Origin: an uncultured Gammaproteobacteria bacterium
Lineage (GTDB): Bacteria; Pseudomonadota; Gammaproteobacteria; UBA4575
Assembly: GCA_951812785.1 (NCBI GenBank)
Contig: OX638335.1
Span: forward strand, 1,355,902-1,419,901
DNA: 64,000 nucleotides
Direction of reading: 5' to 3'
In this document: positions 1 to 64,000 of the stretch, in pieces
Layout of the letters: the number at the start of each line of letters is the position of its first letter
Position numbering within the stretch: position 1 is the first letter of the stretch
The notes under the pieces: model-generated
The model's input: the letters and a program-made list of their open reading frames with translations, nothing else
Database searches by the model: none
What the model was told of the DNA's origin: nothing
Position numbers and translations under genes: made by a program

Positions 1-484
1 TACTACTTACGCTAGCACCTTCAGAATTAACGATACGCTTATCATCACGTGCTACCTCCTCACATCGAATTGCTTGTTGCAATGCACTGTCTGGCTCAAT
101 TGCCCAAGGATGGTCTAAATCTAACTGCAGATAATTGTTTGCCATCAGTTCCGCATCGGCTAAGCCAGCACATTCATCTTCAGCGGTGAACTTAGCAATA
201 TTTAACGCTGAATCAATGGTGCGATTGACTGCTTCAGGCGTAACTATATTAGTACTCGCAGATCCTTTCGCTTTACCACGGTAAACCGTCACGCCCATAG
301 AGCGTTGATTATGATGCTCGACTGTTTCAACCTCACCTAAGCGTGCAGTAACGGAATAACCTTTGTCATTACTTGCTGCTACTTCAATCTGGTCTGCACC
401 ATTAGCACGCGCATATTCAACTGCTTGAGAAAGCAATGACTCCAGTGAGTCATCATTGGTTATTCTATCTGGTGTTGCACTCAT
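1..484 (-). CDS. pmbA: PmbA (TldE) metalloprotease subunit, 3' end cut by window edge
   Basis: Partial gene: about 161 N-terminal codons are present and the rest lies before position 1. The start ATG (484-482) gives MSATPDRITNDDSLESLL, followed by a TldD/PmbA N-terminal domain with the typical NSDGAS-like stretch (here IVNSEGAS) near the window edge. PmbA is the non-metal partner of TldD; in known cases the TldD/TldE heterodimer proteolyses modified peptides such as microcin B17 and the CcdA antitoxin in the cytoplasm. The tldD gene lies 189 bp upstream on the same strand, separated by an intergenic repeat, so the two probably form one transcription unit with nit and yhdP. Identification rests on the recognisable N-terminal domain and on the neighbour. 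Confidence 0.85.
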   Translation of the reverse strand, partial: MSATPDRITNDDSLESLLSQAVEYARANGADQIEVAASNDKGYSVTARLGEVETVEHHNQRSMGVTVYRGKAKGSASTNIVTPEAVNRTIDSALNIAKFTAEDECAGLADAELMANNYLQLDLDHPWAIEPDSALQQAIRCEEVARDDKRIVNSEGASVSS

Positions 485-519
485 GTTTTCATTCCTCAAC
501 CATCATTATTTATACACAC

Positions 520-665
520 TTTGTCATTCCCATATAAACAGGAATCCAGCAATGATTATTTATTGTAGCACTCTCAAACGTCTGCTAGATCTTCGCTTAC
601 ATTAGAAATTACTCCTGCATTTCTAATATTTCTGCCATCCTTGGCGGCCGCGCGGAGATGACAAT
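520..665. repeat. Intergenic palindromic repeat, copy A
   Basis: This lies between tldD and pmbA. It starts with a short inverted pair, GTCATTCCC (about 523-531) and GGAATCCAGC. It continues into a second block at 584-664 holding AGAAAT.., CTCCTGCATTTCT, a CC(A/T)TCCTTGG(C/T)GG hairpin and a terminal ATGACAA. The second block closely resembles 52289-52373, and the CATTCCC/GGAATCC arms recur near 16410. It looks like a REP/MITE-type intergenic element. No coding role is seen. Confidence 0.5.
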
Positions 666-673
666 ATTTACTG

Positions 674-2113
674 TTAGGCTTGAGTACCACCCACAGTAAT
701 ACCATCAATGCGCATTGTTGGTTGTCCAACACCGACTGGAACACTTTGGCCTTCTTTACCACAAGTGCCAACACCGGTATCCAACTTAAGATCATTACCT
801 ATCATGCCAACACGCGTTAGCACGTCAGGGCCGTCACCAATCAGTGTTGCGCCTTTGACTGGATAAGTAATTTTTCCATTTTCAACCATGTAAGCTTCTG
901 ATGCAGAAAATACAAATTTACCTGAAGTAATATCAACCTGACCGCCACCAAAATTGACTGCATAAAAACCTTTATCTACCGACGCTAAAATTTCTTGCGG
1001 ATCATGTTCACCTGCCAACATATAAGTGTTAGTCATTCTCGGCATTGTTTGATGCGCGTAAGATTCACGACGACCATTACCTGTTGAAGTTGTTTTTGAA
1101 AGCTTGCCATTTAAGCGGTCTTGCATGTAACCCTTAAGGATTCCATCTTCAATTAAGGTAGTACATTGCGTTAACGTCCCTTCATCATCAATATTCAATG
1201 AACCCCTTCGATTAGGCAACGTCCCATCATCAACGACTGTTACCCCTGGACTTGCCACACGTTCACCAATGCGGCCACTAAATGCTGATGTCCCTTTACG
1301 ATTAAAGTCACCTTCAAGGCCGTGCCCAATAGCCTCATGCAATAGCACGCCAGGCCAGCCAGGGCCTAATACAACGGTCATGTTGCCCGCCGGAGCATCT
1401 TTAGCATCAAGATTAACTAACGCCTGTCGCACTGCTTCACGAGAAAATTCATTTGCTGCATCTAATGCAATAAATTTTTTGTAATCATATCGGCCACCGC
1501 CGCCCATAAACCCTTGTTCACGCCGACCATTTTGCTCGACAATAACATTGACGTTAAATCTCACTAGTGGACGCACATCTGCCGCGAGTGTCCCGTCGCT
1601 ACGTGCAATCAAAATTACTTCTTGCGATCCGACCAAACTTACCATCACTTGTTTCACTCGCGGATCCGCAGCACGTGCAGTTGCGTCTGCTTCGCGCAAT
1701 AAATCCATTTTTTCATTTTCGTTTAATACTGATAATGGATTATCTGGTGTATATAGCATATGCCCACTTTGCACACGCCATGATTGCATTTCATTAGTGC
1801 CTGTAGACTTTGCAATACTACGCGCTGCTTGGGAAGATTCTAACAACGCCGACATTGCAATATCGTCTGAATACGCGAAACCTGTTTTATCCCCAGACAT
1901 CGCGCGTACGCCTACTCCGTGCTCTAGATTAAAACTAGCATCTTTAACAATGCCGTCATCTAATGACCACGACTCACGTGTGGTGGACTGAAAATACAAA
2001 TCAGCCGCATCTATGGAACCGCCTAATGCAGCACTTAATGCTTTATTTACATCTTCATCACTTAAACCAGTCGGTGCTAACAGGTGATTTCGTGCTATGT
2101 CTAAGTTTTCCAT
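674..2113 (-). CDS. tldD: TldD metalloprotease
   Basis: This 479-residue protein has the usual length for TldD. The zinc-binding motif HEAIGHGLE is present near residue 260, preceded by [11 protein letters not shown], and the glycine-rich C-terminal domain ends [17 protein letters not shown]. TldD is the catalytic partner of PmbA in the cytoplasmic TldD/TldE protease that degrades unfolded or thiazole/oxazole-containing peptides. The start ATG (2113) gives [12 protein letters not shown], a family-typical beginning. It lies 10 bp downstream of the nitrilase-family gene, the conserved yhdP-nit-tldD order, and ahead of pmbA. The metal ligands are intact and no defects are seen. Confidence 0.95.
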
Positions 2114-2123
2114 AAAGTCTTGA

Positions 2124-2933
2124 TTACTTTAGCTTTCTGTGCTGCAAACATGGGAAGGTACGACGAGTAGATTTCATGCGCTCAATATCAATATCTGCAA
2201 TCACAACTCCAGCACCTTGAGATAACCGGTTTAATATCTTGCCCCAAGGGTCAACAATCATGCTATCGCCAAAAGTCCTCCTACCATTCAAATGGTACCC
2301 ACCTTGATCTGCTGCAATAACGAAGCACAGATTTTCTATAGCACGCGCCCGCACCAATACTTCCCAATGAGATTTACCTGTAGTCGCGGTAAATGCTGAT
2401 GGAATAGCAATAATCTCTGCACCTTTATCAATTAATTCACGAAATAATTCGGGAAAGCGTAAGTCATAGCATATAGCTAAGCCTAATCGGCCAAACGGAG
2501 TGTCAACAACAACTGATTCCGTTCCATTTTGAATAGTTTCAGATTCTCTATAACTTTCTTCGTTTCCAAGCTCGACATCAAATAAATGGATTTTGTCGTA
2601 GCGCGCAACCACCTCACCTTGAGAATTATATAGCATGCACACAGCCAAAATTTTATTTGGATCGTCGCACTGAATAGGCACCGTGCCACCGACGATCCAT
2701 ACGCCATGTTTTTTAGCCTGGTCTCCCAGAAAATTCTGAATTGGTCCATCATTATATGGTTCACGAATATCGACTTTGTCAGATTCATTAACACCCATAA
2801 TTGGAAAATTTTCTGGCAACACGACCAGCTCAGCTCCTTGCTCTTTAGCTAACTGAATTAATCGACCCGCTTCCATGAGATTAGCATCTCGCTGAGGAGC
2901 AGAAGCCATTTGAATGGCTGCAACTTTACTCAT
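2124..2933 (-). CDS. Nit1-type carbon-nitrogen hydrolase (deaminated-glutathione amidase candidate)
   Basis: This is a 269-residue nitrilase-superfamily amidase. The Glu-Lys-Cys triad is visible: Glu in VVLPENFPI, Lys in [11 protein letters not shown], Cys in [26 protein letters not shown] is the usual region after the catalytic Cys. Bacterial members in this neighbourhood are assigned as deaminated-glutathione amidase (Nit1) or omega-amidase, which clear toxic deaminated metabolites in the cytosol; substrate preference cannot be read from sequence alone. It sits between yhdP and tldD on the minus strand with short spacing to tldD, a common gammaproteobacterial arrangement. The start ATG (2933) gives [13 protein letters not shown], where beta strand 1 of the fold should begin. 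Confidence 0.85.
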
Positions 2934-3073
2934 AGTACATTTCCTGAATTTGAGATTAATATGGTTGAAGTATGCTTGAATGGTAGAAGCTAGGCTAGCC
3001 TATACAAATCGAATTTTGAATTATCCTACATGAGAGGTAGATATATATATTTGGGATGATTATATATTCACCT

Positions 3074-6000
3074 CTATTTTGGGCCTGATTGTTGCCCAAC
3101 ATTGCTTGCCGCATTATTCTTTTTCTTACTTATCTTTTTAATCACAGGATCTTGCCACGTCCCGGTCATTTTATATTCAATATTAGTGACCTTATTAAGG
3201 CCTACAGCATTGCCTACGCGCTCTGCTAACAGTCCTGCTGCCGCACCTACTGGGCCTCCCACAATGGCTCCTGCTGCGGTTAGTGTCCCAGTGATTGCCG
3301 GGGTGACGATGATATTTTGATTGTAAGTTTGATCAATCAAATTGGTTTCACCATTTATCTTAATGTCTGCTGCAGACGCTTTAATCGATATTTTATCTGC
3401 CTGAAGAGTGCCACCTTCAGATAGATTCAGAATTCCCTTAATAGAATCAAATGTAAACCCCTTGTTAGTGATGTCTTTGAAATCTAATGATAGACGACGA
3501 CTAATCGCGCCTAAATTTAATAGTGCAAGCAAGCGACCAGCGTTACCCGGATCTATTTCAGTAACTGAACCATCTTTCATCTTAAAATTTGAAGTGCCTG
3601 AGACGTTACTTAAATCAAATTGATGTGGGCCGCCAGGCCAAGCAACAGCAATACTTGCACTTGCTTCACCTTTCCGCAAACTGCTAGGAAAGCCCAGATC
3701 CGCTAAGCTATCTTCAATATCAATACTTTCAAGTTGGAAATTAAATGAGCTTCTTGTCTTTTGCTCTGCAATGGTCCACTGCCCTTTACCAGTCACCATT
3801 AAATCTTGTGCCGCTAATTTAATTTCATCGAATATTAAGCCTTGCCCAGAAGATGATGCATTGACAACCACATCAGAGAACTTCAAATCATTAAAAATTA
3901 ACTGCTTGCTAGAAAACAAAAACGGTCTAACTGAATGCGGATTAATCTCTGCCGACAACTTTCCAGATGTTTTTTTAGCCGACGCATTGTTGTTAACAAT
4001 CAAACTCTGCATATCAATATATGCTGGCAATTTATTATCATCAGGCAGTTGCATCGCCCCGGTGCCCAGACTGGAGTCAACCGCTATAAAATATGTACTA
4101 TCTGTATGGTTGCCAGTAATAATTATATTTTTTGCAGGCCATTGCGCTAATTGTAGCGAATCAAACTTAATGTCTATGTTTGGCTTTATCGCTTTCTGAG
4201 CTTGATCTACTGATTCAATATATTGTTTATATGCCGCTAGCCATAACGTTGGATCAATCGTTTCCCACTCACCGGCAATCATTAAACCCTGGTCATTTAC
4301 TTTTGTTTGAGTTGCTTCACCCAACTTAATTAAATTCAGCTCGAATGGCTGCTTAGGCTTAATGGAGAAATACAATGACAACAGATCATCTATTTTCCAT
4401 GACATTTGACCCTGCTTTTGATCAAAGTTAATTGCCGCCGATAAAGATTTGTCTCTGACTTTATTTAAAGGCGCAGGCAATTCAGACTTAATACCTTGTA
4501 GCTCACTGCTAATTTTTAATCTTAACTTATCAGGATTATTCTTCTTAAAGAAAGAAGGCAGATACAATTCGCCATAAACTGGAGTAACACCACTAAAGAA
4601 TGGATTAAATCGTGGATAACGTTGGGTTAGATACTCGCCCAAATCAAATGACCCTGTAAACAATAAATCAAACGCACCTTCGCCCACCGGATTCACCGAG
4701 AGTGATATTGGCTGGCCATAGACCATGGCAGTTAAACCTTTTCCGCTAGCACCTTGCTGTGTAAATGCCACTTCGCCTGCAAGATCGTTTAATTCAATAC
4801 CCACATTCTTCACATTAAGTGTATTCCCCAGGAACTGAATGTTGCCTGACACTTCAATAGGAAGAATTAATTTTTTAGATAACGACCTGGAAAAGTTAAC
4901 TTCTAATCGCGAATCACCCGCAAGCGAGATTTGATCAAGCAACGGATTATCCTTGCCCACCAAACTTGCATCACCAAAAAACTGCAGCACGTCTTGACCA
5001 GGACCGTCTACCGTAGCTTTTAACTTGAGTACTGCGCGCAGAAAAGAATCAATATCAATATCTACTTTTTTTACTTTCGATTGCAACGTCGTAGCTTGTT
5101 GCGAAGTTATATCAATATGGTCTTTATCGATCGACACATTGGCTCGCACATTATGTAGCTTCGGCCAATCTTTCTTATATTCAAGAATGCCATTTTCAAA
5201 CTCGACATTAGCTTGAAACACACCAGATTTTTTATGAAAAGGAAACGCACGCATATTGCCGCGTATAATTACCGTGGCATCACTGACATCACCATTATGA
5301 ATCGCCTCGGTTAACCATTTCTTTGTTTCTCGCGTTTTCTGCAACAGCGGAAAGTAATTACCGACCGCATTAGCTTTTGCCGAGTCCACATGAAATTGTG
5401 AATCAGTATATAAATCTCCATCTATGATCTTGGCATTAATGCGTGCATCCATAACAATATCGTCATTATGAATTTTTAACGCATCGGTTCGTAGCTCATG
5501 AACATCACCTTGATGAGTCCATTCCAACTCTCCGTTTGCCGCAAATTTAAACTCAAATCCCGGATAGGTTGCTGGCAGACCAAGTTCTATATTTGCCGAA
5601 TCTAGGCGCGCACTACTACTCGCATCACCACCAACGACAAATGCATTCACACCTGTAACCGATCGATTACCCTGCACCATCCAAATTGCCACATCATTAA
5701 ATTGGCCCGAGTACTGGAACGATGTTTCATGATCATCTTTAAGGTCGAAACGCATAAACAAATCTTCCACACTAGCATTGACACGATACTGCTGCAGTTG
5801 ATCTTCAAAACGAACAATATGTGGAGAATATGAATGCAAGGTATTACAAATTGCACCAAGCTTCATTGCACCTATATAAGCAAATATACTTTTCTCATTG
5901 AGAGAGTGTCTTTGCAATTTAAGCTGTAATTGTGTCACTGGCCAGCTATTTTCAGATGTTGCTATTTCTATATCATCTGCCAGAAATTGCCAATTTCGAT

Positions 6001-6946
6001 CAATATTCTTCCAATCAAACTGCATTGACAGGTTTTCAATATGCTCATTACTCAAACATAATTCGCTACCAGTGTTACTTGGGTTAACTACAATATTTGT
6101 AGCACTCACAGAGCCACGCAAACCACGCAATTCTCTATTAGATACTTGCCCCCATAATTCTGAGTCAATGATTACTGGAACTTTTTCACCATTTTCGCCG
6201 ATAAATCGTTTGGCAATTTCCGCCATACGAAATTGATCTGCTTTAACATAAAAATCAATCTTGGCGTCTGAAATATTTTTGATGTCTCCTTCAAAATTCA
6301 CATTTGCACGCACCGACTTTCCAATACTGTCAGGAAGGTTACCAGACAAATATATATCGTAACCCCGTGAATCAGGATTTATAGCAATATCGATATTTTC
6401 AAACAGATAATCAGTGTCAGTTAGTTCGTCCACCCAATGAATATTGGAATCCAATAACCCCAAATGAACATCACTATAGTCGTTATTACTCCCGCCCTGA
6501 TTCACTCTATCCTTTGACAAGAGGAATACTTCATTAACATGGAAATCCCCAGACCCATCTCGTTTGATAGATAAATCCAAACCTTCCAATGCAACTTCTT
6601 TGATTCTCAACGATTGTGTTAACAAAGATTTATAAAGGTTAATACTCAACCTTACCTTTCGTAACACCCATATATTTTTAGCATTAGCTCGATCAGCAAC
6701 GTTTACGTTCTCCGCAACAAGCTGTGAAAATAGTTTCTGCCGACTAATATCTAGTGACTCTATCGTCACATCTGCATTCAAAATCTCACTAAGCCTAAGC
6801 TCGATTTTGCTTTCAATCACATCGCTTAGATTTGGATACCAACGGATAATAGTTACAAAAATCGCAACAATGACAAGCACTGCTGTTGCCACGTAGAGAA
6901 CTGCATGGGATACAACATTAATTAATGAGGTTAGATTAAATTTCAC
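3074..6946 (-). CDS. yhdP: YhdP-family AsmA-like protein (TIGR02099 type)
   Basis: This 1290-residue protein has one N-terminal membrane anchor (about residues 12-34, VVSHAVLYVATAVLVIVAIF) and a very long periplasmic beta-rich body. Its C-terminal AsmA-like domain includes FKMKDGSVTEIDPGNAGRLL and LLALLNLGAISRR. The end holds GPVGAAAGLLAERVGNAVGL and EYKMTGTWQDP, both hallmarks of YhdP. YhdP, TamB and YdbH are bridge-like proteins implicated in phospholipid transport from inner to outer membrane in Enterobacteria. The gene ends 140 bp before nit and starts 8 bp after rng, consistent with the conserved rng-yhdP-nit-tldD run. The length matches the family and no frameshift is seen. Confidence 0.9.
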   Translation of the reverse strand: MKFNLTSLINVVSHAVLYVATAVLVIVAIFVTIIRWYPNLSDVIESKIELRLSEILNADVTIESLDISRQKLFSQLVAENVNVADRANAKNIWVLRKVRLSINLYKSLLTQSLRIKEVALEGLDLSIKRDGSGDFHVNEVFLLSKDRVNQGGSNNDYSDVHLGLLDSNIHWVDELTDTDYLFENIDIAINPDSRGYDIYLSGNLPDSIGKSVRANVNFEGDIKNISDAKIDFYVKADQFRMAEIAKRFIGENGEKVPVIIDSELWGQVSNRELRGLRGSVSATNIVVNPSNTGSELCLSNEHIENLSMQFDWKNIDRNWQFLADDIEIATSENSWPVTQLQLKLQRHSLNEKSIFAYIGAMKLGAICNTLHSYSPHIVRFEDQLQQYRVNASVEDLFMRFDLKDDHETSFQYSGQFNDVAIWMVQGNRSVTGVNAFVVGGDASSSARLDSANIELGLPATYPGFEFKFAANGELEWTHQGDVHELRTDALKIHNDDIVMDARINAKIIDGDLYTDSQFHVDSAKANAVGNYFPLLQKTRETKKWLTEAIHNGDVSDATVIIRGNMRAFPFHKKSGVFQANVEFENGILEYKKDWPKLHNVRANVSIDKDHIDITSQQATTLQSKVKKVDIDIDSFLRAVLKLKATVDGPGQDVLQFFGDASLVGKDNPLLDQISLAGDSRLEVNFSRSLSKKLILPIEVSGNIQFLGNTLNVKNVGIELNDLAGEVAFTQQGASGKGLTAMVYGQPISLSVNPVGEGAFDLLFTGSFDLGEYLTQRYPRFNPFFSGVTPVYGELYLPSFFKKNNPDKLRLKISSELQGIKSELPAPLNKVRDKSLSAAINFDQKQGQMSWKIDDLLSLYFSIKPKQPFELNLIKLGEATQTKVNDQGLMIAGEWETIDPTLWLAAYKQYIESVDQAQKAIKPNIDIKFDSLQLAQWPAKNIIITGNHTDSTYFIAVDSSLGTGAMQLPDDNKLPAYIDMQSLIVNNNASAKKTSGKLSAEINPHSVRPFLFSSKQLIFNDLKFSDVVVNASSSGQGLIFDEIKLAAQDLMVTGKGQWTIAEQKTRSSFNFQLESIDIEDSLADLGFPSSLRKGEASASIAVAWPGGPHQFDLSNVSGTSNFKMKDGSVTEIDPGNAGRLLALLNLGAISRRLSLDFKDITNKGFTFDSIKGILNLSEGGTLQADKISIKASAADIKINGETNLIDQTYNQNIIVTPAITGTLTAAGAIVGGPVGAAAGLLAERVGNAVGLNKVTNIEYKMTGTWQDPVIKKISKKKNNAASNVGQQSGPK

Positions 6947-6954
6947 CGAGCTTT

Positions 6955-8439
6955 TTAGAACAATACAACATCAAACTGTTCTTGCGTATATAAAGCCTCC
7001 ATCTGGAGTTTTATGGTTTTTTTAGTGAACTCTTCTAACTCTGCAAGAATATCGGATTCTTCGTCGACTAATAAATCGACGACAGACTGCGATGCCAATA
7101 CCAACAGTTCATTTGCTTCATACTGACGTGCCACTCGCATAATCTCACGGAACAATTGATAACAAACTGTTTGCGAGCTTTTAACAGAACCACTGCCTGA
7201 ACAAGTCGCACAAGGCTCGCATAAAATATGCTCCAAACTTTCATGGGTGCGTTTGCGTGTCATCTCCACCAATCCCAGTGGCGATACTTCACATATTTGG
7301 GTTTTAGCCCGATCTTTTTCCAGTACTTTTTCCAGTGCGCGCAGTACTTGTCGCTTATGTTCTTCTTCTGCCATATCAATGAAGTCGATAATGATAATGC
7401 CGCCCAAGTTACGCAACTTTAATTGACGCGCTATGGCTAGTGCTGCTTCCAGATTAGTTTTAAATATTGTTTCTTCTAGATTTCGATTGCCAATAAAACC
7501 ACCGGTATTCACATCCACTGTAGTCATTGATTCGGTTTGATCAAACACTAAATGACCACCCGATTTAAGCATTACTTTACGTTGCAGAGCTTTTTCTAAT
7601 TCATCCTCGATACCGTGTAGGTCAAAAATAGGCCGCGCACCTTTGTAACGCTGAATACGATCAACCAACTCTGGCACTAATTTTTCTGCAAAAGTTTTTA
7701 CATTTAATACTGTTTCGCGCGAATCAATATAAATATTCTCAACGTCATCTGTATTTAAATCGCGTAATGTTCGTACCGCCAATGGCAGGTCCGAGTAGAC
7801 TTCTGCCACAGAAGTTACTTTCCCTATTTTTTCTACAATAGAACTCCACAAACGTAATAAAAAATCTAAATCTCTACGCAACTCTTCTTTAGAGGCGGAC
7901 TCCGCTGCGGTTCGTAAGATGCAACCAAATTCCTTACCACTTGCATCAAGTAGTTCTTGTATCACACCAGACAAACGCTCTCGCTCTTCTTCACCTTCCA
8001 GGCGAGCAGATAGCCGCACATCCGTTGAATATGGAAGTAACACTAAATAACGGGAAGGAACAGTGATGTTTGTAGTTAAGCGCGCACCTTTAGTGCCTAT
8101 TTGATCTTTTACTACTTGTACTAATACTTGCTGGCCTTCATGTAATAGATTCGCAATCGCTTCATGAGTCACTTCGCCATCTTCTGCGGGTACAGAATGA
8201 GAGCTATGTGGTAGCGTGTTCACATCTGAAGCATGTATGAAGGCAGCTTTTTCTAAACCAATATCAATAAATGCTGCTTCCATGCCTGGCATGACTCGAC
8301 TCACACAACCTTTAAAAATTCCACCGACTAGACCACGCCTGGCAACACGTTCGATTCGCATTTCTTGTAACACACCATTTTCTACTACTGCCACGCGTGT
8401 TTCCCTAGGCGTCACGTTGACTAGAATTTCTTCGCTCAT
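6955..8439 (-). CDS. rng: Ribonuclease G
   Basis: This 494-residue protein matches RNase G rather than the longer RNase E. An N-terminal S1 domain (GGIFKGCVSRVMPGMEAAFIDIG, about residues 39-61) is followed by RNase H-like and DNase I-like catalytic parts. These include the metal-binding TTVDVNTGGF and IIIDFIDM motifs. The Zn-link CxxC appears as CEPCATCSGSGS. RNase G matures 16S rRNA 5' ends and degrades some mRNAs. It lacks the long degradosome scaffold of RNase E, as expected for its length. The gene is directly downstream of maf (gap 9 bp) and upstream of yhdP. The start MSEEILVNVTPRETRVA is typical. Confidence 0.95.
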   Translation of the reverse strand: MSEEILVNVTPRETRVAVVENGVLQEMRIERVARRGLVGGIFKGCVSRVMPGMEAAFIDIGLEKAAFIHASDVNTLPHSSHSVPAEDGEVTHEAIANLLHEGQQVLVQVVKDQIGTKGARLTTNITVPSRYLVLLPYSTDVRLSARLEGEEERERLSGVIQELLDASGKEFGCILRTAAESASKEELRRDLDFLLRLWSSIVEKIGKVTSVAEVYSDLPLAVRTLRDLNTDDVENIYIDSRETVLNVKTFAEKLVPELVDRIQRYKGARPIFDLHGIEDELEKALQRKVMLKSGGHLVFDQTESMTTVDVNTGGFIGNRNLEETIFKTNLEAALAIARQLKLRNLGGIIIIDFIDMAEEEHKRQVLRALEKVLEKDRAKTQICEVSPLGLVEMTRKRTHESLEHILCEPCATCSGSGSVKSSQTVCYQLFREIMRVARQYEANELLVLASQSVVDLLVDEESDILAELEEFTKKTIKLQMEALYTQEQFDVVLF

Positions 8440-8448
8440 CGGCTTCCT

Positions 8449-9018
8449 TTAAAGTATAGAGACATCCGTATCCCTTAATAATTGTGTTAGTTCGTAAAGT
8501 GGCAAACCTACAACGCCCGAGTAGCTGCCTGTTATCTGATCAACAAAGACAGCACCTTTACCTGGGATAGCATAACTACCCGCTTTATCTTTAGGCTCAC
8601 CTGTCAACCAATAGTTCTTTGCTTCTGTATTATCGATATGTCGAAATGATACCTCACTAGAGCTCAGGGCTTTACCCACATAATCTATCTGTGACACTAC
8701 CACAGCCGTGTATACCATGTGTATTCGGCCAGACAGACTTTCCAACATTTCAAGACAATGGGCTTCATTCTCTGGCTTTCCTAGAATGGTATTGTCGATA
8801 GCAACAGTGGTATCCGCCGCAATAATGATATCTTGGGGTTGATGTTGCTGACGAGCTACTGTCGCCTTAGATAAGGCCATGCGCTGCACATAATCCACCA
8901 CTGCCTCATTAGCATGAACAGATTCATCAATATCACTGGGCGAAATATCGAACTCTAACCCAATTTGTTGCAGTAACTCAGCGCGTCTCGGTGATGCAGA
9001 CGCCAGCACAATCGACAT
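8449..9018 (-). CDS. maf: Maf-family nucleotide pyrophosphatase
   Basis: This 189-residue Maf/HAM1-fold protein begins MSIVLASASPRRAELLQQIG, the family signature SxSPRR. It also contains DIDES, KA (ALSKATVA), AADTTVAIDN, GKP and the C-terminal GSYSGVVGLPLYEL. Maf proteins hydrolyse dTTP/UTP or modified nucleotides to monophosphates and affect septation. Subfamily (YhdE versus YceF) is not certain; the maf-rng linkage favours the YhdE-like dTTP/UTP pyrophosphatase. The IS1595 element now separates it from rlmH, its usual upstream neighbour, so its transcription may depend on read-through of the element or on a local promoter in 9019-9092. Confidence 0.92.
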   Translation of the reverse strand: MSIVLASASPRRAELLQQIGLEFDISPSDIDESVHANEAVVDYVQRMALSKATVARQQHQPQDIIIAADTTVAIDNTILGKPENEAHCLEMLESLSGRIHMVYTAVVVSQIDYVGKALSSSEVSFRHIDNTEAKNYWLTGEPKDKAGSYAIPGKGAVFVDQITGSYSGVVGLPLYELTQLLRDTDVSIL

Positions 9019-9084
9019 AGTACTTCCTAATTCTATCCATAAATTATCGCACGAATAAGGGATACGACCGAATACAAAGACTGC

Positions 9085-9092
9085 TTATTTTA
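9085..9092. repeat. Left 8-bp target-site duplication of the IS1595 element
   Basis: TTATTTTA directly abuts the left terminal inverted repeat and is repeated exactly at 11624-11631. An 8-bp duplication is the size known for IS1595-family elements. Confidence 0.92.
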
Positions 9093-9115
9093 GGGAATTA
9101 TATACCCGATTACAC
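9093..9115 (+). repeat. Left terminal inverted repeat of the IS1595 element
   Basis: This 23-bp sequence starts GGGAATTATATACCCG and is the exact reverse complement of 11601-11623. The two ends are identical, with no mismatch. Confidence 0.93.
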
Positions 9116-9148
9116 GAGGTGAGATTGACGACCACGTAAACTTAGGGG

Positions 9149-9162
9149 ATGATTATAATCAT
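9149..9162. promoter_or_regulatory. 14-bp perfect palindrome, candidate operator in the IS passenger promoter
   Basis: ATGATTATAATCAT is perfectly self-complementary. It ends on the first base of a possible -35 box (TTAGCA, 9162-9167). That placement would suit a repressor or autoregulator acting on the passenger operon. The palindrome is seen directly; the function is inferred. Confidence 0.4.
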
Positions 9163-9190
9163 TAGCAGCTATCATATATGTGTATATACT
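9162..9190 (+). promoter_or_regulatory. Candidate sigma-70 promoter for the IS passenger genes
   Basis: TTAGCA (9162-9167) and TATACT (9185-9190) are separated by 17 bp, about 37 bp upstream of the first passenger start codon. A good ribosome-binding site AAGGAGT (9214-9220) follows. The boxes are only partial consensus matches. Confidence 0.4.
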
Positions 9191-9227
9191 AAATACAAAA
9201 CAAGAAAGCATATAAGGAGTAAGAAGC

Positions 9228-9392
9228 ATGTCAAACATCCTTTTCAATAAGCCTGCGGAAGGCGAAACGGAAAAGAACGAATATCGCAAGATGCCAAAGC
9301 CTATAGATGCCTCTCCTGAACAAGTTGCAAAGGCGATAATGCAGGGGCCTCCAAAAAAACATTGGAGATTCCAGCAGAATAAACGTCGCTAA
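9228..9392 (+). CDS. 54-residue orphan protein of the IS1595 passenger module
   Basis: This small ORF has a strong ribosome-binding site (AAGGAGT, 8 bases before ATG). The product starts MSNILFNKPAEGETEKNEYR, contains MPKPIDASPEQVAKAI and ends PPKKHWRFQQNKRR. It is charged, has a basic C-terminal tail, and has no signal peptide or membrane segment. Its stop and the methyltransferase start overlap by one base (TAATG, 9390-9394), so translation of the two is probably coupled. I do not recognise a named family. A partner, regulator or DNA-binding helper of the methyltransferase-HNH protein is plausible but unproven. The ribosome-binding site, coupling and non-random composition make it likely to be real. 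Confidence 0.75.
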   Translation: MSNILFNKPAEGETEKNEYRKMPKPIDASPEQVAKAIMQGPPKKHWRFQQNKRR

Positions 9393-10597
9393 TGGTTTCT
9401 AAAATGAAACCAGAGTCTACCCCCCCCGCACCAAATTGGTGCAATCAGTCCATTTGGACGGGTGATAACTTGGATATCATGAGAGGTATGAACTCTTCTT
9501 GTGTTGATTTGATTTATCTTGACCCGCCATTCAACTCAAAATCCAACTACGCTGCACCGATTGGTAGCCAGGCAGCAGGCGCAGAGTTCAAAGACACTTG
9601 GACGTTGCGTGATGTTGCCATAGCATGGCTAGACCTGATTGAAAATAAATATCCGGCCTTGAATCGCGTAATACGTGCAGCTATGACTCCAAGCGATAAG
9701 TCCTATCTCATATATATGGCGATCAGGTTGCTGGAAATGCAGAGGTTGCTGAAACCTACAGGATCAATATTTCTACATTGCGACCCAACTATGAGTCATT
9801 ATCTTAAGACGCTGATGGATGCTATTTGGGGTAGGAACTGCTTTAGGAATGAAATTGTTTGGCATTATCAAACAGGAGGAGGTAGCAAAAGGTGGTTTAG
9901 CAAGAAACATGACACACTTCTATTCTACACGGCGGGTGAAAACTACAAGTTTAATGGAGCTAGTGTACCGCGTTCTGAGAAGTCGCTTGAGAGGGCAAAG
10001 AACCCCAAAGGGGCCAGGATCAAATCAGATAACACCTTGAAAATGGCCACCGATGTTTGGACCGACATCCCTGCGATGAACCCAATGTCTAATGAACGCG
10101 TAGGCTACCCCACGCAAAAGCCGCTGGATTTGTTGCGAAGAATCATAGAGGCCAGCAGCAACGTCGGTGATGTGGTGCTCGACCCTTTCTGCGGGTGCGC
10201 AACAGCATGCATTGCTGCCGAGCAGCTACAACGGTCATGGGTTGGCATCGATATTTCACCTAAGGCAGCGGAGTTGGTTGGGCTGCGGCTGCGGGAACAA
10301 GTTGGCTTATTCCAGCAGGGACCACACCGTACAGACATACCTCAGCGCACCGATATAGAACCTCTCAGGAAATACAATCACCCTGAGAACAAGACAAAAT
10401 TGTATGGGGAACAGAAAGGAAATTGTAACGGCTGTAAAGCGCATTTCAAAATACAAAATCTTACAATAGATCACATTATCCCGAAGTCAAAAGCTGGTAC
10501 GGATCACCTCATGAACCTTCAGCTACTTTGCGGACGTTGCAATTCAGTCAAGGGAGACAGGGGACAGGAATACCTGATTGCGAGGTTGGCCGCCTAA
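9392..10597 (+). CDS. Beta-class DNA methyltransferase fused to a C-terminal HNH nuclease domain (IS passenger)
   Basis: This 401-residue protein has two domains. Residues about 20-300 form an N4-cytosine/N6-adenine DNA methyltransferase of the beta order: the catalytic DPPF motif (residues 44-47, in YLDPPFNSKSNY) comes first. The SAM-binding motif VVLDPFCGCATA (near 262) and VGIDIS follow. Residues about 335-401 form an HNH zinc-finger domain with CNGC, TIDHIIPKSKAG, HLMNLQLLC and GRCNSVKGD. Both sets of catalytic residues look intact. It lies one base overlapping the 54-residue ORF and overlaps the convergent transposase by 4 bp at the 3' ends. A run of eight C (9420-9427) lies in codons 10-12 and could slip. 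Recognition sequence and whether the HNH part cuts DNA are unknown. Confidence 0.9.
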   Translation: MVSKMKPESTPPAPNWCNQSIWTGDNLDIMRGMNSSCVDLIYLDPPFNSKSNYAAPIGSQAAGAEFKDTWTLRDVAIAWLDLIENKYPALNRVIRAAMTPSDKSYLIYMAIRLLEMQRLLKPTGSIFLHCDPTMSHYLKTLMDAIWGRNCFRNEIVWHYQTGGGSKRWFSKKHDTLLFYTAGENYKFNGASVPRSEKSLERAKNPKGARIKSDNTLKMATDVWTDIPAMNPMSNERVGYPTQKPLDLLRRIIEASSNVGDVVLDPFCGCATACIAAEQLQRSWVGIDISPKAAELVGLRLREQVGLFQQGPHRTDIPQRTDIEPLRKYNHPENKTKLYGEQKGNCNGCKAHFKIQNLTIDHIIPKSKAGTDHLMNLQLLCGRCNSVKGDRGQEYLIARLAA

Positions 10598-11532
10598 GAA
10601 ATCAAGGCTTTATAGGTCAGTCGTTTTCTGCTCATCCCTTTGGCCACAGAGGTCATCTGCTGAATGGTGTCCATGTTTCTTTGGTTATAGCGTCCTGAAA
10701 ATTCCCCGACATAGCGGTTCAAGTGTTTCTCGCTCATGTGGTGGTATATCCCGTGATATCCTCTTTTCAAGAGTGCCCAGAAGGACTCAATACCGTTAGT
10801 ATTAGCTTGACCATTCACATACTGACTGATGCTATGTGTAACCGTTTCGTGGCGAAATGGTAGCCCTCGGTATGCACCATGCTCATCTGTGTAGACCACG
10901 GCGGCACCATTAGTACGGGAACCTACAAAACTGTGTAACGTCTCCTTGTTGTTACTGCCCACCTTTGTTGCACTGATCCGATTCGTTGCGCGATCTTTGG
11001 CCCCCACAACAATTGCTTTGCCCACGCCTCCTCGTCCCGCCTTAAGTCTCTTGTTGCTGTGTTTGTTCTTTTCCTTACCTCCAATATAGGTTTCATCTAC
11101 TTCAACAGGGCCATCAAACAAACCAGCATCTTGGTCTTCGTAGGTCTCTCGGATGCGATGCGCCAGAAACCATGCTGACTTCTGTGTGATACCAAGGTCG
11201 CGATGCAGCTTCATGGAAGAAACGCCCTTGATGTTCGTTGTCATCAGGTATATGGCAATGGCCCATACCTGAAAGCCCAAGGGGGAGCCTTGCATTAATG
11301 ATTTGGTTTTTACAGAGAAATACTTGCGGCAATCTTTGCAGTGATATGGTTGCGGTTTGCGGGATTTCCTTTCAGTCACGTGTAGAGAGCCGCAGTGAGG
11401 GCAACATACACCTTCAGGCCACCTGTTCTCTATAAACCACTGTTCGGCAGTTTCGTCATCAGGAAATCGTCGTGTAATTTCTATCAGAGACATACCTTCT
11501 CTGAAATGTTTGCCTGGCCCTTTCTGCGTCAT
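10594..11532 (-). CDS. IS1595-family transposase
   Basis: This 312-residue protein has an N-terminal zinc ribbon (CCPHCGS near 41 and CKDCRKYF near 65). The DDE-type IS1595 core follows: first Asp in VEVDETYIGG, second in VVYTDEHGAYRG, and catalytic Glu in NGIESFWALLKRGYHG. The start ATG (11532) lies about 70 bp inside the right end. Candidate promoter boxes lie just upstream. All motifs are intact and no frameshift is seen, so the enzyme is probably functional. Its 3' end overlaps the passenger methyltransferase on the other strand by 4 bp, leaving no room for a terminator between them. Confidence 0.95.
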   Translation of the reverse strand: MTQKGPGKHFREGMSLIEITRRFPDDETAEQWFIENRWPEGVCCPHCGSLHVTERKSRKPQPYHCKDCRKYFSVKTKSLMQGSPLGFQVWAIAIYLMTTNIKGVSSMKLHRDLGITQKSAWFLAHRIRETYEDQDAGLFDGPVEVDETYIGGKEKNKHSNKRLKAGRGGVGKAIVVGAKDRATNRISATKVGSNNKETLHSFVGSRTNGAAVVYTDEHGAYRGLPFRHETVTHSISQYVNGQANTNGIESFWALLKRGYHGIYHHMSEKHLNRYVGEFSGRYNQRNMDTIQQMTSVAKGMSRKRLTYKALIS

Positions 11533-11563
11533 TGCTCTCTGCTTTTCCGATTAACTTGGAAGT

Positions 11564-11592
11564 AGTTTACACACAGAGACAAGAAAACGCAA
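11564..11592 (-). promoter_or_regulatory. Candidate transposase promoter
   Basis: On the minus strand, TTGCGT (11592-11587) and TAAACT (11569-11564) are separated by 17 bp. They lie just inside the right inverted repeat and about 32 bp upstream of the transposase ATG. The boxes match the sigma-70 consensus only partly. Confidence 0.4.
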
Positions 11593-11600
11593 CCATTTTT

Positions 11601-11623
11601 GTGTAATCGGGTATATAATTCCC
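11601..11623 (-). repeat. Right terminal inverted repeat of the IS1595 element
   Basis: This is the exact reverse complement of 9093-9115. It is followed immediately by the second copy of the 8-bp target duplication. Confidence 0.93.
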
Positions 11624-11631
11624 TTATTTTA
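11624..11631. repeat. Right 8-bp target-site duplication of the IS1595 element
   Basis: TTATTTTA, identical to 9085-9092. Its last three bases, read on the minus strand, are the TAA stop codon of rlmH, so the insertion left rlmH complete. Confidence 0.92.
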
Positions 11632-12099
11632 TATACGATGATAAGGATAATTGTTAAGAATTGACCACCCTCGATACAACTGTTCAGTTAAAAACAATCT
11701 GGCCATCTCATGAGGCAAGGTGAGTTGAGATAATGCCAACAAAGCATTGGCTTGTTTACGATGTTCAGCATTCACGCCATCAGCGCCCGCGATAAGGAAC
11801 ACAACATCTTGGCCATTATGCTGCCAGCGATCAATTTGTTGGGAAAAATTTTCAGAACTATATTGCCTACCACGTTCATCTAACAAAATTAACAACGCCT
11901 GTTTAGGGATTTTTTCTCGGATAAGTTGCCACTCTTGTTCTCGGACAGTTTCAACATGAGTATTTTTAGTCCGTTTTACTGGCGTAAGTCTTGTTTGAGT
12001 ATAGCCAAACGATGCCGGCATTCGCTTCAGATAAGATTGGCACGCATCTTCTACCCATTTATTCGGTTTTTCACTGACATAAAGTAAAGAAAAATGCAT
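11629..12099 (-). CDS. rlmH: 23S rRNA pseudouridine-1915 N3-methyltransferase RlmH
   Basis: This 156-residue SPOUT methyltransferase begins MHFSLLYVSEKPNKWVEDAC. It contains LLDERGRQYSSENF, VFLIAGADGVN (SAM-binding knot), and the typical end LPHEMARLFLTEQLYRGWSI followed by NNYPYHRI. RlmH methylates pseudouridine 1915 in helix 69 of 23S rRNA. Its stop codon falls inside the target duplication of the IS1595 element, so the protein is unaffected. It is 8 bp downstream of rsfS, the usual partner. The conserved order rsfS-rlmH-maf is now split by the element. Confidence 0.95.
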   Translation of the reverse strand: MHFSLLYVSEKPNKWVEDACQSYLKRMPASFGYTQTRLTPVKRTKNTHVETVREQEWQLIREKIPKQALLILLDERGRQYSSENFSQQIDRWQHNGQDVVFLIAGADGVNAEHRKQANALLALSQLTLPHEMARLFLTEQLYRGWSILNNYPYHRI

Positions 12100-12107
12100 A
12101 AATAAAT

Positions 12108-12452
12108 TTACACAGCTTGAGTTTTCTCAGAAGGTACTTCCAATTGCCATAGTTTTTCTAAATTATAAAACTCGCGAGCATCAGGCAACATGACATGAAC
12201 GATAATGTCATATAAATCTATTAACACCCATGAACTATCTTTTTCCACACCAACAATTGTTGCACCTGCTTTCTTAGCTTTCTCAACAACATTATCTGCT
12301 AATGCTTGCACATGACGGTCTGACGTGCCGCTAGCGATGACCATCATATCGATAATATCAATCTTCCCGCGCATATCGACGCTAATTAAATCATTGCCTT
12401 TTACGTCTTCTAATGCATCGATAACTAATTTGTGTAATTTTTTTAATTCCAC
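12108..12452 (-). CDS. rsfS: Ribosomal silencing factor RsfS
   Basis: This 114-residue protein of the Iojap/RsfS family contains VDMRGKIDIIDMMVIASGTS, HVQALADNV and SSWVLIDLYDIIVHVMLP, the full family core. RsfS binds ribosomal protein uL14 and blocks joining of ribosomal subunits in stationary phase or starvation. It sits between nadD and rlmH on the minus strand, the standard arrangement. Length and motifs are normal. Confidence 0.95.
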   Translation of the reverse strand: MELKKLHKLVIDALEDVKGNDLISVDMRGKIDIIDMMVIASGTSDRHVQALADNVVEKAKKAGATIVGVEKDSSWVLIDLYDIIVHVMLPDAREFYNLEKLWQLEVPSEKTQAV

Positions 12453-12479
12453 ATGTTCCCCTATTGAAGTTTATAAAAT

Positions 12480-13130
12480 TTAGTTAACACTTTCTTGATA
12501 TAAATTATTTCTCTTTATGTAATTCCACACACCGCCCGGCAACATAAATTTAGGTTGTTCACCAGACTGAATTGTTTGACGAATTTCAGTAGAAGAAACA
12601 TCAAATAGATCAACATCCGTCATATAAATATAACCACACTTTTTTTCGTTTAGTTTTTTCTTATCATCACACATATATGGCTTTAACCATTCGCTAGTTA
12701 CAGCTTCTTTAGCTACATCGTAGCCAGGTCTACGCATGACTAAAATATGGCAACACTGCATGATTTTTTCTGCTTGATACCATTTTGGGAAATCCAATAA
12801 AGCATCTTCACCCATAATCCAGAATAGCGTTATCTCGTCAGACACTTCCCCCGCAATCTCACGCAAGGTTTCGTAAGTATAGGATGGACTATCACGCTCT
12901 AACTCTCTTGAGTCCGCTTCAAACAACTCACTACTTCCAGCAATAATGGAAATCATATTCCAGCGATGTTGCGCGGAAGTGAATATATTTTCTTTAAAGG
13001 GTGAGATTTTGCAGGGAATCAATTTTATAGATTGCAGCTGAAATTTCTCTGCTAACTGTAAACTAGGTTTAATGTGACCAAAATGTATAGGATCAAATGA
13101 ACCGCCCAACAAGCCTATTCCTGTGCTCAT
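12480..13130 (-). CDS. nadD: Nicotinate-nucleotide adenylyltransferase
   Basis: NadD converts nicotinate mononucleotide and ATP to deamido-NAD in NAD synthesis. The nucleotidyltransferase motif GGSFDPIHFGHIKP lies at the N-terminus and the SSTEIRQTI motif near the C-terminus. I chose the ATG at 13130 (protein MSTGIGLLGGSFDP, 216 residues) because it puts the first beta strand at the beginning, as in the family, and leaves a 13-bp gap after proA. An upstream in-frame ATG at 13169 would add 13 residues and overlap the proA end by 26 bp. Neither start has a clear ribosome-binding site. Operon: holA-proA-nadD-rsfS-rlmH. Confidence 0.9.
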   Translation of the reverse strand: MSTGIGLLGGSFDPIHFGHIKPSLQLAEKFQLQSIKLIPCKISPFKENIFTSAQHRWNMISIIAGSSELFEADSRELERDSPSYTYETLREIAGEVSDEITLFWIMGEDALLDFPKWYQAEKIMQCCHILVMRRPGYDVAKEAVTSEWLKPYMCDDKKKLNEKKCGYIYMTDVDLFDVSSTEIRQTIQSGEQPKFMLPGGVWNYIKRNNLYQESVN

Positions 13131-13143
13131 TCTGGCTTTAGCA

Positions 13144-14421
13144 TCACTCACGTATATTTCCGTCTCCATAGACGATAAATTTTTGCGTGGTCAACCCTTC
13201 CAAACCAACAGGTCCACGCGCATGTAATTTATCTGTACTGATACCAATTTCAGCTCCCAAGCCATATTCAAATCCATCTGCAAACCGAGATGATGCATTC
13301 ACCATGACCGAGCTTGAATCGACTTCGCGCAAAAATTTCTGCGCAGTCGTGTAATTTTCAGTCACGATAACATCAGTATGATGAGAGCCATATTTTTCAA
13401 TATGATCAATCGCCTGATCAACATTCTCGACTACTTTAACTGCAAGTATTGGTGCTAAATATTCTTCACTCCAATCTTGTTCAGTCGCATCTTTAATATT
13501 AGACAATATACTTTGAGTTTGTTTGCAGCCACGCAATTCAACCTGATGGGCTTCATATTCATATTGCAATGATGACAACACATTAACAGCAATATCTTTA
13601 TGCACTAATAATGTTTCCATCGCATTACACACACCATAACGATGCGTTTTAGCATTCACCGAAATAGCTATCGCTTTTTCTTTGTCTAGTTCCTTATCCA
13701 GATAAACATGGCAGTTACCATCTAAGTGTTTAATGACAGGGATAGTCGACTCTGCTGTCACTCTTTCTATCAGCCCTTTGCCACCTCGAGGAATAATCAC
13801 ACTGACATAACGATCCATGCGCAACAATTCATTCACTGCTGTTCGATCAGTTATCTCCACCACTTGCACTGCAGATTCTGGTAAATCAGCCCTAGATAAT
13901 GCTTGCTGTACGTACTCTCCAATTGCACGATTAGAATGAATAGCTTCAGACCCACCACGCAATATGACAGCATTACCCGATTTCAGACATAACCCTGCCG
14001 CATCTGCAGTCACATTTGGGCGTGATTCATAAATAATACCGATCACACCTAATGGCACTCGCATCTTGCCCACCTGAATACCAGAAGGTCGCGAGGCTAA
14101 ATCAGATATTTCGCCGACAGGATCTTGCAAACCAGCGATTTGTTTTAGTCCATCTGCCATTGATTGAATTCTTGCTGGCGTTAATTCCAAACGATCCAAT
14201 AAAGCTGCTTCAAGCCCGCGTTCTTTCCCTGCTTGCAAGTCTAATTGATTCACTTCAATTAACTTTTCTTGTTGCGTTATCAATAAGTCAGCCAAATAAA
14301 TAAGTGCATTATTCTTGCTTGCTGTTGATGCTGCGGACATCTGACGCGCTGCCTGACTTGCCTGCTCACCCAAACCAAGCATGTATTGTTTGACTGAAAT
14401 ATCTTGTTGTGTTGCTGCCAT
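13144..14421 (-). CDS. proA: Gamma-glutamyl phosphate reductase
   Basis: This 425-residue aldehyde-dehydrogenase-superfamily enzyme performs the second step of proline synthesis, reducing gamma-glutamyl phosphate with NADPH to glutamate semialdehyde. Visible motifs are [39 protein letters not shown], the catalytic-Cys region [11 protein letters not shown], and [20 protein letters not shown]. The length is typical. It lies between holA and nadD, with gaps of about 13 bp. ProB (glutamate 5-kinase) is not in the window. Confidence 0.95.
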
Positions 14422-14434
14422 TTTAGTTACCTAA

Positions 14435-15421
14435 TTAACGCGCAAGTTTTAATGCGACATCTGTAAACGATTGCCAAACATCACCCGTTGCACGGCCTTT
14501 TATCATTTGATCTACCTGCCCACACTTCATTAATAAGGTGTAAAGCTGCTCACGGTTAAATTTATTGGCATGGACACCCAATTGATTACGTTTATTATAA
14601 TAAAATGCATTCTGCACGCCTTTAGACTGACCACGCTTTTGTGTCGAAGTGTAAATCACTGCTCGCACTAATTCTGCTAAGCCCCATAAGACCAGATTAG
14701 GCGCAAAAGATTCTCGTTGTAACTGACCGAGAATTTTAATCACTTTATTTCTTTGCCCATTCAGAATGGTATCGACCAAATCAAATACATTGTATTTATT
14801 TTGACTAGACACCCAAGCTTTATTGGAATCGCTATTATCGTCATCGATTGCGAGCAATGCCATTTTTTCAATTTCTTGTGCTGCCGCCAGCATATTCCCT
14901 TCCACACGTGACGCAATATACTCCGCTGTCTGCCTGTCATCCAATAATTGCTCGGACTTCAAGCGTACCTGCACCCAACGCACTAGATCTGTTCCTGTCA
15001 GCGGCCAGATACGCATAAACACACCTGCTTGGGAAATTGCCTGCACCCATTTTGACTTCAAAGTGGCTTTTTCTATTTTGCCGCTTTGAATAATTAGCAG
15101 CATATCATCTGGCAAATGTTCACAATATTGCTGCAATGCTTTTCCACCCGCAGTCCCTGGTTTACCGCCAGGTAAGCGTAGTTCTAAAATCTTCTTATCT
15201 CCGAACAAAGACATATTACTGCTTTTCTCAGTCACTTGAGACCAATCAAAACTGCGTTCTACATACAGTACTTGCCGTTCCACATAGCCCTGCTCACGCG
15301 CTTTAGCACGGATTTTAGTCAGTGATTCTTCAATTTGCAGTGGCTCATCGCCAGACACTAAATAAACAGGCGCTAGCGCGCTGGCTAAATGATCCTTCAG
15401 CTGTTGTACGTTTAGATCCAA
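14435..15421 (-). CDS. holA: DNA polymerase III subunit delta
   Basis: This 328-residue clamp-loader subunit contains PVYLVSGDEPLQIEESL at the N-terminus. Next come SLFGDKKILELRLPGGKPG, a middle domain with RVEGNMLAAAQEIEKM, and the C-terminal collar region. Delta opens the beta clamp as part of the clamp-loader complex at the replisome. It is first in the proA-nadD-rsfS-rlmH run on this strand and normally follows lptE directly. Here a decayed plus-strand gene is wedged between them. Confidence 0.93.
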   Translation of the reverse strand: MDLNVQQLKDHLASALAPVYLVSGDEPLQIEESLTKIRAKAREQGYVERQVLYVERSFDWSQVTEKSSNMSLFGDKKILELRLPGGKPGTAGGKALQQYCEHLPDDMLLIIQSGKIEKATLKSKWVQAISQAGVFMRIWPLTGTDLVRWVQVRLKSEQLLDDRQTAEYIASRVEGNMLAAAQEIEKMALLAIDDDNSDSNKAWVSSQNKYNVFDLVDTILNGQRNKVIKILGQLQRESFAPNLVLWGLAELVRAVIYTSTQKRGQSKGVQNAFYYNKRNQLGVHANKFNREQLYTLLMKCGQVDQMIKGRATGDVWQSFTDVALKLAR

Positions 15422-15511
15422 GAATTCATCCGCATTAAGATTATTAGAGTATGAGTCAATCTCATATATTATATACGTGTTTTAACGCTTATTAATCAAT
15501 ATATTAGATCT

Positions 15512-16394
15512 ATGCATAAAGAAAAAGTGGCAGAAAAAATAGGTTATATCGGGCTCGGCATCATGGGAAAAGCCATGGTTGAGAATTTGGCCAAGGCTGG
15601 CCACAAGGTGAATGTTTATGCGCGCCGATAGGCCAGTGTAGACGCATTGGAGACAAATAACGTTGAGGCTTTCGCTTCTCCGGCTGCATTAGCAGAAGCA
15701 TCCAGCATCTCATGTGTTTCATGACACGCCAGATGTTGAGGAAGTGCTAGTCGGCCCTCAAGGAGCTATTCATGGTGTTCGATCAGGGTCACTAATCATC
15801 GATATGAGCACTATCTCACCCGAAACTACACGTAGCATGGCAAATCAATTCTCTCAAGCGGGTGCCAGCATGCTTGATGCCCCTGTATCTGGCGGTGAGG
15901 TAGGTGCCATTGCTGCAACACTTTCTATTATGGTAGGTGGGGATGTTAAAGACTTTGAACGCGCCATACCTGTTTTTGAGTGTCTAGGAAAAAACATTAT
16001 TCACATTGGACCATCCGGCGCCGGACAAGTTGCTAAAGCATGCAATAATTTAGTTGCAGCGCAGACTGTCGTCGCCGTGGCTGAAGCTTATTTATTAGCT
16101 CGCAGTTGCGACGTAGATCCAGCCAAAGTATGAGAAGCATTATTAGGTAGGTTTGCTAACAGTCGTGTGTTAGAGTTACACGGCCAACGTATACTTGATG
16201 AAAATTACGCTCCTGGTTTTAAAACAAAATTACATGCAAAGGATTTACGTATTGCACTGGAAAGTGCCGAAACAAACGCTATAAACATGCCTGGCACTGA
16301 GTTATCAGATCATTATTTGCAAACTTTGTTAGAACAAGGGAATGGTGAATTAGATTCTTCAGCCATGGCTAAAGTGATTCTTGAAGACACTTGA
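15512..16394 (+). pseudogene. Decayed 3-hydroxyisobutyrate dehydrogenase / tartronate semialdehyde reductase family gene
   Basis: The 5' part starts at ATG 15512 and encodes IGYIGLGIMGKAMVENLAKA, the NAD(P)-binding Rossmann motif of the GarR/MmsB family. An in-frame TAG follows at 15629-15631. The reading frame then shifts by one near 15700-15720. From there MFHDTPDVEEVLVGP and MLDAPVSGGEVGAIAATLSI continue, with the catalytic-Lys region GAGQVAKACNN. A second in-frame stop (TGA 16131-16133) precedes the 3' part GRFANSRVLELHGQRI to the final TGA. Two stops and a frameshift make a functional product unlikely. The gene is on the opposite strand from holA and lptE. The broken start and stop codons are seen directly. 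Confidence 0.9.
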
Positions 16395-16403
16395 TTAATG
16401 CCA

Positions 16404-16516
16404 TCTTTTATCTTCATCGTCATTCCCGTGAAGACAGGAAGCTAGCTGCATTGCTTTATTGTCGATAATTCCAACTTTTGCTGGATCCCTGCCTAAATGT
16501 ATTTGAGGATGGAGGA
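16404..16516. repeat. Intergenic palindromic repeat, copy C
   Basis: This lies between the decayed dehydrogenase gene and lptE. It contains CGTCATTCCCGTGAAGACAG followed by GCTGGATCCCTGCC, related to the CATTCCC/GGAATCC arms at 520-556 and 52289-52373. The outer ends GCCATC and GGATGGC are also complementary. The match is weaker than between copies A and B. Confidence 0.4.
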
Positions 16517-16539
16517 TGGCGGAAAATAATTGTAAATTC

Positions 16540-17049
16540 CTACTCTTTTCCTTCCACTTCCAAGGAAATTGCTTGTAGACGATACAGCACCAAACGTGCT
16601 GCGTCGGCACGCATTTCTTCGTAGATAGCCTGTTCCTCGCTGTTTTTGCCTAGTACATCATTAATATCATAAAGAAAATCTTTTGTTAGACGTACTTCTT
16701 GGTTACTCACCAACTTTTTACCTTCAGAGTCTTTGACGTCAATTCCCACACTCAAAATCAGCTCGTACTCGCGTACTTTCCCACCCTCATCAATGGAGAG
16801 AATTTTCCGGTCTGTATTTTCATACAACACTTCAACCAATGCTGATGCCTGCTCGGCACCGACTAATTCATACTTATTGGCTTTAAGTTGCTTCTCAAGT
16901 AATTTTGCCATGGCGTGGCCTTGGCTCTGGTAGCTCACATGAATACTTTCAAATACCGGATCTAAATCCACTGTACCTGCCAAGCGATAACCGCAGCCGG
17001 ATAATAGAAATGCTGCAATAACAATAATCAGTAGATTTAACTTATCCAC
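16540..17049 (-). CDS. lptE: LPS-assembly lipoprotein LptE
   Basis: This 169-residue protein has a lipoprotein signal: a hydrophobic stretch LNLLIIVIAAFLLSGCGYRL with lipobox LLSGC, giving a lipidated Cys at about residue 19. The mature part GYRLAGTVDLDPVFESI and the VRLTKDFLYDIN region are typical of LptE. LptE plugs the LptD barrel and completes LPS transport to the cell surface, consistent with the O-antigen island elsewhere in the window. It lies 10 bp downstream of leuS, a conserved pair. Confidence 0.92.
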   Translation of the reverse strand: MDKLNLLIIVIAAFLLSGCGYRLAGTVDLDPVFESIHVSYQSQGHAMAKLLEKQLKANKYELVGAEQASALVEVLYENTDRKILSIDEGGKVREYELILSVGIDVKDSEGKKLVSNQEVRLTKDFLYDINDVLGKNSEEQAIYEEMRADAARLVLYRLQAISLEVEGKE

Positions 17050-17059
17050 TCACTTTCTC

Positions 17060-19519
17060 CTAGACAACAATATTTACTAATCGACCTTTTACGATGATGA
17101 TTTTCTTGACTAGTTGCTGTTTAATATGACCTCGTATCTTCTCACTATTCAATGCAGTTGTCTTAATTAGTTCGTGATCAGCATCTGCCGCCAGGGTAAT
17201 TTTATCTCGCAACTTACCGTTTACTTGAACTATCAATTCAAGACTATCACGCACTAACGCTTGTTCATCATATTTCGGCCAAGGTTGATTTTCAATCTCA
17301 TTTGCATGGCCTAGCGAACCCCATAAATCCGAGCATATATGCGGAACGATAGGTGACAACATCAAAACAATTGCTTCGATGCCTTCACGAATTACCGCAC
17401 AGTCATTTTCGTCTTGTTCTTTTAACGCAGACAAGTCATTTAACAGTTCCATATTAGCCGCAATGGCAGTATTAAATGTATATCGACGGCCAATATCATC
17501 ACTAACTTTTTTAATCGTGTTGTGAATTTTATTACGCAACCCTTTTTGCGCAGCGTTTAGCTCAGCCGCATTAATTGCCGTTGGTACTGAAGCATTCGCT
17601 TGCAAATGCAGATAAATAAAACGCCATAATTTTTTAAGAAAGCGTGCAGAACCATCAACACCGGTGTCAATCCACTCCAAAGAGTTATCAGGCGGTGCTG
17701 CAAACATAGTAAACAAACGTACTGTATCAGCGCCAAATTTTTCAATTAACTGTTCAGGATCAACTGTATTGCCTTTTGACTTAGACATCTTTGTGCCATC
17801 TTTTAGCACCATGCCTTGAGTTAGTAAGTTAGTGAAAGGCTCGTCTGAACTTATTAAACCTTCGTCACGCATTAGTTTGTGGAAGAAACGTGCGTACAAT
17901 AAATGTAATACTGCATGTTCAATACCACCTACATATTGATCGACTGGCAACCAATAATTAGCGCGTTCATCCAACATTTTTTCTTTGTTATCGACACTAC
18001 AGTAACGCGCGTAATACCAACTTGATTCAAAGAACGTGTCGAATGTATCGGTCTCGCGTTTTGCTGGCTTACTACATTTCGGGCAAGCCACATCTACAAA
18101 TTCTGGCATTGCAGCCAATGGCGAACCTGAACCGGTGACTTCTACATTTTCTGGAAGTTTTACCGGCAAATCTGCTTCTGGCACCGCTACTGCACCGCAA
18201 TCATCACAGTAAATCATTGGGATAGGACAACCCCAATAACGCTGACGAGAAATACCCCAATCACGCAAACGGAAATTAACTGATCGCTCACCGCGTTTAT
18301 CTGCTTCGATTTTTTCTGAAATAGCTGTGAATGCCTGCTCTGATGTTAAACCGTTCCATTTACCAGATTCTTGAAGTACACCTTTATCTGTAAACGCATG
18401 TTGACTGACATCACTCTGTTGCGATGATTCAGCCGGGAAAATAACTTGGCGTATAGGCAAATCATACTTGCGTGCAAATTCCCAGTCGCGTTGATCATGG
18501 GCAGGGACACTCATCACCGCACCAGTACCGTATTCTATTAATACAAAGTTAGCGATCCAGATAGGAAGTTTTTCGCCCGTAACAGGATGTAACGCAAACA
18601 GCCCTGTTGCTACGCCTTCTTTCTCTACCGTATTAATTTCCGCTTCAGCTACTTTGCGCTGTTTACATTTCTCTATAAAATTTGCTGCATCTGCATTGTC
18701 TTTTGCTGCGATTGTCGCCAATTCATGCTCTGGCGCAATAGCGACATAACTAACTCCCATTAATGTATCAGGGCGCGTGGTATACACTTGCATAGAAGTC
18801 AAGCCACCCTCTACGTCAAATGAAAACTGTAAACCTTCTGAGCGACCAATCCAGTTTTGCTGCATGACTTGAACTTGTTCAGGCCAACCATCAAGTTGTT
18901 TCACACATTGCAACAATTCATCTGCGTACTGAGTGATTTTCAAGAACCATTGCGATATTTCACGTCGCTCAACCAACTCACCTGAGCGCCAACCACGACC
19001 ATCAATCACTTGCTCATTGGCCAACACAGTTTGATCGACTGGATCCCAATTAACAATGGATTTCTTTTTATACACCAAACCTTTTTCAAACAAGCGAGTA
19101 AACAACCATTGCTCCCACTTATAATACTCTGGCGTACAAGTAGCTAGCTCTCTATCCCAGTCATAGGCAAACCCCAAACGCTGCAATTGGCCACGCATGT
19201 AGTCAATATTTTCATAGGTCCATTTAGCCGGTGGCACTTTATTTTTTAATGCCGCATTCTCTGCGGGCAAACCAAAGGCATCCCAACCCATAGGCTGCAT
19301 GACATGCTTACCCTGCATACGCTGATAACGACTAATCACATCACCAATGGTGTAATTACGCACGTGGCCCATATGAAGACGCCCACTGGGATAGGGGAAC
19401 ATTGAAAGACAGTAGAATTTCTCTCGGCTTTCGTCCTTAACCGCTTTAAATGTGTTGAATTGTTGCCATCGCAACTGAACCTCAGCCTCGATTTCGTGAG
19501 GTCGATAATTTTCTTTCAT
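17060..19519 (-). CDS. leuS: Leucyl-tRNA synthetase
   Basis: This 819-residue class I aminoacyl-tRNA synthetase has HIGH as [15 protein letters not shown] (near residue 47) and KMSKS as [14 protein letters not shown] (near residue 578). The CP1 editing domain contains [19 protein letters not shown] and the D-containing [15 protein letters not shown]. The C-terminal anticodon and LeuS-specific domains follow. It charges tRNA-Leu in the cytoplasm. The gene is first in the minus-strand run leuS-lptE and is preceded by the long 19520-20309 gap, so it probably has its own promoter. Length and motifs are normal. Confidence 0.97.
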
Positions 19520-19574
19520 AGTATTGATTAGTTATTAGACATTTCTTGGGCTATTGCGGCTCAATAGTAGCAAA

Positions 19575-19604
19575 ATTATGCTTAAGACATGAAATTTGAA
19601 TCAA
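19575..19604 (-). promoter_or_regulatory. Candidate leuS operon promoter
   Basis: On the minus strand, TTGATT (19604-19599) and CATAAT (19580-19575) are separated by 18 bp, about 55 bp before the leuS ATG. They are partial consensus matches in an A+T-rich region. Support comes from position, because leuS has no upstream neighbour on this strand for 790 bp. Confidence 0.3.
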
Positions 19605-20266
19605 AGGCATTTCCATTGACTGGTGATGCACATTGAAGTGCAGCTATAAGCATTATGGCAGGTACTGAAATAATTTTTAACGCCTTAAACATGTTCATTT
19701 CCACCATTTAAATATAAATTCTTGGCGCATTCTTGTAAGAATTTACAGATGACAATTGGTTATCGAAACAGGAACCCTAAATTTATTTATTAACCAAGTA
19801 TGCATATACACACTTAAACAATAACTTTTCATCGGGTCAATTTTCGATCGAATACTGATCAACTCTGTTAATTTGAATTTATAACTGCCACTAATATTCA
19901 ATTCGCTATAGCATTCTTTAAATTAATGAATCTATAAACTTAACAAACAACGCACATGTTGAATTTAAGGATATAAAAATTTATTTTTTATATTAAAAAA
20001 CTGACACCGATATTGACATCAAGATGTTCAATAGGCGTTATAAAATTGTTCTCTTGGTAGTCTCAAGACATCAGGAGTACAGTAACGACTGTGGTAAATA
20101 ATTGTTATTAAACAATGTAGGCGCTAAAAGTTTAATAGCAATGATAAGTGTGATCGGTGCGCTCTAAAACGATTCGTCTAGAGTAATATTAGTCCTTCTA
20201 GGCAACTTCAACTACAATAGCACGAACTACTTATCAAATTACCGCAACCAGCTATGAGCCTACACA
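19605..20266. other. Long A+T-rich intergenic stretch with no recognised gene
   Basis: About 660 bp between leuS and the terminator near manC. I see no credible ORF, tRNA or known RNA family. Notable pieces are a TTGACA at about 20012 followed by TTATAAAATT at a too-long spacing, and small hairpins such as ACAGT-AACG-ACTGT near 20075. The stretch ends in a strong plus-strand terminator, which raises the possibility of an unannotated plus-strand small RNA. Confidence 0.5.
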
Positions 20267-20302
20267 GAAAGCCCGTTATCCTTCATACGGGCTTTCTTTT
20301 AT
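20267..20302 (+). terminator. Rho-independent terminator (plus strand, weakly bidirectional)
   Basis: GAAAGCCCG (20267-20275) pairs perfectly with CGGGCTTTC (20288-20296) around a 12-base loop. A T-rich tail TTTTATT follows on the plus strand. On the minus strand the same hairpin follows the manC stop but has a poorer tail (TTTCTGTGT). It could end manC transcription, but its best orientation serves a transcript coming from 19.6-20.2 kb. Confidence 0.75.
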
Positions 20303-20309
20303 TGATTGG

Positions 20310-21746
20310 CTATTTGTCTGAACGCCCGTACCTGTCATCAAAGCGTTCAATATCATCTTCACCTAAATAAGTGCCCGATTGAACTTCGATTAACTCCAAA
20401 GGGATTTTACCTGGATTTTCTAAACGATGAACTGCACCGATTGGAATATAGGTAGATTGATTTTCTGCTAGTAGAAACTCTTTATCATCACATGTGACCA
20501 CTGCAGTACCGTTAACAACAATCCAATGCTCTGCACGGTGATGGTGTTTTTGCAACGACAGCTGCTCACCTGGTTTAACAGTGATTCTTTTTACTTGAAA
20601 GCGTTCTGCATTATCAATCGACTCATAGTCACCCCAAGGTCGATGGACTTTACGATGTATCTCCGACTCATCTCTATTAGCATCCTTAAGTGCGTTAGCA
20701 ATTTGCTTTATGTTTTGCGATTGATTGCGTGGCACGACCATTACTGCATCGGCAGTTTCAACAATAACAGCATCCTGCATGCCTACCGCCGTGACTAAGC
20801 GATTAGAACTATGCACATAACACCCGTGACAGTCTTCTAACAGCACGTCACCGGTAATAGCGTTGTTATTTTCATCTTGTAATGAAGATTCCCATAGCGC
20901 ATGCCAAGAACCGACATCGTTCCAGTCACTGGCTAAAGGCACGACAACAGCATTACTAGTATTTTCCATTACTGCATAATCAATGGATTCACTCTTGCAC
21001 GCGGCGAATGCCTCTTCATCAATACGAATAAAGTTTAAATCTTTTTCTTGTGCGCCATAAGCTGACTTCACACTTGCAGCCATCTCAGGTTCATGCTTTG
21101 CAAGTTCTGCCAACAGTGCTGAAGCTTTAAACATAAACATGCCGCTATTCCAGAAATAATCGCCCAAATCTAGATATTCTTGAGCTTTTGCTAATTCAGG
21201 CTTCTCTACAAATTTTTCAACTTGATTGGCTTGCTCATCCGCTAATGCTGCACCGGCTTTTATATAGCCATAACCAGTTTCTGCTCGCGTTGGTGTAATA
21301 CCAAATGTGATCAACTGATCTTGTTCACTCAAGCTCATTGCTGACTCAATAGCTGCACCAAATTTCTCTTGCTCATCAAGAATATGGTCGGCGGGCAATA
21401 CTAGAATAATTGCATTATCGCTACGTTGTTGTGCACATAAAGCAGCTAGTGCAATGGCAGGTGCGGTATTACGCCCAATGGGTTCTAATACTATGTCGGC
21501 ATTTTCAACACCTTCCTGGCGTAATTGCTCTGCTGCCATAAAACGGTGTTCATCATTACAAACAATAATAGGCTGCTGTATGCCATTCCCTAATGCTTGA
21601 ACTCGAGTTACTGTATCTTGAAATAAGCTACGATTATTTCTTAAAGGAATAAATTGCTTTGGATACAGTTTTCGTGACACAGGCCACAATCGCGTACCTG
21701 ATCCACCTGACAGAATCACTGGTATAACTTGAGAAAATTTAGACAT
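20310..21746 (-). CDS. manC: Mannose-1-phosphate guanylyltransferase / mannose-6-phosphate isomerase
   Basis: This 478-residue protein has an N-terminal nucleotidyltransferase domain with VILSGGSGTRLWPVSR, PKQF, ILVLPADHIL and FVEKP. A C-terminal cupin domain contains HHHRAEHWIVVNGTA and YIPIGAVHRLENPG. This is the bifunctional ManC/AlgA architecture. It makes GDP-mannose from mannose-1-phosphate and may isomerise fructose-6-phosphate; GDP-mannose feeds O-antigen or other glycans. It begins 16 bp after lnt on the same strand, so it appears appended to the miaB-ybeZ-ybeY-corC-lnt run rather than sitting in the polysaccharide island 6 kb away. Motifs are intact. Confidence 0.93.
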   Translation of the reverse strand: MSKFSQVIPVILSGGSGTRLWPVSRKLYPKQFIPLRNNRSLFQDTVTRVQALGNGIQQPIIVCNDEHRFMAAEQLRQEGVENADIVLEPIGRNTAPAIALAALCAQQRSDNAIILVLPADHILDEQEKFGAAIESAMSLSEQDQLITFGITPTRAETGYGYIKAGAALADEQANQVEKFVEKPELAKAQEYLDLGDYFWNSGMFMFKASALLAELAKHEPEMAASVKSAYGAQEKDLNFIRIDEEAFAACKSESIDYAVMENTSNAVVVPLASDWNDVGSWHALWESSLQDENNNAITGDVLLEDCHGCYVHSSNRLVTAVGMQDAVIVETADAVMVVPRNQSQNIKQIANALKDANRDESEIHRKVHRPWGDYESIDNAERFQVKRITVKPGEQLSLQKHHHRAEHWIVVNGTAVVTCDDKEFLLAENQSTYIPIGAVHRLENPGKIPLELIEVQSGTYLGEDDIERFDDRYGRSDK

Positions 21747-21762
21747 AATTTAATCTTAGATA

Positions 21763-23250
21763 TTAATCCTCACCATAATAGACTCTGCGAGATCGGACGG
21801 ATACTAGCAAAACTAGCATCAATAAAATACTAATTATCGCCCAATTGCCCCAGATAATGAACGGCGTGCTACCACGCATCGGCCAAACTTCTGCAGTAAC
21901 AACCTCATCCACAAATTGTCCAGATTGCGCCAGCAACTGGCCTTTAGCATCTATCACGGCAGACACACCGGTATTAGCTGCACGCACCATATAGCGCCCG
22001 GTTTCCAACGACCTTGTGCGAGCAATTTGCAAGTGCTGATGAGGTGCAAGTGAATCGCCAAACCATGCATCATTGGTCACATTCATGAGTAGTTGGGCTT
22101 TGGGTAAAGCACGTTTTATTTCTTCTCCAAATGCGGCTTCATAACAAATGGAAACTCCAACAGGGATGCCTCTCATGTGTAACACCGAAGACCCTTTTCC
22201 TGCACTCAGATCAGACATCGGAATAATCACCAAACTGCGGAAGATATCAAAAATCCAGCGCATAGGAAGATACTCACCGAACGGTACCAAATGCTGCTTA
22301 TTATATACTTGCAGTTCTCTACCCAATGTGACTAAAGAATTGAATTCCCGCTCAGACCCTAGCTCGTAGGTAAATATACCAGACAGTAATTCCGTGTCAT
22401 GTTGTTTTAGTTGTTGTTCAAAGCTTGGGATGAAGTCTTTGTTCGCAACTCTATAAAACGTTGGAATTGCCGTTTCAGGCCAGACTATAATATCACTATC
22501 CCAGTGCTGACTAGTTAAATCCGCATACGCTTGATACACCTCATAACGCCGCGACTTATCCCACTTCATTTCAAACGGAATATTGGCTTGAACAGCGGAT
22601 ACTCTTATCGGACGATCACCAAACTTTGACGTCCATTCGATTGCGCCAACAAAGTAACAGGTAATTATTAATAAGCTTAGACCAATCAGACTTTTCACTA
22701 CTTGTTGATTACTTACATGGACGAGCGCAATAACACTTGCCGCGAAAAATGCCATTAACACACTGCCGGCAAACACACCGAAAATGGGAATCACTCCTGC
22801 CAGAGGAGAATCAACTAAGCTCTGCCCAACTAGCAACCAGGGGAAACCTGTGAATATCCAGCTCCGCAGCCATTCAAACAGCGCCCATAACGCGGCAAAT
22901 ACAAGCACATTGATCCAACTATTGAAAGTTGGAGATATTAATTTGGCATGCGCTTTTAACACCAGCGCTGGAAACAAACTTAATGTCAGTGTTAACGCAA
23001 AAGTTATTGCTACTGCTGCAATAAATGATGCTTCACCAAAATCATACAAACTATTAAATATCCATGACGTCCCAACACCAAACATTCCTAATCCATACAG
23101 ATAACCTGACTTAAATGCGCAGAGAGTATTTTGTTGGTGTAGAGCAAATAGCAGTGATAAAGACACAATTGACATCCACCAAAGATTAAATGGCGAAAAG
23201 GCCAAGACATGAATTGCGCCTGCCAATAATAATAAAATATTGCGGTTCAT
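21763..23250 (-). CDS. lnt: Apolipoprotein N-acyltransferase
   Basis: This 495-residue inner-membrane enzyme has about six N-terminal membrane segments and a periplasmic nitrilase-like domain. The catalytic triad is visible: Glu in VWPETAIPTF, Lys in YNKQHLVPFGEYLP, Cys in VSICYEAAFGE. A final membrane segment lies near residues 465-485. Lnt adds the third acyl chain to the N-terminal Cys of lipoproteins, and would act on LptE here. It lies directly downstream of corC. The start gives MNRNILLLLAGAIHVLAFSP. Confidence 0.95.
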   Translation of the reverse strand: MNRNILLLLAGAIHVLAFSPFNLWWMSIVSLSLLFALHQQNTLCAFKSGYLYGLGMFGVGTSWIFNSLYDFGEASFIAAVAITFALTLTLSLFPALVLKAHAKLISPTFNSWINVLVFAALWALFEWLRSWIFTGFPWLLVGQSLVDSPLAGVIPIFGVFAGSVLMAFFAASVIALVHVSNQQVVKSLIGLSLLIITCYFVGAIEWTSKFGDRPIRVSAVQANIPFEMKWDKSRRYEVYQAYADLTSQHWDSDIIVWPETAIPTFYRVANKDFIPSFEQQLKQHDTELLSGIFTYELGSEREFNSLVTLGRELQVYNKQHLVPFGEYLPMRWIFDIFRSLVIIPMSDLSAGKGSSVLHMRGIPVGVSICYEAAFGEEIKRALPKAQLLMNVTNDAWFGDSLAPHQHLQIARTRSLETGRYMVRAANTGVSAVIDAKGQLLAQSGQFVDEVVTAEVWPMRGSTPFIIWGNWAIISILLMLVLLVSVRSRRVYYGED

Positions 23251-23290
23251 ATGATTACAACGAACATTGTCAAATAATCATCAAGCAGTT

Positions 23291-24127
23291 TTATACGCGA
23301 GTGACTTTAAGCAAATGTAAGCGGCGACTGTCTGCACTGATTACTTCGAATTTAAATCCATCAATCACTACGCTTTCATTTCTTTTAGGCACACATCCAA
23401 AATTATTCGTCACCAATCCACCAATAGTATCGAATTCATTATCTTTAAATGACGACTCAAAAAATTCATTGAACTCTTCTATTGGAGTTAATGCTTTAAC
23501 TAATGCGTATTTATCGTCTTCTGAATATGTGATGTATTTATCTTCTTCTAAATCATGCTCATCGGTGATGTCACCAACAATTTGTTCAAGCACGTCTTCA
23601 ATAGTGACTAATCCAGATACACCGGCATATTCATCAACAATAATCGCCATATGGTTTCTAGTATTGCGAAACTCATTCAACAAGATATTCAGACGCTTAC
23701 TTTCTGGAACGATAAACGCTGAACGCAAAATATCCTTGATATTAAATTCTTCTGTGTTTTGCTCTGATAAAAATCTGAGTAAATCTTTTGCTAATAAAAC
23801 CCCTACCACTTCGTCGCGACTGTCTCCAATCACAGGGAAACGTGAGTGCGCAGATTCAATAATGGTTGGCAGCATTTCTTGCACAGAATTTTCTTCTTCA
23901 ACTACTACCATTTGTGAACGTGGAATCATAATGTCGCGTACTTGCAATTCGGATACCTGAAAAACACCTTCAATCATAGCCAGCGCACTGGTATCAAACA
24001 GGTTACGCTCATGCGCTTCACGCAAAATTGTCACTAGTTCTTCACGGTCTTTTGGTTCGCTCAAGAATACTTGCCCGAGTCGATCTAACCAATTTTTTTC
24101 TGCTGCGGGGTCAGGCGTAGTGCCCAT
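23291..24127 (-). CDS. corC: CorC-like CBS-domain protein (HlyC/CorC family)
   Basis: This 278-residue cytoplasmic protein has paired CBS domains (VRDIMIPRSQMVVVEEENSV near residue 60 and AFIVPESKRLNILL near 125). The C-terminal CorC_HlyC transporter-associated domain contains AIEEFNEF-like PIEEFNEFFES and DTIGGLVTNNFGCVPKRNE. CorC is linked to Mg2+/Co2+ homeostasis; it lacks the membrane DUF21 domain. It is placed between ybeY and lnt as in many proteobacteria. The exact biochemical role of the family is not settled. Confidence 0.9.
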   Translation of the reverse strand: MGTTPDPAAEKNWLDRLGQVFLSEPKDREELVTILREAHERNLFDTSALAMIEGVFQVSELQVRDIMIPRSQMVVVEEENSVQEMLPTIIESAHSRFPVIGDSRDEVVGVLLAKDLLRFLSEQNTEEFNIKDILRSAFIVPESKRLNILLNEFRNTRNHMAIIVDEYAGVSGLVTIEDVLEQIVGDITDEHDLEEDKYITYSEDDKYALVKALTPIEEFNEFFESSFKDNEFDTIGGLVTNNFGCVPKRNESVVIDGFKFEVISADSRRLHLLKVTRV

Positions 24128-24170
24128 AGATTTTTGCTGGTAATTTAAAGGAATTATAAGGTGCGATCAT

Positions 24171-24611
24171 TCAAACGTACGGATTTGACAATCCGAGTTT
24201 ATGCATAATCTCGATTTCTAAACTTTCCATTTGTTCGGCTTCGGCTTCATCAATATGATCATAACCTTGTAGGTGAAGAATACCATGGACAGTCATATGC
24301 GCCCAGTGGCTATCTAGCGATTTCCCTTGATCTGCCGCTTCTTTTGCGACAACTGGCGCGCATATAATAATGTCACCCAAGAACGGCACATCAACCCCTT
24401 CAGGTAGTTCTGCCGGGAAAGAAAGCACATTTGTAGAGCCAGTTCTTTTACGGTATTGGCCATTTAGTTGAGTCATTTCAGCTTCATCAACTATTCTCAG
24501 AGATACCTCTTGCTCAGAATTTACTTCAAGTGCACCCACCCATAGCTGAAATGTGTCTTCATCAGGAATATCAATAGTCGACGCAGCAAACTGCACTTCA
24601 ACTTTAATCAT
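24171..24611 (-). CDS. ybeY: Endoribonuclease YbeY
   Basis: This 146-residue protein carries the metal-binding H3xH5xH motif in HMTVHGILHLQGYDH and the family stretch RKRTGSTNVLSFP. YbeY participates in 16S rRNA 3'-end maturation and 70S ribosome quality control. It overlaps the end of ybeZ by 4 bp, so translation is likely coupled, and it precedes corC, the conserved order. Confidence 0.95.
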   Translation of the reverse strand: MIKVEVQFAASTIDIPDEDTFQLWVGALEVNSEQEVSLRIVDEAEMTQLNGQYRKRTGSTNVLSFPAELPEGVDVPFLGDIIICAPVVAKEAADQGKSLDSHWAHMTVHGILHLQGYDHIDEAEAEQMESLEIEIMHKLGLSNPYV

Positions 24612-25594
24612 TTGGTGTCGAGGTTATCTTGCTCATCAAGATGGTCGTATGCATCTATTATATGCTGCACTAATGGGTGTCTAACCACATCTCTAGAATT
24701 GAAATAATTAAATTTAATCCGTTTCACATCTTTCAATACATGCATTACATGCCTCAAACCTGATTGATTTCGGTTGGGCAAATCAATTTGGGTAACATCT
24801 CCAGTGACCACTGCTTTCGAACCAAATCCAATTCTGGTTAAAAACATCTTCATTTGATCCTTGGTGGTGTTTTGTGCTTCGTCCAGAAGCACAAAGGAAT
24901 CATTTAAAGTACGCCCACGCATATAGGCTAAAGGAGCGACCTCTATGACAGTGCGTTCAATAAGTTTATTGACTCTCTCAAAGCCCATCATTTCATATAA
25001 CGCGTCGTACATAGGCCTTAAGTAAGGATCGATTTTTTGGGTCAAATCGCCTGGCAGAAAACCGAGACGTTCTCCAGCCTCTACCGCTGGACGAACCAGC
25101 ATTAACCGCTGCACTTGTTCTGAATCTAACGCAGCCACGGCACATGCTACGGCTAAATATGTTTTACCAGTTCCCGCAGGGCCAATTCCAAACGTCAGAT
25201 CATGATTAAGTACATCACTAATATAGGCTGCTTGATTTGGGCCACGTGGCTTAATGATGCCACGCCGAGTATGCACACCAATATCAGTTAGCTTTTCACT
25301 ATCTTTGTCAGAAATATCATCAACGCTTGAATCTTGTAAATGCAAATGAATCGTTTCCTTAGATAGATCTTCGGAGCTGGTTGTTGCGTATAAATTTTTT
25401 ATTGCTACGGCAGCTGATTCAGCTGCCGACTTACTCCCCTCAACCGTAAACGCATTACCCCTGTGGTGAATTTCTACAGATAGACGTTGTTCAACTTGAT
25501 TAAGGTGCTCATCAAACGGCCCACACAAATTAGCGAGGCGAGAGTTATCATTGGGCTGAAGGGTGAGATTAACTTTTGCAGGTTGTGCACTCAA
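24608..25594 (-). CDS. ybeZ: PhoH-like ATPase YbeZ
   Basis: This 328-residue PhoH-family ATPase has an N-terminal KH-like part. The P-loop GPAGTGKTYLAVACAVAAL, Walker B DSFVLLDEAQNTT and VTGDVTQIDLP follow. It is an RNA-helicase-like partner of YbeY in rRNA processing (established for the YbeZ-YbeY pair). The 4-bp overlap with ybeY and the 15-bp gap after miaB support one operon. Motifs are intact. Confidence 0.93.
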   Translation of the reverse strand: MSAQPAKVNLTLQPNDNSRLANLCGPFDEHLNQVEQRLSVEIHHRGNAFTVEGSKSAAESAAVAIKNLYATTSSEDLSKETIHLHLQDSSVDDISDKDSEKLTDIGVHTRRGIIKPRGPNQAAYISDVLNHDLTFGIGPAGTGKTYLAVACAVAALDSEQVQRLMLVRPAVEAGERLGFLPGDLTQKIDPYLRPMYDALYEMMGFERVNKLIERTVIEVAPLAYMRGRTLNDSFVLLDEAQNTTKDQMKMFLTRIGFGSKAVVTGDVTQIDLPNRNQSGLRHVMHVLKDVKRIKFNYFNSRDVVRHPLVQHIIDAYDHLDEQDNLDTK

Positions 25595-25609
25595 TATTGA
25601 ATGTTCCTT

Positions 25610-26938
25610 TTAGATTTGTATCAAACGGCCGCGCAACGAATTTGGCATTGCCTCAGTAATTTCCACATCGACCAACTGACCAATCAACTCTTTTGAACCT
25701 TCGACATTAACAACTCGATTGTTCTCCGTGCGGCCGGCAATTTCCAGGTCACTTTTCTTAGACACTGAATTCAGCAAAATAGTTTGTCTAGTGCCTATCA
25801 TTTCCATGGAGATACTATTAGCCGTCTCCAGAATACGTGCCTGTAATTTTTTCAGACGATCTTTTTTCTCTTGCATTGGTGTTAAATCCTCTAATGACGC
25901 TGCCGGTGTTCCCGGACGTGCACTGAAGATAAAACTAAACGAGTAATCGAAGCCAACGTCCTCAATCAACTTCATGGTTTGTTCAAACTCCTGGTCTGTC
26001 TCACCCGGGAAACCAATAATAAAGTCTGACGACATACTAATATCAGGCCGATGTTGCCTTAATTTGCGTATTTTTGACTTATATTCTATGGTTGTGTAAC
26101 CACGTTTCATTGCGGCCAAAATTCGATCCGAACCACTTTGAACTGGCAAATGTAAATGATTCACCAACTTAGGTATTTCCGCATAAGCTTCAATTAACGA
26201 ATCACTAAATTCCAAAGGATGTGAAGTGGTATAGCGGATACGCTCAATGCCTTCTATTGTCGCCACATAATGTAATAACAATGTGAAGTTACAGATCTGG
26301 CCATCGTCCATTTTGCCGTAGTAACCATTGACGTTCTGACCTAGCAAGGTGATCTCTTTAATGCCCTTATCCGCTAGCTGCATAATCTCTACCAACACGT
26401 CATTAAGCGGCCGACTAATCTCCTCACCGCGAGTGTACGGCACTACGCAGTATGAGCAGTATTTACTGCAACCTTCCATAATCGACACGAAAGCACAGGG
26501 CCCATCCACTTTAGGTGGAGGTAAATTATCGAACTTCTCTATGGCAGGAAATGAGATATCAACCACCGATTTACCCTGATCACGCGCTTGGTCGATAAGA
26601 TCCGGTAGACGGTGCAAGGTTTGCGGGCCAAACACTACGTCCACTTGGGGCGCACGTTTTTTAAGCGCTTCCCCTTCCTGGCTAGCAACACACCCACCTA
26701 CACCTATCACTAGATTAGGATTTTTAAGTTTTAGCTTATTCCACTGGCCTAATTGAGAAAACACCTTCTCTTGGGCTTTTTCGCGGATTGAGCAGGTATT
26801 AAGCAATAACACATCTGCCTCTTCCGGGTTTTGTGTCACCTCCATTTCTTTTGCTGCTGCCAAGACATCCGCCATTTTGTCTGAGTCATACTCATTCATC
26901 TGGCAGCCTTGCGTTTTGATGTATACTTTCTGTGACAT
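25610..26938 (-). CDS. miaB: tRNA-2-methylthio-N6-dimethylallyladenosine synthase MiaB
   Basis: This radical-SAM methylthiotransferase has the N-terminal cluster motif in [17 protein letters not shown], further Cys at NTCSIRE and GGCVA, and the radical-SAM triad [19 protein letters not shown]-terminal TRAM domain follows. It converts i6A37 to ms2i6A37 in tRNAs reading UNN codons. I chose ATG 26938 ([13 protein letters not shown], 442 residues), as in the family; an in-frame GTG at 26980 would add 14 unconserved residues. It is first in the miaB-ybeZ-ybeY-corC-lnt-manC run and divergent from the ABC exporter gene. Confidence 0.95.
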
Positions 26939-27085
26939 AGTGCTATTGTATCGCGGATTCAGGAACAAAGGCATATCCACCTAATGGGATAATCGTAGTC
27001 TTGTATAGTAACTCTTTCAGCACATTTATTATTTAAGTGTGCCCATTTAACGAATCTCCAACTTCAGCCAAATAACCAATATAAA

Positions 27086-28780
27086 ATGGACTTATTTCTA
27101 TATTTTTTTAGGGCGTATCCAAAACGCACTATTTTGGTGTTTGTTACCGTAACAATTGCTAGCATAATTACAGCATTCACTTTACTACTACTTCCCGCAC
27201 TACTTTTTACACTACTTGGTCGCAGTACAGCAAAAACCCAGTTTATTAATGATTTTTTTATCCAGCTTGGACTACAGCCTAGTAGTGAAACTTTAATAAT
27301 TTTCCTGATATCAGGCATTACAGCACAGAGTGCTTTGCTCGCATGCGCCAACATCTACGCCGGATTCACAAAAGCAAAAGTCATTAAAGATCTACGCACT
27401 AAACTACTTTCGAAAATGTCACAAACAGAGTGGGCATTTTTCATTAAGCAATCAAGCGGCAACTTTACTGCATCCCTAGTAAAAGAAATCAACATAGCTG
27501 GTGATGGCTATGAGACGATGGTAACTATTTTATCCAACGTCGTTCAAATTTCTGCCTATTTATTTGTAGCATTTTTCATTTCCTGGCAAATCGCAGTCAT
27601 CGCTATTGCCACAAGCCTTATTCTTACTATTCTATTCGGAAAATTAATCAGTATAAGCAAGTCTCTTGGGGTCGAAGATACGATATTAATTCGAAAGATT
27701 ACTTCTCAACTCACAGATTCCTACCGCAGTATCAAACCCTTAAAGGCTATGGCACGCGAATCACACTCACATGCGATATTGAACAATTATACAAAGCAAA
27801 TTAAAAAAGTATCTAAAAAAGGAACTGTCGCATCAGAATTGTTAAATATGTTTCAAGAGATCATATTAATGAGCACAGTAATTCTTACTATATACCTATC
27901 ATTCAAGCACCTGAGTATTCCGATTGAATTTTCTATAGTTCTAGTAATTCTTTATCTAAGAACTATGAAGCTTTTTGGAAAATCCCAAAAACAATATCAA
28001 ACATATATAGGCAACATCAGCGGCTATCACATGGTCATGCAGACTATGGATGCCGCAATAAAAAATTGCGAGCAAAGAATTGGTACCAAGCAGCATCTAT
28101 TGCAAGGCAATATAGAATTTAAAGAAGTCACATTTCAGCATGAACAAAAAAACATATTAAACAGAACTTCTGCTACCTTCTATTTCAAAAAGCTTAACTC
28201 AGTGATTGGGCAATCAGGAAAAGGCAAAACCACTACTGCAGATCTCATATGTGGGCTCTATCAGCTATCATCAGGAAAAATATTAATTGATGGCGTCTCA
28301 TTAGACGATATAGATATTAAGCATTGGCGCAAACAAATTGGCTATGTAACTCAGGAAAACAATCTTCTAAATACTTCTATAAAAGAAAATGTCACTTTAG
28401 GTGACCCAAGTTTTAGTGATCAAGATATAGAAAGAGCACTAAATAAATCTCACTGCAATACATTCATAGAAGATCTACCTCAGGGAATATTTACTATAGT
28501 AGGCGAAAATGGAGCACAATTGTCTGGCGGACAACGACAAAGAATTTTAATTGCACGAGCATTGGTACACTCACCAACACTTCTTATTCTAGATGAAGCC
28601 ACAAGCGCATTGGACAAGGAAACCGAAAAATATTTAAGCGAAATCTTCAAAGAACTCAGCAAAGATATTACTATAATTTCTATATCCCATCGCCCAGCTT
28701 TAGTTGAATTATCTGATCATATTGTCAAGCTTAACAGTAGTACATTTACAAATCTGCCGAAATCAGAATTGCATGTGTAA
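27086..28780 (+). CDS. ABC exporter, fused membrane and ATPase domains (MsbA/peptide-exporter type)
   Basis: This 564-residue protein has six predicted N-terminal membrane segments (first about residues 15-42). The ATPase domain has P-loop GQSGKGKTTTADLI, signature LSGGQRQRILIARAL, Walker B LLILDEATSALD and a switch His in ISISHRPAL. Half-transporters of this design export lipid-linked sugars, lipids or peptides and act as dimers in the inner membrane. Its place at the edge of the polysaccharide island, overlapping a glycosyltransferase by 8 bp, suggests a lipid-linked glycan or lipid A-core substrate. Substrate is inference. Codon use is A+T-rich like the island and unlike miaB. Confidence 0.85.
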   Translation: MDLFLYFFRAYPKRTILVFVTVTIASIITAFTLLLLPALLFTLLGRSTAKTQFINDFFIQLGLQPSSETLIIFLISGITAQSALLACANIYAGFTKAKVIKDLRTKLLSKMSQTEWAFFIKQSSGNFTASLVKEINIAGDGYETMVTILSNVVQISAYLFVAFFISWQIAVIAIATSLILTILFGKLISISKSLGVEDTILIRKITSQLTDSYRSIKPLKAMARESHSHAILNNYTKQIKKVSKKGTVASELLNMFQEIILMSTVILTIYLSFKHLSIPIEFSIVLVILYLRTMKLFGKSQKQYQTYIGNISGYHMVMQTMDAAIKNCEQRIGTKQHLLQGNIEFKEVTFQHEQKNILNRTSATFYFKKLNSVIGQSGKGKTTTADLICGLYQLSSGKILIDGVSLDDIDIKHWRKQIGYVTQENNLLNTSIKENVTLGDPSFSDQDIERALNKSHCNTFIEDLPQGIFTIVGENGAQLSGGQRQRILIARALVHSPTLLILDEATSALDKETEKYLSEIFKELSKDITIISISHRPALVELSDHIVKLNSSTFTNLPKSELHV

Positions 28781-29972
28781 TCAAAAATTACAGCATATTG
28801 CATTTATACTTAACAGCTTAGCTGGCGGTGGGACAGAAAAAGTTATTCTTACTCTTGCTGAAGAATTTATCTCAAGAGGCATTAAAGTTGACCTGCTTGT
28901 TTGCAAGCACGATGGGGCACTAATCAAAAATACACCCCAAGGCACAAATGTAATTGAACTTAAAAAGCACAATCGATTGACGCTTTTTAAATATATATTC
29001 AAATTACCTCCTGTAGATTGGCTATCATTAGTAGCAATTTTATTTAGCAGAAAAATACCAAAACCATTTTCAAGAATTCCTTCTTTACAGAAATATCTAG
29101 CCCTCTCAAAACCAGAGGCAATTCTATCTAGTCAGAATACAGTCAATATCGTATCACTCTGGACAAAATCACTATCCACAACAAATACAAATTTTATTAT
29201 TCGTCAATCTAATTTTTTATCCAAGTCAATGCCAGCAGGCAAAAACTACATTGAGAGGAAAATACTACTACCGCTAGCAAAGCGGTGGTACAAAAGAGCG
29301 GACAAAATAATTACTGTCTCACATGAAATTCAAGACGATTTAATTAAAAATTTTTTAATAAATAAAAACAAAATCACCACCATATACAACCCACTTCATT
29401 TAATAAAAATAACAAAACTTGCATCCAAGAAGCCTGATGATCCTTGGTTTACAGATAGCATACCAATCGTTTTAGCAGTAGGGAGATTAAACAAAGTAAA
29501 GAACTATCCTTTATTGTTTAAGGCAATAAAAAAGGTGAACGAACATCAGCATGTTAGACTGATCGTTCTTGGCGATGGCTCTGAAAGAGAATCTTTAGAA
29601 CATCTTGCAAATAAATTAAACATCAAAAGTTTTATGAAAATGCCTGGATACATGTCAAATCCATATCAATACATGAAACACTCTGACGTATTTGCTTTAA
29701 GCTCCAACCACGAAGGACTACCGAATGTTCTACAAGAAGCCATGGCGTGTGGTTGCAAGATTATAAGCACTGACTGTCCCAGCGGCCCAAAAGAAATTCT
29801 ATCCAACGGAAGTTATGGGAAGTTGATTCCAGTAAACGATGTTGATGCAATGGCATCTGCAATTACAGCATCAATTAATGAGAATATAGACAAGAATAAG
29901 CTTTACAGGCAAGCTTCGTATATATCACTAGACAAAATTGTAAATACATATATTAAATTTATTTCAAGATAA
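28773..29972 (+). CDS. GT4-family glycosyltransferase
   Basis: This 399-residue GT-B glycosyltransferase has an N-terminal LNSLAGGGTEKVILTLAEEF, VAVGRLNKVKNYPLL, GDGSERESL and the EX7E-type motif in NHEGLPNVLQEAMACGCKII. It probably transfers a sugar from a nucleotide donor onto a lipid-linked or core acceptor at the cytoplasmic face. I chose ATG 28773, which overlaps the ABC exporter stop by 8 bp and begins MCNQKLQHIAFILN, just before the first beta strand. An earlier in-frame ATG at 28704 would run 77 bp into the exporter gene. Confidence 0.85.
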   Translation: MCNQKLQHIAFILNSLAGGGTEKVILTLAEEFISRGIKVDLLVCKHDGALIKNTPQGTNVIELKKHNRLTLFKYIFKLPPVDWLSLVAILFSRKIPKPFSRIPSLQKYLALSKPEAILSSQNTVNIVSLWTKSLSTTNTNFIIRQSNFLSKSMPAGKNYIERKILLPLAKRWYKRADKIITVSHEIQDDLIKNFLINKNKITTIYNPLHLIKITKLASKKPDDPWFTDSIPIVLAVGRLNKVKNYPLLFKAIKKVNEHQHVRLIVLGDGSERESLEHLANKLNIKSFMKMPGYMSNPYQYMKHSDVFALSSNHEGLPNVLQEAMACGCKIISTDCPSGPKEILSNGSYGKLIPVNDVDAMASAITASINENIDKNKLYRQASYISLDKIVNTYIKFISR

Positions 29973-29988
29973 CTGAGATTATTTTAAC

Positions 29989-31143
29989 GTGATTACCCAC
30001 ACTGTGTACATAAATAGATATGACCACCTACTATTAACTGCAATATTAGTCTTAACTATCTTATTGATAGGAACTGGGGCTTACGAAACCGAAGTTATGC
30101 CCAAGGATGAAAAAGTAGTTAGTATTCTAAGCCTACTTTTGCTATTTACATGTTACCTCTATAAAAAAGATCTAGAATTTATCAAAATTAGAATAATATT
30201 AGGTTATTTTATTTTTAATATTTTCTTTATAACTAGACTATATTTCTCTAATACTGACGTAGCAGAATTAAAGACATACTTGATTCACTTTATCTCTATA
30301 GGAGTATTCATAGCAACATACTTTTCTAGCAAGCAACTACTTTCCTCGAGAAAAACACTATTAAATATTGATAACACAAAACTCATCAGCATTATTTGCA
30401 TACTATCATTGATAACCATTTTGCTTAGCCAAATCTCAGCTATATACACTCACCCCGATGGAATATATTTTCGTGCAGGCGGATTCTTAAGCCCAAACAG
30501 AACTGCGACAATAGCACTTATTCTTATGTTTGTAGTTTTTAGATTATCAGAAAGGCATAGGTATTATACATTAACATCAGTCTTACTCGCGACGGCTATC
30601 ATATTACCTGTACAGTCTCGAGCAGCAATTTTAGTTTTAATCCCTACAGCAGTATATATTCTTTTCAAATCTCAACGCCGAAAATCCATATTAATATTAT
30701 TATATGTATTCCTCTTATTTTCGATCCTAGATATCTTAGTAGCATCAATTAGCTTAATAGACATAATTAAATCTATATTCTATAGATTTACAATTGACTA
30801 TAGCTCAAGTCATCGTTTAACGTTGTTACAGCAAGGCTGGTCTTCGTTTTTAGAAGCCCCCATATGGGGAAATGATTATAGGCACTTATCCAGAACTTCA
30901 GGATTCTCGACCCACAATGAACTCATTGAAACTTTAGCCAACTTTGGATTAGTAGGACTTCTTTTTTTCGGCATAGCTTTCTATTTTCTCTATATTCCAT
31001 TCACTTTAATATTTTTCTTTGTATGCATCGCACCTACATTTATGTTTTCCCATAGTTTTTTTGATACATATGCTTTTCAAGCAATACTCGGCTTAGCTTT
31101 AGCTGTTGACAGGCACTGGTATGAAACATCACAGACCAAATAA
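29989..31143 (+). CDS. O-antigen ligase-like membrane protein (Wzy_C/WaaL type)
   Basis: This 384-residue protein has about ten hydrophobic segments. The Wzy_C region includes RAGGFLSPNRTATIALIL, QSRAAILVLIP and a periplasmic loop with SSHRLTLLQQGWSSFLEAP and STHNELIETLANFGL, matching the R...H pattern of ligases. Such enzymes join undecaprenyl-linked O-chains to lipid A-core or a similar acceptor, but polymerases share the fold. It starts with GTG (29989), 16 bp after the GT4 gene, and is probably cotranscribed with it and the exporter. It converges on the dehydratase gene at 31186. Confidence 0.75.
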   Translation: MITHTVYINRYDHLLLTAILVLTILLIGTGAYETEVMPKDEKVVSILSLLLLFTCYLYKKDLEFIKIRIILGYFIFNIFFITRLYFSNTDVAELKTYLIHFISIGVFIATYFSSKQLLSSRKTLLNIDNTKLISIICILSLITILLSQISAIYTHPDGIYFRAGGFLSPNRTATIALILMFVVFRLSERHRYYTLTSVLLATAIILPVQSRAAILVLIPTAVYILFKSQRRKSILILLYVFLLFSILDILVASISLIDIIKSIFYRFTIDYSSSHRLTLLQQGWSSFLEAPIWGNDYRHLSRTSGFSTHNELIETLANFGLVGLLFFGIAFYFLYIPFTLIFFFVCIAPTFMFSHSFFDTYAFQAILGLALAVDRHWYETSQTK

Positions 31144-31185
31144 AGAACTAGTCCAATCCAACTCTTAGCGAGAAAATAGATTCCA

Positions 31186-33072
31186 CTAATTCTTAATATT
31201 AATTACATTCTTCTCTCCATCAATACTTCGCGCAGATCTTTCTAATAAATTTAAAAACTTAAATACTTCATCATTAGAGCAACAATCATTTACACCTATC
31301 CCATCTATAATAAATTTATCAATTGCACTAACACATGAATCCGCTTGCATTTTTGAATGCTTGGCAAGAAATATTTTCTTATGCTTGGTAAGATTTTGTT
31401 TTTCCGATGAATAAAATAGTTCCTCATATAATTTTTCACCCGGCCTTAACCCACAATATTCAATAGATATATCACTACCTATTTTTTTTCCTGACAATAA
31501 GATCATTTGTTCCGCAAGATATTGTATCTTCACTGGCTTACCCATATCTAAAACAAATATTTCGCCGCCTTCACCCATGCTTGCAGCCTGCAAGATAAGC
31601 TGAGCGGCTTCTGTAATCGTCATGAAAAATCTTGTTATTTCTGGGTGTGTTACAGTTACTGGGCCACCGCTCTTGATTTGCTTTCTAAACAAAGGAACAA
31701 CACTACCCGCAGAGTCTAGAACATTACCAAATCTTACTGTAATGCATTGTGTTGAATGCCTATGGTTTTGCGCTTCAGCATACACCTCTGCGATACGCTT
31801 ACTAACACCTAAAATATTCGAAGGATTTACAACCTTATCAGTAGAAATTAAAATAAATTTTTCCACTTTATTTTCACAGCAAATATCTAATATAGTTTTA
31901 GCCCCTAAAACATTATTCTTTATCGCTTGCTCGGGTTGTGCTTCTAGCATAGGCACATGCTTATATGCTGCCGCATGAAAAACTTGTTGTGGCTGATATT
32001 TTTTGAACAGCTCTTGCATATGCGAACTATCACAAATATCACCCAATAGACATACAATCTTAATATTAGCTTTCTTACTTGTTAGCTCTTGTTCGATCTT
32101 ATATAGGTTATATTCACTTATATCTACCACTATTAGTGTTGCAGGAGAAAGTTCTAGAATTTGCCTGCACAATACTGATCCAATAGAACCGCCGCCACCA
32201 GTAACTAAAACATTTCTACCAGTAACTAAGCCTTGTATATCCTTCCAGTCTAATTCAACCTGTTTTCTACCCAACAAATCCTCAATTGAGACCTCACGCA
32301 AGCCAGATACAACACCCTGGTTTGATGACACTTCTCTAATATCAGGTAATGTCCATATTGGTAAACTTACAGACTCACATGTCTCAACAATTGCCTTCAA
32401 TTGAGCTTGACTAGCAGAAGGAATTGCAATGACTATCCAATCAACATCAAATTGCTCCACAGCTTTATCTATTTGATCGACCGCACCATATATTTTTACA
32501 CCATGGATCTCTGATCCGATCAAATTTTTATTATCATCTAGAATAGCAACTGGCATATCGTTACCTCTACGAGGCATATCTCTTACCAACATATCACCAG
32601 CACGACCTGCGCCTATAACTAACACTCGCTTTTTATCCTGAGTTGAAAATATTGAAGTATCACTATCTTTCCATAAGCGATAGCCAAGTCTTGGCCCTCC
32701 CAATAAAAAAACAGCAAGCACTGGATATAAAAACAGAACAGAACGCGGAACACCTTCTAATCGAAAAAAAACGAATAAAATCAAGAAAGCAGCTACCCCA
32801 CCAACTGTAACTGCTCTAAATATATTCCATAAATCCGACAAACTAGCAAAACGCCACAAAGCTCTATACAAGCGAAACCAATAAAAAAAGACACTCTGAA
32901 CCAATATAAGCACAGGTATTATAGCAATGCTAAGCTTCCAATTCTGAAAAGGAAAATCAAAATTATAGCGGGCCCACCAAGCTAGTTGCCACGCTAATAT
33001 CACCATGAAAAAATCATGCGCAACTATCAATATTTTTTTATTTACACGATTGCGTAAAATAGACTTTTCCAT
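31186..33072 (-). CDS. Membrane-bound nucleotide-sugar 4,6-dehydratase (PglF/WbpM/CapD type)
   Basis: This 628-residue protein has four N-terminal membrane segments (about residues 15-110). A first Rossmann-like domain (VLVIGAGRAGDMLVRDM) precedes an extended SDR domain with VTGGGGSIGSVLCRQIL, the VVDISEYNLY binding loop, AAAYKHVPMLEAQP and the STDKVVNPSNILGVSKR active-site stretch. PglF/WbpM enzymes convert UDP-GlcNAc to the 4-keto-6-deoxy sugar, the first step towards QuiNAc, FucNAc or bacillosamine. It is the last gene of the minus-strand island. Length and motifs are normal for the family. Confidence 0.9.
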   Translation of the reverse strand: MEKSILRNRVNKKILIVAHDFFMVILAWQLAWWARYNFDFPFQNWKLSIAIIPVLILVQSVFFYWFRLYRALWRFASLSDLWNIFRAVTVGGVAAFLILFVFFRLEGVPRSVLFLYPVLAVFLLGGPRLGYRLWKDSDTSIFSTQDKKRVLVIGAGRAGDMLVRDMPRRGNDMPVAILDDNKNLIGSEIHGVKIYGAVDQIDKAVEQFDVDWIVIAIPSASQAQLKAIVETCESVSLPIWTLPDIREVSSNQGVVSGLREVSIEDLLGRKQVELDWKDIQGLVTGRNVLVTGGGGSIGSVLCRQILELSPATLIVVDISEYNLYKIEQELTSKKANIKIVCLLGDICDSSHMQELFKKYQPQQVFHAAAYKHVPMLEAQPEQAIKNNVLGAKTILDICCENKVEKFILISTDKVVNPSNILGVSKRIAEVYAEAQNHRHSTQCITVRFGNVLDSAGSVVPLFRKQIKSGGPVTVTHPEITRFFMTITEAAQLILQAASMGEGGEIFVLDMGKPVKIQYLAEQMILLSGKKIGSDISIEYCGLRPGEKLYEELFYSSEKQNLTKHKKIFLAKHSKMQADSCVSAIDKFIIDGIGVNDCCSNDEVFKFLNLLERSARSIDGEKNVINIKN

Positions 33073-33265
33073 TATTTTGCTACTTTACTATTTGTCTTTC
33101 ATATAAAGTACCACATACTAAATAAGAACACATAAACAAATATTGTGATAAATAATTTTTTTCTTAGCGTTCAACAAACCAGAAAATCATATACTAAAAG
33201 CTAAATACTTATTTCCTTGTGTCACTGCTATATAAAACTAATATGCCCTAAATGCCACTACAACA

Positions 33266-35140
33266 CTAATCAATATTCCACGTCATTGGCAACATATATT
33301 TAATAGTTTCCAACAGCTCTTCATCGCTACAATAATCACATCCCCCTTTGCTAATCATCGCACCATTGCCTTCCTTTGCCAATGTAAGTAACACATTAAT
33401 ATCCCGAGAAAATTTGTCCCACGCTTCAATATTACCTTTTGCGGGCGCTCCATAATCTCCATTTTCATGACAAGAGCTACAAAATTTTGAATATACCTCA
33501 CGAGCCGTTCCAAGATTTGAATGATCTGCTACCTTAATTTGCGTCATTTCCGAATCGTTTACGGGCACATTAACGATATTTTCATGTTGTCTAGGTAACA
33601 ACATTTGTTCATTTCTATTATTCACAGTCAAGAAATAAGCTTGTCCATTACCGACAAATCCTATAGCTAATCCATACTTACCAAGGTCTGTAACCGTTTT
33701 TATCAGTCCATATGAAACAGGAAACAATAATTCTTCATGTGTCTTATAATTACTCTCCTTATCAAACACTACGACACTATTTTTCCTCAGATTTGCAACA
33801 ATTACATCACCATCATCAAGTATTGCCAACTCATGAGGTGAAACCAATAAATTATCACCAAATGAACTCAACTTTTCTCCTTCACTAGAAAGAAGTACGA
33901 TATTATCTCCACCTCTATTTGAAATTAGAAATACATCAGAATCAGGGTCATATTCTGCGTAATATGGTCCAACCCATAAAATTTCATCACCCTCTTGGTT
34001 TCCTGATACCCATCGATAATTGAAGTCATAGTCATATGCCAATATCCTGTTATTACCATAATCTACAACAACGATAAGACTTTCTGATACAGCAACACCT
34101 AGCGGATTATTGAATTTATCCAAAAATGTGTATGCGTCTTCTGTTTCCTTATATGAACCAAATAAATCTACCGTCTCCCCATTTTCGTTGAAAACTTGCA
34201 GCCTATGATTTCGCTCTTCGACTACATAAACCATACCATTCCGTATTTTAATATCAGCCGGAGTATCTAAATCCCCTAGCCGCGTACCCATACTAGAAAA
34301 ATAACTTAAAAACTGCCCATCTAATGAAAAACGCGAAATATTTTCATTTGAACAATCTGTTATCCAAAGAACATCTTTATAAAACTCAGTTCCATATGGA
34401 AGACTAAATCTACCTAACCCAATCCCATTTCGCCCTATAACAGATTGAATTTTAAATTGTGAGGGAAGCTGCGCTAGAGGCTCCGAAAAATGCAGCCTCA
34501 TTTCTTGATGACAAAATTCCTTATTGCTGGCTTCAAAAAACAAAAGAAAATCAAACGAAAATGCATTACCCTCTTCGTCCTGTCGCCTTATTACTATTTC
34601 TTCTATTGATGTATTGATTTTCAGATACTTTATTCGACCAACATCTTGATGCGAATTACCAGGATGAAATTGTATTTTCTTAAATCGAAAATGCTCATTA
34701 TGGCTAGACAACAATTTCTCGAGTTCAGATATTTGCAATGTCTTAACTTGTGAATCGATCACAAGCCCTAACATTGAATCTGTAATTACCATTTTGTCAG
34801 GAGCACATATTGAAGTCTCTTCCTTTAACACATACTCAGAAATCAATTTATATTGATCCTTTAGCAACATCTTAGCAGTTTGCAGGTCTAATGTTCTTTC
34901 TGCCAGATTCTCAGTTAACATACGATTATCTTTTAATTGATCCTTTAGCGACATCTTAGCAGTTTGCAGGTCTAATGTTCTTTCTGCCAGATTCTCAGTT
35001 AACATACGATTATCTTTTATATGCCACAACGCTAATATGAGCAATAAAGCTACAGAAAAAACTACTGCAATTAACTTTGTCTTTCTCTTTATATTTTTCA
35101 CTTTTTTTATACTATACAACCGACCATCCATCGCAGACAC
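33266..35140 (-). CDS. Membrane-anchored NHL-propeller protein fused to a c5-type cytochrome domain
   Basis: This 624-residue protein has an N-terminal anchor (LIAVVFSVALLLILALWHI, about residues 22-40). A charged coiled coil made of two almost identical 28-residue units (KDNRMLTENLAERTLDLQ...) follows. The middle holds NHL/beta-propeller repeats such as GRFSLPYGTEFYKDVLWITD, DTPADIKIRNGMVYVVEERN and FNNPLGVAVSESLIVVVDYG. The C-terminal cytochrome c domain has heme motif CSSCH (near 557), a likely axial Met in GAMISKGG and the c5-type extra pair CDYC. It should lie in the periplasm. Such a heme domain in a polysaccharide island is unusual. The function is unknown; an electron-transfer-linked lyase/oxidase or a sensor is speculative. 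Confidence 0.8.
   Translation of the reverse strand: MSAMDGRLYSIKKVKNIKRKTKLIAVVFSVALLLILALWHIKDNRMLTENLAERTLDLQTAKMSLKDQLKDNRMLTENLAERTLDLQTAKMLLKDQYKLISEYVLKEETSICAPDKMVITDSMLGLVIDSQVKTLQISELEKLLSSHNEHFRFKKIQFHPGNSHQDVGRIKYLKINTSIEEIVIRRQDEEGNAFSFDFLLFFEASNKEFCHQEMRLHFSEPLAQLPSQFKIQSVIGRNGIGLGRFSLPYGTEFYKDVLWITDCSNENISRFSLDGQFLSYFSSMGTRLGDLDTPADIKIRNGMVYVVEERNHRLQVFNENGETVDLFGSYKETEDAYTFLDKFNNPLGVAVSESLIVVVDYGNNRILAYDYDFNYRWVSGNQEGDEILWVGPYYAEYDPDSDVFLISNRGGDNIVLLSSEGEKLSSFGDNLLVSPHELAILDDGDVIVANLRKNSVVVFDKESNYKTHEELLFPVSYGLIKTVTDLGKYGLAIGFVGNGQAYFLTVNNRNEQMLLPRQHENIVNVPVNDSEMTQIKVADHSNLGTAREVYSKFCSSCHENGDYGAPAKGNIEAWDKFSRDINVLLTLAKEGNGAMISKGGCDYCSDEELLETIKYMLPMTWNID
34852..35019 (-). repeat. 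84-bp tandem duplication (two copies) in the NHL-cytochrome gene
   Basis: Copies at 34852-34935 and 34936-35019 differ at a single base by eye (A/G, giving Leu versus Ser). Each encodes 28 residues, exactly four heptads of the coiled coil, so the duplication keeps both frame and heptad register. Confidence 0.93.
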
Positions 35141-35572
35141 GACATTAAAAACATGCGAAAGCTGGGAGCATTACAAAAAATCTGGAAATATTGCCGAGCT
35201 GATAGCAACACATCGCTTCAACGGTCTTACTGCCGCACAAGGAGTAAGGGCTTTTTCCCACGAGAATATAGAGTATATCGCATTAACTCATGGTTACAAT
35301 AACACTAATGCTACTATATTTAATCGCAACTTTTCAAATAAAAACAGCGTAGACATTAATCCTTCAAACAAAAATCGTCCACCACTAATTGCTAGTGTTG
35401 AATATTTTGATAGTCATTTATATTGATCAAGCTTTAGAGAGGGAAACATATAACTAATATCTTTCGCGGTTTGTCTGTGAAATCAAATGGCAATATTCTA
35501 TTAACCGGCTTTCTTGATGCAGAAAACATTTCAGAACTTAGAACAGCAGTTTTTGAATTTTCGACTCAATAA
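35141..35572 (+). pseudogene. Possible remnant of a secreted-protein gene, plus strand
   Basis: Between the NHL-cytochrome gene and the aminotransferase gene there are about 430 bp with no minus-strand gene. On the plus strand one frame reads CESWEHYKKSGNIAELIATH to DSHLY (stop at 35426). Another frame reads NIFRGLSVKSNGNILLTGFL to the TAA at 35570-35572, with one frame change between. The first frame can be extended upstream into a signal-peptide-like stretch, but that part is antisense to the NHL gene. I do not recognise the protein. A broken gene is the simplest reading and chance ORFs remain possible. Confidence 0.35.
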
Positions 35573-35580
35573 CCCAGCAT

Positions 35581-36675
35581 TTAAAGAAAATCAATCAGTT
35601 GATCGCATACATATTGTGTGACTTCTTCATTCTGAAATGCATTCATAGGAAGACTTAAAACTTCTTTTGAGGCTTTTTCAGCGACAGGACACTGGCCTTC
35701 TTCACAATCTAAATATCGAAAACATTCCTGTAGGTGCAGCGGCATTGGATAGTGCACAGCTGTAGGTACACCACTCTCCCTAAGTTTATTTTGTAATTGA
35801 TCTCTGCAATTAACTCGCAAAGTGTATTGCGCCCATACACTTGTACGATCTAGTTTCACCTTCGGAACATTTACTGCATCGCCCAAAGATTGAGTATACA
35901 AACCTGCAACACATTCACGATTCTTGATTTCGTTTTTATAATGAGGCAACTTAGCTAGCAGCACTGCCGCTTGTATAGTATCAAAACGACCACCCATACC
36001 AATATATTTATGACGATAGCGTTCATTCTGGCCATGCGCTCGCATCATTTTAATCTTCTCAGCATATCTATCGTTATTAGTAAATACAGCACCACCATCT
36101 CCATAGCACCCCAGTGGCTTAGCCGGAAAAAAACTTGTAGTCGCAATATCCCCCTTACAACTATCAGTAACTCCTTTATAGGTCGAACCAAAACTTTGCG
36201 CTCCGTCAACAATTATTTTCAAATTATGCTTCTTTGCTATGCCCTCTATCTCATCCATGTCGGCAGGCTGCCCATACAGGCTTACAGGAATAATAGCTTT
36301 TGTTTTTTTAGTAATAGCTGCTTCAATTTTATGTGGATCAATATTAAAAGTGTCTTCTTCTATATCGACGAAGACAGGAATGGCTTGCAAGAAAGCAATA
36401 GTTTCTGCTGTCGCGATAAAAGAAAAAGGTGTCGTAATTACTTCATCTCCTGGTTGAATATTAAAAGCCATCATCGCTAAAAGCAGCGCATCCGTACCAC
36501 TAGAACATGTTAGAGCATGTTTAACTTGTACAAATTCAGCCAATTGATTTTCTAATTTATTAACTTCTTCGCCCAAAATATAATTGGATTTATCCAATAC
36601 GGATTGAACATTAACGTCAATATCAACCTTATAAACTTGGTATTGGTACTGTAAATTCGCAAAATCTATTTTCAA
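35581..36675 (-). CDS. wbpE: DegT-family aminotransferase, WbpE-like (UDP-3-keto-GlcNAcA aminotransferase candidate)
   Basis: This 364-residue PLP enzyme of the DegT/DnrJ/EryC1/StrS family contains the PLP-site CSSGTDALLLAMMA and DGAQSFGSTYKG. The Schiff-base Lys is in TTSFFPAKPLGCYGDGGAVF (near 186), and the end is normal. It begins MKIDFANLQYQYQVYK. Next to WbpB- and WbpD-like genes it most likely converts UDP-2-acetamido-3-keto-glucuronate to the 3-amino sugar with glutamate as amino donor. The specific assignment depends on the three-gene context; the family assignment is secure. It lies 3 bp after the acetyltransferase gene. Confidence 0.85.
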   Translation of the reverse strand: MKIDFANLQYQYQVYKVDIDVNVQSVLDKSNYILGEEVNKLENQLAEFVQVKHALTCSSGTDALLLAMMAFNIQPGDEVITTPFSFIATAETIAFLQAIPVFVDIEEDTFNIDPHKIEAAITKKTKAIIPVSLYGQPADMDEIEGIAKKHNLKIIVDGAQSFGSTYKGVTDSCKGDIATTSFFPAKPLGCYGDGGAVFTNNDRYAEKIKMMRAHGQNERYRHKYIGMGGRFDTIQAAVLLAKLPHYKNEIKNRECVAGLYTQSLGDAVNVPKVKLDRTSVWAQYTLRVNCRDQLQNKLRESGVPTAVHYPMPLHLQECFRYLDCEEGQCPVAEKASKEVLSLPMNAFQNEEVTQYVCDQLIDFL

Positions 36676-36678
36676 AAT

Positions 36679-37248
36679 TTATTCCATTAAAAAGACTTGA
36701 TCATTTTCAAGTTTATATGTTTTTTGAGTATAAGGGCACATGGTTTCAGAAACACCATTCAAAGGAAGATCCAATTGTTCCCCATACTGACTCATCCACC
36801 CTATTTGTTTAGCAGGAACTCCAACCATAAGCGCATATGATTTAACGTTTTTATTCACTAACGCACCTGCACCAACAAAGGCATACTCCCCAACAGTTAC
36901 ACCACAAACAATTGTACAGTTTGCGCCAAGCGTAGCTCCTTTCTTTACAATCGTATCTTTATATTCATTTTTACGTCCAATGTGTGAACGCGGATTATAA
37001 ACATTAGTAAAGACCATACTCGGCCCACAAAAAACCTCTTCCTCTAGATACACATTGTCATAAACAGAAACATTGTTCTGAATTTTACATCGATCTCCAA
37101 TAATTACTTTATTCCCAACAAAAACATTCTGCCCCAAAGAGACATTACATCCAATTTTTGCCTCACTACAGACATGAACCCAATGCCATACACGGCAACC
37201 CTGACCAAGTTGCGCACCTTCATCTACATGAGCAGTGGAGTGAATCAT
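36679..37248 (-). CDS. wbpD: Hexapeptide-repeat N-acetyltransferase, WbpD-like
   Basis: This 189-residue left-handed beta-helix acetyltransferase has recurring [LIV]-G-x4 turns ([55 protein letters not shown]). [17 protein letters not shown] is typical of WbpD/WlbB. These enzymes acetylate the 3-amino group of UDP-GlcNAc(3NH2)A using acetyl-CoA. It lies between wbpB- and wbpE-like genes, with a 19-bp gap to wbpB. Length matches the family. Confidence 0.88.
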
Positions 37249-37267
37249 ATCAAATTATTCACGCTAA

Positions 37268-38326
37268 CTAATATTCCAAAGGCAGCGATATAGTCTTGCC
37301 ATCACGTGCGGCAAGGTAAGTTGCTATTAGAACTTCCAGAGACTTGAGACCTTCACGACCATCAGTTTCGGGCTCGCACTTGCCATACAAAACATCAATC
37401 ACATTCTTATAATATAGAGGGTGCCCAAAACCATAAACTGAAGAAGTTTCATAATTTGCCTGCTGGATATCTTTATCATATGGCTGCTGATCCTCAAATT
37501 CCCAGTGCTGAATTTCATTAACAGCTACACCACCAACTCTCACAGTTCCTTTTTCTCCAAGTATAGTGATTGAACCTTCATAATTCTTCGGATAAGTAAG
37601 CATAGTTACATTCATGGAACCTATAGCTCCATTACGCCACTTTACATTTAATACACCTGTATCTTCTACTTCTATATCACGAGCGAGAGTTCCTGTCATT
37701 GCTTGTATTTTTTCAACCGGACCAATTAACCAATCTATTAAATCTACGTAGTGGCTAGCTTGATTCATAAATGCCCCTCCATCAAGCTCCCAAGTTCCTC
37801 GCCATTTAGCAGTATCATAATATTCTTGTGGGCGTGTCCAAAAAACATTAAGGTTGACCATATAAATACGGCCAAACCTGTTTTCTTCTACCGCTCGCTT
37901 CAGCAATTGTAAAGTTGTATTACGCCTATTTTGCTTAACTATAAAGAGATAAACTCCTGCCCTATCGCAGGACTTAACCATCTCGACACCATCTTTCCAT
38001 CTTGTGGCCATTGGCTTCTCTGAAATAACATGAACACCCGCTCCAGCGATTTCGATAGTTTGTTCAGGATGAACCCCAGATGGCGTACAGAGAGAAATAA
38101 CATCAATTTCTTCTTCCTTCAGCATTTCCGTTAACGATAGATAACCTTCAACCTTATTGTTTTTAACAGCAGTATCAAGAATATTCTGATCATTATCGCA
38201 AACGGATACCAATTCAAGTTCATCTGGATATTTAGAAATAGAGTCAAAATGGTTTTTTGATATACGGCCGCAGCCAACTACAGCAATACGAATTTTCCTA
38301 TTCTCAACACTAGAATAATTTCGCAT
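37268..38326 (-). CDS. wbpB: UDP-GlcNAcA 3-dehydrogenase, WbpB/WlbA-like
   Basis: This 352-residue Gfo/Idh/MocA-family oxidoreductase has NAD-binding RIAVVGCGRISKNHFDSI, VISEKPMATRW (catalytic EKP) and WELDGGAFMNQASHYVDLIDW. With WbpE it forms the 3-keto intermediate and passes it to the aminotransferase. I chose ATG 38326 (MRNYSSVENRKIRIAV) because GGAGG lies at 38335-38331, 4 bases ahead; an in-frame TTG at 38341 would place the start upstream of that site. It is first of the wbpB-D-E trio. The 6-dehydrogenase WbpA and epimerase WbpI are not in the window. Confidence 0.88.
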   Translation of the reverse strand: MRNYSSVENRKIRIAVVGCGRISKNHFDSISKYPDELELVSVCDNDQNILDTAVKNNKVEGYLSLTEMLKEEEIDVISLCTPSGVHPEQTIEIAGAGVHVISEKPMATRWKDGVEMVKSCDRAGVYLFIVKQNRRNTTLQLLKRAVEENRFGRIYMVNLNVFWTRPQEYYDTAKWRGTWELDGGAFMNQASHYVDLIDWLIGPVEKIQAMTGTLARDIEVEDTGVLNVKWRNGAIGSMNVTMLTYPKNYEGSITILGEKGTVRVGGVAVNEIQHWEFEDQQPYDKDIQQANYETSSVYGFGHPLYYKNVIDVLYGKCEPETDGREGLKSLEVLIATYLAARDGKTISLPLEY

Positions 38327-38536
38327 TAAGCCTCCAGGCAAGATTAGATTATTATATTTTTAATTAGTCACTAGATAACACAGCAATCACAACGCTGACA
38401 ATTTGAATAGCAAAATTTTGATTATTATACAAGCCAGCTCGCCCCATTCAATATTCACATCTTGTCTTCTATATAAATCAATGTCGCACAAATAGCATTA
38501 AGAATACCCACAAGATCATACTCACCTCAATGCACA

Positions 38537-40381
38537 TTAATTAAGCATATCTTTAAAATATGGTACTACCATCTCACCATATTTAGCTGAACCCACCTCA
38601 TTCAAGTGAGATTCATCAAAATACATTAAATCTCCATCATAAAAAGGAGCATTATCAAAAAAAGGAAGCGCGGTAAAATCCAAAAAGATGGTATTTGAAT
38701 ATTTATCTGTAATTGCTGCAACCTTCTGATTTGCTGTCTCCCAGCTTTGAATCAGTTTTGTTTGAACAGGGAAACCAAGCCTTTCAAATATTCTAAGCCG
38801 TTGAATATCCAATTCAAGCTGGGGAATTTGTGCTAACAAAAATATACTCTTACCGCTTGTATTTACATCAGCTAAAAAATTATCAAGAGATATTAAGAAA
38901 GTATCACTTTTAACGTGCCATGACCACTTACCCGCTATAACTATTATTTCTGCTTCTTTAATTAATTCTTCCGCATACTCAAGTTGATTTAGACATTGTT
39001 TTCTTGAAAAATCAGGCACAACATTTGTGTCAAAATTTGGAATAGTTACACAACTACTTGCTGTAACGATTGTAAACTCAATATTGTTGGCATTCCCAAC
39101 CACAGCCGCAAATTTATTCAACTGTGCTGCATGACTATCACCAAGCAATAATAGTTTGTTCTGACTACCAATACTTCCTCTCACGCAATTTCTGACAATT
39201 TTGCCATGACAAATCTCATCTTCAACAGCGTAACGAGTATATTCTCTAGGAAGCGAATCAATGAAATATTGATTCAATTTAAAGGAAGCAATAATAACAG
39301 GAAATATAGAAATTATTAGCATCCCAGCATGGAATATTACTTTCTTCTTAGAATTAGATTTTCTAAATATATTCTCAACACAATAATACGAAAAGCATGC
39401 ACACAATAAAGTAGAAATTAAAACAAAAGCAAGGGATGATGCATCAAGCTCATAACTATTTGTATAGTATCTTATAATTGATAATATCGGCCAATGCCAT
39501 AAATACAAAGAATATGAAAGAGCACCAATCCAAACAAAAATATTTTGCGACACAAAGCGATTTATCCATCCTTTTTTTGCTGCTATTATCATTGCTGTAC
39601 CCACACAAGGCGGCAAAGCCATAGCCCCTGGAAATGAAGTTTTATCGTTAATCAGAAAAAAACTTCCTAAAACAAGCATTATGCCTACAGTGGAGGCGCC
39701 ATTAGACACACCCCTACTCCACGTTTGTCCATAGTTAGATACACTTATCCATACACCAATCAAAAACTCTGGGATTCTAGCTAGAAGTGAAAAATATGCA
39801 TCTTGACGACCACCATCACTATTTAATAGATAGCCAGCATAAATTACACATAAAATAATTCCTCCAGCTAATATTCCTTTCAAATAACGGACTGGGACAA
39901 TAACGAGTAAAATAGGTAACAATAGATAATATTGCATCTCTATAGCTAAAGACTAGGTGTGCGATAAAGGCAACTCATAAGCACTTGGCGCAAAATAATC
40001 ACCAAAATTTGCGAAATAACTATTACTAACAAAGCATAGAGCTGATATTAAGCTCTTTTTATAAAATTCAAAGTCTGACGACGTAAATAATACAGATACA
40101 CACAGAGAAACTGTTGCTATAAAAAACAAGTACGCTGGTACTATTCGTCTTATTCTACCAATATAAAAATCCTGAAAACTGAATATGCCATTTTGCTTTT
40201 TACGCAAAATTATTGATGAAATTATAAATCCAGATATAACAAAAAATACATCTACACCAATATAGCCACCCGGGAGCCAATTTTTATTAATGTGAAAAAC
40301 GATTACAGCGATAACTGCTAACGCCCTCAATCCTTGAATATCCCCCCTTAAGGGATTATCAAGTTTATAAACAGAGTTCAT
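38537..40381 (-). pseudogene. OafA/YrhL-type O-acyltransferase with SGNH domain, broken by one in-frame amber codon
   Basis: One continuous frame is interrupted only by TAG at 39955-39953. Upstream: MNSVYKLDNPLRGDIQGLRAL, HINKNWLPGGYIGVDVFFVI and IRRIVPAYLF, the acyltransferase-3 core. The stop replaces the conserved Trp in LSHT(W)SLAIEMQYY. Downstream lie the remaining membrane segments and a C-terminal SGNH-hydrolase-like domain (LLLGDSHAAQLN near residue 355 of the whole, and FDESHLNEVGSAKYGE). The intact enzyme would O-acetylate a sugar of the glycan in the periplasm. Start ATG 40381; an in-frame TTG at 40405 is possible. It is either a very young pseudogene, a suppressible gene or a sequencing error. 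Confidence 0.88.
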
Positions 40382-40465
40382 CAAAAAATACGACTCTCTC
40401 TGCAAAATGGAACATAATCAAAAAATGGGAGATTAATAAAATTCAAAAAGGAAGTATTAAAATAT

Positions 40466-41221
40466 TCATTTGCAGTTGCTGCTCGCCATATAATCTCTAT
40501 GCGTAACAATATTATCAGAGCCGGGTGGAGGCATTACAGAAAGAGGCTTTTCCCGTTTGGCGATATCAACTAAGCTAGCAGGTGCATCAAGATCAAGTAA
40601 TATTCTTTCAATAAATAGTAAAGCTTGCGGTCTAGATACTATTGACATCAATGTTAAAAAACATAATTTAATATCAAGAAGTAATGAACTATGCTCTATG
40701 TAAAATAGCCCCAACATACTTTTACCTGGACGAATCAATTGATTATAGGCAATGTCTGGATCAGCATATTCTTTCAAAATATCCCCTTCATCAGAAAAAA
40801 CAATTGATGATAAATCTGTGATTCCAGGCTTCATATCCAATAATCGTATTTCTTCCGATGTATATAAGTCAGTTTCTCGCTTAACATTTGGTCGCGGCCC
40901 CACTATGGTCATATCTCCAATGAGCACATTCAACAGTTGACTCAGCTCATCGAGTTTATAACGTCGTATGAAATGACCTACCGGAGTAATTCTATGATCA
41001 TCAACTGGCGTAGAATCCACACCCGTTTTATCAGCGTTCTTTATCATAGAGCGCAATTTGATCATTTTAAATAGCTCACCTTTTTTACCAACACGAGGTG
41101 CAATATAGAATGGCGAACTTTTATCTTGCCACCAAACTAGCAATATAACAGGAAGAGTAATAGGGCTCGTCAAAAGCAGGCCAACAATCGCTAAAATAAT
41201 ATCAAAAATTCGTTTTAACAT
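40466..41221 (-). CDS. Priming sugar-phosphate transferase (bacterial sugar transferase, WcaJ/PglC type)
   Basis: This 251-residue protein has one N-terminal membrane hairpin (IFDIILAIVGLLLTSPITLPVILL) and the catalytic core FKMIKLRSMIKNAD, RRYKLDELSQLLNVLIGDM and IVGPRPNV. This family transfers a sugar-1-phosphate from a UDP-sugar to undecaprenyl phosphate, starting each lipid-linked repeat unit. The C-terminus extends some 50 residues past the core. Its ATG overlaps the stop of the E1-beta gene by one base, so it is translationally coupled to the E1/aminotransferase cassette. Confidence 0.9.
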   Translation of the reverse strand: MLKRIFDIILAIVGLLLTSPITLPVILLVWWQDKSSPFYIAPRVGKKGELFKMIKLRSMIKNADKTGVDSTPVDDHRITPVGHFIRRYKLDELSQLLNVLIGDMTIVGPRPNVKRETDLYTSEEIRLLDMKPGITDLSSIVFSDEGDILKEYADPDIAYNQLIRPGKSMLGLFYIEHSSLLLDIKLCFLTLMSIVSRPQALLFIERILLDLDAPASLVDIAKREKPLSVMPPPGSDNIVTHRDYMASSNCK

Positions 41222-42204
41222 TATGAACGCCCAAAAATTAAAGAAATACGCTCCACAATATTCGTAGCAGATGGATAGTAATTTTTTTCCAACGCTATAG
41301 ATGTAGGTGCTGGGGCATCAGGAAGCATAATTCTGATAGGTTGTTTCTTAAGAGCACCAGGAATAGTATTTTCCGCCACAGAAGCGAGTATCTCTCCTGC
41401 AATACCACATGTTTTCCAGCCGCCATCAATTACTGCAAGATGCCTTGTTTTTCCCACAGAATCAATAATTAATTCTGGGTTGAGTGGGTTTAAAATACGC
41501 AAATCTATTACTTCCGAAGCAATACCTAATACATCAAGCTCAGCTGCTGCTTCAAGTGCTAACCGAGCTGCATAACCTGATGCAACAATTGTTATATCAC
41601 TACCGCTTCTTAAAATTTTTGGCCCTTCTTTCGTTAAATCTATTTCTGATACAGGTTCTAATGTGTCTTCAAGATCATAAAGCCATCGATCATCTATGTA
41701 CATAACTGGATCAGGGCTAAGAACCGAAGCTATTAGTAAATCTCGCGCATCTGATACTGTTGATGGCATCACAACACGCAGACCAGGGACATGTGCAAAC
41801 CATGCATGTAACGACTGAGAATGCTGGGCTCCTTGCTCGCCCCCACGGTTTATTATTGCGCGAATCGTTACGCCACAACTAGCTTGCCCACCTGTCATAT
41901 GCGACCATTTTGCTGCCTGGTTTACTATGGCATCCATCGCATACAACATAAAATCCATCCTTGGATGAACCACTATAGGCTTCATTCCTGCCAATGCAGC
42001 TCCCACAGCTGCTCCTGTACAAGCAGATTCAGAAACAGGCGTATCTATAATTCGCTCCACACCAAATTTCTTATCAAGATTTGTCATTGAATTACCAACG
42101 TACCATGGGCTCCATAGCCCTTGCCCTATGACAACAGCATCGCTATAGTTTTCGAGAAGGTATTCGAAGGCAGATAATATCGCCGTACCGTAATTATGTT
42201 TCAT
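41221..42204 (-). CDS. TPP-dependent dehydrogenase/transketolase-type E1 beta subunit
   Basis: This 327-residue protein of the PDH/acetoin dehydrogenase E1-beta family contains PVSESACTGAAVGAALAGMK, INRGGEQGAQHSQSLHAWFA and the transketolase C-terminal domain IVASGYAARLALEAAAEL. The conserved Glu of the TPP site lies in VSESACTG. E1-beta pairs with E1-alpha to decarboxylate a 2-oxo acid on TPP. The partner is the gene immediately upstream (gap 6 bp). No E2 or E3 gene is nearby. The role here is probably in sugar biosynthesis (for example two-carbon transfer to a keto-sugar), which is inference from context. Confidence 0.85.
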   Translation of the reverse strand: MKHNYGTAILSAFEYLLENYSDAVVIGQGLWSPWYVGNSMTNLDKKFGVERIIDTPVSESACTGAAVGAALAGMKPIVVHPRMDFMLYAMDAIVNQAAKWSHMTGGQASCGVTIRAIINRGGEQGAQHSQSLHAWFAHVPGLRVVMPSTVSDARDLLIASVLSPDPVMYIDDRWLYDLEDTLEPVSEIDLTKEGPKILRSGSDITIVASGYAARLALEAAAELDVLGIASEVIDLRILNPLNPELIIDSVGKTRHLAVIDGGWKTCGIAGEILASVAENTIPGALKKQPIRIMLPDAPAPTSIALEKNYYPSATNIVERISLIFGRS

Positions 42205-42210
42205 TAGTTA

Positions 42211-43260
42211 TTAGTCATACATTTTGCTTGCGTACACCCGGCCCAACAATGCTGAGTGAGGTGGATAATGAGATTCCTTAGCTTGTTGCCATGCAATTTC
42301 TGTTTCTTTCTCAATTCTTAACTCTAAAGACTCAATATCATCTTCAGAATAAACCCCCCTTGCTAGCATAGCGCATACAAGCCTTGCAACCGGATCACGT
42401 TTACGCCAAGCAGCCACTTCTTCCTCAGACCGATTAACCCCTACGTCAATATCTTCACGCCAGTCTACATGCCCATACCAGCGATAAGTAACCGCTTCAA
42501 GGAAAACAGGCATGCTATTTGTTCGTGCATATGAAATGAGATTTTTAGATGTCTGATGCATTTTAACAACATCATTACCATCAACAATTTCATAAAGCAT
42601 GTCATTTGCAACTGCAAACCGTGCAGTTGCATACTTTGGTTGTCTTAGAGAAATATGCATATGACTTGCAAATAGATTATTCTCAACTACAAACAAAACA
42701 GGTACACCCATAACGCGTGCAAGGTTAAGTGACTCATGGACTACTCCTTCTTCAACCGCCCCATCACCTAAGTAGATAACTCCCACATCTTCCGTATTTT
42801 GAAGTTTTGCAGCCAGTGCAGCTCCCACAGCAAGCGGCACAGTACCAGAAACTATTGGCACAGAACCATAGAACCCATTAGCCTGGTCCCATAAGTGCAT
42901 TGACCCACCCATCCCTCTAGATAAGCCATCATCCTTCCCAAGCACTTCTGCAAATAATCTATATAAGTCAGCCCCCATAGATAGAACATGAGAGTGAGAA
43001 CGATGTGCTCCAAATATGCGGTCAGTTTTACGAAGATTCCCTGAAATGCCTACAGCAATCGCTTCTTGTCCAACCCCTAAGTGCACAGGACCACCAATAT
43101 CTCCTTCTTTTTTCCCGCGCGCTAAACGTCGTTCAGCATAACGTATACGAAGCATTCCATTGAGATACCTAATCAAAGTATCACTATCAATATTTTCAAT
43201 AGAAATAGGCTCCTGAAAATGATCAGGATCAGAAAGTTCTTGCAATAGAAAATCATCCAT
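42211..43260 (-). CDS. TPP-dependent dehydrogenase E1 alpha subunit
   Basis: This 349-residue E1-alpha family protein has the TPP-binding motif YLGDGAVEEGVVHESLNLARV ending in VVENNL (the GDG-x-NN signature). GAHRSHSHVLSMGAD and GMGGSMHLWD are also present. It should bind TPP and Mg2+ and form an alpha2beta2 enzyme with the next gene. It overlaps the upstream DegT aminotransferase by one base. The four genes DegT, E1-alpha, E1-beta and priming transferase are packed without gaps, which points to one biosynthetic job rather than central metabolism. Confidence 0.87.
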   Translation of the reverse strand: MDDFLLQELSDPDHFQEPISIENIDSDTLIRYLNGMLRIRYAERRLARGKKEGDIGGPVHLGVGQEAIAVGISGNLRKTDRIFGAHRSHSHVLSMGADLYRLFAEVLGKDDGLSRGMGGSMHLWDQANGFYGSVPIVSGTVPLAVGAALAAKLQNTEDVGVIYLGDGAVEEGVVHESLNLARVMGVPVLFVVENNLFASHMHISLRQPKYATARFAVANDMLYEIVDGNDVVKMHQTSKNLISYARTNSMPVFLEAVTYRWYGHVDWREDIDVGVNRSEEEVAAWRKRDPVARLVCAMLARGVYSEDDIESLELRIEKETEIAWQQAKESHYPPHSALLGRVYASKMYD

Positions 43261-44369
43261 TACGAATACTCATAGAAATTACGAACCTTTTTAATAATAT
43301 ACTTAATCTCTTCATCAGAAACTGATGTATTCATTGGGAGCATTAAACACCGTTTAAAAAAGTGATCTGTCAATGGTAATTCACAACTAAAACCTAGTTG
43401 AGAAAACTGATGTACTGGTGTTCCTGCCCATTGAATAATAGTTTTGATACCATTTTGTTCGAGAAAAGAGCGTAAATCATCACGGCTGTCTGCTTCCAAC
43501 TCATAATTCTGATATACGTCGAAGTAATCATCATTACTGCCAGGTGCTGGGGGAAGGTCAAGTTGCTTAATATCACCAAGACCCCGTTGATAACAGGACG
43601 CAATATAACGACGTCGCTCAATATCCATAGGATAGGCTTTGAGTTTATAGTCCAGAATAGCTGCTTGTAGATTATCCAACCTAGAGTTGTAACCCCAAGC
43701 GACTACATCACCACTATCATCACGACCGTGATCTCTCAGCAATGAGATCTTACCAGCAAGCTCATCATCATTGGTGACGATAGCTCCACCATCACCAAAA
43801 CACCCGAGTAGTTTTGCAGGATAAAAGCTAAAAGTACCAAAACTACCAAGCGTACCTGCATAACGCCCTTTATATTTAGAACCCAATCCTTGTGCAGCAT
43901 CTTCAAGTACAAGCAGGTTATATTTATCGGCAAGAACTTGAATTTTATCCATATCGCATGTTCTTCCATTGATCTGCACTGGCATAATCGCTTTAGTATT
44001 AGAATTAATTCTATGCTCAATATCATTTACATCAAGCATATGATCAGAACCACACTCTGCTAAAACTGGTACGCTACCAACCAAATGAATCGCTGCAGCT
44101 GTAGCAATATAAGTATGGGAAGGTATAATTACCTCATCTCCCTGAGATATCCTAACAGCTTTAAGACCAATAATAATTGCATCAGTCCCATTAGCAACGC
44201 CATACACATACTTTGCATTTATAAAGCGAGCAAGATTAATCTCAAAATCTCTGAGTTCTTGCTGCATAATATAAGCACCTTTACTGCAAACACTATCGAT
44301 AAGCCCTAAGAGATTCTCTCTATCTTTCTCAAAAAGATCGGAGTATGGGAAAAAAGGTATTGTTGTCAT
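43260..44369 (-). CDS. DegT-family sugar aminotransferase
   Basis: This 369-residue PLP-dependent enzyme contains VANGTDAIIIGLKAV, VIIPSHTYIATAAAIHLVG, LEDAAQGLGSKYKG and the Schiff-base Lys in GTFSFYPAKLLGCFGDGGA. It probably aminates a keto-sugar nucleotide. It is distinct from the WbpE-like gene at 35.6 kb (different N-terminus, PYSDLF, and different C-terminal loop). It heads the tight DegT/E1-alpha/E1-beta/priming-transferase cassette. The substrate cannot be read directly; a 4-keto sugar made by the PglF-like dehydratase is a reasonable guess. Confidence 0.87.
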   Translation of the reverse strand: MTTIPFFPYSDLFEKDRENLLGLIDSVCSKGAYIMQQELRDFEINLARFINAKYVYGVANGTDAIIIGLKAVRISQGDEVIIPSHTYIATAAAIHLVGSVPVLAECGSDHMLDVNDIEHRINSNTKAIMPVQINGRTCDMDKIQVLADKYNLLVLEDAAQGLGSKYKGRYAGTLGSFGTFSFYPAKLLGCFGDGGAIVTNDDELAGKISLLRDHGRDDSGDVVAWGYNSRLDNLQAAILDYKLKAYPMDIERRRYIASCYQRGLGDIKQLDLPPAPGSNDDYFDVYQNYELEADSRDDLRSFLEQNGIKTIIQWAGTPVHQFSQLGFSCELPLTDHFFKRCLMLPMNTSVSDEEIKYIIKKVRNFYEYS

Positions 44370-44535
44370 AGCTACTTTACTTCCTGTACATTAAAATCAT
44401 TTCAACTCGTGGTACTCAAAGATCGCTTATAGGCATGACTCTTATAATTAAAGCATATCTCACAAAACCCCAATTTCTCGACCTACTTCCATCACCATAT
44501 ATTTCACTCATACAATTTTTTTAAATAGCACTAAT

Positions 44536-45279
44536 TCATTTAGTTTTTTTTGCAATCATAACAAACTTAAAAGCAGACGCTTTAATACTAAGGCATCTAT
44601 CTATCCAATTAGAAAATTTGAGCACGTCATTTTGTCGAAGAGTAATTTTAAGTAAAGGAAAGGCCCAAGAAATACTTCCGAAATATCTATCATCTAGATA
44701 TCCAAACTTCTGCTTATATTTTTTTATTAAAGAAAGATTTGGCATCCGCTTCAAGGTGCTCATTGTGCGATTCCCACGCAAATAATGCATCCATCGATTT
44801 AATCGATAAATTGGATTGTTATTTAAAGAATCTACAGCAACAAGAATCCCACCATGCTTCAAAACACGATAAATTTCATCCATCACTATTTGGTTATCCC
44901 CATAACTTAAACTCCCAGCACTAACCACCGCATCAAAAGATTCAGCTTCAAAAGGTAATGATTCCATATCTGCAATCTTCACAGTCAAATTTCGATACTC
45001 TTTTTTTATCACTTCAAGTGATGCAGGCGAAATATCTGTAGCACAAACATGTGCTCCTGTAGATATTAATATTCCGGTAAATTTGCCTGTACCAGCGCCT
45101 ATTTCAAGAACCTTATCATTTTCTTTAAGATGCTCTTTTATAATCTTCTCATAGCAAACGTACGGAGCATTCAACGGTAAAACTATAGACTTAGTCACAA
45201 ACTCTTTAGCATCCGACTCTAACAAAGCAGAAGCTCTCAAATCATAACGCTGTCGTTCTTGGTCTTTATCAGAAATCAT
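44536..45279 (-). CDS. Class I SAM-dependent methyltransferase
   Basis: This 247-residue protein has motif I VLEIGAGTGKFTGILISTGA, the acidic strand-2 residue in CATDISPASLEVI, and DAVVSAGSLSYGDN / EIYRVLKHGGILVAVDSLNN. It is a Methyltransf_11-type enzyme, probably methylating a sugar or glycan intermediate in the cytoplasm. It overlaps the GT4 gene upstream by 4 bp (ATGA-type), so the two are translationally coupled. The acceptor is unknown. Confidence 0.82.
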   Translation of the reverse strand: MISDKDQERQRYDLRASALLESDAKEFVTKSIVLPLNAPYVCYEKIIKEHLKENDKVLEIGAGTGKFTGILISTGAHVCATDISPASLEVIKKEYRNLTVKIADMESLPFEAESFDAVVSAGSLSYGDNQIVMDEIYRVLKHGGILVAVDSLNNNPIYRLNRWMHYLRGNRTMSTLKRMPNLSLIKKYKQKFGYLDDRYFGSISWAFPLLKITLRQNDVLKFSNWIDRCLSIKASAFKFVMIAKKTK

Positions 45280-46556
45280 AGCAAGGACTTACTATTTTGA
45301 TGTTTGTCTTTAGATGCGAGCGTCTCTAAATGTGTAACCAACGACGAATACACACATTGAAAATCAAATTTTTCATCATATATCTTCTTTGCATTTTCAG
45401 ACAACTTACTACGTGCATTTTCACCCTGAAGAAGTTTCAATATACATTCGTATAGACTATATTTATTATCAGGATCATAATGAATTCCGACATTATTTTT
45501 CTCAAGAAGATCTTTTACTTCACCTTGAAGAGAACTCAACAGCGGAAGACTCAAAGACAAAGAATCTAATATTTTATTTGGAATATTCATTACAAAATTC
45601 TTAGTGCTTATATATGGAGCAATTGAAGCAATAGATCTTCCTGCTAATACTTCTATCTTAGGGCGATCAATCCATCCCGGAAATATCACATTAGGCAGAT
45701 CACGCATTAAATACTTGACTTCACTAGCTCTCCCGCCATCACCACAAATAACAAATTTTATATCGACTTGATTTTGAATTGCTAATTCAGCTGCATGCTT
45801 AATTGGCAAAAAATCAAACGCCTGAGAAATACTTCCGATAAAACAAAAGTTAGCACACCCACTATTTCTTACGCCATATTCATCCCACCATCGCTTAGCG
45901 TGATCGATTTCACTTTCAGATGTCCCGCCAGTCTCAGCAGTGAGAGGGAACACCCTATCTTTATTGCCGCATTCTCTTCCAGAAAACTCTCTCGCCCATT
46001 CCAAGAAGCCATCTGACATTGTTGATAGACCAGTTGCATCTCTCATAGCCTTCTTTGCAATGTTAAAATATGGATAAAATAAAATCCTCCCAAAAATTTT
46101 AAGATGCGGAGGAAAAATATCAAGAAACATGTCAGGCCACTGATCTTTAACATCTAGCAAGGTTGGTATATTTTTCTTATTCAGCCATTCCACCATAACA
46201 GCAGCAGCCTCAATAGGTGGATATCCAACAAATGCAACATCTGGAGCTAATAACTCTTTTTTAAGATGTTTTTTTAAATTACTCGCCAATAACCAATGAT
46301 CGACTAATCTCCCTGGGCCTATATTACGTTTGTAGCCTGGACTTCGCAGCAACCTAATTTGCAAATTATCCGAAACTTCAATAACTCTATTTTCCTTGAA
46401 CCGATGAAGCTTCTTTTGATGATTAAAATCGGTAGCCCACAACACCACACTATGACCCTTTGCAATTAAGGCATTACTTAAGTTCATTGCTCGCATACCC
46501 CTAACACTACCATCAATATGCAAAGGCTCACCTGTCTGAAATATCCAAACAATCAT
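45276..46556 (-). CDS. GT4-like glycosyltransferase
   Basis: This 426-residue GT-B protein has an N-terminal WIFQTGEPLHIDGSVRGMRA, a middle FCFIGSISQAFDFLPIKHAA (donor-domain strand), ICGDGGRASEVK and a C-terminal NKILDSLSLSLPLLSSLQGE. The pattern resembles WbuB-type transferases that add amino sugars such as FucNAc in O-antigen assembly, but this is only a resemblance. No membrane segment is clear. It overlaps the methyltransferase start by 4 bp. Confidence 0.78.
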   Translation of the reverse strand: MIVWIFQTGEPLHIDGSVRGMRAMNLSNALIAKGHSVVLWATDFNHQKKLHRFKENRVIEVSDNLQIRLLRSPGYKRNIGPGRLVDHWLLASNLKKHLKKELLAPDVAFVGYPPIEAAAVMVEWLNKKNIPTLLDVKDQWPDMFLDIFPPHLKIFGRILFYPYFNIAKKAMRDATGLSTMSDGFLEWAREFSGRECGNKDRVFPLTAETGGTSESEIDHAKRWWDEYGVRNSGCANFCFIGSISQAFDFLPIKHAAELAIQNQVDIKFVICGDGGRASEVKYLMRDLPNVIFPGWIDRPKIEVLAGRSIASIAPYISTKNFVMNIPNKILDSLSLSLPLLSSLQGEVKDLLEKNNVGIHYDPDNKYSLYECILKLLQGENARSKLSENAKKIYDEKFDFQCVYSSLVTHLETLASKDKHQNSKSLL

Positions 46557-46634
46557 TATAAATTTTTGATATGCAAGCTTATATCCGGCTAGATGAAAAA
46601 TATGTGGACAATTGACATTATAGCACTGAACTAT

Positions 46635-47846
46635 TTAATCTTGGCTTTTAAGAAATTCCTTTGCGTTCAAAAATTGTATACAGCCATTTCTGCATAATAG
46701 GAGAAGAGCTAAGACCCCAAATAAAAACCCATTGGATAGCGCAAATGCAGGCATGGAAGCCATTGGCAGAAAAATCGCGGCGCTGATCAAAATATACCCA
46801 TGTAATAACTGGCTTCCACACACAGTTAAAATATAGGAGATTAACAATCGCATCAGTATCCACATAACCAAGAAAAACATTAAGCCGCCCACACCAAATC
46901 TTACTAAACTGTCTGTATCAAACGAGGTAAATGCAGATATATCTCCTGTGTATTTATCTTTATATCTACCAACGTAGTATTTAACACCAATTAAATTTGG
47001 ATAATTAACATTATACCCCTCGCCGATTTCACTATCACTTTCGTGGAAATAACGAAACCAGCTCATAGCCACATCCGAAGGTACCAATACTAATCTATAG
47101 ACTACTTTCCCTTCTATTTTAGCAAAAATACTATCTCCTTCATCCTTTCGGTATACATCAGCTATTGAGTAAATTTTATTCGGTTCATTTAGAGCATAAT
47201 TTTGAATACTATCAGAATGCTTATAAAGACTCACAACTGAGATGCACACGACAAAAAGCATTAGCCACCGATAAATTTTTAGCTCAGTTTTTACCGACAC
47301 ATAGAACATAAAAACAAATGAAAAGAAAAAAATTATTGCGAATAAATTCAAGTAAAACGAATAAGATAAAATAAATAGAGGAGAAGTAATTATTAACCCT
47401 TTAATATTCGACGATTCCGCCAAAGCGAAAAACACTAAAGGTATAAACAAAAAATTACAAAAATTTATTAAGTACGACGAATAATAAAAAAGATTACTAC
47501 TTTTAGCATGAAAGGCTCGTGTTTCAGAATATGAACTGCCCCACCATGAGTCAAGCAAAGGAATTCCATCATGAAGAACAACATTAATCAGCAATGATAA
47601 AATAATAAATATTATTGACGAGTAGACTATAGGCTTAGATACGATTATTTTAGTAAAATCCTTTTTCGAATATTTTTTTCCTTCAATTCGAAAAAAAAAC
47701 AAATCCACACAAAACAAAAAAAATAACACGCCCAACGAAAAATAAAAAAACTCATATGAATACTCTGCGCTCAGAATATAAGCATTAAGGAACCCAGGAA
47801 TAGCTATAAAAAAGCAGTACCCGATAGTTGGGGCAAAATTTAACAT
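46635..47846 (-). CDS. wzy: Oligosaccharide repeat-unit polymerase-like membrane protein (Wzy candidate)
   Basis: This 403-residue protein has about ten to twelve hydrophobic segments and a periplasmic loop carrying VPSDVAMSWFRYFHESDSEI and VGRYKDKYTGDISAFTSFDT, as in O-antigen polymerases that join lipid-linked repeats. Sequence conservation of Wzy is low, so the call rests on topology and position between glycosyltransferase and flippase genes. The codon composition is extremely A+T-rich. Its start overlaps the end of the next membrane-protein gene upstream by 7 bp. Confidence 0.7.
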   Translation of the reverse strand: MLNFAPTIGYCFFIAIPGFLNAYILSAEYSYEFFYFSLGVLFFLFCVDLFFFRIEGKKYSKKDFTKIIVSKPIVYSSIIFIILSLLINVVLHDGIPLLDSWWGSSYSETRAFHAKSSNLFYYSSYLINFCNFLFIPLVFFALAESSNIKGLIITSPLFILSYSFYLNLFAIIFFFSFVFMFYVSVKTELKIYRWLMLFVVCISVVSLYKHSDSIQNYALNEPNKIYSIADVYRKDEGDSIFAKIEGKVVYRLVLVPSDVAMSWFRYFHESDSEIGEGYNVNYPNLIGVKYYVGRYKDKYTGDISAFTSFDTDSLVRFGVGGLMFFLVMWILMRLLISYILTVCGSQLLHGYILISAAIFLPMASMPAFALSNGFLFGVLALLLLCRNGCIQFLNAKEFLKSQD

Positions 47847-49405
47847 TCAGAAACTTTTAGGCTCTCCCTGCAAAACAATAACGCAGTAACTAATAACAAA
47901 TAAAACAGCTCATAATGGTTACCTGAAAAAAATCTAACAACAAGAAATACACACATTATCGAACCTAAAATATTACTATAACAGTCGCCCCTAATCGCCA
48001 AATGCATAGCAAACAAAATGATCACACTTAGACTTATAGTTATAATTAATCCCGCATCCTTAGGCAGATCAAACAGATAATTATGAAAATAAGAATAAGC
48101 TTCGACCTGCTTAGTATATAAATTTATAACCTTTATATCTGTCTCTACAGATGAACCTATCAAAGAAGATTTTGGCAAATAACGCAACCCCTCTCTAATC
48201 AGTAATAGTCTGTCGCTATAATCGTAAACAATCATCTTCTTTGAACAAGATGCTAACCATCCCATTTCAGCTTCATCCCCACCAAGATACCCTGCTAACT
48301 TCTGATGTTCTTCAAAAAATCTCTCTTGAAAATTTGATGTATTAGCAATTTTTAAGTAACGATTAACATAATCACTATTACATAAATAGGAAAAAGATAT
48401 ACACCCAACATAATTAACCGCCTTATAGCACTCACTATTTCCATATGCTTTCAAGTTAGTCCCCTCTGTCTCTGTCTTAGTCCCCTCTGTCTCTGTCTTA
48501 GTCCCCTCTGTCTCTGTCTTAGTCCCCTCTGTCTCTGTCTTAGTCCCCTCTGTCTTTGCCTTTTCACCTATTTTTAGCGAAGACATAATTTCATTATGCA
48601 TTCTCCCTGCTTCATAGCTTATAGATGGGCTCCCCGATATCGTCCCTACGCTTTGGACACGAGCCATAAAGATCTGACCGAAGTAATTGATAAATAATAA
48701 GCACACTATTACTACCAGACAAAAAATATGTATGGCCGCCTTTATCTTCTTATTTAAAATAAATACAGGAACAATTACAGCCAAAGCAACAACTAGCGCT
48801 ACAACAACTTGTTTCTGCAATGTTGCGAGCAAAGAAAACAAAAATAATGTTCCCGCAATATATAATACTGAGCGTCTTAATGGGTTTTTGTCTTCAAAAA
48901 TCAAAAACAATACACCCAACAGCCCCATAAAAAAAACATTAATTAAACCAACTTTTCCATTAAAAAAACTCAACCCAGGCGCATCAACACTAGGATCAAA
49001 GAGAAATACATAAAAATACCAACTTACAATTGCAAACATGCTTGCAATCAAAAAGAAAAACTCCATTAAACGTATAGCACCATTTTTAATAGTGTATTCT
49101 ATGAAACCTGCAGTTATTGCAAAGACGAACGTTAGCCCATATGCAACCTCCTGATTTTGGGGCAACAAAATAGACAAAGACAAAATCGCTATTACCACAA
49201 GCCGGCGTAACATATCTTGTATATATAGCAATGCAAGAATAACAGTCAAAACCAATACATAAATTGGAGCATCTACATTAATCTGCTGACTTCTTGGATA
49301 CGCAAAATAAAGCGTCATCAAAACTAAGGGTACTAAATATGCATTAAGCCTAGAAAAAATAACTACTCTAAAACTCTCTTTATTCATCATTATTATTTTT
49401 TTCAC
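47840..49405 (-). CDS. Wzy_C/O-antigen ligase-like membrane protein with heptapeptide repeats
   Basis: This 521-residue protein has about ten membrane segments. Between them lies a large periplasmic loop (residues about 255-445). The loop contains five tandem TEGTKTE-type heptapeptides, several Cys, and a ligase/polymerase-like pattern SDRLLLIREGLRYLPKSSLI...HNYLFDLPKDAG. The arginine, the glycine-rich stretch and the HN pair are where Wzy_C enzymes keep their catalytic residues. It is either a second polymerase, a ligase or a non-catalytic relative. An alternative start at the seventh residue (Met) is possible. It overlaps the Wzy-like gene by 7 bp. Confidence 0.65.
   Translation of the reverse strand: MKKIIMMNKESFRVVIFSRLNAYLVPLVLMTLYFAYPRSQQINVDAPIYVLVLTVILALLYIQDMLRRLVVIAILSLSILLPQNQEVAYGLTFVFAITAGFIEYTIKNGAIRLMEFFFLIASMFAIVSWYFYVFLFDPSVDAPGLSFFNGKVGLINVFFMGLLGVLFLIFEDKNPLRRSVLYIAGTLFLFSLLATLQKQVVVALVVALAVIVPVFILNKKIKAAIHIFCLVVIVCLLFINYFGQIFMARVQSVGTISGSPSISYEAGRMHNEIMSSLKIGEKAKTEGTKTETEGTKTETEGTKTETEGTKTETEGTNLKAYGNSECYKAVNYVGCISFSYLCNSDYVNRYLKIANTSNFQERFFEEHQKLAGYLGGDEAEMGWLASCSKKMIVYDYSDRLLLIREGLRYLPKSSLIGSSVETDIKVINLYTKQVEAYSYFHNYLFDLPKDAGLIITISLSVIILFAMHLAIRGDCYSNILGSIMCVFLVVRFFSGNHYELFYLLLVTALLFCRESLKVSEC
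48458..48562 (-). repeat. 21-bp tandem repeat, five units, coding
   Basis: Four exact copies of a 21-bp unit starting AGTCCCCTCTGTCTCTG (48458-48541) are followed by a fifth with two changes (48542-48562). On the coding strand each unit encodes seven residues (TEGTKTE phase). Unit changes would alter loop length without shifting frame. Confidence 0.95.
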
Positions 49406-49591
49406 ACTTACTAAATTTCCTCATTCTTGATATCTCTGAAGCTATTATAATCAAATGATGAAAAATTCTATATCGCTATTTCACTAAGTCATATGACTAC
49501 TATTGATCGTAGTAACAAAATTTTATATGTTGCAGGGAGTCTTTTATCGAAAGACTTTTCTATATATTTAAAGTTAGCATTGCTAGATAAA

Positions 49592-50872
49592 TTAAATTCC
49601 TCTAGCAATGCGCTTTAAAAATTTAATATTTACATCGGCTCTATTAGTCCATGTTCTATATAAATCATATAAAACAAAAAAGACTCGAATAGCACAAACA
49701 AATAAAACTATTGTCGTAGCCTCAGAAATAAACCCGGAAGTGGAGGTCACTAGAAATAAAATAGCAAGCAAGCATAATTGAGCAAACTGCCACAACATTC
49801 TGTAGTAGTATATACCCCTTATTATTGCGACATCTTCAACACCATAATAAATAAAATTCATCATTTCCATGATGGCTACCAACTGAATAAAAGGCAGAAT
49901 GATTTTCCACTCCTCGCCCAACAAAAATAAAATTAACGAATCCCCATAAAATATCAGTGCGCCATATGATGGAATGGCAATAATAGTTGAAAGCTTTATC
50001 ACTCTACGAGGTTGCTCTATTTCACGTACAGAATGGTTCTTATCAGATTTATATCTATATCTGAAAACCTGCCCAATGGATTGTCCGAGCACTCCCGTAG
50101 GAATACTAATCAATCTATCTGCCATAGCAAATGCTCCCGCGCTACTTCCTCCACCTACCGCAGCTACTATAAATACTGGGAGTCTGAAATTCATTGTTTT
50201 CGAGAGATGGGTTAATAGCAATACAGGAATTTTCGAGGATTGAGCAGACAATATTCTTGACATAAACCAGAATAATTTTACTTCTCTAAACTTTAAAATA
50301 TCTGTAGCCAATAAAAAAGGTATTAATGATAAAAACAAGCCCGATATTTGACCAAGAATTAAGCCAAAAACAAGGTTTTCTTTCTCTACTAACAACGCGC
50401 ATCCAACCGATACTGAAACAAGTCCTATGGAATTGAATACAACCGAACTACCATGACAACGAAACTCGCCAATACTGGTAGCATAAAATCTAAAAACTTG
50501 GTTTAACCCAAGAAGAAATACCGTCACAGCTACCCAATACAAATATATATGTATCTCGGCAATTATTCGGCTTGGCTCAAAAAAAATGGTTGCCCAATAT
50601 ACAAATAAAACCGAGACACACACGAAAAAAAACAGAATTAGAGTTATTGAAAACGCCATAGCTTTCGCCAATTCTTTTGTTTTCATGGTGATAATTAAAT
50701 GCTCTATTTGAAGAGTTCCAAAAATTACCAATACCCATGCTACTGAGCTAAAGATTGCAAATACCCCAAAAACCTCCGGATCATATAACCGCGTTAGTAT
50801 AGGTAATGCCAAAAAATTAATTGTCTGCGCCACTATTTGCCCAGTAGCAACACGTGACATATCAATAATCAT
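49592..50872 (-). CDS. wzx: Wzx-type lipopolysaccharide flippase
   Basis: This 426-residue MATE/MOP-superfamily exporter has about twelve membrane segments. It starts MIIDMSRVATGQIVAQTINF with LPILTRLYDPEVFGVFAIFS, the typical N-terminus of Wzx/RfbX flippases. A conserved middle FRLPVFIVAAVGGGSSAGAF follows. It should move undecaprenyl-linked repeat units across the inner membrane for polymerisation. It stands among glycosyltransferase and polymerase-like genes. Motifs and length are normal. Confidence 0.88.
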   Translation of the reverse strand: MIIDMSRVATGQIVAQTINFLALPILTRLYDPEVFGVFAIFSSVAWVLVIFGTLQIEHLIITMKTKELAKAMAFSITLILFFFVCVSVLFVYWATIFFEPSRIIAEIHIYLYWVAVTVFLLGLNQVFRFYATSIGEFRCHGSSVVFNSIGLVSVSVGCALLVEKENLVFGLILGQISGLFLSLIPFLLATDILKFREVKLFWFMSRILSAQSSKIPVLLLTHLSKTMNFRLPVFIVAAVGGGSSAGAFAMADRLISIPTGVLGQSIGQVFRYRYKSDKNHSVREIEQPRRVIKLSTIIAIPSYGALIFYGDSLILFLLGEEWKIILPFIQLVAIMEMMNFIYYGVEDVAIIRGIYYYRMLWQFAQLCLLAILFLVTSTSGFISEATTIVLFVCAIRVFFVLYDLYRTWTNRADVNIKFLKRIARGI

Positions 50873-51021
50873 TTGACCACCTCAAAATCGATAAAATACA
50901 TTTGGAATTATAGAAATGATTCAGGGGAAACAAATACTCTTGCTACATTAATATGCAAATAAGTCATCTACTTATAGATACAAAGTTTTCAGCAACACCG
51001 GATCATTTTATTTGACACAAT

Positions 51022-52251
51022 TCAGCAGTTTTCGTATAAGTCTGTGTGTAATTGAACACTTAAAGAAATACTCATTGTATCCATCACATGTTCTCTACCT
51101 TTTTTTGCCAGTGTATTAAATAATATATTGTCTTTGAGTACAGAACTAATACCACTTGTTACCGCCTCACATGATCTTTCCACGAGTATATATTCTCTAT
51201 TATTTTGTCCAAATTCATCTGACAATCCAGAAAATGGCGTTAGAATGACCGGCAAACCTGTGGCCATTGCTTCTAATACAGCATTCGGCATCCCTTCCCT
51301 TTTCGACGGAAAAACAAATATATCTGTTGCTTTTAGATACTGAGCCACTTCATCAATTTGCCCAAGAAAATGAATCTGATCGGACCTCTCTGAGTTATTA
51401 ATGATAGTTTCTATCTTATTGCTAAACTCCTTTAATTCATCTCTTATTTTATCGTACCTTGGCCCAATTAATAGCACATGCAAATCTGGAAAATCTTTTA
51501 CTAAATATGACCAAGCCTCTATTAACAAGTCAGTTCCTTTTCGAGGATGTACTGCACCTACAAGCGTGATAATTGTTGCATCAGCTGGCAAGCCCAATCT
51601 ATCACGTAATTGATTTTTTTCTTCTTGGTTTCTTACAGGAGAAAATTTCTCCGTATCAACACCATTAGTAATGACTGTAACTTCAGAGTTAGAATTAATC
51701 TCTTCAATAACATCTTTTAGCTCATTTGATTGAACTAGAATATGATCATACTGCATATACACCTGTTTAATTTTCCATTTTTGCATTAATCGAACGAAAG
51801 CATTTTTTGAAAAATCTTTTACTATGGTATGAGAGTAAATCAACTTAACGCCCAAATTTTTCATTTTCTTTAACTGCTTAATCACTTGAAAAGGCATGGG
51901 AGCAATAATGTGAACGATATCTGGTTTAGTTGCTTGCTCAGAAAAACAGTCAATTGCTTTTTCTAATAAAATTCTAGATCTCCGTTTAACCCCTTTACCT
52001 GGAATTTTATATTTAAGAATTTTTGCATTTTCTAAATGCTCTTCAACAACAAGAACCCCATCTTGATATTCTAACCATTCGGCTTTGCGGTCTTCTTCTG
52101 TAAACTTTTTTGATTTAGGTGTTCCACAAATAATAGTGACATAAACATTATTTTCATAGAGCAAAGGAAGATATCTAAAAAATCGCAACCCAGCTCCACC
52201 ATGAATAGGATAGAAGCTAGGCGCAATAAGAAGTAATTTTATTTTTCCCAA
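51022..52251 (-). CDS. GT4-family glycosyltransferase
   Basis: This 409-residue GT-B protein has an N-terminal LLIAPSFYPIHGGAGLRFFR, middle VVTITNGVDTEKFSPV (written here as VTVITNGVDTEKFSPV), LVGAVHPRKGTDLLIEAW, and the donor-binding EGMPNAVLEAMATGLPVI. It probably adds one sugar of the repeat unit at the cytoplasmic membrane. It is the first gene of the minus-strand island, about 160 bp downstream of ssb across a repeat element. Acceptor and donor are unknown. Confidence 0.87.
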   Translation of the reverse strand: MGKIKLLLIAPSFYPIHGGAGLRFFRYLPLLYENNVYVTIICGTPKSKKFTEEDRKAEWLEYQDGVLVVEEHLENAKILKYKIPGKGVKRRSRILLEKAIDCFSEQATKPDIVHIIAPMPFQVIKQLKKMKNLGVKLIYSHTIVKDFSKNAFVRLMQKWKIKQVYMQYDHILVQSNELKDVIEEINSNSEVTVITNGVDTEKFSPVRNQEEKNQLRDRLGLPADATIITLVGAVHPRKGTDLLIEAWSYLVKDFPDLHVLLIGPRYDKIRDELKEFSNKIETIINNSERSDQIHFLGQIDEVAQYLKATDIFVFPSKREGMPNAVLEAMATGLPVILTPFSGLSDEFGQNNREYILVERSCEAVTSGISSVLKDNILFNTLAKKGREHVMDTMSISLSVQLHTDLYENC

Positions 52252-52288
52252 GACTTAGAACAACAAGCAACAGTAAATCTTTTTAATA

Positions 52289-52373
52289 CGACTGGATTCC
52301 CGCTTGCACTAGAAAATGCTCCTGCATTTCTAGCGTTTCCACCTTCCTTGGTGGTCGCTCGGGAATGACAAGT
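52289..52373. repeat. Intergenic palindromic repeat, copy B
   Basis: This begins ACTGGATTCCCGCTTG and ends GCTCGGGAATGACAAG, an inverted pair. Inside are AGAAAATG, CTCCTGCATTTCTAG and the hairpin CCACCTTCCTTGGTGG. It closely matches 584-664 near tldD. It lies between ssb and the polysaccharide island and could also act as a transcription end for ssb. Confidence 0.6.
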
Positions 52374-52413
52374 CATTTACTAATTACAAATCATTTACTA
52401 GTTAATAGAAAAG

Positions 52414-52881
52414 CTAAAAAGGAATATCATCGTCAAAATCATCCGCTGTGCTTGGTGCTGATTTTGCTGGTGCAGAAGCACTCGAACTACCAAAGTTATC
52501 ACCACCAGGTGGGGCATCAAATCCGCCACCACTGGCACCGCCACCTCGGCCACCTAACATTTGCATTTCATTCGCAATGATTTCAGTGGTGTATTTTTCC
52601 ACACCACTTTGATCTTGCCACTTACGTGTTTGCAACCTACCTTCAATATATACCTGCGAACCTTTACGCAAGTATTCACCCGCTATTTCAGCTAATCTTC
52701 TAAAGAAGACCACACGATGCCATTCTGTTTTTTTTTGCTTTTCACCCGTGGCTTTATCGCTCCAGCTATCGGTGGTGGCAACACTGATATTGCACACTGC
52801 TTGCCCGCTAGGCATATATTTCACTTCTGGATCTTGACCTAAATTACCAACGATAATGACTTTATTCACACCTCGTGCCAT
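52414..52881 (-). CDS. ssb: Single-stranded DNA-binding protein
   Basis: This 155-residue SSB has an OB-fold starting [40 protein letters not shown] and [20 protein letters not shown] follow, then a glycine-rich linker and the acidic tip DFDDDIPF, which recruits replication and repair partners. It works as a tetramer at replication forks. It lies 29 bp after the MFS gene and next to uvrA, an arrangement known in gammaproteobacteria. Confidence 0.97.
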
Positions 52882-52910
52882 GACTTACCCTCTTTTCTCA
52901 GTTTCTCGAT

Positions 52911-54266
52911 TTAGTTTAATTGTGCGCAGTATTGTTTGACTCTATCTTCTTCAAACGTGTCTTTATTCACCCGTAAATAAGCAATGCCTTCTTCGCCAAT
53001 TACTGTTGCTTCAGCAACACCTGGTAAGCCTTGTAAGGCATTAGCTACCTGCTCTATCTGAGACGATCTGACCTTGCCCAGATGAGCGGTATAGCTCATA
53101 AAATTGACCGGTGCCTGCATGGAGAATGCTACTAGAAACCAAATCAAAAACATAATAAATGCGAACAAAAATACTACATCTTGATGAAAATTTTGCAACA
53201 AAAATCCTGCGATCACTCCCCCTGTAAATGCCCCTAAAAATTGGCTACTGGAAAACACCCCCATGGACATACCTTTATTCAATGGATTGCTCAATTTAGA
53301 TACTAATGAGGGCATGCTGGCTTCAAGAAAATTAAACCCCCAAAAGAACATCACCATAGACACAAAGAAAACCTTAAAACTTTGGGGTGACCACGCCATC
53401 ACCAATAGGCCAATCGCACAAACAAATATGGCAAAACTGAATACAGTTTTTGTCTTCTTAAGTTTCTCCGACAATATAATAGTAGAAACAAGCAACACGA
53501 GCGAAACCACCATTACCGTTAAATAGACTTTCCAGTGTTGCGCAGGAATGATTTGATATTGATCTCTTAATATCAACGGCACCACCACGAAAATTGCCGT
53601 CAGCGCCATGTGTAAAATAAATACACCCGCATCGAGGCGTAGTAGCTGCGAGTCACTTAATACAGACCCTAATGTTGCCCGATTAACCACGACCGCTTGT
53701 CGACTAGCTTGTACCGGCGTAGGAATCAACATGGCCAAGACAGCAATTCCGGCTAACGCAAGGACGGCAGTAACCCAAAATATTCCTGGCACACCGACCC
53801 ATGATTGCAACACTGGTCCTAAGACTAAAGCCACCATAAATGACACCCCAATACTGGCACCGATAATTGCCATTACCTTGGTACGATGTTCTTCGCGTGT
53901 TAAATCTGACGCCAATGCCATAATAGCGGAAGCTATGGCCCCCATCCCTTGCAAGGCTCGCCCAACAATCACCCAATAAATAGAGTCAGCTAACGCTGCC
54001 ACCACACTACCCAAGACAAAAATGAGTAACCCAGTGACAATCACTGGTTTACGCCCCACCTTATCTGACCACGCTCCAAAAGGAATCTGGAATGCGGCTT
54101 GTGTTAATCCATAGACACCGATCGCCAACCCGACTAAGAGCGGTGTCACATGCACTAATTGTTCTGCATAGATCGCGAACACTGGCAAAATCATAAATAG
54201 TCCCAGCATGCGCGTGGCATAAATCAGTGCAAGCGAAATTGCTGCTCGACGTTCAATCGAGTTCAT
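52911..54266 (-). CDS. YajR-like major facilitator superfamily transporter
   Basis: This 451-residue MFS protein has twelve predicted membrane segments. Motif A-like QIPFGAWSDKVGRKPVIVTG lies between segments 2 and 3. A C-terminal cytoplasmic ferredoxin-like domain (about residues 385-451, QIEQVANALQGLPGVAEATV) is characteristic of YajR. The substrate of YajR is not established. The gene is divergent from uvrA (95 bp apart) and cotranscribed with ssb. No defects are seen. Confidence 0.88.
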   Translation of the reverse strand: MNSIERRAAISLALIYATRMLGLFMILPVFAIYAEQLVHVTPLLVGLAIGVYGLTQAAFQIPFGAWSDKVGRKPVIVTGLLIFVLGSVVAALADSIYWVIVGRALQGMGAIASAIMALASDLTREEHRTKVMAIIGASIGVSFMVALVLGPVLQSWVGVPGIFWVTAVLALAGIAVLAMLIPTPVQASRQAVVVNRATLGSVLSDSQLLRLDAGVFILHMALTAIFVVVPLILRDQYQIIPAQHWKVYLTVMVVSLVLLVSTIILSEKLKKTKTVFSFAIFVCAIGLLVMAWSPQSFKVFFVSMVMFFWGFNFLEASMPSLVSKLSNPLNKGMSMGVFSSSQFLGAFTGGVIAGFLLQNFHQDVVFLFAFIMFLIWFLVAFSMQAPVNFMSYTAHLGKVRSSQIEQVANALQGLPGVAEATVIGEEGIAYLRVNKDTFEEDRVKQYCAQLN

Positions 54267-54361
54267 TGTTTAACCTGTGTATTAATAAGACTGCTCGTTT
54301 CTTTGCGTTGTATGGCTGAAAACACGTATATTAGCAAGTTTACCTTTACCGAGATACGCGT

Positions 54362-57196
54362 ATGGCAGCGATTAAAATTCGCGGGGCTCGCACCCATAAT
54401 TTAAAAAATATAGATCTGGATTTACCTCGCGATGAATTGATTGTTATTACCGGGCTGTCAGGCTCAGGCAAGTCTTCACTCGCTTTTGATACCATTTTTG
54501 CCGAGGGACAACGCCGCTACGTTGAGTCTCTGTCTGCCTATGCACGGCAATTTTTAGCTCGACTCGAAAAACCTGATGTCGATACCATCGAAGGCCTGTC
54601 TCCCGCGATCTCGATCGAGCAAAAATCGACCTCTCATAATCCGCGTTCTACGGTCGGGACAATTACAGAGATATACGATTATCTGCGCCTGTTATATGCG
54701 CGCGTGGGCACGCTTAAGTGCCCTACTCATGGCAATGATCTGAATGCCCAAACAGTTAGCCAGATGGTGGATAAAGTCATGGAGATGCCACTTGATAGCC
54801 GTTTAATGCTGTTAGCTCCTGTGGTGCAAAATCGCAAAGGTGAGCATCTGCAATTATTCCAACAACTCCATTCCCAAGGGTTTTTGCGAGCGCGAGTAGA
54901 TGGCGAAGTATATGAGTTAGACGAGCCACCCAAACTGGATTTGCGCAAAAAACATACCATTGAAGTAGTGGTTGATCGCTTCAAAGTAAAGCCTGGTATT
55001 GAATTACGCATTGCAGAATCGTTTGAAACTGCTCTGAAGCTAGCGGACGATATTGCTGAAATTGGATACATGGATGACCCTAAAGCAGAATCATTATTAT
55101 TTTCTGCACGTTTTGCCTGCCCAATTTGTGGCTATAGCGTGAGTGAATTAGAACCTCGTCTATTCTCTTTTAATAATCCTATTGGTGCTTGCCCAAGCTG
55201 TGATGGCTTAGGTATTGAAGAATATTTTGATCCCGAATTAATTGTTAGCTCTCCTCAATTAAGCTGTGCAGGTGGCGCTGTGCGAGGCTGGGATCGTCGT
55301 AACGCACATTACGTTCAGATGATTCAATCGCTTGCCGCGCATTATAAGTTTGATGTTGATGCTCCTTTTGAATCTCTTACCGAAGAGTTACAAGACATTA
55401 TTTTATATGGTAGCGATGAAGAAGAGATTAGCTTCAAATATATAAACGAGAAAGGTCGCAGCATAACTAAGAAGCATGTATTTGAGGGCATCATTCCCAA
55501 TATGGAGCGCCGTTATAATCAGACGGATTCGCACTTAGTAAAAGACGAACTCAGCAAATACTTATCAGAACAATGTTGCGAAGACTGTCATGGTGATCGC
55601 TTAAACACACAAGCCCGCCATGTATTTGTAAATGACCGTAACTTACCATCACTCACTTCAATTTCAATCAAACAGTCATTAACATTTTTTGAACAGATAA
55701 AATTACAAGGACATCGCGCACAAGTAGGTGCAAAAGTAATAAATGAAATTCGCGATCGCTTATCTTTCCTGGTGAATGTTGGTCTTGATTACTTAAGTCT
55801 AGACCGCAGTGCTGATACGTTATCTGGCGGTGAAGCACAGCGCATACGCCTGGCCTCACAAATAGGCTCAGGATTAGTGGGCGTCATGTATGTGTTAGAT
55901 GAACCATCCATTGGTTTACATCAACGAGATAATCAACGTCTTCTAAATACCTTAACTCGCTTACGCGATCTCGGCAACACAGTCATAGTCGTCGAACATG
56001 ATGAGGAAGCCATTCGTGCTGCTGATTACGTTGTTGATATTGGCCCAGGCGCAGGTATACATGGTGGAGAAATTGTTGCAGAAGGCACTCCAAAGCAAGT
56101 TTACGATAATAAAAATTCACTTACCGGACAGTATTTATCCGGTAAGAAAAAAATAGAAATACCTGTAAAACGAACACCTATCGACCGAGAGAAATTAATT
56201 ACTGTACGTGGTGCTAGCGGTAACAATCTCCAGTCTGTTAGTGCAGAGTTCCCAGTCGGGTTATTTATTGCTGTGACAGGTGTGTCAGGCTCAGGCAAAT
56301 CAACATTAATTAACAACACGCTTTATGCCGCCGCCGCAAGACATCTAAACAAATCAAGTATTAGCGTGTCTGACTACGATGAAATCGAAGGTATGGAACA
56401 GTTTGATAAAGTCGTAGAAATTAATCAGAGTCCAATTGGTAGAACACCTCGCTCAAACCCCGCAACGTATACAGGGCTATTCACACCAATACGCGAATTA
56501 TTCTCTGGTACTCCAGAAGCACGTTCACGTGGATATACCCCTGGGCGATTCAGCTTTAATGTTAAAGGCGGTCGCTGCGAAGCGTGCCAAGGCGATGGCA
56601 TGATACGAGTTGAGATGCACTTCTTGCCAGACATATATGTTCCGTGTGACACATGCAAAAGCAAACGTTACAACCGCGAAACATTGGAGATTCAATACAA
56701 AGGTAAAAATATTTACGACGTGCTGCAAATGACAATAGAAGATGCGTTAGAATTTTTTAATGCAGTTCCAGTAATTAAACGTAAACTAGATACACTTGTA
56801 TCAGTTGGATTAACGTATATAACACTTGGACAAAGCGCCACCACGTTATCTGGCGGAGAAGCACAACGCATTAAACTCTCGCGCGAGTTATCTAAACGCG
56901 ACACAGGAAAAACACTCTATATTCTTGATGAGCCTACGACCGGATTACATTTCCACGATGTAGAACAACTATTAACTGTATTGCATAAACTGCGAGACCA
57001 CGGAAACACATTAATCGTTATAGAGCATAATCTGGATGTCATCAAGACTGCTGACTGGGTTATAGACTTAGGGCCAGAAGGCGGCAGTGGTGGCGGAAAA
57101 ATTGTTACAGCAGGAACACCTGAAGATATAACTAAATGTAAAAAATCATATACCGGAAAATATCTCGAATCTGTATTCGCCCTCACCTATAAATAA
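54362..57196 (+). CDS. uvrA: UvrABC excinuclease subunit A
   Basis: This 944-residue protein carries two ABC ATPase modules ([20 protein letters not shown] near residue 31 and [20 protein letters not shown] near 640). It also has two zinc fingers (CPICG...CPSC and CEAC...CDTC), [20 protein letters not shown] and [17 protein letters not shown] signatures, and [13 protein letters not shown]. UvrA finds bulky DNA lesions and loads UvrB for nucleotide excision repair. The start ATG 54362 gives [20 protein letters not shown]. Length and motifs are normal. Confidence 0.98.
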
Positions 57197-57335
57197 AATA
57201 ATTCTGCTTGAACTTAACCAAAAAAATAGCCATCATCGAATTAAGCTGAATATAACGATTAATATCAAATGTATGTGATGCAGCAATCACTGATAATGAC
57301 GCCATATACATAAAAAAGGATAGTAAAGGTAACTT

Positions 57336-58932
57336 CTAATACACAACAAAATTATTCAGCGTCCAACGGCCAGCAAAAATCCGAACACAATCAAAGGCAA
57401 CCAGCATCACGAATACTAAAAATATTAAAGGCGCAGTTAAATGTAATATATTTATCATCACCCTACCGGGCCAACTCAAATCCACACCATAAATAATTAA
57501 CGGATGTTGCAAATATGTTTGTGAAAATGAAATACTTAAATTAGAGCCAGCAAATACTTCCATCTTTAATAGATTGTTATACTCTGAAAGAAACTCAGTG
57601 CGAGTTTCAATGCTATTTCGACCTGGGTATGGTTTAGAGATAGCATAGGCAAATTGCTTGCTGACCTTAGCCAGATATGTCAAAGGGTCATTAATAACTC
57701 CAGAAATAAAAATCCTTAAGAGCAAATTTGAAACCGTACGCATATCCAGTTGTAATCTTTCTGCAATCTTGTAAGGAGTTCTCAAAGTCCATAAGCAATG
57801 ATCCCCTGAATAACCGTGTATATTCCAGTCGCTAGGTGCTTGCAATGTAGAAGAAATATCTCTCCTAATTTCATTAATGAGATCTTTGTCAGCAATATAC
57901 TTATCAAGAACGGGAGCAACTAATTCAACATGGTTGCAAACAAGTGTACCCGCACCAAGGATGTTCCCAGATCCATTATTATCTTTGCTCAAAAAGTTAT
58001 TTGGATAATGAAATAGCAAAAACGAGGTTATAAATATCAAATAAAAAATGCCTCGTTTTATTCCTGGCACTCTAAAAAGCAACAAAAGCACGACTACACA
58101 CCACGTAACTATAAATGCACCCATCCAGGGATGGCTTAACATAAAGATTGAAACTAGAACACAAAATAGCTGTCAGGCAAAAAACAATCATTTTGTTAAT
58201 TGATTGTTTTTGAGCAATTGCCAGCACAAGAAACATTAACGTTACTATAGCTAAGAATTGATAGCTTATCTCAGGAAGAATAGAAAATGAAAATTTCACA
58301 TAAGGGAAATAAGACAATAGAATGATTACAGAAAAAATTTTAACAGCTACCGAATTAGCGCTACTTGATGTTTTTTTAATTGCTTTAGAAATTAATATGG
58401 AAAATGCAGCCACAGTCAATAGATATAATAATAATTGAAATACTGGTATATGGTTGATTGAGCCCATGGCAGCAAATGCTCTCAATAAAACTGGGAATCC
58501 AAAATCTATATACGTTAAATTCAGATGCCCTTCTGCCAACCACTTCAACACTGGTCCGATATAACTAATAGAATCTTCAGTAATTACAATCAATCTCGGA
58601 GCCACATTAAACAGGCAGTAAATGTAGAGAACAATACACAAAGATATAAATATCAAACCCAAATATTTATAATAAACTTTAACGCATATATTGAATGCAT
58701 ATTTATTTATTGAAAAATACAAAAACATCAGAACAGCAATTGCTAATATATAATTGCTTACGTTTATAATCCACGAAGGCACCTCCAATCTTAATTTGGT
58801 ATCAATGCTGATCACTTCGTTAATACCAAGACCAACTGGAAGAGAGAAATATATTGTGTTTTTATTGTTGCGAAGGAAGCGCCCTTGCCCTATGTTTGCT
58901 ACATCTCTCTCGTCAGAGTAACGAGTAACCAT
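57336..58932 (-). pseudogene. Frameshifted multispanning membrane protein (glycan-related, unidentified)
   Basis: Two overlapping minus-strand frames make up one protein. The 5' frame (from about 58932) ends in LTAIL before an out-of-frame tail. The 3' frame picks up at LVSIFMLSHPWMGAFIVTW and runs to the TAA at 57336. The shift lies near 58150-58170. The product would have about nine membrane segments, an early periplasmic soluble part and a large loop (DWNIHGYSGDHCLWTLRTPY). It resembles integral-membrane glycosyltransferase-type proteins in layout only. The 5' end is antisense to a glycosyltransferase remnant, so the original N-terminus is probably missing. No specific family is recognised. 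Confidence 0.7.
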
Positions 58933-59766
58933 ATTGCGCCACAGTAAAAATTTAGGCGTAGGCGCTGCCATGATTACAGGACATAAAAAAGCGTTAGAGT
59001 CTGGTTCTGAAATAATTATCAAAATCGATGGTAACGGCCAAATGGCCCTTAGCTTAATTCCTCATTTCATCCGTCCTATTATAATGAGAATAGGCTGACC
59101 ACACAGGGAAATCGTTTTTTTCAGCTCCATGACTTTCAAACTATGCCCAAGATACGGATATTAGGTAACATATCACTCACCCTGCTTAATAAACTTTCGA
59201 CTGGATACTGGCGCTTGTTCGATCCCACCAATGGGTTTACTGCCATTCATCGCGATGTATTAGCCCTACTCCCACTCAATAAAATTCATAAACGATATTT
59301 TTTTGAGTCAGACATGTTATTTAGACTATCCACTGTCAGAGCCGTTGTACTTGATATACCGCAAAAAGCAATCTATGGAGACGAAAGAAGCGGCATCAAT
59401 ATTTTTAAAAATATCCCTATATTCACATTCAAACATTTAAGAAATTTTTCATCACGAATTTTGTACCTCTATTTTTTACGCGACTTTCATCTTGCCTCTA
59501 TCAAGTGGCTTATAGGCCCAGCATTGTTTTTATTCGGGCTAATATTTGGCTTATATAGCTGGAATGAAAGCATTCAACTACAACGCGAAGCAACAGCTGG
59601 AAATGTTATGCTTTCTGCGCTAACTTTCATTTCTGGCTTACAATTAATTTTATCCGCTATACACTTTGACATAGACAACCAGCCTTCGACGCCAATCCAT
59701 ACATTCCTATCAGACACCAATAAAGACACTTCGAGAGAAAATTCAATCTCAGCTATTGATAGCTAA
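58922..59766 (+). pseudogene. Truncated and frameshifted GT2 glycosyltransferase (polyprenol-phosphate sugar transferase type)
   Basis: The 5' part reads RVTILRHSKNLGVGAAMITG, then HKKALESGSEIIIKIDGNGQ and SLIPHFIRPIIM, the GT-A core with the DxD-like acidic pair in KIDGNGQ. An in-frame TGA and a shift near 59090 follow. The frame then recovers as QGNRFFQLHDFQTMPKIRIL and runs on through GYWRLFDPTNGFTAIHRDVL, with two C-terminal membrane segments, to the TAG at 59766. The N-terminal strand and nucleotide-binding start are missing, because the preceding frame hits TAA at 58919. Relatives (GtrB/DPM1 type) make lipid-phosphate sugars. A functional product is unlikely. Confidence 0.85.
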
Positions 59767-59771
59767 ATTAA

Positions 59772-60766
59772 ATGAAAAATTTTGTCAGCAAACTTTTTTC
59801 CAACAATAAGAGCTTGTGGATAATCAGCATAGCAATAAGCCTGGCATTATTAATTTTAATTGTTTACCAGCTGGATTTTAGACTGTTACTGAGAATAATA
59901 ACCGAGTTAAACCCGTACTATCTAGTAATAGCAGTCATACTACTCACGTTAGAAGGCATCATGACTGCATTAAGAATCCTGATTTTTTCAACTGGCGCAC
60001 AAAAATTTTATTCAGCCTTATACACCAATGCATGGTACGTGTTTTTCTTAATATTCCTACCGGCAAGATTAGGAGAAATTGCAGGAAATATATGTATTGC
60101 AAAAACATATGCAGCAAAGTCGTGGAGCCTCAATGAGGAGCATCATACTTCAACGCTTATTAGACTTGATAGTTTTATGTTCAATATTTATTTTACTCAT
60201 CACTTTTTCTTATAACTTCTTTTCAACCATTACCTCAGCAGCAGTTGCTATTGCCTTTATCATTATTTTATCTCTATTATTCAAATTTAGATTTAACTTA
60301 ATCATTTACACTGCATTATGGATCTCGAATGTTCATAATGTACGAAGAAAACCAATTATTCGTATAATTTATCGAACACTGCTTCAAGCACGTTTATGGA
60401 ATAAGCAGTTTTCAAACCCCAAGAAATTGCCTGGCTTGTTATTAATCACCATTATAAAATGGTTATTTAATCTTTTTGCCATTACATTTATATTTCTATC
60501 AGTCAGCTCTAATTCTTAAGATAACCGACTCATTCCTCGTTAGTGTGTTATATAATTTCCTCGCAGTTATCCCGATTCAAACTATTGAAGGAATTGGCAT
60601 TGGAGAAGCAGGATTAACAGCATTACTCATCAACGTTACACAATTAAATTGAGCCATCGCTATCGCCTTCAGTATTTACACACGCTTGATCATACTTCTA
60701 TTCCCATTTTTATTTTTTATTCTTGCATTTTCATACAAGAAATTTTGCACTAATCGTATATCTTAA
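59772..60766 (+). pseudogene. Frameshifted UPF0104/lysylphosphatidylglycerol-synthase-TM family protein
   Basis: Three successive frames form one flippase-like membrane protein. The first is MKNFVSKLFSNNKSLWIISI to LPARLGEIAGNICIAKTYAA (shift near 60120). The second is IILQRLLDLIVLCSIFILLI to FIFLSVSSNS (shift near 60515). The third is ITDSFLVSVLYNFLAVIPIQ then EGIGIGEAGLTALLINVTQL, an in-frame TGA, and a last membrane segment ending at the TAA 60764-60766. The LPARLGE and EGIGIGEAG pieces are family hallmarks. Members are often found with GT2 transferases of glycolipid pathways, which fits the remnant just upstream. Function lost by at least three lesions. Confidence 0.85.
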
Positions 60767-60779
60767 TATTTATAAAATT

Positions 60780-61490
60780 ATGGCTGATAAATCCACTGAT
60801 TTAAAATATCGCTACATGCGGAAAACCCATAACTATAGCAATGGTCAAGCAAATGGCTATAGATCTCATAACTTTTTTCTACGTAAGCAAAAGATAGTTT
60901 AATATCTGCTAGATATGACAAAAAGCCCAATATTGGATCTCGCCTGTGGTTCAGGAATCATGTTACTGCCTATCTTTAAAAGCATTAAACTTAATATTTT
61001 TTGCTTGGATTACAATGAAAATGCATGCCTAGATACCAAATTAAACCAGATGACCTCACTACGCGGCGATGCATTTTGTCTACCCATAAAAGAAAATTCA
61101 GTTGCGCAAATAATTAATTGCCAATTTCTAAACCAACAAATCAAAGAGAATGCATCTATATTTATCAATGAAATTGCAAGAATATTACAACCTGGCGGAC
61201 AAGCAATTATTGTTTGGCGAAACAGCCAGTCATTACTTCATAGAGTTAGTCATTTTTTATTAAGCTTATTAGATCTACTAAAAAAGGCACCAATATTTCC
61301 TCAATATCGCCATTCAATCAATGAACTCAGGCAATACTCAAGTACAAGCGGCTTAATAGTTTCATTTGAGGCAGTATCGCTTCCAATTAGTAATTACAAC
61401 TACGTTTCTTCTGGCAACATGCTTGCTAATATTATAGGCGCATCTAATATTTTGGTTTTAAAGAAACCTCAGACAACATCACCTTCATAA
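60780..61490 (+). pseudogene. SAM-dependent methyltransferase gene with one in-frame stop
   Basis: The frame opens at ATG 60780 (MADKSTDLKYRYMRKTHNYS). It hits TAA at 60900-60902 after LRKQKIV and continues in the same frame as YLLDMTKSPILDLACGSGIM (motif I). CLDYNENACLDTKL, INEIARILQPGGQAIIVWRN and the normal end complete the class I fold. The stop falls about 40 codons in, so a re-start at ATG 60915 would still cover motif I but lose the N-terminal helix. It overlaps the convergent deacetylase remnant by 22 bp. Confidence 0.8.
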
Positions 61491-62323
61491 AACACTGGTA
61501 AATCACCATATTCATTGTTATAAATTAGCTGATTAAATGGCACTGAAGAAGATATGCCTTTGGTATCTTTGAACACATGTCTAACTTTTCTATACGTACC
61601 TTTCCTATTAAACCATAGCAATGCACTCACCAGCATAGACGTATTTTTCATTTTATAAAATGGTTGCTTATGATCAAAATCATAAGGATAGCAATAGCAC
61701 CATAGCCCTTGATTATTTTTTGATTTTCTTATTTAATATTTAATTAAATAAGGCGGCAGATAACGTAAGTAGATGCCTCCCAAATACGACATCTTTATTC
61801 CAGCTACCAAAGCTACTGGTGCCGGAATTTCAATCAGCCCCGAAGGCCATTGAAATGGATGTAATGGAGCTTCTGGATAGCCAAACAAGGGGCTAGGCGC
61901 AGGTAATACGCTAGATGAATAGATAAAGCCTAGTTCTTTTAAAATTTCAGCAGCCCAGCGACTACTCTTCGCCAGAGAGAATATTGGGGCACGGTAGCCG
62001 TCTATCGATTTTTGTACAATATCTTCTAATAAAGACTTTGAATATAAAGTTTCATCGCGAAAGGTTTTAGGGTCCTGGCACACCAGAGGAATGTGATCTA
62101 ACGAATGTAATGCAACCTCATGACCTTCATCCGAGATGTCTTGTATTAAATCCGGACTCTCTTTTGCAATCTAACCAACACAAAAAAAAGTACCCTTTAT
62201 ATTCAACTCATTGAGAAAACTTAGAACTTGACGAGTAACATAAGGGTAGCGCCGCTGCAATGAATCATTCGGGCGAGGATCTTCAACATCCATTGTAAAA
62301 GTAATTTCATGCATGAACGGCAT
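61469..62323 (-). pseudogene. Polysaccharide deacetylase with two in-frame stops
   Basis: One frame from ATG 62323 to the stop at 61469 encodes a NodB-type carbohydrate esterase. ITFTMDVEDPRPNDSLQRRY carries the catalytic/metal Asp pair. KGTFFCVG is followed by TAG (62174-62172) where relatives usually have Trp, then IAKESPDLIQDISDEGHEVA and LHSLDHIP (metal His), and DGYRAPIFSL. A second stop, TAA at 61735-61733, follows YLPPYLIKY. The frame then continues as LWCYCYPYDFDHKQPFYKMK and further to the true end. The start lies directly after the monooxygenase remnant stop. A functional enzyme is unlikely. Confidence 0.87.
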
Positions 62324-62480
62324 TTTATATATTGGTGTACTTCAGCCTGAAGTAATTTTGGAAAAATATATTCGGTAAAAATCGCATTGATGTATTGCGA
62401 ATAAAATGATTCATTCTATTTCTAGGCACATACCACTTAACAGCTTTACGAGTTGCAGGCTGCATATCAGATATTACTGG

Positions 62481-62487
62481 TCTCATT
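62481..62487. repeat. Left 7-bp target-site duplication of the IS481 copy
   Basis: TCTCATT abuts the left end of the element and is repeated at 63644-63650. Collapsing the two copies restores the monooxygenase reading frame. Confidence 0.85.
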
Positions 62488-63643
62488 TGTAATAGTTCAG
62501 ACCCGATCTGACAATTAGCAATCCACAAGGGTTGCAAAAGCGAGAGTTATCCGTTTTGATAAAGGTGTTGAAATCTTTAAATCAAACCAAAAAGGCAGGT
62601 AACTCTCATGCTTGATACTAACAATCCAATCCTTAAACACAAGGCGGGCTTGCTCAACTTAGCAGAAGAACTGGGCAACGTATCTAGCGCCTGTCAAGTC
62701 ATGGGGGTGTCGCGAGACACATTCTATCGTTATCAACAGCGGGTTGAAGAAGGTGGCATTGACTCACGGATTGACAAGAGTCGTAGAACAGCCGATGTTA
62801 AAAACCGTGTGGATGAACCCACAGCACATGCAGTGGTTACGTCAGCGATTGAACAGCCCGCGGTTGGGCGACATCGAAGCAGCAATGAACTGGTGTGTTG
62901 ATCGCTGGTAGCGGTGTGCGTTGCGTTTGGCTGCGCCATACTCTAGAGCACTTCAAGAAACGACTCAAAGCACTCGAAGAAGAAATTGCCAAGGAGGGCA
63001 TTATCTTAAGCGATGCACAGATCGCCGCCCTTGAGAAACAGGATGACGAGGCCTGTGGTGAGATTGACACGGCACATCCTGGTGACTTAGGCCACCTCAA
63101 AGGTGTTGGTCGGCTATACCCGCAAACGTTCGTAGACACCTACAGCAAGATCGCCTTTGCGGCACTCTACACGACTAAGACGCCGATTACCGCCGCAGAC
63201 CTACTCTTTGATGAGGTGCTACCGTTTTTTGAAAAGCATGCCTTGCCGATGCTACGTAGTTTAACCGACAGAGGCACAGAATATTGTGGGCGCGTGGAGC
63301 ATCATGACGATCGGTGATACCTGGCCATTAACGACATTGATCACCGCAAACCCATGGCATCTGTGATGCGCTTTGATAAAACCATTCTGAATGAGTTTTA
63401 TCAAATTACCTTCAGGAAAAAACGGTACTCAACCAGGGAGGATTGACCAAAAGATCAAGACAACTGGATAGAAACTGATCACAATGAACGCACTCATCAA
63501 GGCAACATGGGCGGTGGTAGCACACCCATGGACAGGTTAATGGATGGTAAATTGATTTGGGCTGAAAAGAATTTAGCTCGCATCTAAACTGACAGACTCC
63601 TATCAATAACCGGTAACGGTACGATCAGGTCTGAGCTACTACA
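62488..63643. mobile_element. Degenerate IS481-family insertion sequence
   Basis: This 1156-bp element has imperfect ends: left TGTAATAGTTCAGACC..., right (reverse complement) TGTAGTAGCTCAGACC..., matching at about 18 of 21 positions. It starts TG, ends CA and is flanked by a 7-bp repeat. The interior holds a broken IS481-type transposase gene. The boundaries are intact while the gene is eroded, so the insertion is old and immobile unless helped by another transposase. Confidence 0.88.
62608..63587 (+). pseudogene. Broken IS481-family transposase
   Basis: The first frame MLDTNNPILKHKAGLLNLAE and MGVSRDTFYRYQQRVEEGGI gives the helix-turn-helix and ends at 62901 after a shift. The second (from about 62895) gives CVWLRHTLEHFKKRLKALEE and KGVGRLYPQTFVDTYSKIAF (catalytic Asp), then LRSLTDRGTEYCGRVEHHDD to a TGA at 63315-63317. 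The third gives YLAINDIDH, a damaged catalytic-Glu region (MRFDKTILNEFYQ), an internal TGA, and the end MDGKLIWAEKNLARI. Frame changes, stops and small deletions remove function. Confidence 0.88.
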
Positions 63644-63650
63644 TCTCATT
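63644..63650. repeat. Right 7-bp target-site duplication of the IS481 copy
   Basis: TCTCATT, identical to 62481-62487. The next two bases (TG) also match the element's first two, which can make the repeat look 9 bp long. Confidence 0.85.
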
Positions 63651-64000
63651 TGTTGTTCGTATGTTTGCATAGCCTCTTCAATTTCCATTTCACTCAAGGC
63701 TATCGCTAGACGACTTGCTCCATTAAATGCAGCTGAGGCACCCCTGCCTGAAAACAATGTCATACCATGAGCTGCGTCACCCAGAAGAACCACTCTCTTA
63801 TTACTCCAGCGATCAATCTCTACTTGCATCAATACATCCATATAGAAATCATTTGTATCAGGGTGTTCTTTGAGCACTCTCTTTATTGTGTCTGATGCAT
63901 CCTGAGATGCAGTGTCTATTAACAACTTCCTATTTTCTGGCAGATTCCTAACGTCTGACTCTCAAACAAAGACTGCGCCCAATTCATCTGATATTGTATT

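Follow-up and report, generated by a model that had tools for sequence, protein, structure and literature searches.

Here we show that a 64,000-nucleotide stretch of DNA from an uncultured gammaproteobacterium (referred to below as the window) contains a complete IS1595-family transposon, spanning positions 9093–11623, in which a gene encoding a methyltransferase fused to an HNH nuclease begins with a poly-C tract whose length differs between copies of the element in the same genome. The reading that we favor, and that we consider probable, is that a recently active transposon carries a phase-variable, single-chain, restriction-modification-like enzyme; the reversible switching of this enzyme, its methylation of DNA, its cleavage of DNA or restriction activity, and the advantage it would confer are what we infer from the arrangement described below.

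The transposon in the window is bounded by 23-bp terminal inverted repeats of the sequence GGGAATTATATACCCGATTACAC (9093–9115 on the forward strand, pairing with 11601–11623 on the reverse strand) that are 100% complementary, and is flanked by an exact 8-bp target-site duplication, TTATTTTA, at 9085–9092 and 11624–11631. (Note that the repeat search reports 24 bp rather than 23 bp for these ends because one flanking base pairs by chance.) An intact open reading frame on the reverse strand (10594–11532) encodes a 312-amino-acid transposase that matches the Pfam profiles DDE_Tnp_IS1595 (PF12762, E = 2.6e-38) and zinc ribbon (PF12760, E = 3e-9), as well as the NCBIfam profile transpos_IS1595 (NF033547, E = 4.3e-54, above cut-off); the ISXO2-like DDE domain and zinc ribbon, together with the inverted ends and the 8-bp duplication, place the element in the IS1595 family. 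The cargo comprises two genes on the forward strand, namely a 54-amino-acid small ORF (9228–9392) and the 401-amino-acid methyltransferase-HNH fusion (9392–10597), with the TAA stop codon of the former overlapping the ATG of the latter (TAATG). The perfect ends, the exact duplication, the intact transposase and the two-gene cargo had all been put forward in the original prediction, and each was confirmed. The GC content of the element is 46%, compared with 39% for the window, and the element lies between two genes that, from their own sequence, we take to be maf-like and rlmH-like and that were both left unbroken by the insertion. A scan for promoters and terminators revealed no excess over shuffled sequences.

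The fusion protein matches the N6_N4_Mtase profile (E = 7e-43) and the HNH profile (E = 1e-12), both above cut-off. The DPPF motif (residues 44–47) precedes motif I (near residues 264–271), and the top Foldseek matches of the predicted structure are M.BceJIV, CcrM and RsrI; this motif order and these matches mark the enzyme as a beta-class DNA amino-methyltransferase. A stretch ahead of the sequence GYPTQKP varies in both length and sequence, as expected for target recognition. The HNH domain (residues 345–393; 10424–10570 on the forward strand; CxxC ... DH ... N ... CxxCN ... K) lies in the same polypeptide with its catalytic and metal-binding residues intact, and residues C345, C348, D360, H361, N375, C380, C383, N384 and K387 are kept in 81–83 of 83 relatives, a near-invariance suggesting that the nuclease is probably in use. 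The predicted structure is confident overall (mean pLDDT 87.5), and its weakest part is the N-terminus encoded by the tract: residues 1–10, ahead of the first strand, are disordered (mean pLDDT 58), so that changes in the length of the tract may be tolerable when the enzyme is made.

Three complete copies of the element are present in the single-contig genome of 2,158,385 bases, two of which, along with the difference in the tract, had escaped the original prediction. Each copy is flanked by a different, exact AT-rich 8-bp duplication (TTATTTTA, TAAATTTT and AAATTAAA), and this threefold occurrence speaks against an arrangement that came about by chance. The two additional copies (at loci L002 and L003) share one and the same sequence, and the sole difference between them and the copy in the window is one C fewer in the poly-C tract at 9420–9427 (forward strand), around the tenth codon of the fusion gene; the tract is thus C8 in the window copy and C7 in the other two. 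The copy at L002 (1501–4030; G000:C1:1025142–1027671) interrupts an AlkB-type gene, and joining its flanks restores a 198-amino-acid frame encoding a 2OG-Fe(II) oxygenase (PF13532, E = 1.5e-34). In addition, one match in a congener (G008) crosses the insertion point of the window copy and lacks the element. Taken together, the near-identical copies, the split AlkB-type gene and the empty site in the congener indicate that the element transposed recently. (The split AlkB-type DNA-repair gene lies near a tmRNA-like sequence.)

The length of the tract determines whether the fusion gene can be read. With C8, the frame that opens at the ATG at 9392 (or at the ATG at 9404) continues into the enzyme; with C7 the frame is lost after 29 codons and with C9 after 24 codons, and this pattern, open with C8 and closed with both C7 and C9, is the placement expected of a switch. 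The predicted product of the C7 frame is MVSKMKPESTPPHQIGAISPFGRVITWIS, followed by a TGA stop codon that overlaps an ATG at codon 30, such that reinitiation at this ATG could yield a shortened protein from the C7 copies. Finding the tract shifts our reading of the cargo from a constitutive to an on/off module. In particular, we propose that a slippery poly-C tract within the first dozen codons sets the expression of a beta-class methyltransferase with a C-terminal HNH domain that is carried beside the transposase of an IS1595 transposon. With C8 the start codon would be in frame and the whole enzyme would be made (ON), whereas translation would stop after 29 codons with C7 and after 24 with C9, and the two activities would disappear together (OFF). 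Slipped-strand mispairing at replication would shift the tract by one base, and OFF lineages could revert. As each copy would switch on its own, one good tract would be enough to make a cell with three copies ON. The advantage may be defence, or it may be self-maintenance of an element that has the means to silence its own cost.

Homopolymer miscalls are common in some long-read assemblies, and homopolymer error is the strongest doubt on the phase-variable account. Only one base separates C7 from C8, a difference of the kind that such assemblies typically get wrong, and if it were a sequencing or assembly error the enzyme would be a constitutive cargo in all three copies; the C19 tract of one relative, L053, which sits next to odd G runs where the contig ends, may be just such an artefact. 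However, a G9 run in a gltB-like frame of the same assembly is read in frame, with the frame open over 1002 amino acids, and a C8 run in a helicase-like frame likewise leaves that frame open. These runs argue against homopolymer error, and so do independent assemblies, in which tracts of 8–14 bases occupy the same site, although neither line of evidence settles the matter. An error would account for one length but not for the recurrence of the tract. We therefore regard error as an improbable source of the difference.

Because the C8 run in the window could be luck, and is by itself not significant, we gathered relatives by protein similarity, not by the presence of a tract, and counted runs of at least 8 C or G around the start of the conserved core in 115 non-redundant gene-start contexts. 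A tract was present in 15 of these 115 contexts but in only 31 of 13,846 background windows from the same loci (p = 3e-22), and the tracts, of lengths 8–19, sit at the same place in the gene. The remaining 100 contexts, many of them on transposons, are without a tract, as are all 79 viral relatives (0/79; Fisher p = 0.0005). Chance occurrence of a homopolymer is rejected, since only 4 C/G runs of at least 8 exist in the whole 2.16-Mb genome and the recurrence among relatives is far above background. The bearers of the tract belong to Gammaproteobacteria, to Rhodobacteraceae-type Alphaproteobacteria and to two Acidimicrobiia-type MAGs, and many of the relatives look like members of marine or sponge MAG series.

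Both open and closed states were found, among the three copies in one assembly and among the loci of relatives. Where starts are clear, the tract is in frame in the window (C8), L121 (C12), L057 (C10), L125 (C8) and L306 (C11), and one base off in L054 (C14), L074 (G12), L136 (G10), L159 (C9), L141 (C8) and L183 (C11); in L104 the C8 tract is one base off if a GTG is the start. (This tally leaves out L053, L073, L138 and L168, which cannot be called safely.) We placed 105 rows, 14 of them with the tract, on a maximum-likelihood tree made by a quick method; some of its branches are long, and exact counts taken from it are soft. Parsimony requires the tract label to change 13 times on this tree, and well-supported branches force at least 7 of these changes, which indicates that the tract has been gained repeatedly at one spot of the gene. 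The label clusters on the tree no more than shuffled labels do, and single inheritance of the tract is rejected by the tree. In one genome (G025), the paralogues L141, L159 and L183 carry C8, C9 and C11, respectively, and their tracts lead into leaders that resemble one another. The bodies of these genes nevertheless group with different clades, and it is possible that their 5′ ends have been exchanged.

A tract that is real need not be a selected switch, and the C7 copies might instead be dead, belonging to a passenger that decays at a mutational hot spot. Redundant copies would be under relaxed selection, and decayed fragments occur among the relatives (L062, L063, L168, L178 and L141); the C7 copies could, in particular, reflect drift of redundant duplicates in a cell that retains an in-frame copy. 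A length of C7–C8 is also short for a fast contingency tract, a point against the phase-variable reading in general. Decay, however, would scatter indels, whereas the three copies are otherwise identical and the out-of-frame genes of relatives, L141 aside, are mostly free of any other frame break in the core. Nor would decay be expected to produce repeated, independent gains of long tracts at one place. For these reasons we think decay unlikely, though somewhat less so than error, and retain the phase-variable reading.

The same tract could also govern an orphan methyltransferase that acts as a switchable regulator of genes (a phasevarion), with the HNH domain serving for DNA binding only. Type III mod genes turn on and off through simple repeats in their coding sequence, and the enzyme described here shares the beta-class fold with them, the Mod proteins of EcoP15I and Mbo45V being among its matches. 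Unlike those systems, the element is without a res gene or helicase, its poly-C/G tract lies at approximately codons 5–15, and the nuclease is fused in a single chain. The tract-bearing relatives L121 and L183 are without an HNH domain, as a pure regulator might be, but the metal-binding and catalytic residues of the HNH domain are nearly invariant across the 83 relatives, which speaks against a role in binding only. We consider the phasevarion the least unlikely of the alternatives, and still an unlikely one next to a switchable restriction-modification-like enzyme.

To define the mobile context of the relatives, we looked to either side of the enzyme gene for ends that match each other and are bordered by an 8-bp duplication, and found that the enzyme gene lies inside a complete element in 19 of the 105 tree rows; with this recurrence and with the HNH residues kept as described above, the methyltransferase-nuclease cargo is not debris. 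In most of these elements the ends are of the IS1595 type, GGG(A/G)ATTATA. Among tract-bearing rows 5 of 14 are transposon-borne, compared with 14 of 91 for the remainder, a difference that is not significant (p = 0.13). The idea that the tract marks only transposon-borne copies is thus rejected, and with no significant link in this sample the tract is best read as a property of the enzyme family, which transposons also carry. Tract-bearing enzymes are found on IS1595 elements in the window, L136, L183 and L306, and on IS1-type elements in L054 and L073. The latter two (L054, 1942–4518; L073, 4506–7194) have 8-bp duplications, a tract-bearing methyltransferase-HNH cargo and ends that differ from the IS1595 type (GGTAGTGNCTCAGTTTGAAA); their transposases are 55.5% identical to each other, and the match to PF03400 is just above cut-off in L054. 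The IS1595 transposon in L306 (2106–4925) comes from another family of the class, with a transposase 68% identical to that in the window, and carries a methyltransferase gene with a C11 tract together with a homologue of the small ORF. In place of HNH, its nuclease end appears to be Mrr-like, a reading that we base on motifs and on a weak profile match (Mrr_cat, E = 0.015, below the Pfam cut-off). Plasmid and phage collections yielded only methyltransferases of less than 60% identity. In Bacteroidia and in a Rickettsia-labelled MAG, methyltransferase-HNH genes stand in tandem, two or three to an array (L108, 4995–8708; L105, 1232–3735; L110, 3553–7462), and many of the genes in these arrays end in the same ...FGE peptide.

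The recurrence of methyltransferase cargo in many IS1595-type and two IS1-type elements raises the question of whether the enzyme serves the transposon, methylating its own ends or target DNA and so controlling transposition, with the HNH domain aiding insertion or strand processing and not restriction. Short, transposase-less elements, each with an 8-bp duplication, hold only a methyltransferase between matching ends in L086 (4932–6253; 1322 bp), L095 (4860–6398; 1539 bp) and L160 (1443–2693; 1251 bp), as such a role might lead one to expect. Many close relatives, however, lie outside any detectable transposon, the element in L307 has a related transposase and manages without the enzyme, and in L306 an unrelated, Mrr-like nuclease takes the place of the HNH half. 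Service to the transposon is therefore, in our estimation, improbable, and a switchable enzyme carried by a transposon remains our preferred explanation.

The small ORF has no family match in Pfam, NCBIfam, PADLOC or PHROGs. Homologues that share the core sPEnvAKAIMqGpPKKdW lie beside IS1595 transposases in L306 (68% identity over 41 amino acids), L195 (49%) and L307/L188 (55%), and a weak homologue lies near an IS1595 transposase in L055. The original prediction raised the question of whether the small ORF and the fusion always travel together, and the distribution of homologues answers that they do not: the IS1595 transposon in L307 (212–3799) carries two small-ORF-like genes and other uncharacterized cargo without a methyltransferase, in L306 and L195 the small ORF flanks the methyltransferase on the opposite side, and most methyltransferase elements are without it. 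The small ORF as a fixed half of a pair is accordingly rejected. Of the proposed mobile module, then, a recently active IS1595 element with a recurrent cargo stands, and an obligate pairing of small ORF and fusion does not. By its distribution the small ORF is a gene of the transposon lineage; in the window it may, in addition, be a leader through which translation is coupled to that of the enzyme gene. (In L054 an unrelated small ORF lies just upstream of the methyltransferase.)

Phase-variable restriction-modification is known mainly from loci on the chromosomes of bacteria adapted to a host, and it is known separately that insertion sequences carry passenger genes. Type IIG proteins are larger and have a PD-(D/E)XK nuclease; the enzyme described here falls outside that type, as its nuclease is a C-terminal HNH domain; a weak match to Mrr_cat (E = 0.015, below cut-off) is seen only in the analogue in L306. 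By analogy, and despite this difference of architecture, the enzyme would work most like Cj0031c of Campylobacter jejuni, which is reported to be a phase-variable Type IIG enzyme that alters site-specific methylation and restricts phage, and which has methyltransferase and nuclease in one gene (PMC4889913). Unlike Cj0031c, the enzyme described here has its HNH domain at the C-terminus of a beta-class methyltransferase, and its gene is on a transposon. IS1595 transposons with passenger genes (tIS) were described by Siguier, Gagnevin and Chandler in 2009 (cited in PMC5704250 and PMC7986276), and the element described here resembles them in transposase family, in GGG(A/G)ATTATA-type ends, in 8-bp AT-rich duplications and in passengers beside the transposase; here, the passenger has a 5′ poly-C tract and copies in one genome are in different phases. 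Roving methyltransferases of the Bacteroides fragilis group likewise occur as multiple near-identical copies in a mobile-element context, but homopolymer switches on an insertion sequence are not described in the accessible part of that report (PMC10333322). In the searchable literature, outside of which most subscription papers lie, we found no account of an insertion sequence with a phase-variable methyltransferase as its passenger; the parts are known and the combination is apparently new, this negative being weak evidence of novelty.

On our reading, the element joins phase-variable restriction-modification with the passengers of insertion sequences. More tentatively, and with somewhat less than even confidence, we suggest that it is one of a wide guild of small transposons, of the IS1595 and IS1 types, which carry phase-variable methyltransferase-nucleases through uncultured bacteria, symbionts among them. 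In this guild the tract would evolve time and again, since a restriction module that is mobile and able to fall silent could invade new, unmethylated hosts at a lower price in self-damage. If the switching is real, it would account directly for the entry of restriction modules into genomes that are not methylated and would provide one way for epigenetic switches to spread between distant bacteria; were the guild also real, its members would constitute a portable on/off switch, both epigenetic and restrictive.
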